DNA of 64,000 bases, taken from contig JAGBHE010000053.1 in assembly GCA_017935675.1 (NCBI GenBank), forward strand, positions 1-64,000, in the 5' to 3' direction. The notes beneath the pieces were generated by a model. It was not told the origin of the DNA, ran no database searches, and worked only from the letters and a program-made list of their open reading frames with translations. This DNA is from Clostridia bacterium (GTDB lineage: Bacteria; Bacillota; Clostridia; UBA1381). The position numbers and the translations under genes were made by a program. Shown here piece by piece: positions 1 through 64,000 of this stretch. Position 1 is the first letter of the stretch. Each line of letters starts with the position of its first letter.

Positions 1-65
1 AGCGTGCCTGTTACAGAATAATTATAACACTAAAATCTACTTATTGCAACCACTATTGTGAAAAA

Positions 66-120
66 TCCACTCCCTGTAAGACTAATTTCTACTCATTCAA
101 AACAGGTCTTCGGGAGTGGA
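66..120. repeat. Imperfect inverted repeat (hairpin) near window start
   Basis: A perfect 9-bp inverted pair, TCCACTCCC (66-74) and GGGAGTGGA (112-120), is extended inward by AGAC/GTCT pairing with a small bulge. A short T-rich stretch follows on the plus strand. It could be the terminator of a gene lying before the window or the end of a small mobile repeat; the sequence does not decide. I see no gene in 1-241. Confidence 0.4.
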
Positions 121-207
121 ATTTAACTTTTCACTTCAGCGGATAATTAAAATGTATCCTTTGTTCAAGAAAAAGCTATATTTTTTATAAGATTTTTTTC
201 ATATATA

Positions 208-216
208 TGATATAAT
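208..216 (+). promoter_or_regulatory. Extended -10 promoter for the FAD oxidoreductase
   Basis: TGATATAAT at 208-216 is an extended -10 element (TG-n-TATAAT). It lies about 25 bp ahead of the coding start, with a GGAGG ribosome binding site in between. No good -35 hexamer sits at the right distance, which extended -10 promoters tolerate. Confidence 0.45.
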
Positions 217-241
217 TTAAATAAAAAACGGAGGACTTGGA

Positions 242-1489
242 ATGAAAAAATATGATGTAATAGTTGCCGGAGGCGGATTCGCGGGAACGGCAGCGGCATT
301 GGCTGCGGCACGTCAGGGCGCTTCCGTACTGATTGTTGACAAATCAAACTGTCTCGGCGGCGCGGCGGTAAATTGTCTTGTAAATCCTTTTATGTGCTAC
401 TGGACAACGGCGAGTGGCAAAAAGCTCATGCTTTCGCGGGGCATATTTGAGGAAATCTGCAATGAGCTTGAAAAAAGGAACGCTATGAAAAGCACCTTAT
501 TCCTTGAAGAAGAGCTTAAACTTATCCTTAACCGAATGGTTCAGAAGGAAAATATCAGCTTGCTTTTCCACACCTATATATATGATGTCAAAACGGAAAA
601 CGGCTCTGTAAAATCTCTTCTTGCGGCAAATAAAAGCGGAAAAACCGAGCTTTGCGCAGACTATTTTATCGATGCTACCGGAGACGCCGACATCGCATTC
701 CTTGCAGGCTGCCCTTGCAGGCTCGGACGTGATGAGGATGAGCTGTGTCAGCCGATGACACTTTGCTTCCGCGTCGCCAATGTAGATGTTGAAGCCTTTG
801 ACAAAACCTCATCACTGGTAAATGAGCTTTATAAAAAATATAAAGCGGAAGGAAAATTCAGAAATCCGAGAGAGGATCTTCTTATTTTCCATACTCCCGT
901 AAAAGGCATTCTGCATTTTAATACAACCAGAATAGTCAAAAAAAATCCCGTAAATGCAGAGGATGTGACCGCAGCCGAGATTGAAGCGCGGGAACAGATT
1001 TATGAGGTTTATGATTTTCTTAAAAATCATGCCGACGGCTTTGAAAACAGTACTCTGATAATGACCGCGCCTGAAATCGGCGTCCGCGAAAGCCGTATGA
1101 TTAAGGGTGAATATATTCTTACCGGGAAAGACCTTGTTGACTGCAAAAAATTTGACGATGCCATAGCCGCCGGAAATTACGATATAGACATACATAATCC
1201 CGAGGGCAGCGGAACGAGTCATTATTACTTCCCCCAGGGTCAGTACTACACCATTCCCTACAGAAGCCTTCTCCCGAAAAATGCCGATAACCTTCTTGTT
1301 GCGGGCCGCTGCATTTCATCAGACCACGAAGCGCAGGCGTCCTACAGGATAATGCCTATCGTATGCTGTATAGGAGAAGCGGCAGGAACCGCAGCCGGCA
1401 TTGCCAAAGCCGACGGAGCGCTTTTAAAGCAGCTTGATATTAAAAAGCTTCAGACAACACTGAAAAATAATAACGCGTTTATAGGCTGA
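242..1489 (+). CDS. FAD-dependent oxidoreductase (FAD_oxidored family)
   Basis: A 415-residue flavoprotein, probably cytoplasmic. The N-terminus carries a clear Rossmann dinucleotide-binding motif (VAGGGFAGTAAALAAARQG, residues 8-26), followed by the acidic end of the second strand and LGGAAVN. A second FAD-contact motif (DATGDADIA) lies near residue 143, and the C-terminal LLVAGRCISSDHEA block is typical of the PF12831 group of FAD-dependent oxidoreductases. A signal peptide is absent. GGAGG at 231-235 supports the ATG. Members of this family are often encoded near plant-glycan degradation genes, but their substrates are mostly unknown, so no reaction is assigned. The gene stands alone: a strong hairpin follows it and the next gene is convergent. 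Confidence 0.85.
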   Translation: MKKYDVIVAGGGFAGTAAALAAARQGASVLIVDKSNCLGGAAVNCLVNPFMCYWTTASGKKLMLSRGIFEEICNELEKRNAMKSTLFLEEELKLILNRMVQKENISLLFHTYIYDVKTENGSVKSLLAANKSGKTELCADYFIDATGDADIAFLAGCPCRLGRDEDELCQPMTLCFRVANVDVEAFDKTSSLVNELYKKYKAEGKFRNPREDLLIFHTPVKGILHFNTTRIVKKNPVNAEDVTAAEIEAREQIYEVYDFLKNHADGFENSTLIMTAPEIGVRESRMIKGEYILTGKDLVDCKKFDDAIAAGNYDIDIHNPEGSGTSHYYFPQGQYYTIPYRSLLPKNADNLLVAGRCISSDHEAQASYRIMPIVCCIGEAAGTAAGIAKADGALLKQLDIKKLQTTLKNNNAFIG

Positions 1490-1517
1490 GAAGCTGCCTC
1501 TTACCGGATCAAAAACA

Positions 1518-1565
1518 GCGGGAAATAAAGAAATCCGTATGCAATCCGGTTTCTTTATTTCCCGC
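1518..1565 (+). terminator. Terminator hairpin after the FAD oxidoreductase
   Basis: A perfect 16-bp inverted repeat, GCGGGAAATAAAGAAA (1518-1533) with its complement at 1550-1565, is followed by a moderately T-rich tract. It sits 29 bp after the stop codon and fits an intrinsic terminator. Confidence 0.65.
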
Positions 1566-1606
1566 TTTGCTTATCCTTTAATACCTCCGACATCTAGTCC
1601 GCCCAT

Positions 1607-1710
1607 AACACAAGGGGACGGTTCTCTTGTGTTAGGTTATTGTATCCATTTCTCAATTCTTTTGAACACAAGAGAACCGTCCGAGACCACTTAAAAAGTC
1701 CCCTTGTGTC
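1607..1710. repeat. Palindromic interspersed repeat, copy A (composite)
   Basis: AACACAAGGGGACGGTTCTC begins at 1607 and runs to CTTGTGTT at 1633. After a 31-bp spacer the inverse AACACAAGAGAACCGTCC (1665-1682) follows, then GAGACCACTTAAAAA and GTCCCCTTGTGTC (1698-1710). The same core recurs at 15798, 27840 and 44657. It is an intergenic foldback (REP/MITE-like) element lying between convergent genes, just downstream of the secreted-protein operon. Confidence 0.8.
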
Positions 1711-1731
1711 ATTAAAAATTCTATACCATCG

Positions 1732-4700
1732 TCAAAATTCAATCTGTTTATAAATTGCTCTTCCTGTTAACGTATATGCTGATACAACAACAGTGTGTTT
1801 CCCATCATCTACATTATCTACCGTCAGAGAAATTTCATTATCGTTTATTTGATATGCGACATATTTACCATCATAAAGCACTCTTGCATCACTTACATTA
1901 TCAGGAAGTATCGCTGAAATAACTGCACCGCTGCCATCTCTTTGAGCATTTACAGAGATTTCAGGCAAAGCTTCTTTTTCGTCTGACGTAAACAAGCCTA
2001 CATCTGCAAGCTTATATGTAAGAGCTGTCTGCGTTGTCTGAACACCAATTCTTACATACATATATTTACCAAGAATATTACTAATACTGTCAGCTGAGCC
2101 ATTTATTTTCTTCGAAAAATCACTCCATTTAAAGGAATAATTGTTCCATCCTTTTTTTACCGCAACATTATCGCTTTCTGCCAAAGTAAATGTAGCACTG
2201 CCGTTTGAAACCTGTATTGTCAGATAATTATTTAAGTCCTTTGCTACAGTCTTATCAAACCATACAGACAGTGTTATACCATCATAACCCGCTAAATCCT
2301 GACTTCTCGAATATACAAACGGATAATAATATCCGCCATCGCCGTCGGAGGCTATATCAAACTGCACGCCATTGCTTACAAGTGAGACAGAAGCATTGAT
2401 ATTATCTGTTTTTGCAGGTGCCTGCCATCCGTCGCCGGTAATTTTATTTGACCCGTTAAGTGTTGTAAAATTACTAATGTCTCTGTCAAAACATACCCAT
2501 GCAGCATACGGGCTTATTTCCTCACCGTTAAATATACCGCCGATTGCAAAATCATACGATGCTCCAAATACTGTATTTGCATTTCTTTTTAGCACAATAT
2601 CAACTGTTGCAGTTGAATTTGGTAAAACCGTCAATGTATCTGTCGGACAAACAATATCAAATGCGTTACCGTTTTCTCCCGTTGCTGACAGTGTACCGCT
2701 CATTTCTTTATCCGAGAAATTATAAATGGTAACTGTTACTGTATTATCCTTGGAATATGACATTGAATAGCCGTTTTCCTTGTCTGTTTCAATGTTAGTA
2801 ACCGGATACTGGGCTGATAAAACAATCTTTTGTGTATCGGTAAAAGTTGTTTTTGTTGCCTTGGTAAAGCTTGCTGCTCTCTTATAAATGTTATTAGGTG
2901 CATCTTCTTTTTGATAAATCATATATACAGGGTTTGCCCAAAGTGTTACTGAATCTGATAAAATTAGGTTACCCATAAGGTCATATACCGTTGCATTTGA
3001 AGGAACAGTATAGTTAATCATCTCACTGCTCCATAAAACTTCTATAACCCTGCTATCGTCCTCTAAAGCATAACCTTTTGCACCATCAGGCAAGGAATGT
3101 ACTTCGCCCAGATATGACGTACCCTCAAGTAACTTTGTCATAACAGCCCATGCCGCATAGGCAGGTCTTGGTTCATTGTTTGCATCAAATACACCAAAAT
3201 CCGCACCGCCTTCAATATACGGGACTCCGATAAACATAAAGTACTTATCAATGCCTGCTGCAACAGCTTCCAAATATGCCGGCACAATGTGCTGCGCCTG
3301 TGCCTTTTCCTGCAGTGCGGTAAGTCCTGAATTATCGCTTATTTTCTGACGTATACCTGACTCTGTCTGCCATATTGTCTTATCGCCTATACCATACAAA
3401 TCAGCTAAAAGCTTATACATTCTCATTCTGTCTTTCATCGGAACCGGCAATGTATCTTCCTGTGCCTCATATGTAAGGTGTGTATGATAATTGTAAATGT
3501 CAAGATAATCCATCACGCCGTTCTGGAAAAGAAGGTGATTATAGCTCGAATTATCAATAGACGTACAAAGTCCGCCAAGTGCTATCATTTGGTCAATTCC
3601 TGCATTATCTGCAGCTATTGCCGCAGCTTTAAACAGTGCGGCATATTTATCCGCACCTTCTTTTGAGAATTGGTATGCATCCTGTTCATTCCATATTTCC
3701 CAGACATCCACAAACCCGTCAAGACCTGTTGCCGCATTATAAATCAGGTTATACATTATCTGAGGATTTTTCGGCAAGGTTTCACCGCTGTTTCTTGCCC
3801 ACACAGGAGCAGCACTAAAGGTATTGGTTACACTAAGTTCCTCGTCCTTTAATGTATCTGTATCACCTTTAATATAATTATAGTTATATGTGCCCTCTTT
3901 TGCTTCAAGCTCTGACCAGTTAAATCGGTCTCTTACCCAATCTGCACCTGAAAGTCTTGCGGCCTTGGCATACTGTCTTTGCTCATAATGCGAGCCAACA
4001 AGATGTGATGTTGCAAGGTCCACAGCAAACGGATTATATGCTGTTAAATTTCTTTCACTGCTGTTTGGAACAACTGCAAATGTAACGCTGTTATTTATCA
4101 AAGCTCCGTTCACTTCAAGCTCATACCATCCCGTTTCAAGCACCTGAGAAGATATCCTGCCCTTATAACTACCCATTTCAATTACAATCTTACCGCTATC
4201 GCATACCTCTCCAAAATAATCGGTTATTGTATACTCTACACTACTGTCTTGTTCCGCTATACCATTAAGTAACAGGTCAAAATTAACACCATCCTGTTTT
4301 TCAAAGATATTAAGTGCAGCATTGTGTGCCTTCAAAGCAGCTTCCGTTGCAGTTTTTTCAACAGGTGTGAATTCAAAATAATCCGCTTGAAAAACTGCTG
4401 AATTGTTCATCCAGTTTTTGCCTTCAATATTCAAGGTCAACTTGTTTGTACCCTTTGCCAGAAAAACCTGACCGAAGCTATATTTATCAAGCTGATCTTC
4501 TGCCAGACCATTAACCCCGACTGTAACATCTTCAACAAGCACCGCCTCGCTGCTGTGTACAGGCTCCTCACTATTTACAGAAACAAAGCAATCTGCTGTA
4601 TAACCGCCCTTATAGCTGTTAGATATAACGGCAGATACATCATATACCCCTGATATTGCACAATCAACCTCATAGGTAAGAGTATAGTCTGTGTCAGGAT

Positions 4701-5445
4701 TAAATGTTGATTTATACAAATGCACAAGTGTACCCGATACTCCGTCACCGCTTAAATATTGTGGTGTAAAGTCATATGTTACGGCATTTTCCGCCTCTAC
4801 TCTTATCGTTTCAGGAACAACCTTCTCCCAGACAATAGGATCGCAATAAGCCGTCATAGTATCAATATCCCACATAAATGTTTTTATGTCACTGCCTGAA
4901 GCGTACGGAACATTTATATTATCAGTAACCGTTTGTCCGCCCTTTAGTATTATTTTATCGGACACTATATATTCGAGCCGACCGTCCTTGTAAACTGCTG
5001 CTGCAGCATAGATACCTCTGCTGACAATACCGGTGTTTGTTATTTTATACTGCATTGAAGACATATTGCCGCTTGTTGTAATATCAACACACTCCACCGA
5101 AACATATTGATCTGCACTGCCTTCTTCAACAAAATAATCTACAGAACCGCTCTCCTCCGCACTTACTGCATATATCGTCATTTTGCCGTATCCCGATTTG
5201 TTTTGATTATGTATAAACTTAAAATATGCCTGACCGTTGATATCGGTATAAATCTGGTTAATATATACCGTATCTCCGCTTTCATTTTCTATCCTGAGTA
5301 AAACGGGCTTGTACTTTGTCTGTGAACCTGTTAAAACCGTACCGGAGACCACATCACCGATTTTTTCATTCATTTTGATTTCAAGTGCACTGGCACTTAT
5401 CACCGGCAGCATAGAGAGAATAAACGCACATATAAATTTTTTCAT
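1732..5445 (-). CDS. Secreted GH39-like (clan GH-A) multidomain glycosidase
   Basis: About 1237 residues, exported. The start is set at the ATG at 5445, which directly precedes a signal peptide (MKKFICAFILSML...ISASA) and has AAGGA six bases upstream; an ATG 16 codons earlier also has a GGGAG site. In order: an Ig-like module with YINQIYTD (about 20-110), a carbohydrate-binding-like sandwich ending DYFEF (about 200-360), a beta domain, a GH39-like barrel (about 470-840), further sandwich domains and a C-terminal Ig-like tail. The catalytic pair is visible: acid/base Glu in WEIWNEQ (about residue 587) and nucleophile Glu in WQTESG (about 695). It is the last gene of a five-gene minus-strand operon and a paralogue of the glycosidase at 9931-13158. 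Substrate unknown. Confidence 0.75.
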   Translation of the reverse strand: MKKFICAFILSMLPVISASALEIKMNEKIGDVVSGTVLTGSQTKYKPVLLRIENESGDTVYINQIYTDINGQAYFKFIHNQNKSGYGKMTIYAVSAEESGSVDYFVEEGSADQYVSVECVDITTSGNMSSMQYKITNTGIVSRGIYAAAAVYKDGRLEYIVSDKIILKGGQTVTDNINVPYASGSDIKTFMWDIDTMTAYCDPIVWEKVVPETIRVEAENAVTYDFTPQYLSGDGVSGTLVHLYKSTFNPDTDYTLTYEVDCAISGVYDVSAVISNSYKGGYTADCFVSVNSEEPVHSSEAVLVEDVTVGVNGLAEDQLDKYSFGQVFLAKGTNKLTLNIEGKNWMNNSAVFQADYFEFTPVEKTATEAALKAHNAALNIFEKQDGVNFDLLLNGIAEQDSSVEYTITDYFGEVCDSGKIVIEMGSYKGRISSQVLETGWYELEVNGALINNSVTFAVVPNSSERNLTAYNPFAVDLATSHLVGSHYEQRQYAKAARLSGADWVRDRFNWSELEAKEGTYNYNYIKGDTDTLKDEELSVTNTFSAAPVWARNSGETLPKNPQIMYNLIYNAATGLDGFVDVWEIWNEQDAYQFSKEGADKYAALFKAAAIAADNAGIDQMIALGGLCTSIDNSSYNHLLFQNGVMDYLDIYNYHTHLTYEAQEDTLPVPMKDRMRMYKLLADLYGIGDKTIWQTESGIRQKISDNSGLTALQEKAQAQHIVPAYLEAVAAGIDKYFMFIGVPYIEGGADFGVFDANNEPRPAYAAWAVMTKLLEGTSYLGEVHSLPDGAKGYALEDDSRVIEVLWSSEMINYTVPSNATVYDLMGNLILSDSVTLWANPVYMIYQKEDAPNNIYKRAASFTKATKTTFTDTQKIVLSAQYPVTNIETDKENGYSMSYSKDNTVTVTIYNFSDKEMSGTLSATGENGNAFDIVCPTDTLTVLPNSTATVDIVLKRNANTVFGASYDFAIGGIFNGEEISPYAAWVCFDRDISNFTTLNGSNKITGDGWQAPAKTDNINASVSLVSNGVQFDIASDGDGGYYYPFVYSRSQDLAGYDGITLSVWFDKTVAKDLNNYLTIQVSNGSATFTLAESDNVAVKKGWNNYSFKWSDFSKKINGSADSISNILGKYMYVRIGVQTTQTALTYKLADVGLFTSDEKEALPEISVNAQRDGSGAVISAILPDNVSDARVLYDGKYVAYQINDNEISLTVDNVDDGKHTVVVSAYTLTGRAIYKQIEF

Positions 5446-5509
5446 AACAAATCCTTCATGGAGTGCTATTATTTTGATGAATTTCTTAAACATTTTATGT
5501 CACTCCCAT

Positions 5510-8170
5510 TTATTTTTTGATTACTATTAAATCACGAGGCGAAGCCTGACTGGTGCATATTATTATTTCCTCTTCCGACTCCTCTCCTGCTATAACATTT
5601 GGGATATCTGCGGCTGTTCCCATATATACCTCCGGATTCTCTCCCGTCATATCACATACGTAAATTGTAAATCCCTTAATCGGGTGCAGTTCGGTTATTT
5701 TGCTAAACTCGTCCTTTTCGCGGGTAAGCGCAAACACTTCATCATTCCTGTAAGTAACCTTACCATATGCACATCTTAATATCGCACCGTGGGTTGTTCC
5801 GTTACTTCCGAACAGTGATTTTTTATTCAATGAGCCAAAATCGTCCGACACTGTATAAATAATTTCTACATTTGTTGTGTACCCGTCACTGTTCTGCCTT
5901 GTTCTTAATACATCACCCTTTTCTATTGTATGTGTAACCTTGTTTTTGGTTTTGGTTAAAAGGTCAGCGGTTTTGAGTGTACGCTCTACCTCACCACCCG
6001 ATGCATAGCCCTTGAGTTTATATGTAACCTCACCATCGCTATTTAATATTTGGGATATCTCTTTTACAATAAAAGGTCTTGCCTGCAATTTTATCGGAGT
6101 TTCATCCGAATGCATGACAACCGCTTCAACTCTCAGTTCATCACCTGTTGTATTAAAGCTTTCAACCCTGCATTCATCACCGTCAGCCAATGAACTCCTC
6201 TGAATAATCTTATAATCCCATTCCCGAGCAGTATCGGGATTTTCGGGTACTCTGAATATTACAGTATCTGCCGCTATTGAAATTTCACAGTCTAACGCAG
6301 GTAACGGAGGTGCTTCTGAAGGCCGCTTGAAGATGTTAAGCGTCGGTCTGTACGTTAATGTTGCATCACCGCGTCTCAAAAGAGAGTTATAACTGTCTTC
6401 ACTGCTTTTTACAAGGTTATCCGCAGCTTGGTCTGTCGCAGTATCGACAGCACCAATCTGTTCTTTTTTCATTCTGTAACGAACAAGCTGTTTTGTTTTT
6501 AAAGTGCTTATTGCCTCCTCTTTATTAACAACCGGTATCGAATCAAGCCTGAAGTTATCGCTGCACTCCAACCACTCTACCTGACCCGCCTGCGTAAGCA
6601 TTCGAAGCACTATACTGTCGTTTTCTTCATTTCGCCCCGCAGATATTAAATATCCGTAAGACCACTGATTTCCCGTAACATTTATTACCGCCGCAATATT
6701 GCCTTTATAATCAAGCAAAAAATCGCAGCTCATACCGGCACTCAATTTTTCTTTCGGTGAATATACGTTATTTATTACCTTATACACCAAATCTCCTATT
6801 GTAACTCTCATCACATCAGGGTCATCATAATCAAGACTTGTTACCTTACCTGTTAAAGTCTGCTCACAATATATAAGCCTCAAGTATTTGTCTTCGGTAA
6901 TCTCACCCGTTAACACGCCGTTTTGTTTCAATGCTTTAATATCAACAGTGTTATAGCTTGAATCAAGAATGCTGCTGTATTCAAACTCTGTTGTGTCTAT
7001 TTTATAAAGATTTCCGCTGCTGTCTGTATTCTTACCGTAGATAATACCTCTTTCAGTGTCAACATTGCTTACAACAATTGCATCATAATCGCTTATAATA
7101 ACAACATCATAGGTTCTGTCATCATCATTGTCAACAAGTCTGATACTTCCGTAATCAGGAACATATGTATAATATCTGCTTATCATTTCTGCATTTTTCA
7201 AAATATCCGCTTTCAGGTCGACCTCAGCTGTTCTTTCCCTGCCATTTTCATAGTAGACCACCTCGGAATTTTCATATGAATAAACCAAATCAGCATCAAG
7301 CTCAAGTATATTATTATTCTTATCCGGAATAACCGCCCATACCGTATCATCAAAACCGTCATCACTTTGCTCAAGATAATAAGTTGTACTGCATCCTAAA
7401 ACATCTGAAATATTTCCTGCCATATTATTATAGATGTTTCCGTCTATTTCAACTTTATCCGCAGGAATAATATTCCCTGAGATTGATTTTCCGCCCGCAC
7501 CTGTGATTATTCCCTCATATTCGTATATATTCATATACGCATTAAGAAAGGTTTTGTCAGTTGAGAAGCTTGTGTTTCCGTTTGTTGTTTTTCCTTTAAA
7601 TTTCATCATCTTGGTTCTTACCATATTGTCAAGAAGCTTCGCTGTCATTTCAGCTGTGAGCTTTTCGCTGCAGCTGTACGAATCAAACCCGTAATCAAGC
7701 TCTGTTATATTTGCCACTTCCATAACAGATGCCGGATAATCACCGTTAAACTTTACAAATTCTCTGTACTCAAGTACATTAAGCATCATAGAGTATGCGG
7801 AACAAAGGTCCATCGGCTCATTCGGACGGAAGCTTCCGTCATCATACCCGGAAATTATACCTCTGTTTGATAAAAATTCTAAATACTCCGCAATCCAATC
7901 CCATTGTGATACATCAGTAAATATCTGTTTTGTAGCAGGTACTCTTTTGTCAAGATTATTCCATACAAGAATATTGCATAAAATTTCTGCAAATTTTCCT
8001 CTTGTAACAACATCATCAGACATTGCAAAGTCACTATCAATAATTCCCATCCGGACAAGAATACCGGTGCTGTTATCTTTTTGAGTATCCGCTGCATATA
8101 TATGAGGCATTGAAATATTCAAAGCAAGCACAAGTAATACGCAAATCGTTTTGTTGATAATTTTGCTCAT
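5510..8170 (-). CDS. SLH-domain surface protein, large unknown C-terminal region
   Basis: An 886-residue exported protein with signal peptide MSKIINKTICVLLVLALN ending near the AA of YAAD. Residues about 35-160 hold SLH-type repeats (FTDVSQWDWIAEYLEFL, then GIISGYDDGSFRPNEPM), so it is expected to be held on secondary cell-wall polymer. The remaining ~700 residues are beta-rich with many short repeated-looking blocks and no motif I recognise. It lies 13 bp after the other SLH gene and about 65 bp before the downstream glycosidase start, in one operon. It may scaffold the co-encoded glycosidases, which lack SLH domains of their own; that is inference. Confidence 0.75.
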   Translation of the reverse strand: MSKIINKTICVLLVLALNISMPHIYAADTQKDNSTGILVRMGIIDSDFAMSDDVVTRGKFAEILCNILVWNNLDKRVPATKQIFTDVSQWDWIAEYLEFLSNRGIISGYDDGSFRPNEPMDLCSAYSMMLNVLEYREFVKFNGDYPASVMEVANITELDYGFDSYSCSEKLTAEMTAKLLDNMVRTKMMKFKGKTTNGNTSFSTDKTFLNAYMNIYEYEGIITGAGGKSISGNIIPADKVEIDGNIYNNMAGNISDVLGCSTTYYLEQSDDGFDDTVWAVIPDKNNNILELDADLVYSYENSEVVYYENGRERTAEVDLKADILKNAEMISRYYTYVPDYGSIRLVDNDDDRTYDVVIISDYDAIVVSNVDTERGIIYGKNTDSSGNLYKIDTTEFEYSSILDSSYNTVDIKALKQNGVLTGEITEDKYLRLIYCEQTLTGKVTSLDYDDPDVMRVTIGDLVYKVINNVYSPKEKLSAGMSCDFLLDYKGNIAAVINVTGNQWSYGYLISAGRNEENDSIVLRMLTQAGQVEWLECSDNFRLDSIPVVNKEEAISTLKTKQLVRYRMKKEQIGAVDTATDQAADNLVKSSEDSYNSLLRRGDATLTYRPTLNIFKRPSEAPPLPALDCEISIAADTVIFRVPENPDTAREWDYKIIQRSSLADGDECRVESFNTTGDELRVEAVVMHSDETPIKLQARPFIVKEISQILNSDGEVTYKLKGYASGGEVERTLKTADLLTKTKNKVTHTIEKGDVLRTRQNSDGYTTNVEIIYTVSDDFGSLNKKSLFGSNGTTHGAILRCAYGKVTYRNDEVFALTREKDEFSKITELHPIKGFTIYVCDMTGENPEVYMGTAADIPNVIAGEESEEEIIICTSQASPRDLIVIKK

Positions 8171-8183
8171 AAAATACTTCTCC

Positions 8184-9938
8184 TTATACCGTTTTCAAAA
8201 CCTTGTGTACAACTGCCGCCGCCTCTGCACGGGTAAGCTCCGCTTTGGGCTCATAAAAATTTTTGTTTCTTCCGTTTACAATACCGCATCTCTTTAAATA
8301 ATTAACCGACTCTTTTGCCCAAGCTGAAATCAACTCATCATCATCAAAACCAAGGGTGTCGCTTTCTGTAGGACTTATTTCCATTTTGTTCATTATCCTA
8401 TATATCATAGCTGCCATTTCTTCACGGGTAATAATCTTGTTCCCGTTAAATCTGCCCTCATCATCACCCATCACAACACCTGCCTTAAATGCCGCAGATG
8501 CATATCTGTAATACCAGCTTTCTTCTGCTACATCCGTAAATATATTTTCGCTTGTATCAAGCGGTATCTCGGCCATGCAAACAAGAATTTTTACAAACTC
8601 AGCACGGTTGATGCCCCTGTTGGGTTCAAAACTGTCATTATCCGTACCGTTGATAATACCCATTTTATACAAAGCTTCAACGGGCTCTATCGCCCATTTT
8701 GCCTGTTCCATATCAGCAAAAATCATCTTGCCCGAAAGAAGTCCGTTGTCACTGTTCGTTTCAGTTGTATCCGAAATTCCATTATTGGTATTGGGCTGCG
8801 GCGCGGCTGCAAAGCTAAAGCTTTTTTTGCTGTAATTTCCGCCGCCTCCGTTCCCTGTATTGCCGGTATTACCGCCGTTGCCGCCGGGGTTACCGGTAGG
8901 ATGCTCCGCACTGTACTGTGCGTCAACCATTTCCGCAAACCGGGTCTCTACTGCGTCATAGCTTGTATACTCAACTCCTGACATTAACTTATCAACTGCA
9001 TTCTTATTATTAAGAGTGTTATATGCCGACATAGATAAGCTGATAAGACCCGCATCGGAGTATGCCTTAAGCATTTTGTTTACGTTATTGAAATCACCGT
9101 ATCGAAGCTCCTCTGTCAATGTATACAGGACAAGCTTTTGAGCTAAGTCCGCTGCGCTCCTGCTGTCAGATGATGCAAGCTTTTCATAAATCTTTTTCTT
9201 AACATCCTCCGTCAACCCGTCAAAAACACTTATACCCTCCGCATCTTTAGGAATTGAGTCAAAATTAAATGTATGTACATATTTATTATTGTTTATCAAA
9301 TCTACAACATCATCTGCTTGTCCGCTTTTATTTATCACCGCCACTGCAACACCTGCATAGAAGGCTTTTATAACATCTGTTATGGTATGAATTTTTGTTT
9401 TATTTTCAGTGTCGTTTGCAATATGCGAAAAAACTATTTTTTCCGCTCCGTTTCCGTCTGCAAGTGTATTATATTCCGTCAAATCAAAATCAAGCTTATC
9501 TGTATTAAGAATATAAGCATCTCTGATTACATCAATATCAGGTAATTCTTTTGCACATTCTGTTTTAACGGTCTGCACAATGGTGTCAACTTCCTCTTCT
9601 GATGCCTGATTGTACGTAGCAAAATTGCTTTCCGATATGCTTTTTGCAGTAACACTCATAATTCCTGCACCTGCAATTTCAACTTCATGAATATAATTAA
9701 AGCTTGCACGTCCACTACTGTCTGTATAAATCTGATTTAAATATATTACATCACCCGCTTCACTCACGGTCTGTATTAAAACTGGCGCATTTTCTGTACC
9801 TGCATCGGTTGTAACTGTTCCTGTTACCATATTCTTTTCCACATCACGGCTTAGCGAAATTTCAAGAGCCGAAGCAGTTGTACCCATTGTGTACACTGAC
9901 ATAAGAGCTAAAGCCGTTATTCTCTTTATTTTATTCAA
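8184..9938 (-). CDS. SLH-domain protein with Ig-like head and Gly/Asn linker
   Basis: 584 residues, exported (signal peptide ending TTASALE). An N-terminal Ig-like module (about 25-115) contains YLNQIYTD and closely resembles the N-terminal module of the GH39-like protein at 1732-5445. A helical middle region follows, then a low-complexity GGNGGNTGNTGNGGGGNY linker near residue 350-370. Three C-terminal SLH repeats (FADMEQAKWAIEPVEALYK; FTDVAEESWYYRYASAAF; a third ending in HKVLKTV) should anchor it to cell-wall polymer. Its first 8 bp overlap the end of the upstream glycosidase gene, which suggests translational coupling. Role inferred: cell-surface partner or anchor for the operon's enzymes. 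Confidence 0.8.
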   Translation of the reverse strand: MNKIKRITALALMSVYTMGTTASALEISLSRDVEKNMVTGTVTTDAGTENAPVLIQTVSEAGDVIYLNQIYTDSSGRASFNYIHEVEIAGAGIMSVTAKSISESNFATYNQASEEEVDTIVQTVKTECAKELPDIDVIRDAYILNTDKLDFDLTEYNTLADGNGAEKIVFSHIANDTENKTKIHTITDVIKAFYAGVAVAVINKSGQADDVVDLINNNKYVHTFNFDSIPKDAEGISVFDGLTEDVKKKIYEKLASSDSRSAADLAQKLVLYTLTEELRYGDFNNVNKMLKAYSDAGLISLSMSAYNTLNNKNAVDKLMSGVEYTSYDAVETRFAEMVDAQYSAEHPTGNPGGNGGNTGNTGNGGGGNYSKKSFSFAAAPQPNTNNGISDTTETNSDNGLLSGKMIFADMEQAKWAIEPVEALYKMGIINGTDNDSFEPNRGINRAEFVKILVCMAEIPLDTSENIFTDVAEESWYYRYASAAFKAGVVMGDDEGRFNGNKIITREEMAAMIYRIMNKMEISPTESDTLGFDDDELISAWAKESVNYLKRCGIVNGRNKNFYEPKAELTRAEAAAVVHKVLKTV

Positions 9939-12900
9939 TGTAAATATTCACAACCTTTCTGACAATAAAGTTACTTTGTGTCTTGGCACATATATGAATC
10001 ATATAATACCCCTTACCGAGTGTTGACATATCCAGTGTCATTCTGTTACCTTCCAGGGTAAACTTCTCATATTCTTCATCATTTATCAAAACATAAACTT
10101 TATCATATTCACCCTCGGGAATTGAAACGTCAATCCTATTCAAATCGGCAGCTTTATAAACGTTGTTCTCCACAAGACCGTTTACTGTAATATCAGTTTC
10201 TTCCTCAGCTTTCTTTTCCTCAGTATAGAAGCCGAACTCCTTTATTTGATACGGCTTTACATCGTCATCACGATTACTGTTACAACCGATTGCAACATGG
10301 CTTATAAGGTCGGTATCAAAATCTCTGAAATCAAGGTTTCCGTAAGGACTTACGAAAAGTTCAAGATGTTCCCAAGGAATTGCAATCTGGTTCCAGCCTG
10401 CCTTTACCTGCTTACCTTTACTGTGTCCGAGATAATATTGTCTGCCGTCCTTTAAATAAGCAAAGAAATTCATACTTACATCATTAAGCTCTTCATCAGC
10501 ATATACCCGGAAACACACACCTGTAGAGCCTCTTAGAATTGTCGGATCGTCAAGATAGAAGAATGGATAAAACCATTTATTTCCGCCGTTAAATTTGATA
10601 TCAAACATAACAGCCCCCTGAGTTGTACCCGCAGTAATAACCGCCGGATCGGCAGTTTCTACAATGTTTGAACCATCCCAGTTTGCAGGATCATCACTGC
10701 CTTCAAAATAGGTTACATTATCCGTTTCTACTTCTTTGTAAGCAAAAAGCCTTGATACTGACGGACTGATGCTATCACCCGCAAACTCACCTTCAAATTT
10801 AAGAAAGCTCGTAACATTAGGCTCTGCCTCTTCACTGTATTCAATAGTAAATGTAATAGGTTCCATAGACATTGCACCAACAGTGACGTTAACCTCAGCA
10901 GGTGTTACAATTACCCCTTCCGGCGGTACTGCTTTTATAACTCCGCTCTGTTCGCTGTCATTAAAGTTATAGACATTAAGTGTCATTTCTGTTGACTGAT
11001 TAAATTTAAGCTGATATCCCTGAAGCTTAGGCGACTGCACCTCACTGCTTCCGAAATATTGCTGAAGAATAATCCTTTGAGCCGTTGAAAAAGTATGCGG
11101 CTCTGTCTTTTCTACAACAAATTCCTGTGGATAGTAATTATCAAGAGAGCTTTTGCCGTTAAAAACAATATATACGGGATAATGTGATATATCTACCGTA
11201 ACCTCACCGTTTACAGGCGAAATCGCCTTTTCTTTACCCATAATATCAACCAGCGAAATTGCAGAATTTGTTTTCACGGTTGCCTTATCACCATGTTCTG
11301 CCCATATAACTGCCACATCGTTCTTTCCGTTATTAAACATATAGCCTTCCGCAAATTCCGGAAGATTGTCCAATGCCCCTATGTACTTGCCTTTGCCAAG
11401 CATATGAGTCAAAGTTGCCTCTGCCGAATAGCACGGGTACGGACTTCCGCTTGCATAGAAGGTTCCAAGTTCTCTTCCTTCTTCCACATAGGATGGAAGT
11501 ACAAACCAGAAGTGTCTGGTAGTACCAAGCGAAAGTGACTGTGTTGTTGATGTTACAAGGTATCTCGCTTGTTCAAGAAGTTGTTCTCTTGTAGGCGAAC
11601 CACCTGTAGGCACCGGCATATACATGCCCGCCTCTGTAACCCATACCTCCTGCTTTCTTCTGTCATATGCATCAGAGATAAGTGAACGGTTATCTGTTTT
11701 TGGCAGATACTGTACAACATCTTCTCCGGTAGACGCAAGATGTGTATGATAGTTATATGCATCGGAATAGCTCATAACATCATTTTGAAGTGCAAGATCA
11801 ATATATGTTCTGCTGCTTGTCGGTCCCGGTCTTGAAGCAAAACCACCTACAACTGTCTTTGCTCCGACATTTGCATCGGATACTCCTAATGCAGAAGCCT
11901 TCATAACCGATGCATAAAAATCAGCAGGTTCGGAACAGAAGATTGTATCCTCCTCGTTCCACACCTCCCATGCATCAACAGTTTCCTTGTATCTTGTTGC
12001 CATTTCCTTGTGGAAATTATATACATGGAAGAGATTAGTAGGCAGATCTTTCACCTTTTCTTTTGCCCAACCCGGAGTACCGTGAAAGTCATTTACAATC
12101 TTTAAATCAGAATCCTCAAATGGCTGTAGGTCATTGTCGCTGACCTCAAACCTGTAGTTATCCTCCTTAGGCTGGAGTGTTATCCAGTGATAACGCTCTC
12201 TCACCATAGATATTCCTGCAAGCTCAGCCGCTCGTATATAACGCTCTACATTTTCCTTTCCGCCTCTGACAAGCTGATTGCTCGCAAAGTCAACTGCAAA
12301 CGGCGAATCGTCAATCTTATCACGCTTGCTTTTTGGTACAACTACCGAAAAGGTATTATATGCAAGCTTATTATCACCTTCAAATACCTCTATTGTATAC
12401 CAGCCGCTCTCAAATTTCCCAAGATTTAAATAATGCTCTGTTGTATCGTTTCTTACAAGGAAATTACTTTCCAGCACAACCGTTGACCAAAAATCCTTGA
12501 CTATGAACTTAAACTCCTTCTCCTGTGTAAGCTTTGTATTAAACAAAATATTAAAGGAAACCCTTTGGTTTTGTTCATAGACATTCAAATCTTCACAATT
12601 TTCAAGTCTTTTTATACCGAATGGAACCTCTGCAAGCTCGAAATAATCAATAAAAAATGCCAACAGCTTATCAGATCGAATATCTTCCGTATTTATAATA
12701 AATCTAATGGTGTTTTCGCCCTTTTTAAGACCAAGCGTACCAAGATTATATTTCTCAATCGTATCGGGGTAGGTTGACGAAGTAATCTTTGAAATGATGG
12801 TATGCTCCATCCCCGCATCAATTGTTTCCCCGCCGTTTGCCTGAACATAATAGTCGGCAGTATAGGCTGATGCAAGTAATGTCGAAACCACATTTACCTG

Positions 12901-13158
12901 ATATGCGCCATCCTTCGCAACATTTACATTATATTCAATATAATGTTCCTTATCCCCCTCCGCCTCACGCAGGTATTCTACTATCGTACCTCCGCTGAAT
13001 TCAGCTCTGTTCCTCATTACAGGAGTAATAGACATATCACTGTAGTTTTCACCCTCAACCTTAACAGTTGCCGCAGAAGCACTTGATAAATCTGCAAGCA
13101 ACACAAACAGGAACGCTGCTATACTTATAGATATAATACGTTTATTTTTTATTTTCAA
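9931..13158 (-). CDS. Secreted GH39-like glycosidase, paralogue of 1732-5445
   Basis: About 1075 residues. The best start is the TTG at 13156-13158: it opens a signal peptide (KIKNKRIISISIAAFLFVLL...SASA) and has GGAAGGG just upstream, while an ATG 18 codons earlier lacks such a site. Layout: a CBM6/35-like sandwich ending IDYFELAEV (about 30-190), a beta domain, a GH39-like barrel (about 285-660), then sandwich domains. Catalytic candidates are Glu about 402 in WEVWNEED and Glu about 509 in WVTEAG. It shares barrel and sandwich modules with the last gene of the operon but lacks that protein's NQIYTD head. Substrate unknown; both catalytic carboxylates look intact. Confidence 0.75.
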   Translation of the reverse strand: MKIKNKRIISISIAAFLFVLLADLSSASAATVKVEGENYSDMSITPVMRNRAEFSGGTIVEYLREAEGDKEHYIEYNVNVAKDGAYQVNVVSTLLASAYTADYYVQANGGETIDAGMEHTIISKITSSTYPDTIEKYNLGTLGLKKGENTIRFIINTEDIRSDKLLAFFIDYFELAEVPFGIKRLENCEDLNVYEQNQRVSFNILFNTKLTQEKEFKFIVKDFWSTVVLESNFLVRNDTTEHYLNLGKFESGWYTIEVFEGDNKLAYNTFSVVVPKSKRDKIDDSPFAVDFASNQLVRGGKENVERYIRAAELAGISMVRERYHWITLQPKEDNYRFEVSDNDLQPFEDSDLKIVNDFHGTPGWAKEKVKDLPTNLFHVYNFHKEMATRYKETVDAWEVWNEEDTIFCSEPADFYASVMKASALGVSDANVGAKTVVGGFASRPGPTSSRTYIDLALQNDVMSYSDAYNYHTHLASTGEDVVQYLPKTDNRSLISDAYDRRKQEVWVTEAGMYMPVPTGGSPTREQLLEQARYLVTSTTQSLSLGTTRHFWFVLPSYVEEGRELGTFYASGSPYPCYSAEATLTHMLGKGKYIGALDNLPEFAEGYMFNNGKNDVAVIWAEHGDKATVKTNSAISLVDIMGKEKAISPVNGEVTVDISHYPVYIVFNGKSSLDNYYPQEFVVEKTEPHTFSTAQRIILQQYFGSSEVQSPKLQGYQLKFNQSTEMTLNVYNFNDSEQSGVIKAVPPEGVIVTPAEVNVTVGAMSMEPITFTIEYSEEAEPNVTSFLKFEGEFAGDSISPSVSRLFAYKEVETDNVTYFEGSDDPANWDGSNIVETADPAVITAGTTQGAVMFDIKFNGGNKWFYPFFYLDDPTILRGSTGVCFRVYADEELNDVSMNFFAYLKDGRQYYLGHSKGKQVKAGWNQIAIPWEHLELFVSPYGNLDFRDFDTDLISHVAIGCNSNRDDDVKPYQIKEFGFYTEEKKAEEETDITVNGLVENNVYKAADLNRIDVSIPEGEYDKVYVLINDEEYEKFTLEGNRMTLDMSTLGKGYYMIHICAKTQSNFIVRKVVNIYIE

Positions 13159-13249
13159 ACTGATTTCACCCTTCCTTCTGCATTGCTTATTAGTAAGTGC
13201 AGGAAATTGCACAAAGGCAATTTCCTGTATTCAAATAACTATATCTCAA

Positions 13250-15487
13250 TTATTCTGCAATTGTCTTTCCATACAGGGGAATCATACCCTTAAGGCTGTC
13301 CCAAGCAAAGACAACAGCATTCTTTGTCATATTTTCAACTTCAATCTTTGTGTTGGAAACCGAACCGTTGTTACCAACTGTCATATGTACCGTTCCTACG
13401 TCATCGAGAGTAGAATCTGTACCGATAACATCATGGTATGTAGCAGCGATAAGTTCCGGTACCGATGTAAGTTCTGTATCGCCTATAACACTCTTAACAT
13501 TAACACCATCTGAAAGCTTTTCAGCACCAAGAATAACAAACTTATTATCAGCATCATATACATAAATCTCTGTTGTGGCCATCTTGCCGTTGGCTGTTGC
13601 TGTAATAATTGCTCTTCCGACATTATTAGCTGTAATATTTCCGCTTTCATCTACTGATGCAATTTCAGGTGCTGAAGATGTATATGTTACATCACCCTCC
13701 ATCAAAATACCGTGTGCATCAAAGACATTCGCCGTAACTGCTGTCATTTCCCCTTCTGTAAGAGTATTGTCATAAGCCTTTACAACAACTGTATTTGCTG
13801 TCTGCTCCATTTTAAGTTCAAACTTATCCAAAGCTGCAAGTGCAACGCTGTTAGCTGCAACATCGTCAACTATAAATGTAATTTCATGCAGACCTGCTGT
13901 GAGATTAAGCGGAGTGTTAAGCTTATATTTTCCGAAATATCCCGCAACTGCGGCTGCAATAATATGATCGTAAGCTGTTCCTACATCAAGGTTTGCTGCC
14001 TTTGTAATATTACCTTCAAGGTGTGTTGTTGACTTATCCTTATTTGTGTATGTACCTTCTGCTGCAAGTCTTTGAGCATCACCGTTATCAACCTTCATTT
14101 TAATAGGCGCTCTGTATGAATAGTTTACATCGTCAGCCTCAACATATCCGCACATATCTATGTACATATCGTAGTTACCTTCCACAGGTACATTAACTGT
14201 ATACTTAAGTTCTGCAGCACCTATAGTATTATATAATCCGCTTTCTGTATCCTTTGTTGCAGGAATGTTAATCATATACAGCATTTCACCGCTTGAACCT
14301 GTTGTCGGAATACGTCCGCAGGCTGAACCGTCTAAAACATTAGTTGTGATTGTTTCAGCTTCAACAGCCGGCATTACCGCAGATGTAAACTTGATGTAGT
14401 CAAGACCGAATAATACTCTTGACGCTGTACTGCTCTGCCTGTTAGGGGTTTCTGTCTGAGCTCTTACTATATTTACACCCTTATTAAGATGTACAGTTTC
14501 TTTTGTTGTATATTTCATAAAGTCAGGAGCTGTAATAGCTTCTGTTGTAACATCATCACTTATTGTTGCATCAGGATAACCGGTAGTTTCATCAACACCG
14601 CCGTGTGTTACAAACTTCTTACCGTTTACAGCAACAGAAAAACCTGAAAGATATGTTCTTGGATGAGTTCCTGCAAATTCAAGCTCATATTCGCCCTCCA
14701 CAGGTGCATATACTGCATAGTCTGCATATACATTTTCAGTTGAATTGTTCTTGTATAAGTAGTAATACTTACCGCCGGTTGCGTTGCTCTCTGCCACATC
14801 CGCAATACTTGCATTGCCTCCGATTGTATCCTCAGCATTTACAATTATTTCCGCCCCGTCATTCATATACTCGAAAGTAAAGAAATCAAGCTGGAAGTTG
14901 TATGTTGCATCGACACCTCTTTTACCTGTAACAACAAACTTTATATCATTTTTTCCTTCATTAAGATAAACAGGTACAGAAAATCTTGCATATTGATAGT
15001 GAGTAGTGCCCTCTTTATAATATGTAGTGCCAATAAGGTTTGTTTGCCCCAAAGCATTTTCTGTATGAATAGAACCATCAATGCTAAACGCACCTGCATT
15101 GTTTATTTCTACCGCATACGGGCTATGCATTGTATAATTTCCCGAGCTCGAAATAGCCGGTGTGTTTGATTTAATGTACATCATATACATACCCGATTTT
15201 TCGGCAAAAATCTCATATCTTACATAAGGTTTGTCCGCATCGTCATATGTGTCAGAAAGCTTTAAGTATGTGTTTGTAGCTGTACTTGTTTTCCTTACTG
15301 TGTCAGCAGCTCTGGTTCCGTGAATTTCGGCAATATTTGCATCAACTTCAGCCTGAACCTTTCTTGTTTCTGCGTTGCCGTCAAACCACTGAGCATTAAA
15401 ATATGTTTCCTCAGCCAATGCTGCTGTAGGAATCATTGCCGCCGCCATAGTAAGAACGCAAAGCAAACTTAAGATTTTTCTTTTCAT
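13250..15487 (-). CDS. Secreted protein with three CBM-like modules and a Big_2 domain
   Basis: 745 residues, first gene of the five-gene operon, with an AGGAGGAGAC ribosome binding site and a clear signal peptide ending ALAEE. Three beta-sandwich modules follow one another (about 30-210, 215-375, 380-560), each ending in a similar strand (LDFFTFEY, LDYIKFTS, LDKFELKM). They resemble the CBM6/35-like modules of the two glycosidases downstream. A bacterial Ig-like Big_2 domain (EIASVDESGNITANNVG) covers about 565-655. No catalytic domain, SLH or LPXTG anchor is visible. It is probably a polysaccharide-binding surface or secreted protein; function is inferred from modules only. Confidence 0.7.
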   Translation of the reverse strand: MKRKILSLLCVLTMAAAMIPTAALAEETYFNAQWFDGNAETRKVQAEVDANIAEIHGTRAADTVRKTSTATNTYLKLSDTYDDADKPYVRYEIFAEKSGMYMMYIKSNTPAISSSGNYTMHSPYAVEINNAGAFSIDGSIHTENALGQTNLIGTTYYKEGTTHYQYARFSVPVYLNEGKNDIKFVVTGKRGVDATYNFQLDFFTFEYMNDGAEIIVNAEDTIGGNASIADVAESNATGGKYYYLYKNNSTENVYADYAVYAPVEGEYELEFAGTHPRTYLSGFSVAVNGKKFVTHGGVDETTGYPDATISDDVTTEAITAPDFMKYTTKETVHLNKGVNIVRAQTETPNRQSSTASRVLFGLDYIKFTSAVMPAVEAETITTNVLDGSACGRIPTTGSSGEMLYMINIPATKDTESGLYNTIGAAELKYTVNVPVEGNYDMYIDMCGYVEADDVNYSYRAPIKMKVDNGDAQRLAAEGTYTNKDKSTTHLEGNITKAANLDVGTAYDHIIAAAVAGYFGKYKLNTPLNLTAGLHEITFIVDDVAANSVALAALDKFELKMEQTANTVVVKAYDNTLTEGEMTAVTANVFDAHGILMEGDVTYTSSAPEIASVDESGNITANNVGRAIITATANGKMATTEIYVYDADNKFVILGAEKLSDGVNVKSVIGDTELTSVPELIAATYHDVIGTDSTLDDVGTVHMTVGNNGSVSNTKIEVENMTKNAVVFAWDSLKGMIPLYGKTIAE

Positions 15488-15689
15488 TTTTGTCTCCTCC
15501 TAATAATAAATATAATATTTTTTCAAAAGATGTTAATATTACACCCTTTTATACTACTTATTGTAAATCTTTTCATTTGAACAGTAAAGTGTATAAATTT
15601 CAATATAAAAAGTGCCACATTTTATCAAATAAATATGCACAAATTTTGTCGGAGTTTTTATGGCGGTCTTATTTTTAATAGCTTGATTA
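15488..15689 (-). other. Leader/intergenic region ahead of the secreted-protein operon
   Basis: About 200 bp, very A/T-rich, with no convincing gene. It must hold the operon promoter. The minus strand shows several TATA-like stretches but no pair of good -35/-10 hexamers that I would single out. I see no riboswitch-like structure. The AATGTGGCACTT motif inside it is listed separately. Confidence 0.5.
15610..15621 (-). promoter_or_regulatory. Candidate AraC-type operator half-site
   Basis: Read on the minus strand this is AATGTGGCACTT. It resembles the direct repeats AATGACACTT and AATGGCACTT upstream of the sugar importer (20163-20190). It lies about 125 bp ahead of the first gene of the secreted operon, in the same orientation relative to transcription as the importer sites. 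It may be a shared regulator site; weak evidence from one near-match. Confidence 0.25.
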
Positions 15690-15800
15690 TCATTTATCAT
15701 CCTCTCCATAATAGCTCTGCAATCGATAGGATTTTCCTTTTATCGTAACTATCGTTGCGTGATGAAATAACCGGTCAATGATAGCGTTTGCTATCATGAC
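15690..15800 (-). pseudogene. IS21-family istB (helper ATPase) 3' remnant
   Basis: The last ~36 codons read VMIANAIIDRLFHHAT then IKGKSYRL, closely matching the C-terminal end of IstB-type IS21 transposition ATPases (typically ...AILDRLLHH...I.G.SYRL). All the rest, including Walker motifs and the istA transposase, is missing. The reading frame runs backward directly into the palindromic repeat sequence at 15798-15830, so the remnant is fused to non-IS sequence. It marks an old insertion or deletion event at the upstream edge of the secreted-protein operon. Confidence 0.7.
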
Positions 15801-15830
15801 ACAGGAGGACGGTTCGAGACAGCTTAAAAA
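15798..15830. repeat. Palindromic interspersed repeat, copy B (partial)
   Basis: GACACAGGAGGACGGTTC followed by GAGACAGCTTAAAAA. It matches the outer part of copy A (GAGACCACTTAAAAA next to an ACGG/CCGT core) but lacks the inverted second half. It abuts the istB remnant. Confidence 0.65.
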
Positions 15831-15906
15831 TTTCTTTTTCATGTTATTTCCTTTCCGCGCCTCACAGCACATTCTTTTAGCATAAACGGATCCCGCAATC
15901 CTGCTT

Positions 15907-16479
15907 TTATTCCGGCTTTGTTTCAAGCTTTAAAGGGAAGTCTCCAAGCTTATTTACTTTAAATCCGTTTTTCTTGTATTCTTCATAATCAAACGCTTCA
16001 AGCTCATCAATGGCAAGCTTATGAAACTCATAGAAATTCTTCCACCATTCATATCCGGAGCCAAGCTCAGCATTAAGATAAGCGTCGGCAATGTCACATC
16101 CCATCGCCGGTGCAACGTAAAATGCTCCCATGGCAAGCACATTCACGCCGTTACCCGTTATAGCCCGAAGCGCAGCCGGAACACTCTCGACAACACCTGT
16201 ATGTACATGAGGGCATTTGCTTGCCGCAATATGAATACCCATACCTGTTCCGCAAAAAAGGAGGGCTCTTTCAAACTCACCCTCGGAAATCATGCTGCCT
16301 GCGCGAAGTCCCACTCTATGGAACATTAAATCCGTATCATCAGGGTCTGAATCTTCTTTTACTCCTATATCCGTAACCGTCCAGCCTTTTTCCTTAAGAT
16401 GTGCGGCTACCGCCTCTTTAAGAGGATAACCTGCAAAGTCTGCACCTACTAAAATCTGTTTGTCTTTTACTCTTTTCAT
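15907..16479 (-). CDS. RpiB/LacA/LacB-family sugar isomerase (possible DhuI)
   Basis: 190 residues, cytoplasmic. The family signature is clear: VGADFAGYPLKE at the N-terminus, TDIGV, and the phosphate/substrate loop ALLFCGTGMGIHIAASK with its Cys (about residue 80), then GVNVLAMG. It is longer than ordinary RpiB or LacB (about 145-170 residues) because of a C-terminal extension rich in Trp, Tyr and Phe. Family members isomerise ribose-5-phosphate, galactose-6-phosphate or, in the DhuI branch, the unsaturated-uronate product 4-deoxy-5-hexosulose-uronate. Given GH105 and a lyase elsewhere in the window, DhuI is attractive but unproven. It lies 37 bp after the truncated GH39 gene, probably in the same transcript. 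Confidence 0.8.
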   Translation of the reverse strand: MKRVKDKQILVGADFAGYPLKEAVAAHLKEKGWTVTDIGVKEDSDPDDTDLMFHRVGLRAGSMISEGEFERALLFCGTGMGIHIAASKCPHVHTGVVESVPAALRAITGNGVNVLAMGAFYVAPAMGCDIADAYLNAELGSGYEWWKNFYEFHKLAIDELEAFDYEEYKKNGFKVNKLGDFPLKLETKPE

Positions 16480-16516
16480 TTTTCATGTCTCCTTTAATAT
16501 AAATTTAAAAAATATT

Positions 16517-17602
16517 TTAATCCTTGATTTTCAAAAGGATTATTGTCTCCGCTTCAAGTGTCAGCGTTGTGCGGATATCGGGACATTCAAAATAATCGCT
16601 TCTGATAAGCTCAAGATTATGCTCATTATCCAAAAGATACAGCTCCATCGTATTTTTTTCACCGAGATTTTTCAAATCAAGCTTAATCTCCGCTTTTTCA
16701 TTTTTTGCGTTCACTATCATTACAGCCTTGCCATTCTCTCTTTTTGCGGCACAGGCATAAATATGTTCGGCACAAAATTCAGGTTTTACAAAGGTACCTG
16801 ACTTGTACAGCTCGGAAAATGCCATGAAGGCATAATAAGGCCGCTCCGGAATGTGTGTAACTATGCTGTAGAGTGCGTTATATCCGGAAATGGAAGCAAT
16901 ATAGTACATGGCACCGTCAAGGTTTCCGCCGCATTGCAGGCCGCATAATGCACCGCCTATATAGCATGCGCCCTCCATTCCGAGTCTCTTTAGCGGCGAT
17001 ATGTGATTCCATTCGGTAAGATATGTTTCAAGCTGTGAAAAACCCGATTCATTTAATGCGGTCCGCGCAAATTCGGCATGGGTTATTATCTCATCAATAT
17101 CAAGGGAATAGATATGCCACGAGAAAAAGTCAATCGGCGTATTGTTTTCCTTTATAAAGACTAAAAAATCGCGGAAATACGGCATCAGAGTTTTTTCGTG
17201 GTCGCTTAATTCCTTCCTTGTAATCTCGGCAAAGCCGCAGGAGGCATATCCGCCAAACTTCAGCTGCGGAAAGCAAGCCTTTAAATGTTTTGCCGTCACA
17301 TCAAAAAGCTCAAAAAAGTCTTTCTTTGTTCCCAGCCACATAGATGCCATTTCAGGCTCATTCCAGATTTCCCAACGTTCAAAGCCGTAATAAAAACCGT
17401 CAGCCCAGCCCTCGTTATAGTGCCGTATAACATGTTCACATATCTGAGCCCATTTTTTGTAGTCCTCCGGCGGTGCTATATATTTTTTTACGTGGCCCCA
17501 TTCTATACTCTGCCCGAGTCTGAAAAAAATTGAGCTGCCTGCGTCTGCCACTTTTTTTATATAAAGGTCGGTAACGGCAAAATCAATCTTAATATTATTC
17601 AT
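16517..17602 (-). CDS. GH39 beta-xylosidase-like protein, N-terminally truncated
   Basis: About 361 residues from the ATG at 17602, which has GGAGA seven bases upstream. The region from IDFAVTDLYIKK through WEIWNEPE to TEWNH is typical of intracellular Clostridia GH39 enzymes, and a C-terminal beta-sandwich is present. The acid/base Glu is at about residue 82 and the nucleophile at about 197. The 115-residue spacing fits GH39 (Glu160 and Glu277 in T. saccharolyticum XynB), but roughly 78 N-terminal residues, i.e. the first strands of the barrel, are missing. No coding remnant is visible in the 213 bp upstream. Probably inactive or altered; an unrecognised partner fragment is not excluded. Confidence 0.75.
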   Translation of the reverse strand: MNNIKIDFAVTDLYIKKVADAGSSIFFRLGQSIEWGHVKKYIAPPEDYKKWAQICEHVIRHYNEGWADGFYYGFERWEIWNEPEMASMWLGTKKDFFELFDVTAKHLKACFPQLKFGGYASCGFAEITRKELSDHEKTLMPYFRDFLVFIKENNTPIDFFSWHIYSLDIDEIITHAEFARTALNESGFSQLETYLTEWNHISPLKRLGMEGACYIGGALCGLQCGGNLDGAMYYIASISGYNALYSIVTHIPERPYYAFMAFSELYKSGTFVKPEFCAEHIYACAAKRENGKAVMIVNAKNEKAEIKLDLKNLGEKNTMELYLLDNEHNLELIRSDYFECPDIRTTLTLEAETIILLKIKD

Positions 17603-17815
17603 TTTAATTCTCCGTTCTGCCGAGGACGGCAGTATTGTACATCCTTTCAAAAAGAATGCCGCGGGCTTTTTAAATGACGGGGCAAAGCCCCTTATTGAAG
17701 CCTACAATCATAGTAATTTATAAATTCCGCATTTTCAAGAAGTAATAATACAAATTGGTTTTAAAACTTTAACAATTATCAGTCCTACTTCTATAAAAAG
17801 TATCAATTATTAAAA

Positions 17816-20068
17816 TTAATCAATATGTATTTTTCTGTAATCATTCGGCGTTACACCTGTGTTCTTCTTAAACACCCGGAAAAATGTGGACTTGGAGTAA
17901 AATCCGCAGCTTTCATAAATCTCTTGAATACTCATGCCGGCATTTGCCAAAAGCTCTTTTGCCTTTGACACCCTGAGCGTTGTAAGGTGCTGGTGAAAGC
18001 CAACGCCGAGAGCATTTTTGATAATTGTGGAAATATATGTGGGCTGAACCTTAAACCTTTCCGCAAGCACATCAAGAGACAGGCTTTGGTCGGTAAAATT
18101 ATTATTAATATAATCTATTATTTCCTCGCCTAAATTTACGGGGATTTCAGCGTTTTTTGCGTTGCTGATTGCATTCAGCAGCAAAACTATTTCCTTATAA
18201 ATTTCCATACATGACTTTACGAGAATGTTTGAATACACTTCAAAATCAAGCTGGTTATCATTATATGAAATATTGCGCATTCTCATCACCCTGAAAATTG
18301 TTGTAAGAATTTGCGTATAAAGCTGCTTCAGCAATCTTTGGTCCCCTTTTGCCTTTAAGCTGTACTCGTCTATAAGCCGTTTCGCTTGGTTTATATCGTA
18401 AGCCATAAGCACATTATAAAGCTGAGATATTTCTGCGTCATTTAAGGACTCATTACTGTTTATAATAATTTTCAGCGAATCCTGCTGCATGTACTTCAGA
18501 TCCGACATAGCCTCAAGATGCGCTTTTTTCAAGCCATCCCAATCTTTATAAATGCCGCCAAGGCCCACATAGATATTAAAATATCCATTATCATACTTCA
18601 AAAGTCCGTTTATTTCACTGATTGTATTTTTAATATCTTCTTTGACATCATCATTTTCGGTATTTAAAATTATATATATAGTATCCTTGTCGCTTGTCAG
18701 GAAAAATGACTGATACTTTTCGGAAAACATCAGTCTTATAAGAGAATAAAGCCCTGAAAGAATATTTAAATATTCCGTTTGGCTGTATGTCTCAAAAAAC
18801 AGCTTCGTCGGATAAATCTGAAGTATTACCGATGCAAAGTACTCGTGCCGAAAGGGCAAAGAATTTTTGATGATTTCTTTTGTTTCCTCAGCAACCAGAT
18901 AATCCGTCGAATTTAAAAAGTTTATAAGATATTTTTCCTGCGCATACGGAAGGGTTGTGAAAAGCTCCTTATTCGTTTTGCTGATATTTGCCGTCGCAAG
19001 CTCTAAGCTTTCAAAAATGTTGTCCGACAAAACATTTTGCTGAGAAATGGCTTCTATTGTTCTTCGTATGGGGTTTAAAATCTTATTCGCGCTGTTGATT
19101 GAATAGGATACCGAAACAGCCACAAGAAATAAGAATAAAAAAATAAAAATCAAAATATCCGTAAATTGTATTTTATATATACTGCCGCAAGGAATTGCTC
19201 CAAAGTATGTATAACCGTTTAAGTTATTCCGTGTTGAATAAGCGGCAATAAAACACTTTCCAAGCTCTGAAATGTTTTGTTTGAAAAACTTTTCATTTAA
19301 CAGGCTGCTGTACAAATCGGAATTTAAGATGTTTTCCGTTACGGTTGTGCTTTCGGAGTTATAAAATATATCGCCCGAATGATTGTTCATTAAGAATATT
19401 TTTGTATCCTCATTTGCAAGATAGTTATTTTGCATCGAAATCAAAGTATCTATTGAAATATTTACAACCAAAAGGTTTTTAAATCTTTTATTATTATTTT
19501 CAAATATGATAACAGGAAACACAGCTCCGTCTTTATTCCGACAGGAAAACCCGGACGGTGATAAAATAGTATATTGCGATGAAACGAAAGGCCTGTAATT
19601 TTTCCAATAATCCTTATTATAGTTATTATAAGAAAGAATACCGTTAAAATACTCATTAAACGTAAGCAGTCCCTCCGAAGAAAAAACCATCTCATTATTA
19701 CGGTTTATTATTGCCACATTACATACCACAGGATTAGCTTCTTCAAAATTCAGGATGGAATTTTTTATACTGAACACAGTCCGTGAATCCGTCAAATCCG
19801 CAGTATCGTCCAGGGCACCAAAAAAATTATTGTTTTCACTGAAAAAAATTGCCGAATGCACAACATTCATAATTTCATTTTCACATCTCTGGGAAAAAAG
19901 CTGCATTGACGAAAAACAGCTTTCCAGTGTCAATTCTTTATTGCGATAAAAATTATACGATAGCATTAAAACTAATGATAACATTGCAAGGAAAAAAGGA
20001 AAAAGCATAGAGCGGACTATATTCACCTTTGTATTTGTATTTTTGAATATAAATATGCGACGATTCAT
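17816..20068 (-). CDS. Membrane-bound AraC-family sensor-regulator
   Basis: About 750 residues. The start is the ATG at 20068 with GGAGG eight bases upstream; longer readings begin inside the promoter. One transmembrane helix lies near residues 18-40, then an extracytoplasmic sensor region of about 260 residues (Cache-like), a second helix (IFIFLFLFLVAVSVSYSI), a cytoplasmic middle and a C-terminal AraC double helix-turn-helix (LDVLAERFKVQPTYISTII ... SIQEIYESCGFYSKSTFFRVFK). Such one-component regulators usually sense extracellular oligosaccharide and control a nearby sugar importer. It is divergent from the importer genes at 20311-23586, and paired direct repeats lie between them. Confidence 0.85.
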   Translation of the reverse strand: MNRRIFIFKNTNTKVNIVRSMLFPFFLAMLSLVLMLSYNFYRNKELTLESCFSSMQLFSQRCENEIMNVVHSAIFFSENNNFFGALDDTADLTDSRTVFSIKNSILNFEEANPVVCNVAIINRNNEMVFSSEGLLTFNEYFNGILSYNNYNKDYWKNYRPFVSSQYTILSPSGFSCRNKDGAVFPVIIFENNNKRFKNLLVVNISIDTLISMQNNYLANEDTKIFLMNNHSGDIFYNSESTTVTENILNSDLYSSLLNEKFFKQNISELGKCFIAAYSTRNNLNGYTYFGAIPCGSIYKIQFTDILIFIFLFLFLVAVSVSYSINSANKILNPIRRTIEAISQQNVLSDNIFESLELATANISKTNKELFTTLPYAQEKYLINFLNSTDYLVAEETKEIIKNSLPFRHEYFASVILQIYPTKLFFETYSQTEYLNILSGLYSLIRLMFSEKYQSFFLTSDKDTIYIILNTENDDVKEDIKNTISEINGLLKYDNGYFNIYVGLGGIYKDWDGLKKAHLEAMSDLKYMQQDSLKIIINSNESLNDAEISQLYNVLMAYDINQAKRLIDEYSLKAKGDQRLLKQLYTQILTTIFRVMRMRNISYNDNQLDFEVYSNILVKSCMEIYKEIVLLLNAISNAKNAEIPVNLGEEIIDYINNNFTDQSLSLDVLAERFKVQPTYISTIIKNALGVGFHQHLTTLRVSKAKELLANAGMSIQEIYESCGFYSKSTFFRVFKKNTGVTPNDYRKIHID

Positions 20069-20111
20069 ACATTCGTTTCCTCCGACGGCTATTATTTTAT
20101 TTACAGTAATA

Positions 20112-20140
20112 ATTATAATATTATTGTACGGCGTTGTCAA
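20112..20140 (-). promoter_or_regulatory. Promoter of the AraC sensor-regulator gene
   Basis: On the minus strand TTGACA (20135-20140), a 17-bp spacer and TATAAT (20112-20117) make a consensus vegetative promoter, about 45 bp ahead of the ATG at 20068. Its position rules out the longer reading that would start at 20140. Confidence 0.8.
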
Positions 20141-20162
20141 CTCTTTAAATATGGTAACATAA

Positions 20163-20190
20163 ATAATGACACTTCCGAAAAAAATGGCAC
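20163..20190 (+). promoter_or_regulatory. Direct repeat pair, candidate AraC operator
   Basis: AATGACACTT (20163-20172) and AATGGCACTT (20181-20190) are near-identical decamers 18 bp apart, in the divergent region between regulator and importer. Tandem direct half-sites are the usual AraC-type operator form. Binding by the adjacent regulator is inference. Confidence 0.4.
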
Positions 20191-20233
20191 TTTATAACGC
20201 AAAACAATTGATAATCAACAAAAAAACTGCCCC

Positions 20234-20281
20234 TTGTAAGATTATAAAAGGTTTGATAGAATACTTAATATAGAATAATAT
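20234..20281 (+). promoter_or_regulatory. Promoter region of the sugar importer operon
   Basis: Two overlapping candidates: TTGTAA (20234-20239), 17 bp, TAGAAT (20257-20262); and TTGATA (20253-20258), 17 bp, TAATAT (20276-20281). Both have imperfect hexamers, as expected for an activated promoter. AGGAGG precedes the ATG at 20311. Confidence 0.5.
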
Positions 20282-20310
20282 AAAAAAAATAAAATCAGGA
20301 GGAAAAAATC

Positions 20311-21720
20311 ATGAAATTAAAAAAAGTATTGTCTGTTTTTCTTGCCGGTACGACGAGTATATCTGTATTATCCGGTTGCAGCGGCAGCGGGCAAAATAAC
20401 AAAGCAAAAACAGAAAACGGGAAAACCGTGGTGTCAGTAGGCTTATGGCCCGATAAGGAGGCAGACCCAAAAAACTATGAACGAATGGAGGGTATGCGCA
20501 AAGATTTTATGGATAAATATCCCGATATATATATTGAGCCCGACAACTGGAAGTTCGACGTTCAGTCATTTACGGCAAAAGCAGAAGGCGGTACCCTGCC
20601 GACGCTTTACAGGGCATTCTTTACCGAGGCAAACAGAATTATGGAATTGGGATATGCCGCAGACATTACGGATGCAGTAAAAAATCATGGTTATTATGAT
20701 AAAATCAATGAGTATATATTAGGAAATATATCAAGAAACGATAAGATATATTTAATTCCTTCGGAAATGTATACCCTCGGGCTTGTAATTAATATGAACC
20801 TTTTCCGCGAGGCGGGTCTTATTGATGAAAACGGCGCACCTATAATTCCCGAAACATTTGATGAACTCCGAAAAACCGCAAGTACTATTACCCAAAAAAC
20901 AGGAAAAGCAGGCTTTGTTATGCCCACTGCCGAAAATGTCGGAGGCTGGAACTTTATGCCTATTGCGTGGAGCTATGGCGTACATTTTATGGAAGAAAAG
21001 GACGGAAAATGGACTTCAACCTTTGCGTCCGATGAATGCGCCGCCGCATTAAAGCTTATCCGTGATATGAAATGGGAGGATAAATCTCTTCCTTTAAACA
21101 CAAAGATTAATGCAGAAGAGGTTATGAAGCTTATCGGTACCGATCAGGCCGCTATGAGCTTTGCCCATCCGGGACAGCTCAATAGTCTTGTAAACAGTTA
21201 TGCTATGGACATTAACTCGATCGGTATAGCAAAAATGCCCGCCGGCCCTGTAAAGAATGTTACCCTTATGGGCGGTTCATTCTATGTAATAGAGCCTAAT
21301 GCAACTCCGGAACAGATTGACGCCGTGCTTAAATGGATTGAATTTGTCGGTGTTACACCCGAATTGGATGAAGAGGGCAAAGCAAGACTTCGTGAAAACT
21401 ATGAAAAGAAAAAAGAACAAGGCGCTGATATCATCGGCATTGAGGACTTGGCATTCTGGAATGAAAAGGCCACAAGCCAAGCATATAAGAATGAGATTAA
21501 AGAAGAGTTCAGAAACATCCCTAAAGAAAACATCGCATCATATAACGATAAGCAAAACATAGAATTCCAGGCAGAAGAACCTGTATGCGCACAGGATTTG
21601 TATTCTACACTTGACAGATGTATTCAAGAAGTACTGACAAACGAAGCTGCCGACTGTGCAAGCGTACTGCAGCAGGCGTCAGATGATTTCCAAGCTAACT
21701 TCCTTAACTACGAAAATTGA
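20311..21720 (+). CDS. Sugar ABC importer, extracellular solute-binding lipoprotein
   Basis: 469 residues. A lipoprotein signal peptide with lipobox LSGC (Cys about 23) anchors it outside the membrane. The remaining sequence has the layout of family 1 sugar-binding proteins (PDIYIEPDNWKFD..., LPTLYRAFFTEANRI, a KIGF-like central block and a Trp-rich region GGWNFMPIAWSYG). It opens an operon with two permeases directly behind it. No ATPase is encoded nearby, so a shared MsmX-type ATPase is presumably used. By its pairing with LplB/YteP-type permeases and the GH78/SGNH genes downstream it probably takes up plant oligosaccharide; the specific ligand is unknown. Confidence 0.88.
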   Translation: MKLKKVLSVFLAGTTSISVLSGCSGSGQNNKAKTENGKTVVSVGLWPDKEADPKNYERMEGMRKDFMDKYPDIYIEPDNWKFDVQSFTAKAEGGTLPTLYRAFFTEANRIMELGYAADITDAVKNHGYYDKINEYILGNISRNDKIYLIPSEMYTLGLVINMNLFREAGLIDENGAPIIPETFDELRKTASTITQKTGKAGFVMPTAENVGGWNFMPIAWSYGVHFMEEKDGKWTSTFASDECAAALKLIRDMKWEDKSLPLNTKINAEEVMKLIGTDQAAMSFAHPGQLNSLVNSYAMDINSIGIAKMPAGPVKNVTLMGGSFYVIEPNATPEQIDAVLKWIEFVGVTPELDEEGKARLRENYEKKKEQGADIIGIEDLAFWNEKATSQAYKNEIKEEFRNIPKENIASYNDKQNIEFQAEEPVCAQDLYSTLDRCIQEVLTNEAADCASVLQQASDDFQANFLNYEN

Positions 21721-21744
21721 TTGACAAGGAGACAGATAGAAAAA

Positions 21745-22677
21745 GTGAAAACAGTTAAAGCTAAAACGGTTAAAGCTAAAGGTAGTAAAAATATAAGCTT
21801 TAACGTTATCAAAAATAATATCAATTCATGGCTTTTAATTATACCTGCGGTATTTTGTGTGTACTTTATTATATTGCGTCCGCAGTTTACCGGAATATAC
21901 TGGTCATTCTTCAATATGCGCGGTTATACCATCGAAAGCTTTGCAGGCCTTGACAATTACATAAGAGTTTTGTCAGATACCAGATTTTTAAAAACTCTGT
22001 TAAATACACTGCAATATGTATTCTTATCATTAGTTATAGGCTTTCCCATTCCGATTATACTGGCAGTTATACTTAATGAGATGGTACACCTTAGAAACGG
22101 CTTCAGATTCTGGGTATACTTCCCAAGCGCGTTGCCTTCTGTTGCGGTTATGACCCTTTGGTACATGATTTACTATCCCGACCAAGGCGGCCTTTTAAAC
22201 ATGGTTTTAATGAAGATTGGGATTGAACCTTATGTATGGCTGCAGGACCCTGACTTTGCGATTTTAGGCATAGTACTGAGCATGACATGGAACGGCTGCG
22301 GCGCAACTGCTATTTACTACTTTGCATGCCTTCAAGGTGTAAGCCGTGAGCTTTACGAAGCGGCGCTTATTGACGGCGCAGGATTTATGAAGCGGTTTTG
22401 GACTGTAACATTTCCGCATATGTCGGGCATAATTCTTTTATTCCTTATCCGACAAATTATAAGCATATTCTCTATTATGGAACAGCCGCTGCAGATGACA
22501 GGCGGAGGACCGAACGGTGCTTCATACACGCTCGGACTTTTAGCATACGATTTTGCTTTTCCGGGAAACCGTCCTCAAATCGGACTTGCAATAGGAGTTA
22601 TAATGTTCTTGATTTTGCTTGTGTTTACATGTTTTTATTTCTATCTTAATAAGAAGGTAGAAAGCAGCCAAGGGTAA
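21745..22677 (+). CDS. Sugar ABC importer permease 1 (LplB/UgpA-type)
   Basis: About 310 residues with six predicted membrane helices. The permease EAA loop is visible (ELYEAALIDGAGFMKRFW, about residue 215). The start is uncertain: a TTG directly after the binding-protein stop (21721) or the GTG at 21745; AAGGAG at 21726-21731 favours the later start because the TTG would precede it. The short N-terminus is lysine-rich with a repeated TVKAK. It is expected to pair with the next gene as the membrane channel of the importer. Confidence 0.88.
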   Translation: MKTVKAKTVKAKGSKNISFNVIKNNINSWLLIIPAVFCVYFIILRPQFTGIYWSFFNMRGYTIESFAGLDNYIRVLSDTRFLKTLLNTLQYVFLSLVIGFPIPIILAVILNEMVHLRNGFRFWVYFPSALPSVAVMTLWYMIYYPDQGGLLNMVLMKIGIEPYVWLQDPDFAILGIVLSMTWNGCGATAIYYFACLQGVSRELYEAALIDGAGFMKRFWTVTFPHMSGIILLFLIRQIISIFSIMEQPLQMTGGGPNGASYTLGLLAYDFAFPGNRPQIGLAIGVIMFLILLVFTCFYFYLNKKVESSQG

Positions 22678-22695
22678 AAAGGAGGATATAAGGAA

Positions 22696-23586
22696 ATGAC
22701 ATTAAAAAAAAATATGAATAAAGGCATCCTGACAAATGCAGATTTAAAGCTTCCCAAATACAAAGCCTTATATTGGTCCATGTTTACACTGATGCTGCTT
22801 TATTGTGTTGTATGCGGCTTTCCGGTAATATGGATATTGCTTTCCGGTTTTAAAGATGTAAAGGAAATGTATGCAATACCGGCAAGTCTTTTCCCAAAGG
22901 AAATAAAGCTCAGTAAGCTTGCCGATGTATGGAACAGTATGCAATTTTACAAATATTATATAAATACATTTATAATGGCATTAGGTTCCGTTATCGCGGA
23001 TATTCTTGTCTGTGGACTTGCCGGATATTCATTATCAAGATTAAAGCCCAAAGGGACAAAATTTATTCTTACGGTTTTCTTCTGGGTCCTGCTTATGCCC
23101 GGGACAATGAGAACCGTGTCGCTTTATAAGACTTTTATAAACTTTCCGATTTTGGGAATTAAGCTTACGGACTCTTATATACCGATATGGCTTATGGCGG
23201 CAGCAAATGTATTTGATATAATTTTATTTAAAAACTTTTTCGATGGAATATCAAAATCCCTTGTTGAAGCAGCTCAGATAGACGGCGCAGGAAATATGAA
23301 TATATTCTTTAAAATCATATTACCCTTGTCTGTACCGGTATTCATGACAGTTACAATATTCACCTTTAACGGCAGCGTAGGACAATTTTTCTGGCCGTAC
23401 CTTCTTATAACAAAAAAAGAACTGACGGTTTTGGGTGTGCAGTTGTTTAATATGAAATCATCAACCTTCACCATGGACTATCAAATGCTGGCTCTGCTCT
23501 TCTCGATATTGCCGCAGTTAATTATTTTTGTAATATTCCAAAAGAAAATTATCGGCGGAATCAACATCGGCGGTGTCAAAGGCTAA
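22696..23586 (+). CDS. Sugar ABC importer permease 2 (LplC/UgpE-type)
   Basis: 296 residues, six membrane helices, a good AGGAGG-type site and a start 18 bp after permease 1. The EAA motif reads SLVEAAQIDGAGNMNIFFKIILP (abridged), contacting the ATPase. The C-terminal GGINIGGVKG ending is typical of carbohydrate ABC permeases of this group. Third and last gene of the importer operon; a strong terminator follows 24 bp later. Confidence 0.9.
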   Translation: MTLKKNMNKGILTNADLKLPKYKALYWSMFTLMLLYCVVCGFPVIWILLSGFKDVKEMYAIPASLFPKEIKLSKLADVWNSMQFYKYYINTFIMALGSVIADILVCGLAGYSLSRLKPKGTKFILTVFFWVLLMPGTMRTVSLYKTFINFPILGIKLTDSYIPIWLMAAANVFDIILFKNFFDGISKSLVEAAQIDGAGNMNIFFKIILPLSVPVFMTVTIFTFNGSVGQFFWPYLLITKKELTVLGVQLFNMKSSTFTMDYQMLALLFSILPQLIIFVIFQKKIIGGINIGGVKG

Positions 23587-23610
23587 CAATTTAATAAAAC
23601 AAAACCCCCT

Positions 23611-23637
23611 GGGGCTGTTGCTTAACGCAACAGCCCC
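23611..23637. terminator. Bidirectional terminator between importer and SGNH gene
   Basis: A perfect 11-bp stem, GGGGCTGTTGC (23611-23621) with GCAACAGCCCC (23627-23637), has a TTAAC loop and a T/A-rich tail on both sides. It lies between convergent operons and can serve both. Confidence 0.85.
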
Positions 23638-23641
23638 TTAT

Positions 23642-24355
23642 TTAATTATTAAAAATTGTTTTAACTATCTCATATGCAAAAAGCCAATGCATTTCTCTTG
23701 TAGGATGATTTACTCTGTTTGATAAAAGATTATTGACATTTACACCGTTTTCAATAAGCTTTTCCCATATCGCATTACAATCGCAAACAGGAATGCCCTG
23801 GGAATGTGCCTCTTTTTTTGCTTCTTCAAGATAACTTGAAAGCCATTCGTTTTCTATAACCGAATTCACTGCGCCGTCAAGTGTTTCATCATCAAACGGG
23901 ATCTCAGCCTTATCCGTTGTGAGGTTTGGGGTCAGTAGTATAATATCCGAACCGCTCTTTTTTATTCTTTGGAATATAGTGCAAAGCGCGTTTTTATACT
24001 TTGTTATTCCCTCAGCCCCCTGCATAGCGTCATTTAAGCCGAAGCATACAACAACCAAATCCGGATTAAAGCTTAAAACATCGCGCTCAATGCGGTTTTG
24101 CGCATTACCGGCAGTATCTCCGCTTATTCCCGCATTTATAATATTTACCGGGACATCCGGGTACAGAATATTAAAAATACCGCGAATCTTTTCTGGATAA
24201 CCGTTTTTCGTGTCCACTATTGTTTCAAGTTTTTCATTTTTCATATAGATTTCAAAACAGCCGTGAGTAACACTGTCGCCAAAAAAAGCAATCGACGGCG
24301 TTCTCGCTGATTGATAATCCCTTTGTTTTGCACTGAATTTTTCTAAAATATTCAT
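23642..24355 (-). CDS. SGNH/GDSL-family hydrolase (probable sugar esterase)
   Basis: 237 residues, no signal peptide. SGNH blocks are visible: FFGDSVTHG with the nucleophile Ser (block I), GISGDTAGN (II) and CFGLND (III). Block V is unusual: the catalytic His lies in NRVNHPTREMHW, so the usual DxxH aspartate is replaced. The start overlaps the stop of the GH78 gene by ATGA, so it is co-translated with the rhamnosidase. In that context it may deacetylate imported or released oligosaccharides. Activity is not assured without the Asp. Confidence 0.8.
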   Translation of the reverse strand: MNILEKFSAKQRDYQSARTPSIAFFGDSVTHGCFEIYMKNEKLETIVDTKNGYPEKIRGIFNILYPDVPVNIINAGISGDTAGNAQNRIERDVLSFNPDLVVVCFGLNDAMQGAEGITKYKNALCTIFQRIKKSGSDIILLTPNLTTDKAEIPFDDETLDGAVNSVIENEWLSSYLEEAKKEAHSQGIPVCDCNAIWEKLIENGVNVNNLLSNRVNHPTREMHWLFAYEIVKTIFNN

Positions 24356-26937
24356 TTTCCAAGCATTCCTTTCCCTGACTCGGGTAAAGTACCCGAAATT
24401 GAATGAAATCCGCTTTCCAGCCTGTATTCCTTACCCTCAAAGAAAAGCTTTACGGCTATTCCGAACGGTACATCCGCAAACAAATCGGCTTTGCCGTACT
24501 TCTTTTCATATTTCAAATAAATCTCACCGCACAGAACCGGTATTTTAATCTCAAAATATAACAGGTCTTTCGGGATTTTCGGAGAAATTATATATTCCCT
24601 GTTCGGTATTTGAACCTTAAAGCCCGCAACAGAGCGATAAAGATACCTTATCGAAGCCCCATACATAGGATGGTTGTGAGAATTCATTCCGCTTTCCTTT
24701 TTCAGTTCAAACCGTTCCCATAGCGTTGTGGCACCATTTTTAAGCATAAACCCGAATGACGGATAATCACCTCCCGTAAAAACCTTCCATGCGATATCGG
24801 TATACCCGAACCTTGAAAGCGTATCAAAGAGCATCGGTGTTGTAAGGTTTGCGGTTTTTATCCTGCAGCCGTCATTTATAACCCTGTCCGCCATTTTTTT
24901 TGCTAAAATTTTACGATATGCCTCCGGAATAATATCAACAAAAAGCGACAGTGCCAAAACCGCTGCGGAGCCGTCATGCACGGTTACCGCTTCACCGTTA
25001 AACCATTTTTTCATGTATGCGTTTTGCACCCGCTCTGCTTCTTTCAAAAATTCATCTTCTTCATTTGCTCCTATGAGATTCGAAAATTCCGTCATTATAT
25101 TCAGATTCATATAATAAATTGCCGTCGAAATCATTTCACCGGGGACAAAAATCGAATTTGCGGCACCGGGATCGTATTCCTCCGGCTTTAAAACCTCGGA
25201 ATTTCCGATAGTTGCTGTGGAATAGCAGCAATCCTGAGGTCCTGCCCAGTCACCGTAATATGAATAATCAACAATTCCGGATTCGGCTCTTGATTTTAAA
25301 AACCTCATCCACGCCTTAAAGCCCTGATAATGTTCTTTTATTAAACAAATGTCACCCGTAAGCTTGTAATGCTCCAGCACTGCAATAAAATAAGCGGCGC
25401 AAACAGGGTCTGCCGGCCGTTCGCCGTATACGAAAGGGGCGGTACAGGTTAATCTTCCAAGCTCATCCTGCTCATTTTTAATGTCCTGTGCAATTTTTTG
25501 AAACAGCCTTGCAATATTAAAATTATACGGCATTGCCATAAACCGCACCGTGGCGTCATTCATCCAGGCCATACGCTCATCTCTTTGCGGACAGTCTGTA
25601 GCAATTGAATGGAGATTTGCCCGCTCTGTGCGCATTGCTGCTTTATAAAACTCATTTACTGTCTGATCCGAGCATTTAAAAAAACCGTCGGTGTCAATAT
25701 CGGTGTATATTTTTAATGACGATACATAAACATCACCTGAAAAGCTGCCCTCTATTTCAAGAGAAGCATATCTGAAACCGTGATATGTAAACTGCGGTAT
25801 AAATTCCTTTTTGCAGTAACCGTCACGCGCAATAAAGACATCCTCTGCCCTTGCACTTCGCAGAGGAGCTGTAAAAAGGTCACCGTCCTCCGAAACCTCC
25901 TCCGAATGGCGCAGAATAAACCGGGCATTTTTGCATTCGCCGTTTATCTGTAATTTTATTACACCGGCTAAATTCTCTCCAAAATCATATATTCTCTTAT
26001 CACCGATGAAATATTGGTTTTGGGGCTTTATCTCCTCCTTTATCCGCACAGGCTCAAGATAATCGGGAGTAAGCCCCTCGGGCTGAAAGTCTGATTTCTT
26101 AACCGGGGAAAAACTGCCGGGGCTTATGTTTTCATCATATATTTCGCCGTTAAACAAATGTGAGTATGTAATGGGTCCCGTTCCGCAAACCCAGCTTTCA
26201 TCCGTTGCAACCGTTTTTTCGGTTCCATCCTCAAAATAAAGCTTAAGCTCACAGAACAAGCACATATCTCCCATAAATTCTATTTTGCGGTCTGATGACA
26301 TATTATCAAGATATTCTCCGTAGTTTTTCCGCCAGCCTCCCGCCACCTGTACAATCAGAGTATTTTCACCACTGACAAGCATTGACGTATCAATCGGAGC
26401 CGTTACATAATAACATTCTCTTTTATAGTTTGAGTGTGACGGCTGAAGATAAAAATTATTTATTTCCTTGTTGTTCAGATACGGTTTGGAAAGACCGAGA
26501 CCGCAATAATATAAAGCCGCACGGCAAGGCGCCTTTGAAAGCTCAAAGCTCTTTTTAAAATAAAGTACCTCATGGGCTTTTTCGGAATTTGAAGCAATCC
26601 AGCAGCCCTCAAATGCTTCAAAACAAGCCGTTTTAAAAAAAGAGTATGCTTTTTGACTCTTATTGCCTTTATTATCAATCAATTCAAGAGTCCATTCCAC
26701 TTTTGCCCCGGACGGAAGCGGCATGCCTTTGTAAACCGCACTTAAATCCCGTGATTCCGTGAAGCCGGAATCCCAAAGAACATCACCGTCAAATGTAACC
26801 TTTATCCGATAAGCTTTTTGTTCGCCGCCTCCTTCGGAAAGTCTTGCTCCCCATGAAAAAACAGGTCTTTGTGTATCAGCAGCCGCATATTCCGGCTTTG
26901 TATAATTTACTTTTAAATTTATTGGCTTAAAAAACAT
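24352..26937 (-). CDS. Alpha-L-rhamnosidase, GH78
   Basis: 861 residues without a signal peptide, so probably intracellular and acting on imported oligosaccharides. N-terminal beta-sandwich domains (rhamnosidase N-terminal and concanavalin-like, about 1-390) precede the (alpha/alpha)6 catalytic barrel (about 400-760). The hallmark DCPQRDERMAWMNDA lies near residue 455, with YGDWAGP and ATTLWERFEL (candidate catalytic Glu) and a C-terminal sandwich. A GGAGG site lies just ahead of the ATG. It follows an AraC regulator by 43 bp and overlaps the SGNH gene: a three-gene operon for rhamnose-containing glycans. Confidence 0.93.
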   Translation of the reverse strand: MFFKPINLKVNYTKPEYAAADTQRPVFSWGARLSEGGGEQKAYRIKVTFDGDVLWDSGFTESRDLSAVYKGMPLPSGAKVEWTLELIDNKGNKSQKAYSFFKTACFEAFEGCWIASNSEKAHEVLYFKKSFELSKAPCRAALYYCGLGLSKPYLNNKEINNFYLQPSHSNYKRECYYVTAPIDTSMLVSGENTLIVQVAGGWRKNYGEYLDNMSSDRKIEFMGDMCLFCELKLYFEDGTEKTVATDESWVCGTGPITYSHLFNGEIYDENISPGSFSPVKKSDFQPEGLTPDYLEPVRIKEEIKPQNQYFIGDKRIYDFGENLAGVIKLQINGECKNARFILRHSEEVSEDGDLFTAPLRSARAEDVFIARDGYCKKEFIPQFTYHGFRYASLEIEGSFSGDVYVSSLKIYTDIDTDGFFKCSDQTVNEFYKAAMRTERANLHSIATDCPQRDERMAWMNDATVRFMAMPYNFNIARLFQKIAQDIKNEQDELGRLTCTAPFVYGERPADPVCAAYFIAVLEHYKLTGDICLIKEHYQGFKAWMRFLKSRAESGIVDYSYYGDWAGPQDCCYSTATIGNSEVLKPEEYDPGAANSIFVPGEMISTAIYYMNLNIMTEFSNLIGANEEDEFLKEAERVQNAYMKKWFNGEAVTVHDGSAAVLALSLFVDIIPEAYRKILAKKMADRVINDGCRIKTANLTTPMLFDTLSRFGYTDIAWKVFTGGDYPSFGFMLKNGATTLWERFELKKESGMNSHNHPMYGASIRYLYRSVAGFKVQIPNREYIISPKIPKDLLYFEIKIPVLCGEIYLKYEKKYGKADLFADVPFGIAVKLFFEGKEYRLESGFHSISGTLPESGKGMLGK

Positions 26938-26980
26938 TTTAACCTCCGTTTTTCAACAATATTACCGTAACCCTGCGTTA

Positions 26981-27790
26981 CTAATCGTTATGAAGGCTTC
27001 GGAATTCCTCCGGGGTCATTCCCTCATACTGTCTGAAGATCAGACAAAAGTAGCTTATATCGTTAAAACCGACCTCTCTGCACAAATATTTAAGCTTTAT
27101 ATCAGTTGAAATAAGCAGCTGTTTGGCTCGGCTTATTCGATAGTTCTGAAGATATTTTATGGGTGTTACGCCGTAGGCGTTACGGAATATGCGGCAAAGA
27201 TAGCTTTTTGAAACATCGATCATTTCCGCAAGCTCGTCAAGAGTAAGGGGCTCCTTGTAATTATTTCTGATATAGTCAAGCACCGGAGCCATTTTTTTAT
27301 ACCGTTCATTGCTGTCAAGCTTTGCTGCGGAAGGACTGCTTCGCCGCTGCCGCGCCAGAATGCCCATCAGCTCGTATATGCGCAGAGACCTTATATAATC
27401 ATCCCCGGTTTCATTCAGTATGCGGCAAAGCTCCAGAATCCTTTTATTCTCCTCATCGTTCTTTACGGAAAAAACCTCAACCTCGGAGAAATCAAAATAT
27501 CTGAAAACATTCTCCGTACAGTCGCCCGCAAAAACAAAAAAATACATCTGCCATCTTTTTGAAACAGGATAATATTCATGAGGCACACGGGGAGAAAAAA
27601 GAAAAACATCTCCGCGGCATATGCTGCGCTCCTCATTGCGGCTTACAAACTTCCCCTCTCCGTCAACACATACAGATATCTGATATGCGGCGTAGCCCTC
27701 ATTTCTTATCACATGATACTGATGCTCCTTAAATCCGGTTCTGATTACATTTATGGGCAGCAGCCTGCCTCTGTCAAATTCACCCTTCAT
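26981..27790 (-). CDS. AraC-family regulator with cupin sensor domain
   Basis: 269 residues, soluble. An N-terminal cupin-like arm (AraC_binding; SVCVDGEGKFVS ... SPRVPHEYYP, about 1-100) and a C-terminal AraC double helix-turn-helix (LTLDELAEMIDVSKSYLCRIF, then LKYLCREVGFNDISYFCLIF) are clear. It is the first gene of an operon with the GH78 rhamnosidase and SGNH hydrolase, so it most likely responds to a sugar released from that substrate, for example rhamnose; the ligand is inferred. GGAGA precedes the ATG. Confidence 0.88.
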   Translation of the reverse strand: MKGEFDRGRLLPINVIRTGFKEHQYHVIRNEGYAAYQISVCVDGEGKFVSRNEERSICRGDVFLFSPRVPHEYYPVSKRWQMYFFVFAGDCTENVFRYFDFSEVEVFSVKNDEENKRILELCRILNETGDDYIRSLRIYELMGILARQRRSSPSAAKLDSNERYKKMAPVLDYIRNNYKEPLTLDELAEMIDVSKSYLCRIFRNAYGVTPIKYLQNYRISRAKQLLISTDIKLKYLCREVGFNDISYFCLIFRQYEGMTPEEFRSLHND

Positions 27791-27839
27791 AGCTTTCTCC
27801 GTTTCCGCAATTTTTAAATACCGTCAGACAATTGACCCT

Positions 27840-27901
27840 AACACAAGGGGACGGTTCTCCTGTGTTTGCTTTCGAACACAGGAGAACCGTCCCCTCGTGT
27901 T
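27840..27901. repeat. Palindromic interspersed repeat, copy C (hairpin)
   Basis: Two 27-bp arms (27840-27866 and 27875-27901) are inverse complements but for one position, with an 8-bp loop. The left arm starts AACACAAGGGGACGGTTCTC. It sits four bases after the DUF4340 stop codon and can act as that operon's transcription terminator. Confidence 0.85.
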
Positions 27902-27905
27902 GATT

Positions 27906-29273
27906 TTATTCGCCGGATGAGCTGATAATATTTTCTATATTGGTGCTGACATTATCAAAGTTCTTTTTAAGAACAATATATACTGTTCCGTCACTTTTCT
28001 GTACAGCATAGTTTCTCTCATCATATTCATAATATACAGCAGTATCCGCAGACCCGTCGTTGAAAGTAAAGGTGACCTCACCAACCTTTGCTCCCATACC
28101 GGGATTTTCGGAAGCGGAGGTAAACAGTATTCCTATAACCTCCTGATACGCTTTCTTGAATTTATCCTCCTCTGTGGACTGACCGTTAATTGTATATGCA
28201 ATGTTCTCTGCATCGGTCCTGTCTATGGAAAGCTCATATGTGCTTTTCCCGCTGTATACCACCTTTGAGATATCATCAATATTAAAAATCTGAATAAACT
28301 TATTTATATACTCAAAGGGTCTGAAATCAGAGGCAATCTTAAGCAGAGAAGAATCCATGGTAAATATACTGTTGTTCCCCTCATAAACAGCATAAACATC
28401 TCCGTTTTCATCAGTATTACCAAGCTTAATCACATGGTCGCCGGAAGCGTCCGTAATCTTATAGGTATATGCACCGATTCCGTACCTTGACGCATTTTCG
28501 GTTGTATCCTCAACTATCTTTCTTGCGGTTATTGCGGAAATACCTTCAAAAAGCTTTGAGAATTTCTGACCCGATACATATTCAACATACGGATATGACA
28601 TAACAAGAGTTTCGTTTACGGCATGGGGCAGAATATCGCTGTCTGTCTTTTCATGTATTTCCGTAATACGCTCATTGCCCTTATAAAGCTCAAACTTCTT
28701 TACAGAGGTCATGTCAAGAGTTCCTATATTCGTATTTTTGTATTCCTCCGCACCCTTGAAATAATAATCCCCGTAATAGGTTGAGATAAGATACACCTTA
28801 TCGGAATCACCTGTCATGGCATAATATCCGTCGTCCGTCGGCGCTTTATCACCGATTTTTAATAGAGCGGTGCTGCCGTCCGAAAGGTGTGCGGTTACGC
28901 TTGCAGCCGGAGCATCAAGTCCGTAATCTTCAAGATTGTCTGCATTCTCCTTTATTATCCGCTTTGCCGTCAGCTTTTTCAAGTTTGAGAACGGACTCCC
29001 GAGACTTGCAGAAGTCAGATTTGCATTTTCAAGTCCGACAATTGTAAATCCATCATCAACTCTTTTTATGGTATAGCTTCCCTTTTCGTTTGTTATGTCA
29101 AGACTTACAATATCCTCATCATTCATTTCAAGAACAACTATCTGAGCGGTTTCTGTCGCCTCCGGTTCAGCCTCCTGTGCCGGCTCCCATTTAACAGCCC
29201 AAAAATACATACCAAGCAGTATACCGATAGCAGCAACAGCGATAATTATATTACGCAAAAGCTTATTTTTCAT
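27906..29273 (-). CDS. DUF4340-domain membrane-anchored protein
   Basis: 455 residues with one N-terminal transmembrane helix (IIIAVAAIGILLGMYFWAV) and an extracytoplasmic remainder. Repeated beta-rich blocks of the DUF4340 type are present (LTAKRIIKENADNLEDYGLD and a second ARKIVEDTTENASRYGIG), each with the YGLD/YGIG turn. Such proteins are regularly encoded after GldG-like proteins in ABC exporter operons. It is the last of four genes here, 24 bp after the GldG-like gene. Role unknown; it probably belongs to the same envelope complex. Confidence 0.82.
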   Translation of the reverse strand: MKNKLLRNIIIAVAAIGILLGMYFWAVKWEPAQEAEPEATETAQIVVLEMNDEDIVSLDITNEKGSYTIKRVDDGFTIVGLENANLTSASLGSPFSNLKKLTAKRIIKENADNLEDYGLDAPAASVTAHLSDGSTALLKIGDKAPTDDGYYAMTGDSDKVYLISTYYGDYYFKGAEEYKNTNIGTLDMTSVKKFELYKGNERITEIHEKTDSDILPHAVNETLVMSYPYVEYVSGQKFSKLFEGISAITARKIVEDTTENASRYGIGAYTYKITDASGDHVIKLGNTDENGDVYAVYEGNNSIFTMDSSLLKIASDFRPFEYINKFIQIFNIDDISKVVYSGKSTYELSIDRTDAENIAYTINGQSTEEDKFKKAYQEVIGILFTSASENPGMGAKVGEVTFTFNDGSADTAVYYEYDERNYAVQKSDGTVYIVLKKNFDNVSTNIENIISSSGE

Positions 29274-29297
29274 GTTATCAACTTGTCTCCTTTCGGC

Positions 29298-30707
29298 TTA
29301 CCTGTACCTTCTGCGCCACCATACTACAATCCCTGCTGCAAAAATCACAATAGGAAGTATATAAAGCAGAAGAATTTTTACAAGAATCATCTGTGACTGT
29401 GACATTGTAAGGGCTTCATCGCTTATCTGCTTTGCACGGATATCAAGCACATCGCTGCTTTCTGTCATAAATGATGCCGCGTTCAGAAGGAAGTCCCCGT
29501 TTGCGTAGCTGCTCTGAGAAAGAAGTCCGTCAGTTTCTACCGCCGCAAGAGAACCGAGCACAAACAGTCTTGACGCCACGTTGTCAGAATTATATTTGGT
29601 AGTCATTACAGCAACATTGAGAGGTCCTGTCGTGTCGGATTCATCCTTTGAAGCACTTGAAGCACTCAGGTCGGTTTCGCCCCAGGAGCTTTCGGTTGTT
29701 TTAAGAAGGACATCATGCTGAGCATGATAAACATTATTATCCCTTACCGTAATGCTTCTTGTCATGGGTGACATAAAATTAAGCTTCTGCGCCGAAAGAT
29801 TTTCCGTTATGTCATGCTGCTGCATAATCGGCGCGGGAACAGAACCGCCATACTGTGAGCGGTATGCGTGATTCGGGTCGCTTTCAATAATGTAATCATT
29901 TTCAATTGTAACTCCCCAATCGGAAATGTATTCCGCAAGGTGCGCAGGAATATCCTTTCCCGGCTGCATGAACAGCATAATCTGCCCGGCTTTATCGGCA
30001 TATACGTCAATAGCGTTTATTTCCTCCGCCGTAAAGTCCTTGGACGGGTCTGCAATAACAAGTATTGACGCATCCTCCGGCACCTCTGACATTCCGAGGT
30101 TTAAGGGTTCACAGGTATAGCCCTCACCCTCAAAAAGAGACTTAAGATTACTGCAGCTATATTCGTCATGACCCTCGGTAAAGTACACTTTTATCTGAGA
30201 GCCGGTTCCGGTTACATTCATAATAGCGGCGGTCATCTTTTTCTCCATGTCAATGGAAACGGAGTTTGTATATTGATTTGAGCTGTACAGTTCATTGAAT
30301 GAAATAACCCTGAATTTGTCGCCGCAGGTCACAATAACGCTTCCCACATCAACGGAATCACCGTTTGCTTCAAATTTTTTTACAAAGGTAGGGTCATTGT
30401 ACGGGTCAACATATGTAACATGAAACTTGTCCGAAAGGGTCTGATATTTTGCTAAATATTCCCGCACATAGCTCGCATATTCGTTTGATATATCCTCCGG
30501 ATAAAGAGCGTAAACCTCAATATCTGATGTAAGTCCTTTGGTTATCTCCTTTGTCTGCTCGGAAAATTCATAAACACCCTCACGGGTCAGGTCAATTTTC
30601 ATAGGCTTTTTCTCGGCAATAATGCCGACAACAAGATTAAGAAGCACCACGCAGACAAGCACTGCAACTATTGTTATTGCAGCATTAATTCTAAGTTTAT
30701 TCTTCAT
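29298..30707 (-). CDS. GldG-like ABC exporter-associated protein
   Basis: 469 residues. An N-terminal helix (TIVAVLVCVVLLNLVVGII), a long extracytoplasmic domain and a C-terminal helix followed by WWRRRYR give an in-out-in topology. The extracytoplasmic part has the GldG/ABC-type uncharacterised domain pattern (LTREGVYEFSEQT, YALYPEDI, VTGTGSQIKVYFTEGHDEY). In gliding Bacteroidota GldG partners GldA and GldF; Clostridia have homologous operons of unknown cargo and no gliding is implied. It lies 18 bp after the permease gene. Confidence 0.85.
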   Translation of the reverse strand: MKNKLRINAAITIVAVLVCVVLLNLVVGIIAEKKPMKIDLTREGVYEFSEQTKEITKGLTSDIEVYALYPEDISNEYASYVREYLAKYQTLSDKFHVTYVDPYNDPTFVKKFEANGDSVDVGSVIVTCGDKFRVISFNELYSSNQYTNSVSIDMEKKMTAAIMNVTGTGSQIKVYFTEGHDEYSCSNLKSLFEGEGYTCEPLNLGMSEVPEDASILVIADPSKDFTAEEINAIDVYADKAGQIMLFMQPGKDIPAHLAEYISDWGVTIENDYIIESDPNHAYRSQYGGSVPAPIMQQHDITENLSAQKLNFMSPMTRSITVRDNNVYHAQHDVLLKTTESSWGETDLSASSASKDESDTTGPLNVAVMTTKYNSDNVASRLFVLGSLAAVETDGLLSQSSYANGDFLLNAASFMTESSDVLDIRAKQISDEALTMSQSQMILVKILLLYILPIVIFAAGIVVWWRRRYR

Positions 30708-30725
30708 GTCGGTCTCCTTTCAAAA

Positions 30726-31430
30726 TCAAGAATATCTTCTTTTCTCAATAACCTTAACCGTAAGGAATAAGAAAACAAAAATGAAGCTTATAAAGAATAT
30801 TACATTGGCAATATTCAATATTCCCGTTTCAAAATCTCCGTAGCGCTTGAACAGAGAAAGAGAGCTTACAACTTTACTTATCTTCTCGTTTGATATGCTT
30901 GAAGCAATATAATCAAAAAAGTTGATCAGAAGAAGCACGCCAAAGGTGAAAACAGCTGAAATCATCTGGTTTTCCGTCAGAGACGATATGAATACGCCCA
31001 CGGATATTAGAGCGCCCCACAAAAGTATGAATCCGAAATATCCGCCTATACATTCACCCAGCGGCGGATCGCCGAATATAAACAGCGTAATCGGGAAAAC
31101 CATGGAAACTGCAAGTGTTATCAGGAAAACACATACTGCTGCAAAGTACTTTCCCAGAACAATATCCGACACCTTGACCGGCGCAGTAAGAAGCAGCTGA
31201 TCCGTTTTTTTATTTTTTTCCTCTGACAAAAGCCGCATCGTCAGTATTGAGATAAGGAAAAGAAATATTACGTTTACGTTTGAAAACAGCGAACCGATAT
31301 CGGCTACTCCGTAGGCAATCGGACCGTTTATAAAGAAAAATGCATTAATCAGTATAAAAACTCCCATAAACACATAGCCAAGGGGAGACATAAAATAGCT
31401 TTTTAATTCTTTAATCAGTATTGCTTTCAT
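30726..31430 (-). CDS. ABC-2 type permease (GldF-like)
   Basis: 234 residues with six membrane helices, starting IKELKSYFMSPLGYVFMGVF, the typical beginning of GldF/NosY-like ABC-2 permeases. RLLSEEKNKKTDQLLLTAPV (about residues 65-85) is the conserved cytoplasmic block of this family. The gene overlaps the ATPase gene by four bases (ATGA), so the two are co-translated. It is the membrane channel of the exporter formed with the ATPase and the GldG-like protein. Confidence 0.88.
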   Translation of the reverse strand: MKAILIKELKSYFMSPLGYVFMGVFILINAFFFINGPIAYGVADIGSLFSNVNVIFLFLISILTMRLLSEEKNKKTDQLLLTAPVKVSDIVLGKYFAAVCVFLITLAVSMVFPITLFIFGDPPLGECIGGYFGFILLWGALISVGVFISSLTENQMISAVFTFGVLLLINFFDYIASSISNEKISKVVSSLSLFKRYGDFETGILNIANVIFFISFIFVFLFLTVKVIEKRRYS

Positions 31431-32515
31431 TGCTGAGCCTCCTGTTCATCCTCAGATTCTGTTTCCGGAGCTTCCGCCGCCCGGAGCTCTTCGGAGTCCT
31501 CCTCCTGTGCAGCTTCTGCTTCCTGCTCCTCTGCCGCTTCGGCGGCAGCTGCCTCAAGCTCCCTTGCCTGAAGCCATTCATCGTCTGTATAATCCCTGAA
31601 TACATCCTCAATTGACCTGGTTGTAGCGGTAAACTCAAGCAAAGGTATTCCGGCAGACGCAAAGGCATTAAACACCTGTGCCCGTATATCCGTATCCTCG
31701 GAGGTCTTCATATTGAAGGCACACGCCGCCTCCTCGCCGCACTCCGCCTCTTCATATTCAACCCCCATTGCTTCAAGGATTCCGGCGGCAGACGCAGCGT
31801 CGGACATAGCCGTAATTCTGTATGTATTTATTCCGCCGCTCTCAAGACTTAACAAAGTATCGCATGCCCTTATTTTCCCCTGATGTATTATTATAACCTT
31901 ATCGCATACAGCCGTTACCTCCTGAAGAATATGAGTGCTCAGGATTACTGTCTTCTCCCTGCCTATCAGTCTGATAACATCACGTATTTCCATTATCTGA
32001 GACGGGTCAAGCCCCACTGTAGGCTCGTCCAGAATAAGAACCTCCGGATCTCCGATCAATGCCTGGGCAAGTCCCACTCTCTGCTTGTAGCCCTTTGAAA
32101 GATTCCTTATCATTCTGTGGGCAACATCCATAAGCTTTACAAGCGCCATGCACTCGGCAATATGCTTTTTCTTGTCCTTTTTACACTTTTTAAGGTCAAA
32201 TACAAAGCAAAGGTACTCATAAACCGTCATGTCCTGATAAAGCGGCGGTATTTCGGGAAGATATCCAATCTTGGCTTTTGCACCGATAGGATTCTCCAAG
32301 GTATTAATTCCACACACGCGCACCTCACCCTTTGACGGAGATAAATATCCCGTTACAATATTCATTGTAGTGGATTTTCCGGCTCCGTTCGGGCCTAAAA
32401 AACCGACAATCTCTCCGCGGTCAACGGAAAACGAAACATTGTCAAGAACCGTTTTGTCCCCGTAGCTTTTGCACAGCCCGGTAATTTCAAGAGCTTTTAT
32501 TTCCTGATTTTCCAA
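31427..32515 (-). CDS. ABC exporter ATPase (GldA-like) with acidic C-terminal tail
   Basis: About 362 residues. The start is the TTG at 32513-32515, with GGGAGG seven bases upstream; a longer ATG reading lacks a site. Walker A GPNGAGKST (about residue 41), signature LSKGYKQRVGLAQAL, Walker B VLILDEPTVGLDP and the His-switch STHILQE are intact. After the usual C-terminal accessory domain there is a 43-residue Ala/Glu-rich tail (31430-31558), highly negatively charged, which ordinary family members lack. First gene of the four-gene exporter operon. Confidence 0.9.
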   Translation of the reverse strand: MENQEIKALEITGLCKSYGDKTVLDNVSFSVDRGEIVGFLGPNGAGKSTTMNIVTGYLSPSKGEVRVCGINTLENPIGAKAKIGYLPEIPPLYQDMTVYEYLCFVFDLKKCKKDKKKHIAECMALVKLMDVAHRMIRNLSKGYKQRVGLAQALIGDPEVLILDEPTVGLDPSQIMEIRDVIRLIGREKTVILSTHILQEVTAVCDKVIIIHQGKIRACDTLLSLESGGINTYRITAMSDAASAAGILEAMGVEYEEAECGEEAACAFNMKTSEDTDIRAQVFNAFASAGIPLLEFTATTRSIEDVFRDYTDDEWLQARELEAAAAEAAEEQEAEAAQEEDSEELRAAEAPETESEDEQEAQQ

Positions 32516-32557
32516 AGTACTTCCTCCCTCGAAATATATATTTTTCACATGTAAAAG

Positions 32558-32586
32558 ATTATATCATAAAGAATATAAAACTACAA
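32558..32586 (-). promoter_or_regulatory. Promoter of the ABC exporter operon
   Basis: On the minus strand TTGTAG (32581-32586), a 17-bp spacer and TATAAT (32558-32563), about 43 bp upstream of the TTG start. Confidence 0.6.
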
Positions 32587-32647
32587 TATTCGCGAAAGAA
32601 AATTCATAATTTTTTTACTTAATATATCAGAGTATTCAGCCAAAGAA

Positions 32648-32682
32648 AAGGGATAAAATCCAAAGCATGAATTTTATCCCTT
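32648..32682 (-). terminator. Terminator after the SGNH hydrolase gene
   Basis: A 12-bp perfect stem, AAGGGATAAAAT (32648-32659) with ATTTTATCCCTT (32671-32682). Read on the minus strand the stem runs into TTTTCTTT, and it lies 30 bp after the stop of the hydrolase. Confidence 0.7.
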
Positions 32683-32711
32683 GCAATCGGCTGATATGCT
32701 CAGACTTCAAG

Positions 32712-33509
32712 CTACCATCTTGCACCTGCGTTATGCACAGGCTTTCCTATAAACGCAGTCTGAGAAAAATCCTCCATATTATTTCTGATTATATAATCAA
32801 TATACGATTCAAACATTTTTGCAGTCAGCCTGTATCCGGCAGCGTTTAAATGGCCTCCGAGATAAAAGCTCTTTTTAAATTCATCATCATATGCAGGCGC
32901 ATATTTTCTGATATCAAGTACATATGTATATTCAAAAAGTTCAGCAAATTCATAAAGCAGCTCACGATGCCTGTCCTCTGCCGCCCGGCGTTCCTCTCCC
33001 CTGCCGTTCGGAATCGTTACAAGGAAAAACCTTGCTTTTGGCTGTATCAGCTTCAAACGCTGTATTATCTGCGCGTAATATCCGGCAAAGGTTTTTTTGT
33101 TATTTTCCCAGTTCTCCTTATCAACATCACTGATATCACCGAGCTTTTCGCCGTTTGCAGTTATGTCATTGACTCCCATTGCTATAATATACGCCTGACA
33201 TCTCTTTTCCGGATTCCAATAATCATTATCGGTTGCGAAGGTCTCACAATACTCCTTTGCAGTCATGCCTCCTCTCGAAAAATTGCAGACCGTGCACCCT
33301 ATATCGCGGGCCATATATTGTCCCCATGAATATTCAAAATAATCATGATATCCCTTGTTGCCTTCTTCATCAAGTGATTCCATCTCACCTGATGAAAGGC
33401 TGTCGCCTATGCAGCCTATCTTACGGAATATTCCGCAAAAGCCTCCGTCCGTAACTATTCTGTCAAGGGGCTTTTCGTTATTGTCACTTAAAAAATTTTT
33501 TAAATCCAT
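32712..33509 (-). CDS. SGNH/GDSL-family hydrolase (acetylxylan/rhamnogalacturonan esterase-like)
   Basis: About 265 residues, no signal peptide. The ATG at 33509 has GGAGG six bases upstream; the longer reading starts inside the promoter and is excluded. Block I CIGDSLSSGEMES carries the nucleophile Ser, block II SRGGMTAKEY the oxyanion Gly, block III AMGVNDITANG the Asn, and FYLGGHLNAAGY the catalytic His. It has its own strong promoter and terminator and is divergent from an AraC regulator. It probably removes acyl groups from sugars; substrate not determined. Confidence 0.82.
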   Translation of the reverse strand: MDLKNFLSDNNEKPLDRIVTDGGFCGIFRKIGCIGDSLSSGEMESLDEEGNKGYHDYFEYSWGQYMARDIGCTVCNFSRGGMTAKEYCETFATDNDYWNPEKRCQAYIIAMGVNDITANGEKLGDISDVDKENWENNKKTFAGYYAQIIQRLKLIQPKARFFLVTIPNGRGEERRAAEDRHRELLYEFAELFEYTYVLDIRKYAPAYDDEFKKSFYLGGHLNAAGYRLTAKMFESYIDYIIRNNMEDFSQTAFIGKPVHNAGARW

Positions 33510-33540
33510 TATTATTTCCTCCGGCTTTTTTTTCGGTCTC

Positions 33541-33569
33541 AGTATACCACATGTTTCATTCGATGTCAA
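33541..33569 (-). promoter_or_regulatory. Promoter of the SGNH hydrolase gene
   Basis: On the minus strand TTGACA (33564-33569), exactly 17 bp, then TATACT (33541-33546): near-consensus vegetative promoter, about 30 bp upstream of the ATG. It fixes the start at 33509. Confidence 0.8.
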
Positions 33570-33611
33570 GATGCCGGAAGAAAATTTATTTTCATTATTT
33601 TTTCAAAATCA

Positions 33612-33640
33612 TTGCAATTATTTGTTTTTTATGATACAAT
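33612..33640 (+). promoter_or_regulatory. Promoter of the AraC regulator gene
   Basis: TTGCAA (33612-33617), 17-bp spacer, TACAAT (33635-33640), 32 bp ahead of the ATG. It is divergent from the hydrolase promoter, so one regulator site could control both. Confidence 0.65.
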
Positions 33641-33672
33641 AAACATAACATGCGAAAGGGAAGTGATGAATT

Positions 33673-34500
33673 ATGGACGTACAGGATATTGATATACATG
33701 TTGACGGAAATGACTTTTCTTATTCGCATTCACGAAACGACGGCGAAATTAATAAAAACTTTATATTGCACAATCATAATGACAGCTTTGAAACCCTTAT
33801 TTTTCTTGACGGAAATGCGGATTTCATTGTTGAAGGATCGGTTTACAGCATGAAAAAAGGCGATATCGTAATTGCCGGAAGCAATGAGCTTCACCGTATG
33901 GTTGTGCGCTCCGAGGGTAAATATGAAAGAATAGTTATAACAACAAATTATAAATTTTTCTACATGCTGCCGGAGCTTAAAAGTATTTTTATAAACAGAA
34001 AGCTCGGAACAGGCAATCTTTTATGCCTCAGTCCCAAAGAGAATGAGCTGATACATGAAATCTGCGGAAAAATAGAATATTACATCAGTACATATCCCGA
34101 TGATGAGCTGCGATCGCAGGTTATCCGCAATCTTATTTCGGAAATAATGTATCTTATCAACAAATCCGACTATATCAAGGAAAACATAAAATCAACAGAC
34201 CAGCGTGTGAAACAGATTCTTATATACATAAACGATCATCTTACCGAGCGGATAACCTTAGATGAAATTGCAGATATTTTTTTTATCAGCAAGTATCACC
34301 TTTGCAGAATTTTCAAAAAACACACAGGCATGACCTTGACGCGATATATTAATTACAAGCGTCTGATTCTTGCACGGGAAATACATGCGGGAGGGAAAAA
34401 TCTCATTGACTCCAGCCTTGACGCAGGCTTTGACAGCTATTCTACATTTTATAAAATATTTAAAAAAGAAATGGGCTATTCCCCAAGATGCGGAGGATAA
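33673..34500 (+). CDS. AraC-family regulator with cupin sensor domain
   Basis: 275 residues. The N-terminal cupin part (HNHNDSFETLIFLDGNADFIV, abridged; AGSNELHRM) would bind a small ligand. The C-terminal AraC domain has two helix-turn-helix units (ITLDEIADIFFISKYHLCRIF, then LIDSSLDAGFDSYSTFYKIF). It ends soon after the second unit (YSPRCGG). It is divergent from an SGNH hydrolase, the likely target. A strong terminator follows at once. The inducer is unknown. Confidence 0.88.
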   Translation: MDVQDIDIHVDGNDFSYSHSRNDGEINKNFILHNHNDSFETLIFLDGNADFIVEGSVYSMKKGDIVIAGSNELHRMVVRSEGKYERIVITTNYKFFYMLPELKSIFINRKLGTGNLLCLSPKENELIHEICGKIEYYISTYPDDELRSQVIRNLISEIMYLINKSDYIKENIKSTDQRVKQILIYINDHLTERITLDEIADIFFISKYHLCRIFKKHTGMTLTRYINYKRLILAREIHAGGKNLIDSSLDAGFDSYSTFYKIFKKEMGYSPRCGG

Positions 34501-34503
34501 AAG

Positions 34504-34533
34504 CTGCGTCCGTTGTTTCCGGACGCAGTTTTT
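34504..34533. terminator. Bidirectional terminator between AraC gene and P-type ATPase
   Basis: CTGCGTCCG (34504-34512) pairs with CGGACGCAG (34520-34528), followed on the plus strand by TTTTTATTATTTTTT. It starts three bases after the regulator's stop and ends just before the convergent ATPase stop. Confidence 0.85.
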
Positions 34534-34534
34534 A

Positions 34535-37051
34535 TTATTTTTTACTTCTCATACGATTTATTTTCTTCTGCAGCTCAACAACTGCCAGCGGCACCAGTGA
34601 CAACGCTGCTACAAGCCTCCACTGAGCTGAATTCAGCATAGTGACGCCGAACAGCTGCGGGAAAAAGCAAACAACACCTATCTGCAGTGCAGCCCCGACG
34701 GCAAGGGACAAAACAAGCAGCTTGTTTTTGAAAAAGCCTGCGCCGAGAACACTCTTTTCACTGCGCATATTAAATGCGTGAATAAGCTGAGACAGGCTGA
34801 GTACGCAAAAAGACATCGTGCGTCCTGCCGTAAGACTGCCGTAAACGTTTATTCCGACACTGAACGCAAAAAGACTGAGCGCTCCTATCATAATTCCTTC
34901 CAATACTATCGATACAACCATTGAAGGTGTAAACAGGCTTACGGTATTTTTACCGGAAAGAAGCATATCCTCATCGCAGGGGTCAACACCGAGAGCGATT
35001 GCAGGCAATGAATCGGTCACAAGGTTTATCCATAAAAGCTGCATAGCCAAAAGGGGTGTAGGCAATCCTAAAAGAATACCTATAAAGACGGTTATTATTT
35101 CACCTATATTGCTTGACAGCAGAAATTTTACTGATTTTCTGATATTCTCATAAATCTCACGGCCGAGCCTTACAGATTTTACTATTGTTGCAAAATTATC
35201 ATCAGTCAGCACAAGATCGGAGGATGCCTTTGCAACATCCGTACCCGTCAAGCCGAGACTGCAGCCGATATCCGCCGCTTTCAGCGCAGGAGCGTCATTT
35301 ACTCCGTCTCCGGTCATTGCCACAACCTTGCCGTTTTTCCGCAGTGCCTTTACTATTCTTACTTTATGCTCCGGTGTTGCTCTCGCAAAAACGCTGTAGC
35401 TCTCTGCCTTTTGTTCAAGCTCCGCCTGAGACATTTTATCAAGCTCCCGTCCGGAAATACATTCCTTATCCGACGCCGAAATTCCAACCTCAGCTGCAAC
35501 TGCACACGCTGTTCCTATATGGTCGCCGGTTATCATAACAGGTCTTATTCCCGCAAGCCGGCACAGCCTTACCGCCTCAATTGCATCGGGCCGCGGCGGA
35601 TCTGACATGGCGGCAAGACCGCAAAAAACAAGACCGCTGTCGTTAATTGAGCTTGCCTCTCTTTTATATGCCACTGCAATAACGCGCAGGGCTTCCGCCG
35701 CAAATCTCCTGTTTTCCGAAGCAATGGCGTTTCTTTTCATATCCGTCATTTTCTCTGCTTTATTCCCATTCTGATAATGAGTGCAAAGCCCGGCAACTAT
35801 TTCCGGCGCGCCCTTCACCGTCAGCAGCTTACCGTACATAACGCGCATTTGCTTTGTCTTTGAGGAAAAGGGCTCTTCCGCAGTTCTTTCAGCATCGGGA
35901 GAGGTGATTTTCTTTTCTGACGCATAATTTGCAATTGCAAGCTCTGTGGGATTTTTCGTATTCACCGCGCTGCACATAAGCCCATATTTCAGAACCGACT
36001 GTTCATCGCCGCAGATATGCTGAACCGTCATTTTGTTCTGGGTAAGCGTTCCCGTCTTGTCGGAGCATATAACATCTGCTCCGCCCAGGGCTTCAACTGC
36101 CGGAAGATGACGGACTATCGCTCCGCATTTTGCCATTTTCTGCACGCCGAGAGACAGCATTATTGTAACAATTGCAGGAAGTCCCTCCGGTATTGCCGCC
36201 ACTGCAAGACTTATGGAGGTTACAAACATGTCAAAGGGCGACAGCTTATGAAATACACCGATTACAAACACAAGGGCGCAGATACAAAGGGCGCAGATTC
36301 CAAGCACCTTTCCGACATGCTCAAGCTTGCGCTGTAAAGGAGTAGGTTCTGCCTCCTCCCGTGTCAGCATGGCGGCAATCTTCCCCACCTCCGTATCCAT
36401 TCCGGAAGCACAGATTATACCCTTTCCGCTTCCGCCGGTAACATACGTTCCGGAATACGCCATATTGACTCTTTCCGCAAGAGGCGTATGTTCCCCGACA
36501 ACACATTCGGAATCCTTATGAACCGGAACACTTTCTCCCGTAAGCGCCGACTCGTCAATCTCAAGATTTACTGTTTCAAAAAGCCTGATATCGGCTGCCG
36601 TAACATCTCCTGCACGAAGAACAAGAACATCTCCGGGGCATACATCTTCTGCGGCAACGGTAATTTCCTTGCCATCCCGGATTACCGAGGCTGTTGGAGC
36701 AGACATTTTCTTCAGTGCTTCAAGGCTCTTTTCCGCTCTTCTCTCCTGAACAACTCCAAGCACTGCATTCAGCACAACTATAGCCATAATTACAATAGGC
36801 TCCGCAATATCTCCGCTGTGCTCAAGTATATTTGTAAAAAAAGAAATACATGCGGCGGCAATAAGAATGAGGATTAAAAAATCATTGAACTGCTCAAAAA
36901 AAAGGAGCAGGATACCCTTGCTTTCCCCCTCCTTAAGCTTGTTCGGCCCATATGAGGAAAGCCGCCTTTTTGCCTCCTTGGCACTAAGACCCTTGTCCCT
37001 GCTCGTTTTATATTTTTTTTCTGTTTCTTCTATTGATTTTGTGTATGCCAT
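34535..37051 (-). CDS. Calcium-transporting P-type ATPase (P2 type)
   Basis: 838 residues, about ten membrane helices. An N-terminal cation-ATPase domain, the actuator TGESVPV, the phosphorylated Asp in CSDKTGTLTQNKM, nucleotide-domain KGAPE, ITGDH and the hinge MTGDGVNDAPALK are all present. Membrane helix 4 reads AIPEGLP and helix 6 INLVTDSLPAIALG, matching Ca2+-site residues of SERCA/PMCA-like bacterial pumps such as YloB/LMCA1. The nucleotide domain is slightly short. It probably exports Ca2+, which matters in sporulation and envelope work. A GGGGG-type site precedes the ATG; it stands as a single gene. Confidence 0.9.
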   Translation of the reverse strand: MAYTKSIEETEKKYKTSRDKGLSAKEAKRRLSSYGPNKLKEGESKGILLLFFEQFNDFLILILIAAACISFFTNILEHSGDIAEPIVIMAIVVLNAVLGVVQERRAEKSLEALKKMSAPTASVIRDGKEITVAAEDVCPGDVLVLRAGDVTAADIRLFETVNLEIDESALTGESVPVHKDSECVVGEHTPLAERVNMAYSGTYVTGGSGKGIICASGMDTEVGKIAAMLTREEAEPTPLQRKLEHVGKVLGICALCICALVFVIGVFHKLSPFDMFVTSISLAVAAIPEGLPAIVTIMLSLGVQKMAKCGAIVRHLPAVEALGGADVICSDKTGTLTQNKMTVQHICGDEQSVLKYGLMCSAVNTKNPTELAIANYASEKKITSPDAERTAEEPFSSKTKQMRVMYGKLLTVKGAPEIVAGLCTHYQNGNKAEKMTDMKRNAIASENRRFAAEALRVIAVAYKREASSINDSGLVFCGLAAMSDPPRPDAIEAVRLCRLAGIRPVMITGDHIGTACAVAAEVGISASDKECISGRELDKMSQAELEQKAESYSVFARATPEHKVRIVKALRKNGKVVAMTGDGVNDAPALKAADIGCSLGLTGTDVAKASSDLVLTDDNFATIVKSVRLGREIYENIRKSVKFLLSSNIGEIITVFIGILLGLPTPLLAMQLLWINLVTDSLPAIALGVDPCDEDMLLSGKNTVSLFTPSMVVSIVLEGIMIGALSLFAFSVGINVYGSLTAGRTMSFCVLSLSQLIHAFNMRSEKSVLGAGFFKNKLLVLSLAVGAALQIGVVCFFPQLFGVTMLNSAQWRLVAALSLVPLAVVELQKKINRMRSKK

Positions 37052-37132
37052 TGTGAAGTCCCCCTCTGTGCATTGTCATACAACAATATATGCCGCACAT
37101 GGGAGAAATATGATTAGGGAACAGCTGATTAA

Positions 37133-38089
37133 TCAGCTGAAGCTTACGATAAATTTTTCAAGCAAATCCGCCGCTGCTTTAATATCGTTTTTATCAGCCA
37201 TTTCCGAATTGGAGTGGATATACCGCGTCGGGATAGAAATTCCTCCGGTTTTCACTCCCGTACCCGTCGTGTGAATTGCTCCCGCATCTGTTCCGCCCTC
37301 GGTCATAATTTCCAGCTGATACGGTATATTGTTTTCCGCCGCAAGGCTGATAAGCCTGTTTCTTACCTCGCTGTGACAGATAACGGAACGGTCCATCACC
37401 TTAACTGCGGCGCCGCTGCCCATGCTGACAGACATAGGCGCACAATCAGGTGTGTCACCCGTATCCGTTACGTCTACCGCAACCGCATAATCTGCATCAA
37501 TTCCGAAGCAAGCGGTTTTTGCGCCGCGAAGCCCTACCTCCTCTTGTACCGTAAAAACAAAATACGCTTCACAGCTCAGATTTTCAAGCCTTTTCATTGC
37601 TTCAAGCAAAACATAGCAGCCTGCTCTGTTATCAAGAGCCTTTGAAATTACTATACTTCCGCTTTCGCAAAACTCTCCGGTAAAGCATGCCATATCTCCG
37701 GGCTGTACATTTCCGGCACAGCCCGTATCAATATACATTTTTGATATTTCATTTTTTTCAGCATCGTGTTCTATCCCGATAACGCCCTGAACTCCGTCCG
37801 GGAAAATAACACGCCGGTTTACAAGATTTTTCTTGTCAAGACCGCCTACCGGTGCAAAGCGCAGAAAGCCCTTGTCATCCCTGTAGGTTACCACCACGCC
37901 TATTTCATCCATATGCGCGCACAAAACTATCTTCTTCCCTCCGCTGCCCTTACGGGCAATAAGATTTCCGAGCGTATCTGTATAAATCTCATCACAGTAT
38001 TTCTGTGCTTGCGCAGCAATAACTGCGCGTACGCTGTCCTCCCTGCCGGAGGGCGAATTACATTCTGTCAGATGTTTCAAAAGCTCCAT
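37133..38089 (-). CDS. M42 family aminopeptidase, paralogue 1
   Basis: 318 residues, cytoplasmic. Di-zinc ligands and catalytic residues appear in order: CAHMDEIG (His), DNRAGCYV (Asp), VQEEVGLRG (catalytic Glu and metal Glu), AVDVTDTGDTPD and the late His in RYIHS. GGTDAGAIH is intact. M42 enzymes form 12-subunit tetrahedral particles that trim peptides or act as endoglucanase-like annotated 'glucanases'. Third of three consecutive paralogues; its start overlaps the end of the previous one by 13 bp. An 18-bp palindrome covers its stop codon (37122-37139). Confidence 0.92.
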   Translation of the reverse strand: MELLKHLTECNSPSGREDSVRAVIAAQAQKYCDEIYTDTLGNLIARKGSGGKKIVLCAHMDEIGVVVTYRDDKGFLRFAPVGGLDKKNLVNRRVIFPDGVQGVIGIEHDAEKNEISKMYIDTGCAGNVQPGDMACFTGEFCESGSIVISKALDNRAGCYVLLEAMKRLENLSCEAYFVFTVQEEVGLRGAKTACFGIDADYAVAVDVTDTGDTPDCAPMSVSMGSGAAVKVMDRSVICHSEVRNRLISLAAENNIPYQLEIMTEGGTDAGAIHTTGTGVKTGGISIPTRYIHSNSEMADKNDIKAAADLLEKFIVSFS

Positions 38090-39111
38090 TTCATAATTCC
38101 TCCGATTTCTTTTATATATGCACGGGCAAATGACTCCATTGCCTCTATATCCTTCATATCCGCAATACCTGCCGGCGAATGAAGATAACGGCAGGGCACT
38201 GATACGCTGGCGGTAACTATTCCCCCCGCTGCCAAATGAATGCTTCCGGCATCGTTTCCGCCCATCGTTGTTTTCTTAAGCTGAACAGGGATTTTATTTC
38301 TTTCCGCCATACGAATAAGCTCATTAAGATGCTCTGCGGCGGTTATCGTTCTGCCATCCATAAAAGACAGCGCCGCTCCGCCTCCGCATATTGTTACCTG
38401 CTCTCCCGGCTTTGTTTTGTACACATCTGAGCATGTTGTGCTTTCAAGAACAAGAGCTGCGTCCGGTCTCAGCCTGTAAGCGCAGACGCCGCTGCCGCGA
38501 AGACCTACCTCCTCCTGCACCGTAAAGCATGCGTACATATCATATTCGGGCGCCTCATTAAGAAGCCCGGCAAGCACAGCACAGCCCGCGCGGTCATCAA
38601 TTGCCTTTGCCTTTATCCTGCTTCCGCCTAAATGTTCAAACTCCGTGTCAAAAGCCGCATAATCACCGATAAAGGTATATTTCTCAGCTTCTGCCTTTGT
38701 ATCGGCACCGATATCTATATAAAGCTCCGAAACCTTCGGCACCTCTCTGCGTTCACCTTCTGACAGAAGATGAATTGCCTTAACGCCTATTATACCCTTA
38801 GTTCCTCCTGAAAGAATAACCCTTTTCCCTAAAATTACACGTGTATCTATACCTCCTACTGTTTTAAATCTGAGGTACCCGTTTTCGGTAATCTTGCTTA
38901 TAATAAATCCGACCTCATCCATATGCGCGGACAGCATAATTTTTTTATCGCTGCGCTTTCCCTTTTTAAAAGCCGTCAGGTTTCCCAGCCGGTCAGCTTC
39001 AACGGAATCGGCAAACGGCTTTATTTCTTCGGCAATTATATTTCTTACTCTGCTCTCGTCACCGCTTACGCCGCAGACATTGCAGAGCCTTTCAAGCAAA
39101 ACCTCATTCAT
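38077..39111 (-). CDS. M42 family aminopeptidase, paralogue 2
   Basis: About 344 residues from the ATG at 39111; an upstream reading adds nine residues that belong to the preceding gene. Motifs: SAHMDEVGFI, DDRAGCAVL, VQEEVGLRG, GGNDAGSIH and RYLHSP. The metal-ligand segment is VLESTTCSDV, using Glu where paralogue 1 has Asp. GGAGGG lies about 11 bp upstream, within the end of paralogue 3's coding sequence. It is strongly diverged from its neighbours, so this is not a recent duplication. Confidence 0.9.
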   Translation of the reverse strand: MNEVLLERLCNVCGVSGDESRVRNIIAEEIKPFADSVEADRLGNLTAFKKGKRSDKKIMLSAHMDEVGFIISKITENGYLRFKTVGGIDTRVILGKRVILSGGTKGIIGVKAIHLLSEGERREVPKVSELYIDIGADTKAEAEKYTFIGDYAAFDTEFEHLGGSRIKAKAIDDRAGCAVLAGLLNEAPEYDMYACFTVQEEVGLRGSGVCAYRLRPDAALVLESTTCSDVYKTKPGEQVTICGGGAALSFMDGRTITAAEHLNELIRMAERNKIPVQLKKTTMGGNDAGSIHLAAGGIVTASVSVPCRYLHSPAGIADMKDIEAMESFARAYIKEIGGIMKWSF

Positions 39112-40135
39112 ATTCAATATCGCCCTCCAATTCCTCAATAAATCTCACTATAAGGTCTGCCGTCGCCTCAGCGTCCGAAAGCTTTATAGTTTCTACAGGA
39201 TTATGCATATATTTAAGCGGTATGGAAAGCAGGGCTGTTGAGACGCCGCAGCGCGCGGTCTGGATAACCCATGCATTTGTTCCCGTATATCCGCCGTCAA
39301 CATCAATTTCAAACGGTATCCTGTGCCGCTTTGCCGTATCCGTCAGACGTCTGCGAAGAGCAGGACTGATATTCGGTCCGGCAGATATGACACTGCCGCA
39401 GCCGCAGGGAAACGCGTCCGCACTGTTGTCAGGGGTCTCGCCGTGACATACGTCTATCGAAATCCCGATATCCGGAGAAATAAGGTATGATGCTGTTTTA
39501 GCTCCCCTCAGACCAACCTCCTCCTGAACTGTTGCCACAGCGTAAACATCCGCATTCAGCGAAGCCTTGCTGATTCTGCGCAGAACATCAATAACGACTG
39601 CAACGCCCGCCCTGTCATCAAGCGCCTTCAGGCTCATACTGCCGCTTTTCATCATCCCAACCGACTGCGCAAAGGTAATCGGCGTACCGACAGTAATTAT
39701 TCCGCAAAGCTCTTTTCGGGAAAAGCCTGTATCAATTGACATATCCTCCGGCTTCATCGGCTTTTTGCTCTCCTCCTTCGTCTGAAGATGGGGCGGCTTT
39801 GCGCCGATAACTCCTTTTATATCACGGGTTCCGTGAAGAATCACCTCTGATGACGGAAGTATTCTCGAATCTATTCCTCCGACACACGCAAAGCTTACAA
39901 AGCCGTTTTCATCGATTCCGGACACCATAAGACCGATTTCGTCAATATGTCCCTCAATCATAACCTTAACAGCATTTTCACGTCCGCATTTTTTTACCGC
40001 AATCACATTGCCGAGGCTGTCGGTAAAGCATTCGTCCGCAACGGTGCGCATCATGCTCTGAACCTCCGCGGAAAAGCTGTATTCAAAGCCGGAGACTCCC
40101 CGCATATTGCTTAATTTTTCAATAAGCTCTCTCAC
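39104..40135 (-). CDS. M42 family aminopeptidase, paralogue 3
   Basis: 343 residues, the first translated of the three. Motifs: IEGHIDEIGLM (GHIDE rather than AHMDE), DDRAGVAVV, VQEEVGLRG, SIDVCHGETPD and KYMHNP. The substrate loop reads YTGTNAWVIQ, where the other two have GGTDAG or GGNDAG, which suggests different specificity or a different place in an oligomer. It overlaps the holB stop by four bases, so it is translationally tied to a DNA replication gene. Confidence 0.9.
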   Translation of the reverse strand: MRELIEKLSNMRGVSGFEYSFSAEVQSMMRTVADECFTDSLGNVIAVKKCGRENAVKVMIEGHIDEIGLMVSGIDENGFVSFACVGGIDSRILPSSEVILHGTRDIKGVIGAKPPHLQTKEESKKPMKPEDMSIDTGFSRKELCGIITVGTPITFAQSVGMMKSGSMSLKALDDRAGVAVVIDVLRRISKASLNADVYAVATVQEEVGLRGAKTASYLISPDIGISIDVCHGETPDNSADAFPCGCGSVISAGPNISPALRRRLTDTAKRHRIPFEIDVDGGYTGTNAWVIQTARCGVSTALLSIPLKYMHNPVETIKLSDAEATADLIVRFIEELEGDIEYE

Positions 40136-41118
40136 TGCTTATCCTCCTTTACACCAAGCGCAAGATACATACCGATATATTTTGCGCCTACATTTCTTTT
40201 AATCATTTCACCGCAGACGGGAATCCGCTCCGCCGCAGAAAGAACGCGTTCGGGAGCAGCACTTCCCGACACAGTCTTTAATTTCTCCATATAATCAACA
40301 TTTATTACACTGCCCCGCTGACCTTCGCAAAGCATTAAAACATCCCGAAAAAACAAAAGCAGAATATCAAGAATATCAGGCAGCTGCTCCTTGTGCCCGT
40401 CAAAAAATTCCGACACAAAAAAGGCGTCATATTTATCTCTTGATAAAATCCTTGACGCCGCCTTAAAGCAGTCGTCTCTCAGCAGTGAAAACTCCGGTCC
40501 TTTCAGAAGCGAATCAAGCCTGCCGGGATTTCCCTCCGCAAAGCTTATATAAAAAGGATAGCTTTCTCTCAAAGCAGGATATCCGGCTTCAAGGAGCCGT
40601 CTCATCCGCTCCTTTGAAAGCGGCGGAAACCTCACGCAGGCGCATCTTGAAACAACAGTCTGCAGCATTTTCGTAAGATCCGAAGCAACAATTATAAACA
40701 AAGCATACAGCGGCGGCTCCTCAAGAGTTTTAAGAAATGCATTCTGCGCCTCTCCCGTCATAAGGTCGCCCTCAAGAATATAAACCTTTTTCCCGCCGTA
40801 AAACGGTCTTATATACGCATCCGCATTAAGCTCCCGTATAACGCCAACACCGATTGTTTTTTTCTTCTCCTCCGGCACAACATGCTTTATGTCCGGATGA
40901 GTTCCAGCCTTTGCCATAACGCAGGCGCGGCAAGTACCGCAGGGCGCGGATTTCGGATTCTCGCACACTGCGGTACTTGCCGCAAGACAAGCCGCCGTAT
41001 GCTTGCCAAGCCCCGCGTCACCCTCAAAAATATAAGCATGAGGATTTTTCCCGCTTCTTATTGAAGCAATAATCGTTTCCATAATATCTTCATGGAAAAT
41101 TTCATAACCAAACATCAC
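40132..41118 (-). CDS. holB: DNA polymerase III delta' subunit
   Basis: 328 residues. An AAA+ clamp-loader subunit: Walker A region EGDAGLGKHTAACLAA, the zinc-binding cluster CGTCRACVMAKAGTHPD, and the sensor/EEPP block ALKTLEEPP-like (FLKTLEEPPLYALF). Part of the loader that places the sliding clamp on DNA. It is shorter than E. coli HolB, as usual in Bacillota. It overlaps the genes on both sides by four bases. In many Clostridia holB lies near tmk or ricT; here it is followed by peptidases instead. Confidence 0.88.
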   Translation of the reverse strand: MMFGYEIFHEDIMETIIASIRSGKNPHAYIFEGDAGLGKHTAACLAASTAVCENPKSAPCGTCRACVMAKAGTHPDIKHVVPEEKKKTIGVGVIRELNADAYIRPFYGGKKVYILEGDLMTGEAQNAFLKTLEEPPLYALFIIVASDLTKMLQTVVSRCACVRFPPLSKERMRRLLEAGYPALRESYPFYISFAEGNPGRLDSLLKGPEFSLLRDDCFKAASRILSRDKYDAFFVSEFFDGHKEQLPDILDILLLFFRDVLMLCEGQRGSVINVDYMEKLKTVSGSAAPERVLSAAERIPVCGEMIKRNVGAKYIGMYLALGVKEDKQ

Positions 41119-41525
41119 CCGTCTCCTTCAATTCTGCTGACAATAGTGTGCTTATAAAACCGGCGGAGCCGCTTATCCAGATAATGTATAACAACAAACC
41201 ATACAGCCATACAAACAACTCCGACCGCCGCCGAAGCAGCCTCTCCCGCTCCTGCGAATACTGCGGCGGAATAGGCGGCAAGCAGCACCAGCAATGGTGT
41301 AATATACACAAGAAACGCCGCAAAAAGAACCTTTGACGCCGGCATTTCAAAAATCACGGCGTCACCCTTTTTTATGCCCGGCATATACTCCGCCATTACC
41401 GACTGATCCTTCAGCGCGCATTTTGCAGAGCACGAAGCACAGCTTTCCCCGCAGGCGGTTTCTCTTACAACAGATATTTTAATTCCTCTGTCTGTAACCT
41501 CAGTAACGCGTCCGGTCTGCGTCAT
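41115..41525 (-). CDS. RseC-family (SoxR-reducing system) membrane protein
   Basis: 136 residues. A Cys cluster CGESCASCSAKCALKD near residue 25 is followed by a GDAVIFEMPAS block and two membrane helices (about 70-88 and 95-115) and a basic tail. This is the RseC/MucC layout. In proteobacteria the family tunes sigma-E or SoxR reduction; in Clostridia it is linked with Rnf-type electron transport and its role is unclear. It overlaps recN and holB by four bases each. Confidence 0.85.
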   Translation of the reverse strand: MTQTGRVTEVTDRGIKISVVRETACGESCASCSAKCALKDQSVMAEYMPGIKKGDAVIFEMPASKVLFAAFLVYITPLLVLLAAYSAAVFAGAGEAASAAVGVVCMAVWFVVIHYLDKRLRRFYKHTIVSRIEGDG

Positions 41526-43198
41526 TGTTTTTTCCCCCTTTTAAGCTCCGCACAGCTTTTCAGAAGCTCGGAGGCATGATTTTTAGACGCCGGAGTTATG
41601 TCGCCTCCCGTCAGTCTTGCGGTCTCAACTACTCTTCCGTCCCCGTCAAGCTCCCTTACAGAGGTCCTTGCGCTGTTATCGTCAGAGGTTTTCTCAATAA
41701 GGAAATGATGATCTGCCATTGCTGCAAGCTGGGGCAGATGAGTTATGCACAGCACCTGCTTCCCAACTGAAATTTCAAATAGCTTAACAGCTATTTTCTT
41801 CGCCGCCATTCCCGACACTCCCGTGTCTATTTCATCGAAAATCAACGTATCAACACCGTCTGAAAGCACCGACTTGAGGGCAAGCATTGTTCTTGACAGC
41901 TCGCCGCCGGACGCTATTTTTGTCAGCGGCTTCATAGGCTCCCCCCCGTTTGTTCTTATCATAAACTGAATGTCATCGGCACCTGACGCCGACGGCTCCG
42001 CCTCCTCAACGGAAACGCCGAACGCAGCATGCTCCATATTAAGCTCATGCAGTGCGGCGGTTATTTTATTTTCAAGCTCCGCGGCAGCCGCCTTCCTGAC
42101 TTTCGAAAGATGCTCCGCCGCCTTCCCGATTGCCTCTGACAGTTGCTTTTCCTCCTGCTCAAGGCGGGATATTGTATCATCAAGATTATCAAGCCCCTCA
42201 AGCTCCTCCGCAGCCTTTGAACGGTATTCAAGGATTCTTTCGATATCCGCGCCGTACTTGCGCTTAAGCTTCCCTATAAGCTCCAGCCGCTGCTCCGTTT
42301 CATCAAGAGCCGCCTTGTCAAACTCAACCGTATCGGCATAATCATGTATGGAATGGGCGGCGTCCTCAATCGTGTATGAAGCTTCATTAAGCGCCGCACA
42401 CGCATCGCTCAGCACCGAGGAATATCCCGACACCGGCTCCAGATAGCAAATCGCAGACGCTATCGCATCATAAGCACAGCCGGTTCCCTCAGACTCATAC
42501 AATAGGCCGTAGGCGCGCATAGCTCCGTCAGCAATCCTTTCCGCATTCAGGATTTCATCGCGTATGCCTGAAAGCTCCTCCTCCTCACCCGGAGTAAGGT
42601 CAGCGTCATCTATTTCATCAATCTGATATCTCAGCAGGTCAGCGCGCTCCGCCTTTTCCTTCTCGCCTGCCGTTAAGCTGAGTATCTCGCCGCGCACCTC
42701 CTTAAGTCTCCTGTAAAGCTTTTCATACTCGCCCCGGGCTTCTCCCGCGGCGGCATATTCATCAAGAAACTCAACATGGCGTGACGGCATAAGAAGCGCC
42801 TGATTATCATGCTGACCGTGGATATTAATCAGCACGGAGGCAAGGGTCCGCATAGCTGAAAGCGGTACGACCATGCCGTTTATACGCGCGGTGCTTTTCC
42901 CTTCAGCCGTGATTTCACGGGTGAGTATTACCGTTTCGTCCTCAGCCTCCGCTCCAAGCTCCGCGCACAGCTCCGATATCTTTTCATCGGCATCAAAAAC
43001 CGCCTGCACTCTCGCCTTATCGGCATTGAAACGGACATAATCCTTGCTTGTTCGCTCCCCGAGTATCATATTTATTGAATCTATAATAATCGATTTTCCG
43101 GCACCCGTCTCACCGGTCAGCACATTTAGCCCGCCGTCAAAGGATATTCCGGCATCCTCAATTACCGCTACATTTTTTATATAAAGTTCCCTTAGCAT
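41522..43198 (-). CDS. recN: DNA repair protein RecN
   Basis: 558 residues. An SMC-like repair ATPase: Walker A LTGETGAGKSIIIDSINM (about residue 28), NIHGQHDNQ, a central coiled coil rich in Glu/Ala/Lys, signature IASGGELSRTMLALK and Walker B TLIFDEIDTGVSG. Length and motif order are normal. It acts in double-strand break repair. It sits 13 bp after argR, the usual argR-recN pairing in Bacillota, and overlaps the next gene by four bases. Confidence 0.95.
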   Translation of the reverse strand: MLRELYIKNVAVIEDAGISFDGGLNVLTGETGAGKSIIIDSINMILGERTSKDYVRFNADKARVQAVFDADEKISELCAELGAEAEDETVILTREITAEGKSTARINGMVVPLSAMRTLASVLINIHGQHDNQALLMPSRHVEFLDEYAAAGEARGEYEKLYRRLKEVRGEILSLTAGEKEKAERADLLRYQIDEIDDADLTPGEEEELSGIRDEILNAERIADGAMRAYGLLYESEGTGCAYDAIASAICYLEPVSGYSSVLSDACAALNEASYTIEDAAHSIHDYADTVEFDKAALDETEQRLELIGKLKRKYGADIERILEYRSKAAEELEGLDNLDDTISRLEQEEKQLSEAIGKAAEHLSKVRKAAAAELENKITAALHELNMEHAAFGVSVEEAEPSASGADDIQFMIRTNGGEPMKPLTKIASGGELSRTMLALKSVLSDGVDTLIFDEIDTGVSGMAAKKIAVKLFEISVGKQVLCITHLPQLAAMADHHFLIEKTSDDNSARTSVRELDGDGRVVETARLTGGDITPASKNHASELLKSCAELKRGKKQ

Positions 43199-43211
43199 TT
43201 GTCATCCCCCA

Positions 43212-43643
43212 TTATTTCATAAAAAGCTCCCGAAGCGCCCTTTCTGTTTCTGCCGCCGCCTCACCCGGCACGGCAACAAAAATCGTATCATCTCCGGCTA
43301 TCGAGCCGAGAATTGTCTCCTTAAGCTCCCGGTCAACCGCAGCTGCAACCGCCGAAGCAATTCCGGGGCATGTGCGTATTATAACAAGATTTCCGGCACC
43401 GGTAATACTTATAATATCAGCGGAAAACTTTTGCAGGGGATTGTCCCAGTCAGCGGAAACAGAATAAAATGCGCCTTTTTCATCGGCAACCTTAACTATC
43501 CCAAGCTCCTTGACATCTCTTGAAATAGTTGCCTGCGTAACACTGACGCCGTGCCGGGACAGCTCATCCACAAGCTGCTCATGAGTTCTGATTTTCTTTT
43601 CCTTTATTACGGATAAAATCATCCGCTGTCTTTGATTTTTCAT
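43212..43643 (-). CDS. argR: Arginine repressor ArgR
   Basis: 143 residues. An N-terminal winged helix-turn-helix (HGVSVTQATISRDVKELGIVK, abridged) and a C-terminal oligomerisation and arginine-binding domain with the GSIAGDDTIFV motif carrying the two Asp residues. It controls arginine metabolism genes as a hexamer with arginine. It lies between nadK and recN, the standard Bacillota order. Confidence 0.94.
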   Translation of the reverse strand: MKNQRQRMILSVIKEKKIRTHEQLVDELSRHGVSVTQATISRDVKELGIVKVADEKGAFYSVSADWDNPLQKFSADIISITGAGNLVIIRTCPGIASAVAAAVDRELKETILGSIAGDDTIFVAVPGEAAAETERALRELFMK

Positions 43644-43678
43644 TTTAAAATCAATACTCCCTTCAATCCGCCCTGCCG

Positions 43679-44515
43679 TTACAAAAGCTTTTCTATCAAT
43701 GTATCATAAAACGAGCGTCTGACAATTTTTATAAGCCTGGCAGTGTATTTTGACCTTGTTATAACAACCTCGTCGCCATTTTCTATACGGCATATTTCCT
43801 CACCGTCAACCACAACAGCGGCACGGCTGTCAAGGCCGCAGCCGGAGCGAAGCACAATCGGGCTGTCCGGAGGCAGAACAGCAGGTCTTGCCGTCAGCAT
43901 ATGCGGGCAAATCGCCGTTGCCACAAAAAGCGACATCAGAGGATTTACAACAGGTCCTCCTGCGGAAAGGTTATAGCCCGTTGAGCCTGTGGGAGTTGAA
44001 ATTATCAGCCCGTCCGCAATATATCTGCTTATCTTTTCCTCTCCCGAAAACATCTCCATGCCTATAAGCTTTATTCCGTCAACCTTCTGAAGAACAATAT
44101 CGTTAAGCGCATGGCATTTAATAACGCCTCCGGTCTTCGGCATTATCTCCACCTTCATCATCATTCTGCGTTCTATATCATAATCTCCGCGCAAAAGCGC
44201 TTCAACAGAGCTTTCAAGATTGCACACTTCAATTTCCGACATAAACCCTATTCTGCCCAAATTAACGCCGAGTATTGGGATATCCTGCTTTGCACAGCGG
44301 GCGGCGGATTCAATTATCGTTCCGTCACCGCCGATTACAATAACAAGCTGAGCCTTCGAATAAACATCATTTTCAAATAAAACGCCGTCTATCTGCCCTG
44401 CGTACTTCTCCGGCATAAAAACCTCCGCCCTGCCGGACAAAAGCGACACAAGCCTCTTTGTAACAGCCAGCCCGCAATCCTTTCCGTCATTAGGCACAAC
44501 CGCAATTTGCTGCAT
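43679..44515 (-). CDS. nadK: NAD kinase
   Basis: About 278 residues. The ATG at 44515 is preferred; a GTG three codons upstream lies inside the AGGTGA ribosome binding site. The catalytic GGDGT motif (VIGGDGTIIESA, about residue 60), LGVNLGRIGFMSEI, ALNDIVLQK and TPTGSTGYNLSAGGPVVNP are all present. It makes NADP+ from NAD+ and ATP or polyphosphate. First gene of the eight-gene minus-strand operon, with a clear promoter upstream. Confidence 0.95.
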   Translation of the reverse strand: MQQIAVVPNDGKDCGLAVTKRLVSLLSGRAEVFMPEKYAGQIDGVLFENDVYSKAQLVIVIGGDGTIIESAARCAKQDIPILGVNLGRIGFMSEIEVCNLESSVEALLRGDYDIERRMMMKVEIMPKTGGVIKCHALNDIVLQKVDGIKLIGMEMFSGEEKISRYIADGLIISTPTGSTGYNLSAGGPVVNPLMSLFVATAICPHMLTARPAVLPPDSPIVLRSGCGLDSRAAVVVDGEEICRIENGDEVVITRSKYTARLIKIVRRSFYDTLIEKLL

Positions 44516-44545
44516 ATGTCTCACCTGCCAAATTCATTTGTAATT

Positions 44546-44574
44546 ATTATAACATTATTTACATGAAAAATCAA
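44546..44574 (-). promoter_or_regulatory. Promoter of the nadK operon
   Basis: On the minus strand TTGATT (44569-44574), a 17-bp spacer and TATAAT (44546-44551), about 30 bp ahead of the nadK start. Confidence 0.7.
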
Positions 44575-44656
44575 GAAATTTTTAAATATTGCCAAAACTC
44601 TTTTTAACACCCCCCGAGCTTGCCGCTTTGAAAAAGCACAAGAGGAGCACGACAGA

Positions 44657-44718
44657 AACACAAGGGGACGGTTCTCCTGTGTTCGAAATCGAACACAGGA
44701 GAACCGTCCCCTTGTGTT
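44657..44718. repeat. Palindromic interspersed repeat, copy D (perfect)
   Basis: A perfect 30-bp inverted repeat with a two-base AA loop; the left arm begins AACACAAGGGGACGGTTCTC. It lies between the nadK promoter and the end of the beta-CASP-like gene. It is the most intact copy of the family and would form a very stable hairpin or cruciform, also usable as a terminator for the gene ending at 44768. Confidence 0.9.
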
Positions 44719-44767
44719 GAAACTCTGCTACTTCTTTATGCTCTGCTTTATGTTTTTATGCGGATTT

Positions 44768-45760
44768 TTAAAGCTTATACGTACCGCTGCCGCAGAAGAA
44801 AATATTTCCACGGTACTGTTCACAGCTTCGTTTTATATCTGGACTTACAACAAACACCTTTTTTGCTTTATCTTTGCTGCAAAAGGCGTATATATCCGAA
44901 AGTGCGGGAGCTTGTGAAAAAAGCTCAGACGGGATTTTAATCCTGCCCGGATAAATACGGCTGCGCGCACTTATAATAAATTCCGGGTCAGACCTGCAGC
45001 CTGACAGAGGACGTATTTTTTCCGAGAACACAGGATATCCGAAGCGCAGAAAATCACAGGCAGGCTCAAGAACGCTCCTGTCAATCCCCACCGTTCTGTC
45101 GTCACTGCCGTTAAAAAACGAAATGACGTCAAAAATATCCGAAAAGCTGCCTGTATTTATAACCGCCCCTCCGGATGATAAAAGCTCGGGCATTGATGAA
45201 GCTCTGCGCCTGAGACGAATTATATAAACCTCCGCCTCCGGAAGCTTCTCCCATGACGGCAGACCTCCGCAGGTATACAAAATACTGCTTTGATTAGTTC
45301 TTATATAAATCGCGGACATTCCCGGGAACGAGCCCGCAGGATAGAAAAAAACCTCTGCCTGATTGCGTTTTCCCCGATTTATTACAATTCTGCTTCTGAA
45401 GCTGCAGCTCATTATTTCCTCAACGGCAGAGCTGTCGGAGCATGCCGCAGCGCGTTTTAACAGCTTTCCGTATCTGACATACTGTCTGTACATCATTTTT
45501 TTCGTCATAGAGGAGGTATAAAACAGCATCTGCCCTCCCGGAGTGTAAAGCTGCGAAAAGCCGCCGGAGCACTCGGTTCTTGAGCTTGAAATCAGCACCG
45601 CATTAGGCTTTTTATATCTGCATCGAGCCGTCAGAGCGCCTCCTGCACCGGGGTCAATAAGAAAGTCAGCACCTCCCGAAGAAATAAAGCATCCGCTCTG
45701 TGTAATACATATATACTGCCTGGGCGAAGCAGACGTTATATTCTTCTCCATCTGCGGCAT
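44768..45760 (-). CDS. Beta-CASP metallo-beta-lactamase-like protein, active site lost
   Basis: About 330 residues from the ATG at 45760 (GGGAGG eight bases upstream; starts within the previous gene's end). I read a beta-CASP layout with every metal motif altered: FLIDPGAGG fits the first loop, but the HxHxDH position is LISSSRTECSGG, the later AGHxPG-like loop is PAGSFPGMSA (His to Ser), and the SGD loop is LYTCGGL (Asp lost). GGAVINTGSFSDIFDVISFF resembles the beta-CASP GGxxLIPxFAxGR segment. If right, it is a pseudoenzyme, binding or scaffolding rather than cutting RNA. Homology is judged by eye only. It forms an operon with the small membrane protein and is divergent from sigG. Confidence 0.55.
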   Translation of the reverse strand: MPQMEKNITSASPRQYICITQSGCFISSGGADFLIDPGAGGALTARCRYKKPNAVLISSSRTECSGGFSQLYTPGGQMLFYTSSMTKKMMYRQYVRYGKLLKRAAACSDSSAVEEIMSCSFRSRIVINRGKRNQAEVFFYPAGSFPGMSAIYIRTNQSSILYTCGGLPSWEKLPEAEVYIIRLRRRASSMPELLSSGGAVINTGSFSDIFDVISFFNGSDDRTVGIDRSVLEPACDFLRFGYPVFSEKIRPLSGCRSDPEFIISARSRIYPGRIKIPSELFSQAPALSDIYAFCSKDKAKKVFVVSPDIKRSCEQYRGNIFFCGSGTYKL

Positions 45761-45939
45761 ATCACTGCCCTCCCCGCTGCCGAACGTACCCTTCCGCGCT
45801 TTTTTCTTCTGCGTTCGGCTAAATAGCTTACGGTGCACAGTCCGGCAAAAACAACTATGTATGCCATAGCTCCGCTCCGGCAAAGCGTTACCATGCACAG
45901 CATTACAATAACCTTTAAAATATCAAAATAATTTTTCAT
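45736..45939 (-). CDS. Small membrane protein, 67 residues
   Basis: Supported by AGGAGA eight bases ahead of the ATG and by tight coupling to the next gene, whose start lies 25 bp inside it. One or two hydrophobic stretches (LKVIVMLCMVTLC, AYIVVFAGLCTVSYL) precede a strongly basic tail (ERRRKKRGRVRS ... CRRWRRI). I recognise no family. It may anchor the beta-CASP-like partner at the membrane; inference from the operon only. Confidence 0.55.
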   Translation of the reverse strand: MKNYFDILKVIVMLCMVTLCRSGAMAYIVVFAGLCTVSYLAERRRKKRGRVRSAAGRAVICRRWRRI

Positions 45940-46120
45940 AACGTTTTCTCCTTCCGGCAGGGTTGCAGCCCTTCTGTTTTCTTTGCTTTTAATTATATTT
46001 TATTTAATGTCCGATAAACAGGACATCTGTATTTTTTCAAAAAAAAATCTCACATCGGAATAACATTATACCAAAAAGGCAAAAATAATATCGGATAATA
46101 AACATTTCTCACTTTACATA

Positions 46121-46149
46121 GCCGGAAAATATATTACTTTTTTTCCGGC
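46121..46149 (+). other. Hairpin and GCATA element upstream of sigG
   Basis: GCCGGAAAA (46121-46129) pairs with TTTTCCGGC (46141-46149). GCATA at 46148-46152 resembles a sigma-F -35 element, as expected for sigG, but I find no convincing matching -10. The rest of 45940-46194 shows no gene. Confidence 0.25.
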
Positions 46150-46194
46150 ATATTCACTTTAATGTGACAATAAAGAGAAGGGAATGTTTTTCAA

Positions 46195-46965
46195 ATGATT
46201 AACAAGGTTGAAATCTGCGGAGTAAACACATCAAAGCTCCCGACACTCACAAGAGCGGAAAAGGATGAGCTGTTTATAAAAATTAAAGCGGGTGACAAGG
46301 AAGCGCGGGAGAAATTTGTCCACGGCAATCTCCGTCTTGTGCTGAGCGTTATACAGAGATTTTCAAACAGAGGTGAAAATGCCGATGATTTATTTCAGGT
46401 CGGCTGCATAGGTCTGATAAAAGCAATAGATAATTTCGATCTGTCGCAGAATGTTCAGTTCTCCACCTATGCCGTACCCATGATCATTGGGGAAATCAGA
46501 AGATATCTAAGAGATAATAGTTCAATACGCGTATCCCGCTCCCTTAAGGATATCGCATACAAGGCGCTGCAGGTTAAAGAACGGCTGGTAAATCAAAACT
46601 CGAAGGAGCCTACAATAGCGGAAATTGCAAAGGAACTGGAGCTTCCGAAAAATGATGTTGTTTTTGCCCTTGATGCAATGTCGGACCCCATATCCCTTTT
46701 TGAGCCTGTATATCATGACGGCGGTGAGGCGATTTATGTTATGGACCAAGTCAAGGATGAAAAGAACAGTGATGAAAGCTGGCTTGAAAATATATCCATA
46801 AACGAGGCGATGAAGCATCTTGACGATAGAGAAAAGCATATTCTGAGCCTGCGTTTTTTCCACGGCAGAACCCAGATGGAGGTCGCAAATGAAATAGGCA
46901 TAAGCCAGGCTCAGGTATCACGGCTTGAAAAAAATGCACTCAATCAGATGCGAAAGTATGTATAA
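46195..46965 (+). CDS. sigG: Forespore sigma factor SigG
   Basis: 256 residues. The N-terminus KVEICGVNTSKLP is the SigG hallmark that the anti-sigma factor contacts. Region 2 (DDLFQVGCIGLIKAIDNFD, FSTYAVPMIIGEIRRYLRD), region 3 and region 4 helix-turn-helix (TQMEVANEIGISQAQVSRLEK) are complete. It directs late forespore transcription. Spacing from AAGGGA to the ATG is long. It is not next to spoIIGA-sigE here as in Bacillus, but divergent from the membrane/beta-CASP pair. Confidence 0.95.
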   Translation: MINKVEICGVNTSKLPTLTRAEKDELFIKIKAGDKEAREKFVHGNLRLVLSVIQRFSNRGENADDLFQVGCIGLIKAIDNFDLSQNVQFSTYAVPMIIGEIRRYLRDNSSIRVSRSLKDIAYKALQVKERLVNQNSKEPTIAEIAKELELPKNDVVFALDAMSDPISLFEPVYHDGGEAIYVMDQVKDEKNSDESWLENISINEAMKHLDDREKHILSLRFFHGRTQMEVANEIGISQAQVSRLEKNALNQMRKYV

Positions 46966-47021
46966 TTACACGTCCGGTACAAATTATTTACAAATAGTTT
47001 ATAATTTTTTAAAAAAAAGCC

Positions 47022-47050
47022 TTGCAAAAAAATTATTTTTGATGTATAAT
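47022..47050 (+). promoter_or_regulatory. Promoter of the CdaR/PucR-type regulator gene
   Basis: TTGCAA (47022-47027), a 17-bp spacer and TATAAT (47045-47050): a good vegetative promoter within the sigG-regulator gap, so this gene does not depend on sigG read-through. Confidence 0.7.
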
Positions 47051-47098
47051 AAAGTAATGAATGCGCAGTAATATTATTTTACGTGGGGGGATTGTTCA

Positions 47099-48184
47099 AT
47101 GATTAGCAAGGCGTTTCAAAATATAGTAATGCAAATGGCAGATGTTTTTCCGAAAAGATTCGGTATTGCCGATACGCAGGGACTTATACTTGCGTCAACC
47201 GGAGTTGAGCCGCGGGCAGAGGTTCTTGAGGATCTTATCTATGCGGTATCAAGCAGTGATAAAATTCTGTTCAAGGACGGTTATACGGTAAAGGTTCTTT
47301 CCAATAAGCCTTATTCTGAGTACATTGTATATGTTGAGGGCACCGATGAGGTATCGAAGGTTTGCTGCAGCGCAGTTGTTGTAGCGGCTAACAACGTGCG
47401 TCATTATTATGATGAAAAGTATGACAAAACAATGTTTATGCAAAATATTATTTTTGATAATCTTCTGGCGTTCGATCTGCACCAGAAGGCTAAGGAGCTT
47501 CATGTTGACGTTGACATTCCGCGCGCGGTGTTTTATATAAAAGTAACAGAACGGATTGAAACAGGCATTTATGAGGTTATCCGCAACATGTTCCCCGATA
47601 AGGAGCATGATTTTGTAATAAGCGTTGACAGCGCAAATGTTGTTCTTATAAAAGAAATGAGACAGACTCCATCGGACGAGGAGCTTCAGCAGATAGCTCA
47701 GTCGGTTGTTGATACCGTAAACGGTGAAACCTTCCTTAATACTCTTGTCGGTGTGGGAACAATCGCTTCCACGCTGGACGAGCTTAACAACTGCTATAAG
47801 GAGGCTCAGATAGCCCTGGAGGTCGGGAAGGTATTTGAGGAAGAAAAATATATTCTGAATTATGATAATCTCGGTATCGGACGTCTTATCTATCAGCTTC
47901 CCATCAAGCTGTGCGAGCTTTTCCTTCAGGAGGTATTCAAAAAAGGAGACATTACTTCTCTTGATGACGAGACTATTCTTACGATTAACAAATTCTTTGA
48001 AAACGATTTGAATGTCAGTGAAACCTCAAGGCAGCTTTTTGTACACAGAAATACGCTTGTTTACCGTCTTGAAAAGATATACAAGCTCACCGGTCTTGAT
48101 TTAAGGAAATTTGACCAGGCGATTGTATTCAAGGTTGCAATGATGGTTCATAAATACCTTGCATCCGATTCAATGAAAATCTGA
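47099..48184 (+). CDS. CdaR/PucR-type helix-turn-helix regulator
   Basis: 361 residues, soluble. An N-terminal sensor-like region (KRFGIADTQGLILAST, about 1-135), a GGDEF-like middle domain of the CdaR group (about 140-280) and a C-terminal PucR helix-turn-helix (LNVSETSRQLFVHRNTLVYRLEKI, abridged, about 305-330). Family members respond to sugar acids, purines or amino acids; the signal here is unknown. GGGGGG lies ahead of the ATG and a hairpin terminator follows. Confidence 0.88.
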   Translation: MISKAFQNIVMQMADVFPKRFGIADTQGLILASTGVEPRAEVLEDLIYAVSSSDKILFKDGYTVKVLSNKPYSEYIVYVEGTDEVSKVCCSAVVVAANNVRHYYDEKYDKTMFMQNIIFDNLLAFDLHQKAKELHVDVDIPRAVFYIKVTERIETGIYEVIRNMFPDKEHDFVISVDSANVVLIKEMRQTPSDEELQQIAQSVVDTVNGETFLNTLVGVGTIASTLDELNNCYKEAQIALEVGKVFEEEKYILNYDNLGIGRLIYQLPIKLCELFLQEVFKKGDITSLDDETILTINKFFENDLNVSETSRQLFVHRNTLVYRLEKIYKLTGLDLRKFDQAIVFKVAMMVHKYLASDSMKI

Positions 48185-48191
48185 TTTAACG

Positions 48192-48222
48192 GGCTGTTTT
48201 GATAAAACGTATCAGAACAGCC
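48192..48222 (+). terminator. Terminator after the CdaR/PucR-type gene
   Basis: GGCTGTTTTGATA (48192-48204) pairs with TATCAGAACAGCC (48210-48222), with one G-T pair, followed by TGTTTTG. Confidence 0.65.
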
Positions 48223-48262
48223 TGTTTTGCGCAATACTACACTCTGAAAGGATTGACATGGC

Positions 48263-49465
48263 TTGAACAGAAAAAAAACAGCGGCGGCGTTTGTCATAAC
48301 AGCTCTCGGCGCAGCCGTTATCGCCTGGGCGGGGCGCGGAATCTATGATAAATTTGTACACATGGACATATACAGCAAGCTTGTAGGAATAGAAAATGTT
48401 CTGGAGGACGCATTTCTGTATGATTATGATGAGAAAAAGCTTGCCGACTATGCTGCTCTCGGTCTCTCAATGGCTCTTGATGATCCATATACGGTTTACT
48501 ACAGCCGTGACCAGTTTACAGACTATATGAACAGCGGCAGCGGCGATTTTGTAGGAATCGGCGTTACGGTGGTGTTTGATAAAGAAAATGATGAAATTGA
48601 CGTTATTTCGGTTCAGGAGGATTCTCCGAGTATGGAAGCGGGAATACTCCCGGGAGATGTTATTCTGGCAGTCGACGGCGAAAGGTTCTCCGGCTCGCAG
48701 ATGAACGATGCAGTTTCAAAAATCAGAGGTATCGGGCAGAAGGAAAGCGTTGAAAATACCTCCGTTGTTCTTACCGTACGGCGCAGCGGCGCGGAGCAGG
48801 ATATAACGGTAACCCGCCGCAAAATGCATCAGGATACCGTAAAATATGAAATGATGGATGAAAATATAGGATATATACGTATAACCGCCTTTAACCGCGG
48901 CTCCGGCAGCAAGGAAAAGTCAACCTCTGAGGATTTCTCGGGCGCACTTTCGGACCTTACATCAAAGGGAATGAAAAAACTTATTATTGATGTGCGCGAC
49001 AACGGCGGCGGAGATGTTGACATTGTAAGCGCCATTATTGACGAAATTGTTCCCGAGGGGCTTATTATGTACACCATAGACAAGCACGGCAAGCGCGACG
49101 AGCTGCGTTCCGATAAAAACGAGCTTAATATGCCTATAGCCGTACTTGTAAACGGAAATTCCGCAAGTGCCTCCGAGCTTCTTACCGGAGCGCTCCGCGA
49201 CTACGATAAGGCAGCCGTTATCGGAACAAAAACCTTCGGCAAGGGTGTTATGCAAAGAGTTTATCCTTTCTCAGACGGCTCCGGAATGACCGTTACCGTT
49301 GCAAAATATTATACACCCAATGGCACCTGCGTTCAGGACGAGGGAATAACGCCCGATATTATTGCCGAGCCCCTGCCGGGCAAGGCGGATATACCGATAA
49401 GCAGCCTTGAACGTGCAGACGACATACAGCTGCAAAGGGCTGTCGATTACCTTAAAAGCAACTGA
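48263..49465 (+). CDS. S41 family carboxy-terminal processing protease (CtpA/CtpB-like)
   Basis: 400 residues, TTG start with AAGGA about ten bases upstream. One N-terminal membrane helix (AAAFVITALGAAVIAWAG), then a PDZ domain (GIGVTVVFDKENDEI ... AGILPGDVILAVDG, about 95-185) and the S41 catalytic domain. The nucleophile Ser is in NGNSASASELLTGAL and the Lys base in GTKTFGKGVMQ. It acts outside the membrane on protein C-termini. Nearness to sigG recalls B. subtilis CtpB, a sigma-G-controlled protease that triggers SpoIVFB, but family members have many roles. Confidence 0.9.
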   Translation: MNRKKTAAAFVITALGAAVIAWAGRGIYDKFVHMDIYSKLVGIENVLEDAFLYDYDEKKLADYAALGLSMALDDPYTVYYSRDQFTDYMNSGSGDFVGIGVTVVFDKENDEIDVISVQEDSPSMEAGILPGDVILAVDGERFSGSQMNDAVSKIRGIGQKESVENTSVVLTVRRSGAEQDITVTRRKMHQDTVKYEMMDENIGYIRITAFNRGSGSKEKSTSEDFSGALSDLTSKGMKKLIIDVRDNGGGDVDIVSAIIDEIVPEGLIMYTIDKHGKRDELRSDKNELNMPIAVLVNGNSASASELLTGALRDYDKAAVIGTKTFGKGVMQRVYPFSDGSGMTVTVAKYYTPNGTCVQDEGITPDIIAEPLPGKADIPISSLERADDIQLQRAVDYLKSN

Positions 49466-49492
49466 ATTTATCTGACATTAAGGAGGAAAAAC

Positions 49493-51406
49493 ATGCTTGA
49501 CATTCATTATCTGCGTCTTTTATCGGACAGATATCCCGATATTGAATCCGCAGCGGCAGAAATGATAAATCTTCTTACAATATCCGGAATGCCGAAAGGC
49601 ACCGAATATTTTTTCAGCGACCTTCACGGTGAGCACGAAGCCTTTATACATCAGCTGAAAAGCGCCTCAGGCGTTATAAAAACACATATTGACGAACTGT
49701 TTTTCCGAACGATGACAGAACGTGACAGACTCACGCTTGCAGATATAATATATTCCCCGGAGCATATACTCAAAGAAAAAAGCCGGGAGCCTGATTTTGA
49801 TGAATGGTTCAAAATAACCGTTTCCGCGCTTATTGAGGTATGCCGCGATTTTGCAGGGAAATGCACCATTTCAAGAGTACGGAAAAAAGCTCCGGAAAAT
49901 TTTGCATATATAATAGATGAATTCCTGCATTTTAACGGAGCAAACAAGGATTCGCACTTTGAGAGAATGATAAACGCCATTCTTCATGCAGGAGTTGCAG
50001 AGCAGTTTATAACCGGGCTTTGCGAAATGATACGCAATCTCTCGGTTGACAGGCTTCATATCATAGGCGATATTTTTGACCGAGGTCCGAGAGCCGACCT
50101 TATAATTAAGGAGCTTATGCATTTCCACGATACAGATATACAATGGGGAAATCATGATATAGTCTGGATGGGTGCCGCATCGGGAAATCTTACCTGTATA
50201 GCAAATGTAATAAGAGTAGGAATAAGCTACAATAATTTTGACTGTCTTGAAGACGGCTACGGTATAAATCTGCGTCCCCTTTCCATGTTTGCCTCAGAGG
50301 CTTATAAAAACGATGAATGCAGAAATTTCATGCCCCATATTCTTGACGAAAGCAAATATGACAGGGTAAGCATTGAGCTTGCCGCAAAAATGCATAAGGC
50401 AATAGCCGTAATACAGTTCAAGCTTGAAGGGCAGCTTTATAAAAGACATCCCGAATATGAAATGGATGACAGAGACCTTTTATCAAAAATTAATTTTGAA
50501 AAAGGCACTGTTACCGTCGATAACAAGGAATATATTCTTAATGATACCCTGCTCCCCACCGTTGACCCAAGCTCACCTCTTGAGCTTACTTTCGAGGAAC
50601 AGGAGCTTATGAATACCCTTGCAGCCTCATTCATGCACAGCGAAACACTGCAAAAGCATATACGCTTTCTTTACGAAAAGGGGAGCATGTTCTATATATG
50701 CAACGGCAATCTTCTGTATCACGGCTGTATACCGATGACGGCGGACGGCGAATTCTCGCCTGTAAGCTTCGGAGCGGGGAGCATGTGCGGAAAAGAATAC
50801 CTTGAATATATAAATGAAGCCGTGAGAAAAGCATATTTTACCTCAAAGGAGGTAAATTCAAAAAACAGCGACTTTTTCTGGTATCTGTGGTGCGGCAAGA
50901 AATCACCGCTTTTCGGGAAAAGCAAGCTGGCGGCCTTTGAACGCGCCTTCATAGACGATAAATCGACTCACAAAGAAGAAATGAACGATTATTACCGTCT
51001 TGTTGAAAAAAAGGAGATATGCGAAAAAATTCTGAAGGAATTCGGAGTCAGCGGCGACGCTCACATAATTAACGGTCATGTACCTGTCAAGGCGGGAGAA
51101 AACCCGGTAAAGGGAGAAGGCCTGCTTTTCATGATAGACGGCGGAATCTCAAAAGCATATCAGCCGAAAACCGGAATCGGCGGCTATACCTTTATTTACA
51201 GCTCAAGATATATGGCTTTTGCAAAGCACAGTCCCGAGGAATGGAAAAACAACCGGGAAATGCCGGTAATATATGAGGTAGAGCGTTTAAATGAGCGTAT
51301 GCTTGTTGAAAATACAGACAGAGGCGCCGAAATCCGTGAAAAAATCAGAGAGCTTGAAGCACTTCTGAACGCATACAGAAGCGGTCAGATAAAGGAGAGA
51401 AGATAA
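49493..51406 (+). CDS. fbp: Fructose-1,6-bisphosphatase, class III
   Basis: 637 residues. A metallophosphoesterase-type FBPase of Bacillota: YFFSDLHGEHEAF (metal ligands), HIIGDIFDRGPRAD, IQWGNHDIVWMGAASG and the late IINGHVPVK. The length matches B. subtilis Fbp (about 670). It performs the gluconeogenic step from fructose-1,6-bisphosphate to fructose-6-phosphate, useful when growing on acids and pentoses. AGGAGG site; the stop overlaps the next start by one base. Confidence 0.95.
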   Translation: MLDIHYLRLLSDRYPDIESAAAEMINLLTISGMPKGTEYFFSDLHGEHEAFIHQLKSASGVIKTHIDELFFRTMTERDRLTLADIIYSPEHILKEKSREPDFDEWFKITVSALIEVCRDFAGKCTISRVRKKAPENFAYIIDEFLHFNGANKDSHFERMINAILHAGVAEQFITGLCEMIRNLSVDRLHIIGDIFDRGPRADLIIKELMHFHDTDIQWGNHDIVWMGAASGNLTCIANVIRVGISYNNFDCLEDGYGINLRPLSMFASEAYKNDECRNFMPHILDESKYDRVSIELAAKMHKAIAVIQFKLEGQLYKRHPEYEMDDRDLLSKINFEKGTVTVDNKEYILNDTLLPTVDPSSPLELTFEEQELMNTLAASFMHSETLQKHIRFLYEKGSMFYICNGNLLYHGCIPMTADGEFSPVSFGAGSMCGKEYLEYINEAVRKAYFTSKEVNSKNSDFFWYLWCGKKSPLFGKSKLAAFERAFIDDKSTHKEEMNDYYRLVEKKEICEKILKEFGVSGDAHIINGHVPVKAGENPVKGEGLLFMIDGGISKAYQPKTGIGGYTFIYSSRYMAFAKHSPEEWKNNREMPVIYEVERLNERMLVENTDRGAEIREKIRELEALLNAYRSGQIKERR

Positions 51407-52551
51407 TGAAGGTTTCCCTTGTTTCCTGCGACACATATCCGCAGTGCTACGAGAGGATAAAAAAATCCGTTGACCTTCTCGGAGGAATAACGGCTTTTAT
51501 AAACAAAGGAGACAGAGTTGTAATAAAGCCGAACTTTGTTTCACGGAAAAATCCGGATGAAGCGGCAACAACGCATCCCGATGTAATCAGGGCGGTTATA
51601 CGTCTTGTATCAGAGGCAGGCGGGGAACCGATTATTGCCGAAAGCCCCGGAGGGCCTTATAATCATGCTGCTTTGAAAAGTATTTATTCCGGCTGCGGTG
51701 CCGGCAGGGCCGCGGAGGGAACAAACGCAGTATTAAACTACGACACAGGGTTCAGAAAGGTAATGCTGCCGAACGGACAGACAATAAAAAGCACAACCGT
51801 TATAAATCCTGTCCTTGACGCAGATAAGGTCATATCCGTTGCAAAGCTCAAAACCCACGCCATGACAGCTTACACGGGAGCAGTTAAAAATCTTTTCGGG
51901 TGCATACCGGGAACTCACAAAGCGGAGCTGCATTTCAGACTTGATGACAGAGACGCTTTCTGCTCAATGCTTGTTGACCTTTATGAATTTATAAATCCGT
52001 GCCTGTGCATCATGGACGGCGTATGGGGCATGGAGGGTGACGGTCCCACTGCCGGAGTAAACAGGCATATGGGAGTAATCCTTGCATCGGCAAACGGTCA
52101 TGCCCTTGACCTTGCCGCAGCCCACATTATCGGATATTCCTCCCATGAGGTCCCGACCCTGAAAAACGCCTGTGACCGCGGTCTTATACCACGGACTGCA
52201 CAGGAGCTTGAAATTTTGGGAGACAGCCTCAGTGAGCATATGATGCCTGACGTAGTCAAACCGGAAAGCCATTTTAACCTGCTCAGGCTTTTATCGCTTC
52301 CTCCGGGGCTGAACAAAAAAATCACAGCCATGCTGTCCGCCTCACCAAAGCCCGATATTGAAAAATGTGTCGGCTGCGGCGAATGTATGCGCTGCTGCCC
52401 GCCGGGCGCAATTGAAATGAAAAATAATAAGCCTGTCATAAACGAGGGAAAATGCATAAAATGCTTTTGCTGTCAGGAGCTTTGCCCGAAAAAGGCGATG
52501 AAAATACACCGCTCCGTCATGAACAGGCTTATGCTTAAGCTGCTGAAGTAA
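51406..52551 (+). CDS. DUF362-domain protein with two 4Fe-4S clusters
   Basis: 381 residues. A DUF362 domain (DRVVIKPNFVSRKNPDEAA, TTHPDVIRAV, KLKTHAMTAYTGAVKNLFG) covers about 1-290. The C-terminus has two 4Fe-4S ferredoxin motifs, CVGCGECMRCCPPGA and CIKCFCCQELCPKKA. Its biochemical role is not established; such proteins are taken to be redox-active. It overlaps fbp by one base (TAATG), so they are co-translated, perhaps only for operon reasons. A 14-bp hairpin follows directly. Confidence 0.9.
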   Translation: MKVSLVSCDTYPQCYERIKKSVDLLGGITAFINKGDRVVIKPNFVSRKNPDEAATTHPDVIRAVIRLVSEAGGEPIIAESPGGPYNHAALKSIYSGCGAGRAAEGTNAVLNYDTGFRKVMLPNGQTIKSTTVINPVLDADKVISVAKLKTHAMTAYTGAVKNLFGCIPGTHKAELHFRLDDRDAFCSMLVDLYEFINPCLCIMDGVWGMEGDGPTAGVNRHMGVILASANGHALDLAAAHIIGYSSHEVPTLKNACDRGLIPRTAQELEILGDSLSEHMMPDVVKPESHFNLLRLLSLPPGLNKKITAMLSASPKPDIEKCVGCGECMRCCPPGAIEMKNNKPVINEGKCIKCFCCQELCPKKAMKIHRSVMNRLMLKLLK

Positions 52552-52552
52552 G

Positions 52553-52585
52553 GTGCAGCGGAAGCGTTTATCGCTTCCGCTGCAC
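52553..52585. other. Strong hairpin after the DUF362 gene
   Basis: A perfect 14-bp stem, GTGCAGCGGAAGCG (52553-52566) with its complement (52572-52585), loop TTTAT. No T-run follows, so it may stabilise the mRNA end or act as a non-classical terminator. Confidence 0.6.
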
Positions 52586-52655
52586 TCAGACTGTATAGGT
52601 GGTTTTCCAAAGTAAGGTACAAACCTTAAATTTTTTTAAACAATAAAAAATACTA

Positions 52656-52684
52656 TTTACATATAAAAGATAATATGATAAAAT
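52656..52684 (+). promoter_or_regulatory. Promoter of the phosphodiester glycosidase gene
   Basis: TTTACA (52656-52661), a 17-bp spacer and TAAAAT (52679-52684), about 41 bp ahead of the TTG start, with GGAGGAGG between. Confidence 0.55.
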
Positions 52685-52725
52685 AAACAGGTGTTGATTG
52701 CTTTTAACGGAGGAGGAGCTTTTAA

Positions 52726-55020
52726 TTGAAAATAAAAAAAAGGACTATAATACTTTTATCATGCATATTAATATTTGCACTTGAAATAAATGTCCTGGCG
52801 GACATACTCGGTGAAATAATCGGCGGTTACAATACCGGCATGGGCGGAAAAACCGAATTTTATCATAACATTTACAAAAACGGAGAAACATATCAAAGAG
52901 AATACTATGTGGAATATGAGCCGAATCCCTCGGTTGTTCCCATTGTTGTAAACGGCGACTCAATCTACGGAAAAAGAAATATAAATCAGGCGATAAGCTA
53001 TATGCAGAAAAACGGCATGAAGCCGCTTATCGGAATAAACGCTGATTATTTTTCGTTTAAAACAGGAATACCTATGGGGCACACAATAATGGACGGGGAG
53101 CTTGTGACCATGGATACGACAGGTCAGAACGCTATTGGCTTCAATGCTGACGGAACAGGATTTATTTCCTGGCTTCAGATACAAGGCACCTTTACAAAGG
53201 CGGACGGAACACAAATGTTTCTTGACTGTATAAACAAATGGTGTCAGCCTACCATAAGCGCAAGCTATCTGCTTACCGATAAGTTCTCCTCCTCAACAAA
53301 AACCTCCGGAAGCTGTAAATTCGTCATTTTCTCACCAGTCAGCGGCAAGCTCTCAATCGGAAGCAGTGTTACCCTGCGCGTTGATGAAAAATTCGATTAT
53401 GATGGAGAAATTGCAATCCCTGACGGAAAATATGTACTCGTAATGACAAATACCTACGGTGATCCGTCAAAGCTTGCATTTATGGACAGTCTTGAAATCG
53501 GTTCGGAAATCACGCTGAGCAATGAAGCTGTTTATGACAAAGAGCTTTGGGCAAATGCAGTAAACGGCATGGGAAGTGTGGGCGGAAGGCTTATTGAAAA
53601 CGGGACGGTAAACTCAAATTTTGAAGCCGGCACCGCACCGCGTACAGCTGTCGGCGTAAAAGCGGACGGGAAGCTGATATTCTATGTCATTGACGGACGC
53701 CAGAAAGGCTTCAGCACCGGTGTACAAATTAAAACGCTTGCAAAGCGCATGGCTGAACTTGGCTGTGTTAACGCTATAAATCTTGACGGCGGCGGTTCAA
53801 CGGCAATAGCCGGAATATTCCCCGGCAGTGATGAATATTCGGTTATTAACAGTCCTTCCGAGGGCACTCTCCGAAGCTGTGCAAATTATATTTTTCTGAA
53901 AGACGAACGAACCCCTACAGGTGACGGAGAGTTTTTCTATTTTGACAATATGACAGAAAACAGAAACTACCTTTCGGGTTATGTCGATACGATAAATGTT
54001 ACCCGTGTTATTGACACGGGCGGCTATGATGTTGATTTATCAACCCTGACCTTTACAGCCGACAATCCGGGGTATACAAATATCACGACAAACAATAACA
54101 CAGCCGTCATCTCCGGCTCGGGAGAGGGCTATGTGGTGGTTCATGCAGGAGGAGGATTTAAATATCTTACCTATAGTATTTATGATACTCCCGATGAAAT
54201 AACCGTTCATGCGTATAATCTTCCCATATCCGAGCTTTCATACAGTGTGGGGGACAGCTTCGGAACGGATATTGATGCAAAGGCATTTGTAAATACGGTT
54301 GAGCTTAATTCAATGGATTCCTGCTTCAACTGGAGCTGTGACGAGGCAATAGGGACAATTGACCAAAACGGATACTTTGTGCCGGACACCTCCGCGCCAA
54401 AATCAGGCTCGGTATATATCCGCGCAGGAGAAAAAACCCTTGAAATACCCATTGTTATAAGAGAGCGTGAGGTGTTCTCCGACATGGGCTCCCACTGGGC
54501 AAAGGATTATGCCAAAACGCTGTACAAAGAAGGTATAATCACCGGAGAAAATACGGAAAACGGGCTTGTTTACAGACCTGACAGCAATATTACAAGAGGT
54601 GAGTTTGCGGTTATAATTTCAAGATATCTGAATCTTGACACCTCCTCCTACGAGGATTACGGTTTTGCGGACAGCGGAAATATCCCCGATTGGCAAAGGC
54701 CTGCCGCCAATGCCGCGGCATCTCTCGGAATTATAACAGGCAAGCAGACCGAAGCAGGTGTTACCTTCTCCGGTTCAGACAGCCTGACAAGAGCTGAAGC
54801 AATAGCAATTCTCGGAAGGATTTCAAAAAATGACACTGAATTTCCGGATACAAATTTCTCGGACAGCGGCAGCATTCCGGACTATGCGAAAGCTTCGGTT
54901 CGGCTTCTTGTAGGTCTTGGCATAGTAAACGGCTACGAGGACGGAACTCTTCGCCCCGGCGGAAGCATTACCCGCGGCGAATGTGCGAAAATGATATGCA
55001 AATGCATAGATTTACTGTAA
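52726..55020 (+). CDS. SLH-anchored phosphodiester glycosidase (NAGPA domain)
   Basis: 764 residues, TTG start behind GGAGGAGG. Signal sequence (RTIILLSCILIFALEINVLA). A NAGPA/phosphodiester glycosidase domain (about 85-395) shows GINADYFS, GHTIMDGEL, GVKADGKLIFYVIDGRQ and the family's NLDGGGSTAI. Beta domains follow (about 400-580), then three C-terminal SLH repeats (FSDMGSHWAKDYAKTLYK; FADSGNIPDWQ; FSDSGSIPDYAKASV) that fix it to cell-wall polymer. Related enzymes cleave GlcNAc-1-phosphodiesters, for example in teichoic acid or spore cortex/wall metabolism; the true substrate here is unknown. Confidence 0.88.
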   Translation: MKIKKRTIILLSCILIFALEINVLADILGEIIGGYNTGMGGKTEFYHNIYKNGETYQREYYVEYEPNPSVVPIVVNGDSIYGKRNINQAISYMQKNGMKPLIGINADYFSFKTGIPMGHTIMDGELVTMDTTGQNAIGFNADGTGFISWLQIQGTFTKADGTQMFLDCINKWCQPTISASYLLTDKFSSSTKTSGSCKFVIFSPVSGKLSIGSSVTLRVDEKFDYDGEIAIPDGKYVLVMTNTYGDPSKLAFMDSLEIGSEITLSNEAVYDKELWANAVNGMGSVGGRLIENGTVNSNFEAGTAPRTAVGVKADGKLIFYVIDGRQKGFSTGVQIKTLAKRMAELGCVNAINLDGGGSTAIAGIFPGSDEYSVINSPSEGTLRSCANYIFLKDERTPTGDGEFFYFDNMTENRNYLSGYVDTINVTRVIDTGGYDVDLSTLTFTADNPGYTNITTNNNTAVISGSGEGYVVVHAGGGFKYLTYSIYDTPDEITVHAYNLPISELSYSVGDSFGTDIDAKAFVNTVELNSMDSCFNWSCDEAIGTIDQNGYFVPDTSAPKSGSVYIRAGEKTLEIPIVIREREVFSDMGSHWAKDYAKTLYKEGIITGENTENGLVYRPDSNITRGEFAVIISRYLNLDTSSYEDYGFADSGNIPDWQRPAANAAASLGIITGKQTEAGVTFSGSDSLTRAEAIAILGRISKNDTEFPDTNFSDSGSIPDYAKASVRLLVGLGIVNGYEDGTLRPGGSITRGECAKMICKCIDLL

Positions 55021-55027
55021 AAAGCTT

Positions 55028-55062
55028 AAGAAGCGTGAAGGCACTGCACCTTCACGCTTCTT
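55028..55062. terminator. Bidirectional terminator, convergent genes
   Basis: AAGAAGCGTGAAGG (55028-55041) pairs with CCTTCACGCTTCTT (55049-55062), followed by TTAGTTATATT. It separates the SLH glycosidase from the convergent GH105 operon. Confidence 0.8.
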
Positions 55063-55071
55063 TTAGTTATA

Positions 55072-56085
55072 TTATCTTTCCAGATACCTTATAAACTCAC
55101 GGCATATAAGCAAATAGGTTCCTACTGCGTAATCGTTTTCCGCGTCCTTATCTATGGGGCCGGGCCTGTCTGCCACCACCTGAACATAGCCGATTTTTCC
55201 GCAGTCCGTAAGGGCTGTTTTATTTATCCCTTCAAAACCGGCAATTGCGTATTTCAGATAGCTTTCGTCAAGGATTCCGAGATTTATTCCGAGCATAAGC
55301 CCGTACGTTATCAGCGCTGTTCCGCTTGTTTCCGGGGAATCGTATGCCTTCGGCTCACAAATATCGCAATGCCAGAAGCCGTCCGGCTGCTGATATTTTA
55401 CAAGAGATGCCGCCATACCCTTAAATATCTGCTCATACTCACTGTAATAAGCATTTGTTTTTGGCAAAACTTCAAGGGTTCTGCCGATTCCGGCAAATAC
55501 CCAGCCGTTGCCTCTGCCCCAGAATATTTTTCCTCCGAAGGTGCCGCGTGCTGCCTCAGGCAGAAACCTTTCGTCACGGTACCATAAATGCTCCTCTGTA
55601 TCGTAGCACCGACGCTCGGTTTTTGAGTTATAAAACAGCCTGTGTACCTTTTCAAAATACCGCTCATCCTTAAGCTTAACACCCATCATGTTGTAAAATG
55701 GCAGAGCCATGTAGATTGTGTCAACCCACCACCAGTAATCATTGTCAGGATCATTCAGAACAATTTCCATATCCCTTATAAGGTTATCCATCGTTCCCGC
55801 ACCGGGAACAAGCTCCATCAGCCGCAGATAGGTCTGACCGCATATCTTGTTGTCCGCATTTCTGTGTGTTTTCGGCTTGCCGCTGTTATAAAAGCTCCAG
55901 TTGTTGTCCTCTGCCCATTTAAGAGCGTAGTCAAGATACTCTTTTTTCCCGAGAATATCATATGCCGCCATGCAGCCGAGAAAATACGCGCCGCGCTCCC
56001 ATGCGCAGTCTCCGCTCCCCGGATTCTTTCTTATCCAGTAATCGTTTACCTTTTCCGCAAGGGCTTTTATTTCATCTGTTGTCAT
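55072..56085 (-). CDS. Unsaturated glycuronyl hydrolase, GH105
   Basis: 337 residues, no signal peptide. (alpha/alpha)6 barrel motifs of the YteR/YesR group: WERGAYFLGCMAAYD, candidate catalytic Asp about residue 122 in WVDTIYMALPF, and WGRGNGWVFAGIGRTLEVLP followed by ETSGTALITYGL. Family enzymes remove the unsaturated uronic acid left at the end of oligosaccharides by polysaccharide lyases, such as rhamnogalacturonan fragments. It is slightly shorter than B. subtilis YteR (373). It lies 13 bp after a sugar-binding lipoprotein gene and last in the operon with the heparinase-type lyase. Confidence 0.9.
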   Translation of the reverse strand: MTTDEIKALAEKVNDYWIRKNPGSGDCAWERGAYFLGCMAAYDILGKKEYLDYALKWAEDNNWSFYNSGKPKTHRNADNKICGQTYLRLMELVPGAGTMDNLIRDMEIVLNDPDNDYWWWVDTIYMALPFYNMMGVKLKDERYFEKVHRLFYNSKTERRCYDTEEHLWYRDERFLPEAARGTFGGKIFWGRGNGWVFAGIGRTLEVLPKTNAYYSEYEQIFKGMAASLVKYQQPDGFWHCDICEPKAYDSPETSGTALITYGLMLGINLGILDESYLKYAIAGFEGINKTALTDCGKIGYVQVVADRPGPIDKDAENDYAVGTYLLICREFIRYLER

Positions 56086-56098
56086 AGTCAGGTATTCC

Positions 56099-57628
56099 TC
56101 ATTTCATTTTCATATATCTGTCATATGCTGCCTGCTGAATTTCCTCTGCTTCTTTCAGACCCATTTTATACATTTCATCAACATACGCATCAAAGGTTGA
56201 TTCAACATCCTTTGAGCCGAAAATCCACTGCTGGCAGATTTCACTTCTGTATGTGTCAATATTTGTCATTATCTCATTTAATCTGCTAAACTCCTCCTCG
56301 GTATATGATACCGGCGGGAACTTGGGAACAAGCATATTATTGTTGATATAAAGGTCAATACCCTCTCTCGCCTCATCGTTAATCCACTGCTCCTCATATC
56401 TGAAATCCTGCTCATAAGCAAGACCGCAGGCTCCTGCTTCGTTAAGAATGTTAATAGCAGTCTTATCGCCGTGAATTACATAATCCTTGAATATCGGCTC
56501 TCCGTCAATCATGTCATATTGCTCGCCCTCAATACCGAAGTTCATGAAAAGTCCGCCCTTTTCCGAGAAAAGGAAGTCAAGAAGACCGATTGCATACTCC
56601 TTGTTTTCTGAGTTTTCTCCTATTGCAACGCCCTGTGCTATGGCAACATCACGCCTTGTGTACTCCTTGTTTCCTTCATTGGGCGGTGCAAAAGCAACAA
56701 GCTTAAAGCCCGGAATGTCCTCCTTGAGAATATCATTAAACTGTGTTGTACTGCCGAACCAATCGTGAATAACGCCGCCTACATTGTCACCGAACAGCTT
56801 ATCACGGGATTTTGCGCCTCTTGTGTATATCTCCTTGTCAATAAGACCTTCGTCATACCACTTAGCCATGTTGATATAAGCCGTTTTAAATTCAGGACGT
56901 GCAGGTCCGTAGAAGACCTTATCATTTTCCATATTCCATTCGGGAGTGGCGTTAAAAATAAATGTAAGGTCATCTATTGTGCCGAATCTTGAAAGATACG
57001 GGGTTTCGTCCTTGCTGCCGTTTCCGTTTGGGTCATTCTCACGGAATGCCTTAAGCACCTGATAAAATTCCTCAGGATTTGTCGGAGCCTTCAGTCCTAA
57101 CTTGTCAAGCCAGTCCTGTCTGATAAACCAACCGGCGGCTACAGTATCGGGATTGACTCCGCACATATAATACATATGCCCGTCATAGTTGCTTATAAAG
57201 GATTTTATCTCAGGTCTGTCAATCACCTTTTTCAGACTTGGAGTTTTATCGCTGAGAAGCTCGTCAATCCTTGCAAAAGCACCTTCAGGGCCGTATTCGT
57301 TTGCAAAGGTTTTCATTTTGTTACTGAATATAAGGTCAGGAATTTCCCCTGACATCAGCATTACGTTAAGCGCCGTGTCCGCATCGCTGTTTGAGGATGA
57401 GGAAACTGTTTTTATTTTAATATTAGTAAGCTCAGAAATTTTCTGCCACACAGGTGTATCGTCAATTTTTGTATCCGTCACGGCAAAAAGGGTAAGCTCT
57501 GTCATTTTCGGAGCAATGAGATATTCCGAATCGGCATTTCCGCCGTTAGCGCCGCCTCCGCCGTTTGAACAGGATGCAAGAACCCCGGTAAGCAAAACGA
57601 GGCTTAGCACACAAGTTATTTTTTTCAT
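56099..57628 (-). CDS. Extracellular solute-binding lipoprotein (LplA/YtcQ-like), orphan
   Basis: 509 residues. Lipobox LASC (Cys about 20) followed by a Gly/Asn linker, then a family 1 solute-binding protein of the LipO type (WQKISELTNIKIKTV, RQDWLDKLGLKAPTNPEEFYQVL, a calcium-loop-like NDPNGNGSKDETPY). Such proteins bind oligosaccharides for ABC importers whose permeases are usually adjacent; here both neighbours are enzymes. The permeases may lie beyond the window, or it may share those at 21745-23586. AAAGGA precedes the ATG. Confidence 0.9.
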   Translation of the reverse strand: MKKITCVLSLVLLTGVLASCSNGGGGANGGNADSEYLIAPKMTELTLFAVTDTKIDDTPVWQKISELTNIKIKTVSSSSNSDADTALNVMLMSGEIPDLIFSNKMKTFANEYGPEGAFARIDELLSDKTPSLKKVIDRPEIKSFISNYDGHMYYMCGVNPDTVAAGWFIRQDWLDKLGLKAPTNPEEFYQVLKAFRENDPNGNGSKDETPYLSRFGTIDDLTFIFNATPEWNMENDKVFYGPARPEFKTAYINMAKWYDEGLIDKEIYTRGAKSRDKLFGDNVGGVIHDWFGSTTQFNDILKEDIPGFKLVAFAPPNEGNKEYTRRDVAIAQGVAIGENSENKEYAIGLLDFLFSEKGGLFMNFGIEGEQYDMIDGEPIFKDYVIHGDKTAINILNEAGACGLAYEQDFRYEEQWINDEAREGIDLYINNNMLVPKFPPVSYTEEEFSRLNEIMTNIDTYRSEICQQWIFGSKDVESTFDAYVDEMYKMGLKEAEEIQQAAYDRYMKMK

Positions 57629-57630
57629 AA

Positions 57631-60600
57631 TTATTTCCTTTCTGTAATATATACGTCCGTTTTCGGCTTTAAGCCTTGTGTTGAATCAAGTATGATTATC
57701 TTTATGGTATCGCAGTCGTACTTTTTATCATAAGTAATTTTATAGCTGTTCTCCCGTGAGGTCAGCTCCGCATCAAGGGACGTAAGCCCCGTAAGACGTC
57801 CGCCGCTGTAAAATGCCGCCAATGCTGTACAACTGCTGTCCTTCAATGACAGAGCTGTAAATCCGGCGCTCACTTCATCTGCAAACACCTCTCCGAACCG
57901 CTCATCGCTGAAATATCCGCCGGTATGGCAAATAACCTCATCCGCCTGAGCATTTCCGCTCAGTAAGAAGCCGTGAGCAGTTCCTAAAGCTGTAATTGCC
58001 GATCCGCCAACACCTGATATCAGCTGTCCGTCAATATAAACATCGCAGTAGCTTTTTCCCGGATATACCGTAACCGCAAGCTCATGAGCAGCCTCATACC
58101 CGAAGCCTTCACTTGTAAACAATCGTACAGCTTCTTTGCCGTCCTTTGCGAAAATCTCAAAATCCCCATCTGCCGACAGCCGGTATTTCACCGTCACAGG
58201 CACAAATGACGGAGCGTTAAGAGATATTTCATTTTCTCTGCCGCGGTAAAGCAGCTCTCCGATGCCGAATACCGGCATATACAGCTTCTCGTCCTGAGCA
58301 GTTGTTATAACAAGATACTTATCTGAAAATCCCTCTGTCTTAAGCTGAATATTCTTTATGTTTTTCTTGCCGAGCTTTGACAGATAAGAAGCAGAAATAT
58401 CATCGGGGCTGTCATAGTAGGACAAAAGTCCGCCCCCCACAGCAATATACTTGTTAAATTGCCGAACAGTGCTGAGAAGGGTAACTGCGGAGGGTACATA
58501 CTCCGGATTAAATTCTGCATACAAATCATCGATATACGCACATTCCGCAAAAATCCCCGAAATACAATCAGGCACCGGCATTTCCCTTTTGTCGGCTGTA
58601 AGCTTATTATCGACATAGACGGAATAAGTATTTTCCCCTCCTGCCGTTATAAAAAAGTCAAGCTTATACCATTTGTTTTTCATAAATCGAAAGCTGTCCC
58701 CTGCCTCCGGGAAAGAAATCAAATCCCTGTCCGAAGCTCCGCCGCCTGTTCTTCCCTTGATTTTAACTGCGCCGCCACTCTCCGGAAAAGACGCATAAAA
58801 GCTAAGCCGAAGAGACTGCTTATCGGAAGACAGCTCCGCATCAACAGGCACAAACAGATTTTCACCGAATATGCTTGTATCCTCTGCCTCTCGTCCGAAC
58901 AAGCCTCCGCCTGAGGATAAATCGGTAAAGCTTTCGTCCTTCAAAGGAAGCTTAAAGGACGAAATATCAGGTATACTGTCTATACCCTCTCCGGCCGGAG
59001 AAAGCTTTACGGTTATTTCCGCCCTGTCTGCTCCGCTTATATTGATGCAAAGCTTTGAAATTCCCGTATTGTCCGACTGTACAGCCACCGGCGAGGTTTC
59101 CATCGGCTCAGCCGCTGTTGCGTAAATCTGTGCGTCCGCACAGGTTGTACGACATACAACATTTATACTTTTACCGTTTTTTGTAAGGACAAAACTCCCG
59201 TCTCCGAGGTCTTTTACTGCCGCATCGGTATGCATAAACCAGAGCACCTCCGACTTTTCCTTCAGAACAAGCTCGTCATGTATTGTAAGGGACCTTCTGT
59301 TATCACCGAGATAAAAGCTTCTTTCCGCCTTTTCCGCTTCGCTGTACATGCTCGTCAAATCAATCGCCGCATATGCACCGGAGGCTGCTAATTCAAATGC
59401 CGTTACAGGTGCAAAGCCGGAATTGAGCTGTCCGGGGTTCTCTGAGGGATTTATTGTAAGAGTATTATGCCCCTCACTCCTGATTCTGTACATACCGGTT
59501 TTCCCGTACTCTGCAGAAGCATTGTAATCCTCAGGTCCAAGATCCATAGCCCATCTCTCGCCGAGAACGTCATAAACAAATGCTCCGGCATCATAATGAT
59601 AATGCGCCCCCTCTGTTTCTCCGCCATGTGCCGAGAAAAACACAGGACCGTTATCACCGATATTTCCGCGAAGTGTTATCCCTTCAATTCCGCGGCAATA
59701 AACATCTCTTTTACCTTTATATATTTCCGTGCCCGCTGTCAGAAAGCACATATCCTCAACCTGAGGCGTCATACCGTATTCAAGGATAAATTTAAGTCTG
59801 ATTTTTTTAAAATCCTCATTATCGTACGCATCTGCAAGATATGACAGTGCAGGCGGCGCATAAAAATCCTGCTTTGCATCATGGAAATTATTTATTCCCT
59901 GCTCCCCGGTGAAATCATCACCGAAATACCCGAATTTATCCATTCCCGAAAAGCCCTCAAGCTCAGAAGGCTCTCCTGCCGCAATTTTATAGCTTGCCAG
60001 AAATCTTGTAAGATATGTAAGATAATATGACCAATAGCCTACACCTTCGTGCCACGCGCCGTCAGGTCCTGTCTCGTATACGGCATACTCCATGCATCTT
60101 ATGCTGTTTTTCAAAAGCTCCGATAAAAAATCCTCGTCACGTTCAAAAAAGGACAATGCCGCACAGGCAAGCGAGCCGTTGCAGACTCCGTTCCAGTTTG
60201 TTTCCGTTGCGGCAAAAAAGGGATTTATGCAGCCTTCCTGCATTTTGTATGCCTTATCAGCTTCCAAAAGTGCAAATTTCTTTACTGCCGCATATATCTT
60301 ATCCTTCATATCCTCGCTGAGATAATCGCAGCACCAGTCATAGTAAAGGGCAAAAGCAAAGCTCATAACACCTGTATCAAGGAAATGATTTGACGCATTC
60401 CAGTCGGGGAAAGCGCATGCCGCTTCAATTTCACGCCGGCCTCTTTCAGCATATTTTGTATCACCTGTAAGTCGGTATGCGTATGACAAGACAAGCACCC
60501 TTGACTCAACTGCGTTACATGTATCCAAAAGCCTCAGCCCGTCAGGCTTTTCATATACCGCAACAGGCTCATTAATACAGTTATCCGCACGTTTTATCAG

Positions 60601-62178
60601 ATTATTGTGCCACTGTGAAAGGCGTATATCCGAAGCTGTTTTTTCTTTCAGCTCCTCAAATCCGGCTCTGTTTAACAGTATTCGCGGATGCTCCCCGCCG
60701 TTTTGTTTTAAAAGGCTTTTATAATGCTCTGCCCGGGGACGGCTGTAAAAGAGATATCCGTTAATTTCTCCTGCATCAGCCCTGCCGATATTTTTATCTC
60801 CGATTACGTAAAGTCCGTTAAAATCGGTAAAGACTTCAATTCCAAGGGCGCTGCATACAGACATCAGCGGCAAAGGCAAGGCATTTCCGCCTTTAACCGG
60901 AAGCCTGAGCCGTGCTCTTGACGCTCCGTCTGAATATATATACGAGTCCTTATAAAAGGTTACGCCATCTATCACATATGCGCCGCTTTCCTCAGCCACC
61001 GCAGACCCGAGCAGACTTTCCAAATCCGACGGACATATATATGCCTCATCCTCCTCCGTTTTCGGAAAAACTGCGCAAGGCCTTTTTTCACCGCCGCTGT
61101 AAAGATATCCGCTTCCCGTGTGCAGAGCCGTCTTCCCCTCAAGACATTTTCTTGCATACGAATCAAATTTATAAGCCGTTTCGGGAGATTTTACCGTGTA
61201 ATATTTATATGCTCTTTTATCAGCCGAGACAAGCACTAAAATATTTCCGTCAGAAACCGCACCTCCCTCTTTCACCGCATATGACGAATCTTCAAAAAGC
61301 TTAATCTCTGAAGCGTTCGTCGTAATTCCGGAAAGAACCTCGTCAAAAGGAGTTCCGTCTTCAATACTTATTGTTCCGTCAGCATCGTTGATTTCGTACG
61401 CCGCGGCGGTTATTTCAACAGTTCGGTCCGAATCATCATAATATTCCCCGTAATACGAAAGCGTGTCATCCACCATTACACTTCCGCTTCGAACAGATGA
61501 AGCGCTGCTTTTATTATATGACGGCTGAAGCTGAAACCAGAAAAAGCCTGACATATCATACTCAGCACTGTCACAATATTTGCTGCCCGTAAAAAGCCAC
61601 GCTTTTTCAATCAGCTTTTCCCCGTTAAAGTAAAGGGTGTAGGTGCAGTCCTTCGGATAAAAGGTTATTGCAGCGTTGTACCATCTCCCTTTTACAAAGG
61701 GTATGCTGCTTACGCTTTTGCCGTGATTATATAAAATCCGTCCGTCATTCGTAAGCTCAAAGGGTTCAAAATACACAAGCTCCGTTGCTCCGGCACTGTT
61801 TTTAAAATATGTGCGTGTGAGCATCCTTACGGAATTGAAATCGCCGTCAGCACCTATGGAAAATTCATATGTAAACGAATCGCCGTCAAAGCCGAAGGCT
61901 GAGCGTGAGGACAAGTCATATCTGTTTGCAGCTGCTGCATCCGGCGGCAGCTTTTCTGTCTTAAGCTCATAGGAATAATCTGTATCGGCTCTGCCGTAAA
62001 CACCTGTTCTTACACCCTTTGACGCATACTCGGTACCGCCCTCCATTCTGAAGTCTGACAATGCCGTAAAGGCATTTTCATAAATTATACTCCGCCCCGA
62101 AGCGGCAGAAGCCGCTCCGGAGGGAAGTGCCGCCGCAGCAGCAATTACTGCGGCAATCAGTCTTTTCCCCATACTCAT
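57631..62178 (-). CDS. Secreted heparinase II/III-type polysaccharide lyase, multidomain
   Basis: 1515 residues, exported (signal peptide ending near SGAASA). Modules: LamG/concanavalin-like domain (about 30-250), a roughly 80-residue alpha/beta module ending KYYTVKSPE (about 255-340), a copper-amine-oxidase-N-like segment (about 350-460), then an (alpha/alpha) toroid with TETNWNGVC and EGVGYWSYYL and the heparinase II/III beta-sandwich with GAHYHYDAGAFVYDVLGERWAMDLG, followed by further sandwich domains. The Asn, Tyr and His needed for lyase chemistry are in place. It should cut uronic-acid polysaccharide outside the cell, feeding GH105. Its start overlaps the upstream stop by ATGA and has no good ribosome site of its own. 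Confidence 0.8.
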   Translation of the reverse strand: MSMGKRLIAAVIAAAAALPSGAASAASGRSIIYENAFTALSDFRMEGGTEYASKGVRTGVYGRADTDYSYELKTEKLPPDAAAANRYDLSSRSAFGFDGDSFTYEFSIGADGDFNSVRMLTRTYFKNSAGATELVYFEPFELTNDGRILYNHGKSVSSIPFVKGRWYNAAITFYPKDCTYTLYFNGEKLIEKAWLFTGSKYCDSAEYDMSGFFWFQLQPSYNKSSASSVRSGSVMVDDTLSYYGEYYDDSDRTVEITAAAYEINDADGTISIEDGTPFDEVLSGITTNASEIKLFEDSSYAVKEGGAVSDGNILVLVSADKRAYKYYTVKSPETAYKFDSYARKCLEGKTALHTGSGYLYSGGEKRPCAVFPKTEEDEAYICPSDLESLLGSAVAEESGAYVIDGVTFYKDSYIYSDGASRARLRLPVKGGNALPLPLMSVCSALGIEVFTDFNGLYVIGDKNIGRADAGEINGYLFYSRPRAEHYKSLLKQNGGEHPRILLNRAGFEELKEKTASDIRLSQWHNNLIKRADNCINEPVAVYEKPDGLRLLDTCNAVESRVLVLSYAYRLTGDTKYAERGRREIEAACAFPDWNASNHFLDTGVMSFAFALYYDWCCDYLSEDMKDKIYAAVKKFALLEADKAYKMQEGCINPFFAATETNWNGVCNGSLACAALSFFERDEDFLSELLKNSIRCMEYAVYETGPDGAWHEGVGYWSYYLTYLTRFLASYKIAAGEPSELEGFSGMDKFGYFGDDFTGEQGINNFHDAKQDFYAPPALSYLADAYDNEDFKKIRLKFILEYGMTPQVEDMCFLTAGTEIYKGKRDVYCRGIEGITLRGNIGDNGPVFFSAHGGETEGAHYHYDAGAFVYDVLGERWAMDLGPEDYNASAEYGKTGMYRIRSEGHNTLTINPSENPGQLNSGFAPVTAFELAASGAYAAIDLTSMYSEAEKAERSFYLGDNRRSLTIHDELVLKEKSEVLWFMHTDAAVKDLGDGSFVLTKNGKSINVVCRTTCADAQIYATAAEPMETSPVAVQSDNTGISKLCINISGADRAEITVKLSPAGEGIDSIPDISSFKLPLKDESFTDLSSGGGLFGREAEDTSIFGENLFVPVDAELSSDKQSLRLSFYASFPESGGAVKIKGRTGGGASDRDLISFPEAGDSFRFMKNKWYKLDFFITAGGENTYSVYVDNKLTADKREMPVPDCISGIFAECAYIDDLYAEFNPEYVPSAVTLLSTVRQFNKYIAVGGGLLSYYDSPDDISASYLSKLGKKNIKNIQLKTEGFSDKYLVITTAQDEKLYMPVFGIGELLYRGRENEISLNAPSFVPVTVKYRLSADGDFEIFAKDGKEAVRLFTSEGFGYEAAHELAVTVYPGKSYCDVYIDGQLISGVGGSAITALGTAHGFLLSGNAQADEVICHTGGYFSDERFGEVFADEVSAGFTALSLKDSSCTALAAFYSGGRLTGLTSLDAELTSRENSYKITYDKKYDCDTIKIIILDSTQGLKPKTDVYITERK

Positions 62179-64000
62179 TGTATTGTCACATACGGTGCCG
62201 ATGCAAGATACGGTTTAATACTCTGCAGCGAATCAACGAATATAGCCTTAGCCGTTATATTGTCAGCGCTTTCTATCACGGCTGATACTGAAAAAGCTGT
62301 ATCTCCGGCAATTGATTTTTCATCTGTATAAATATTTTTAAGCGCACCGTTTTCATAAACAGCAAGTATAAGCGTTCCGCTGAGCTTTTGATTTTCCGGT
62401 GAATACACATTAATTTCCGCCTTAAGCTCACCTGCTTCTAAAATATTTGTCATTTCTCCATTTACATAAAGTGTAATTTCATTATCAATTTTAAATTCCG
62501 GAGACTGAACCATATAATATTTGAACACCTTTCCGTTAGGTGATGTAAGTACAATTACATTCCCGGAGGATACAAAGTCTTCGCAGGGTGTCCGGTATGT
62601 GTTGTCCGTGAAAAGGCCGACAGCTGCATCGCCGTAGCTGATGCTTTCCGCAACTGCGGAAACATCTGTATTTTCGGGAATATAAATATTTTCATTCACC
62701 TCATCAACCGTAAAGCCTGCAGCCTCAAGGACAGCTGTGTTTCCGGGGTCGTCATAATATGTGCCGCGATAGGAAACAATGTCATCAACTAAAGCTCTCC
62801 CGCTCCGTACCCCGCCGGAAGCCTTTGCGTCATAGCTCGGCTGAAGCTGGAACCAGTAAAAGCCTGTCAAATCATACTTATCGGAATCAAAGTATTTATC
62901 GTTTGATGATGCCCATTCCTTATCGGCAACCTTTATACCGTTTATATAAAGGTCATACTTACATTCCTTCGTATAATATGTTATTGCCACCCTGTACCAT
63001 TGATTTTTCCTGAAGGTCATATCGGTGAGGGTTGTTTTCTCATTCACTATAATACGTCCGTCAGCGCAAAGTCTTAAAGGAGACGTGTAAACCCTGTCCG
63101 TTTTAACAACATTTTCTCCCGTTGCCGCGTCCGGCTCACAATAAGACAGATAGTTGTAGTTAAGGAGATTGATACCGTCTACATCCCCGTCACCGCCAAC
63201 AGAAAACTCAAACGTAAATGCATCGCTTGAAAAATCAAAGCTGTTACCCGGTGCAAAATCAAATCTGTCCGACAAAGCTTTTTCTGCCGGAACTCCGGCA
63301 GATACCATGGCATATGAATAGTCTGTGTCATCCTTTCCGTAAATACCCGTAACATTTGCTTTTGAGCTGTACATCGCCTCGTCCTGTGCAATACCGAAGC
63401 TTGTATCTGCGGCATAGTCATATTCCGTAATAACAGACGCGCTGTGAATCATCTCCGGATCTGTGTATATATGAATGTATTCCACTGTCCTTCCGTCAGC
63501 AGATTTGATTACAACGACATTTTCGTTTTTGACATTTCCGCTTTCCTTTACCGTATTCCCCGAAAGAGAGTCAATCACATACTTGGTATTCTGCGTGCTT
63601 ATGCCGGCAAGAACCTTTTCAACAGTTACGCTTTCATCAATAAGAAGTGCTTTTAATCCTGCGTCATAATTCAGAGACTTATCCGTTATTTCGCAGGATA
63701 CCTTTGCGTCAGCTGAGGGTATGTATTCAGCATTGTAGATTTTTACATCGTCAACGCTGAGAGAAAGATTTCTTGTTCCTCCGCCGCCGTTGATTACGGC
63801 ACTGAGCTTCGTCCACCTATTGCCTAAAATATATCCCCAATCCGATATGTTCGGTTCATATTCGATACCGTTAATAAAAACCTTTAAATTTTTTGTTTCA
63901 TAATGCTCCTGAACCGCTATTCTGTACCATTCGCCGGGCTTGTATTTAAGTCCGGTGTCATTTCCGGTTACAAAAACGCTTCCGTTTTCAAATTTTATGA
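62175..64000 (-). CDS. Large LamG-repeat secreted protein, partial (runs off window)
   Basis: The reading frame is open from its stop at 62175 to the window end, so the N-terminus lies beyond 64000. From the edge inward: the end of one LamG-like domain (ILGNRWTKLSAVINGGG; SLSVDDVKIYNAEYIPSA), a roughly 80-residue module (TVEKVLAGISTQNTKYVIDS ...), a second LamG domain (SFDFSSDAFTFEFSVGGDGD), another copy of the module ending FKYYMVQSPE, and a short beta C-terminus. The second LamG plus module closely resembles the N-terminus of the heparinase-type protein downstream. No catalytic domain is visible in this part. An internal GTG at 63578 is not the true start. Confidence 0.8.
   Translation of the reverse strand, partial: IKFENGSVFVTGNDTGLKYKPGEWYRIAVQEHYETKNLKVFINGIEYEPNISDWGYILGNRWTKLSAVINGGGGTRNLSLSVDDVKIYNAEYIPSADAKVSCEITDKSLNYDAGLKALLIDESVTVEKVLAGISTQNTKYVIDSLSGNTVKESGNVKNENVVVIKSADGRTVEYIHIYTDPEMIHSASVITEYDYAADTSFGIAQDEAMYSSKANVTGIYGKDDTDYSYAMVSAGVPAEKALSDRFDFAPGNSFDFSSDAFTFEFSVGGDGDVDGINLLNYNYLSYCEPDAATGENVVKTDRVYTSPLRLCADGRIIVNEKTTLTDMTFRKNQWYRVAITYYTKECKYDLYINGIKVADKEWASSNDKYFDSDKYDLTGFYWFQLQPSYDAKASGGVRSGRALVDDIVSYRGTYYDDPGNTAVLEAAGFTVDEVNENIYIPENTDVSAVAESISYGDAAVGLFTDNTYRTPCEDFVSSGNVIVLTSPNGKVFKYYMVQSPEFKIDNEITLYVNGEMTNILEAGELKAEINVYSPENQKLSGTLILAVYENGALKNIYTDEKSIAGDTAFSVSAVIESADNITAKAIFVDSLQSIKPYLASAPYVTIQ

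Follow-up and report, generated by a model that had tools for sequence, protein, structure and literature searches.

A shortened relative of beta-CASP metallo-beta-lactamases that lacks the family's metal ligands, encoded between nadK and sigG in a Clostridia bacterium

Introduction

Dead beta-CASP proteins organise RNA 3′-end processing in eukaryotes. Whether bacteria also keep a metallo-beta-lactamase (MBL) fold of the beta-CASP type after the loss of all its metal-binding residues is the question raised by a gene in the draft genome (97 contigs) of a Clostridia bacterium. The eukaryotic pseudonucleases CPSF100 and INTS9 have lost their metal ligands and act as non-catalytic partners of an active paralogue (PMC7980224). 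In Staphylococcus epidermidis, RNase J2, a paralogue beside the canonical RNase J1, has altered ligands, retaining several histidines, one Mn2+ and metal-dependent activity (PMC7864078). A sequence-only reading of the 64,000-nt stretch analysed here (the window) had claimed a catalytically dead beta-CASP protein, coupled to a small basic membrane protein beside sigG and kept for a non-catalytic role. These claims were followed up by homology searches, structure prediction, comparison of catalytic residues, a search for orthologues and a simulation of neutral decay.

Results

The open reading frame on the minus strand of the window at 44768-45760 (start ATG 45760-45758, coding 45760-44771, stop 44770-44768) is a real gene, described here as a degenerate compact beta-CASP MBL-like coding sequence of 330 amino acids on the grounds of its open frame, the homology of its N-terminal half and its genome-like synonymous codons. 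The frame is intact, as had been claimed, running for 330 codons without a stop from ATG45760 and for 384 codons from stop to stop, and a Shine-Dalgarno-like sequence, GGGGAGGG, can be read about 7 nt before the ATG (45761-45780, minus strand). Its synonymous-codon score of 0.085 lies within the range of 35 window genes (0.045-0.144); the two other forward frames of the same region score -0.04 and -0.03, and one antisense frame 0.06. The composition of the protein is odd, being rich in serine (13.3%), arginine (7.9%), cysteine (3.6%) and proline and containing no histidine at all, and GC content is, unusually, lower at first codon positions (0.44) than at second positions (0.49).

A second open reading frame, of 67 codons (45736-45939, minus strand), lies immediately upstream and overlaps the gene by 25 nt, with AAGGAG before its own ATG. 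Since the two frames overlap and each has a ribosome-binding site, they are probably translated together. The 67-residue product probably has two transmembrane helices, judged by eye, and a very basic C-terminus, so that a small basic membrane ORF overlapping the gene was borne out. Its single Pfam match was below cut-off (E=0.023), and in 95 genomes of the order no clear homologue was found, one weak match containing an internal stop. A candidate promoter of the two-gene unit is the extended -10 sequence TGGTATAAT at 46065-46073 (minus strand), an intergenic pattern recognised by consensus only; no SigE-, SigG- or SigK-type promoter was found in the region upstream of the gene pair. On the plus strand, a SigF-like promoter, GAATA-N15-GGCAAAAAT, occurs upstream of sigG at window positions 46058-46086 (0.03 expected per shuffle). 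Between the gene and nadK, an inverted repeat with a 20-bp stem (44664-44711) is a candidate bidirectional terminator as well as a dispersed genome repeat. This REP-like element is built on ACACAAGGGGACGGTTCTCCTGTG, recurs in the window at 1608-1631 and 27841-27900, and has 15 exact matches to its core in the genome, some of them paired as hairpins.

The gene pair lies between nadK and sigG, and the sequence-only reading had noted the place beside sigG. Several relatives, including a genus mate (L032), have the order spoIIGA-sigE followed by sigG, and nadK in relatives is preceded by assorted other genes, indicating that the neighbourhood is species-specific. No functional meaning of the place beside sigG was apparent; the link looks positional only, rather than a conserved partnership. 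In the genome studied here sigG (window 46195-46965) stands apart from spoIIGA-sigE, a local rearrangement, and neither the window nor the 16 kb that follow it on the contig was found to contain sigE.

The relationship to beta-CASP MBL proteins is carried by the N-terminal half. With a profile built from 15 relatives, mostly clostridial proteins, residues 1-180 gave a score of 32.7 bits. None of 2000 shuffled sequences reached it, the best scoring 4.0 bits; this half is securely homologous to beta-CASP-type MBL proteins. Residues 181-280 were at chance level, with 202 and 677 of 2000 shuffles scoring at least as high as the query against two profiles. For the C-terminal segment, residues 271-330 ranked third of 2001 at the expected place, 2 of 2000 shuffles equalling or exceeding them with one profile and 4 of 2000 with another; on this modest support the C-terminal strands are probably of beta-CASP type as well. 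The middle cap appears shortened and is unrecognisable by sequence, leaving its beta-CASP identity unproven. Neither pairwise nor profile comparison of residues 186-330 gave significant similarity to any beta-CASP group; the order of landmarks is nevertheless retained to the last residue in a 35-row alignment, in which the query is at most 21% identical to active relatives over the whole protein.

Database searches pointed the same way. The sole Pfam match of the query was PF16661 (Lactamase_B_6; residues 32-163, E=0.0086), which, at 15.9 bits, did not reach the gathering cut-off of 27; a scan of NCBIfam gave no match. Among 391 genomes of the class, two matches other than the query were obtained at E≤0.001, one to an active compact beta-CASP protein, P0003, from uncultured Ruminococcus RUG11189, the other to sequence lying antisense to an AraC gene. 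A sample of the phylum added more beta-CASP enzymes, in register, amid some chance matches. In unbiased genome searches beta-CASP enzymes were thus among the few best matches, again in register. Weak matches to an RnfC gene (G056 C121), an HD-domain protein (L144/L145) and the antisense strand of an AraC gene (L078) were taken as chance. Orthology with Ysh1-type enzymes of about 535 amino acids was rejected, since pairwise z values of 0.5-4.8 are weak (one unrelated control reached 3.3) and the genes beside these enzymes are unlike those of the query locus; a profile of the Ysh1 group alone gave no signal against the query. A similarity at the C-terminus that was persuasive by eye in a MAFFT alignment failed pairwise tests. 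The idea that a small membrane ORF next to an MBL gene represents a ComEC remnant was also set aside, as no NCBIfam ComEC model matched at E≤10 and the best matches were beta-CASP enzymes.

Two kinds of relative stand closest to the query. Clostridial aCPSF1-like beta-CASP proteins of 820-860 amino acids (L164-L178), such as those of Clostridium thermopalmarium (L171) and Fonticella (L164), account for the larger part of the profile that matched best (residues 20-163) and resemble the query in landmark order. They differ in possessing all ligands, a complete beta-CASP cap and a C-terminus with a long extension, none of which the 330-residue query has. The one protein of this set that was scanned, L171, scored 360 bits with an aCPSF1 model and 297 bits with a type VII Cas14 model, both below the cut-offs. 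P0003 (L163, 390 amino acids) is compact like the query and was the best single-sequence match (42.7 bits, tblastn); unlike the query, it keeps HxHxDH, AGH and TGD, and the genes linked to it are one of unknown kind and one resembling Hsp70. In a possible operon at L162 216-5187, a compact active beta-CASP gene is followed on its own strand by an unknown gene and one of Hsp70-like type. A beta-CASP-like MBL gene was also seen in an apparent phage stretch of a family relative (L156 981-3427).

An alignment-guided AlphaFold2 model is consistent with the beta-CASP fold (pLDDT 74.8, pTM 0.78). Predicted confidence was mostly 70-95 in the N-terminal half and about 50-70 for residues 181-280, and the C-terminal strands were positioned as in the beta-CASP family. 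The best PDB matches of the model were IntS11, aCPSF1-type proteins, CPSF-100, Cas14 and TTHA0252, with TM scores (query) of about 0.5-0.6. Since the rows of the alignment are beta-CASP proteins, this fold match is partly circular; without an alignment, AlphaFold2 gave a useless model (pLDDT 32). Structure prediction thus agrees with the proposed fold where the alignment steers it.

Comparison of the query with the 34 active relatives in the alignment (query numbering) confirmed the claimed loss of all metal-binding motifs, every aligned catalytic position being changed or deleted; the beta-CASP catalytic motifs are used as described in PMC7980224. All seven histidine columns of the family are non-histidine or deleted in the query. 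The HxHxDH motif, whose H, H, D and H are kept by 34 of 34 relatives, has become S59-S60-R61-T62-E63-C64 (45569-45586, minus strand, as for the codons that follow), the family aspartate of motif 2 being replaced by glutamate at position 63. The motif 3 histidine (AGHxxG) is Ser144 (45329-45331) and the motif 4 aspartate (xTGD) is Gly166 (45263-45265), each invariant in all 34 relatives. At motif A (ESTYG), a glutamate present in 33 of 34 is Arg182 (45215-45217), followed by a loop deletion. In the C-terminal part, where the alignment is modestly supported, the motif B histidine (S-A-H-A-D; 34 of 34) is Ala284 (44909-44911) and the last histidine (VHG, motif C of the CPSF type; 33 of 34) is deleted after residue 305. 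Of 70 columns conserved at 80% or more, the query keeps 20, including 8 of 14 glycines and the Asp36 and Asp227 positions. From established knowledge of the beta-CASP family, a metal site of the family type should not form in the query and, since the metal-binding residues are lost, the protein is not expected to cut RNA or DNA through the family mechanism.

No orthologue of the query was found in samples of the order (95 genomes), class (391) or phylum (398), nor in phages or plasmids; scanning GTDB and viral contigs for sequence patterns, which is a weak test, gave none either. The gene was thus seen in one species only, and conservation of the ligand loss cannot be shown. Decay was approached by simulating neutral change (pure neutrality, no indels) from three modern active genes. 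Once all six ligands had at least a 4% chance of having changed, about 10 stop codons were expected and the probability of a frame without a stop was at most 6e-5. Such a loss is improbable under neutrality, which argues for selection on the frame through much of its divergence and favours past constraint over simple decay, although a simulation is no substitute for orthologues. A retained non-catalytic role is plausible; of the tests made, the neutral simulation is the one that speaks for it.

Discussion

We propose that the product of the gene is a shortened and much diverged member of the beta-CASP branch of MBL nucleases which, at the sequence level, has lost the ligands of both catalytic metals. 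It is probably translated with the 67-residue membrane and basic protein, and its frame was probably retained by selection for a non-catalytic role. To the joint claim of a real gene, a dead beta-CASP-type fold and a kept non-catalytic role we assign a probability of roughly 55%.

The alternative that deserves most attention, although we consider it rather unlikely, is a dispensable remnant, that is, an inactivated beta-CASP nuclease gene of this lineage, now adrift, whose frame is as yet unbroken by chance. Occurrence in a single species, at a species-specific site, with a shortened cap, a Ser/Arg/Cys/Pro-rich composition and GC1 below GC2, is what such a remnant could look like; the loss of six ligands over 330 codons without a stop would then be improbable, within the simplifications of the simulation, and the intact synonymous codon bias and an overlapping gene pair with two well-placed ribosome-binding sites also argue against drift. 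That the protein is instead a functional orphan, joining an MBL-derived N-terminal half to an unrelated C-terminal half, seems improbable. The absence of significant similarity over residues 186-330 and the chance-level score of the middle agree with it, whereas the rank of the C-terminal segment at its expected place, the landmark order kept to the final residue and the position of the C-terminal strands in the guided model count against it.

Two simpler explanations carry very little weight. An orphan of odd composition might be an open frame arisen by chance, yet homology far above shuffled sequences, the codon score and the ribosome-binding sites make this very improbable. Errors of sequencing or assembly, conceivable in a draft genome, can hardly account for motif losses that are scattered across 330 codons with no frameshift, in a protein so far diverged from its aligned active relatives.

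If the gene has been kept for a non-catalytic role, the likeliest one, tentatively and by analogy with CPSF100 and INTS9, would be that of an adaptor: the inactive fold would attach to RNA or to a partner nuclease, cleaving neither, and its small partner would hold it at the membrane. The genome itself encodes an RNase J-like protein (C37, 567-codon frame) and no other clear beta-CASP protein. Like the query, CPSF100 and INTS9 are of beta-CASP type with lost ligands; they are eukaryotic proteins of greater size in which the beta-CASP domain is complete and whose partners are known, whereas the query is bacterial and shortened, with a candidate partner suggested by gene overlap. RNase J2, also bacterial, retains part of its ligands and the query none. 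The stronger proposal, of a membrane-tethered, fully ligand-free bacterial pseudonuclease acting as adaptor or RNA-binding antagonist and arisen independently as a counterpart of CPSF100 and INTS9, is doubtful.

The view that nothing of this kind had been described needs narrowing, as INTS9, CPSF100 and, in part, RNase J2 are known beta-CASP pseudoenzymes; in open-access papers, no beta-CASP protein from bacteria was found to have lost every ligand, and the partly altered RNase J2 alone surfaced on the bacterial side. At present the query is one orphan in one species, and so a lead rather than a family. If true, a fully ligand-free bacterial example would mean that the same route was taken independently of eukaryotes.
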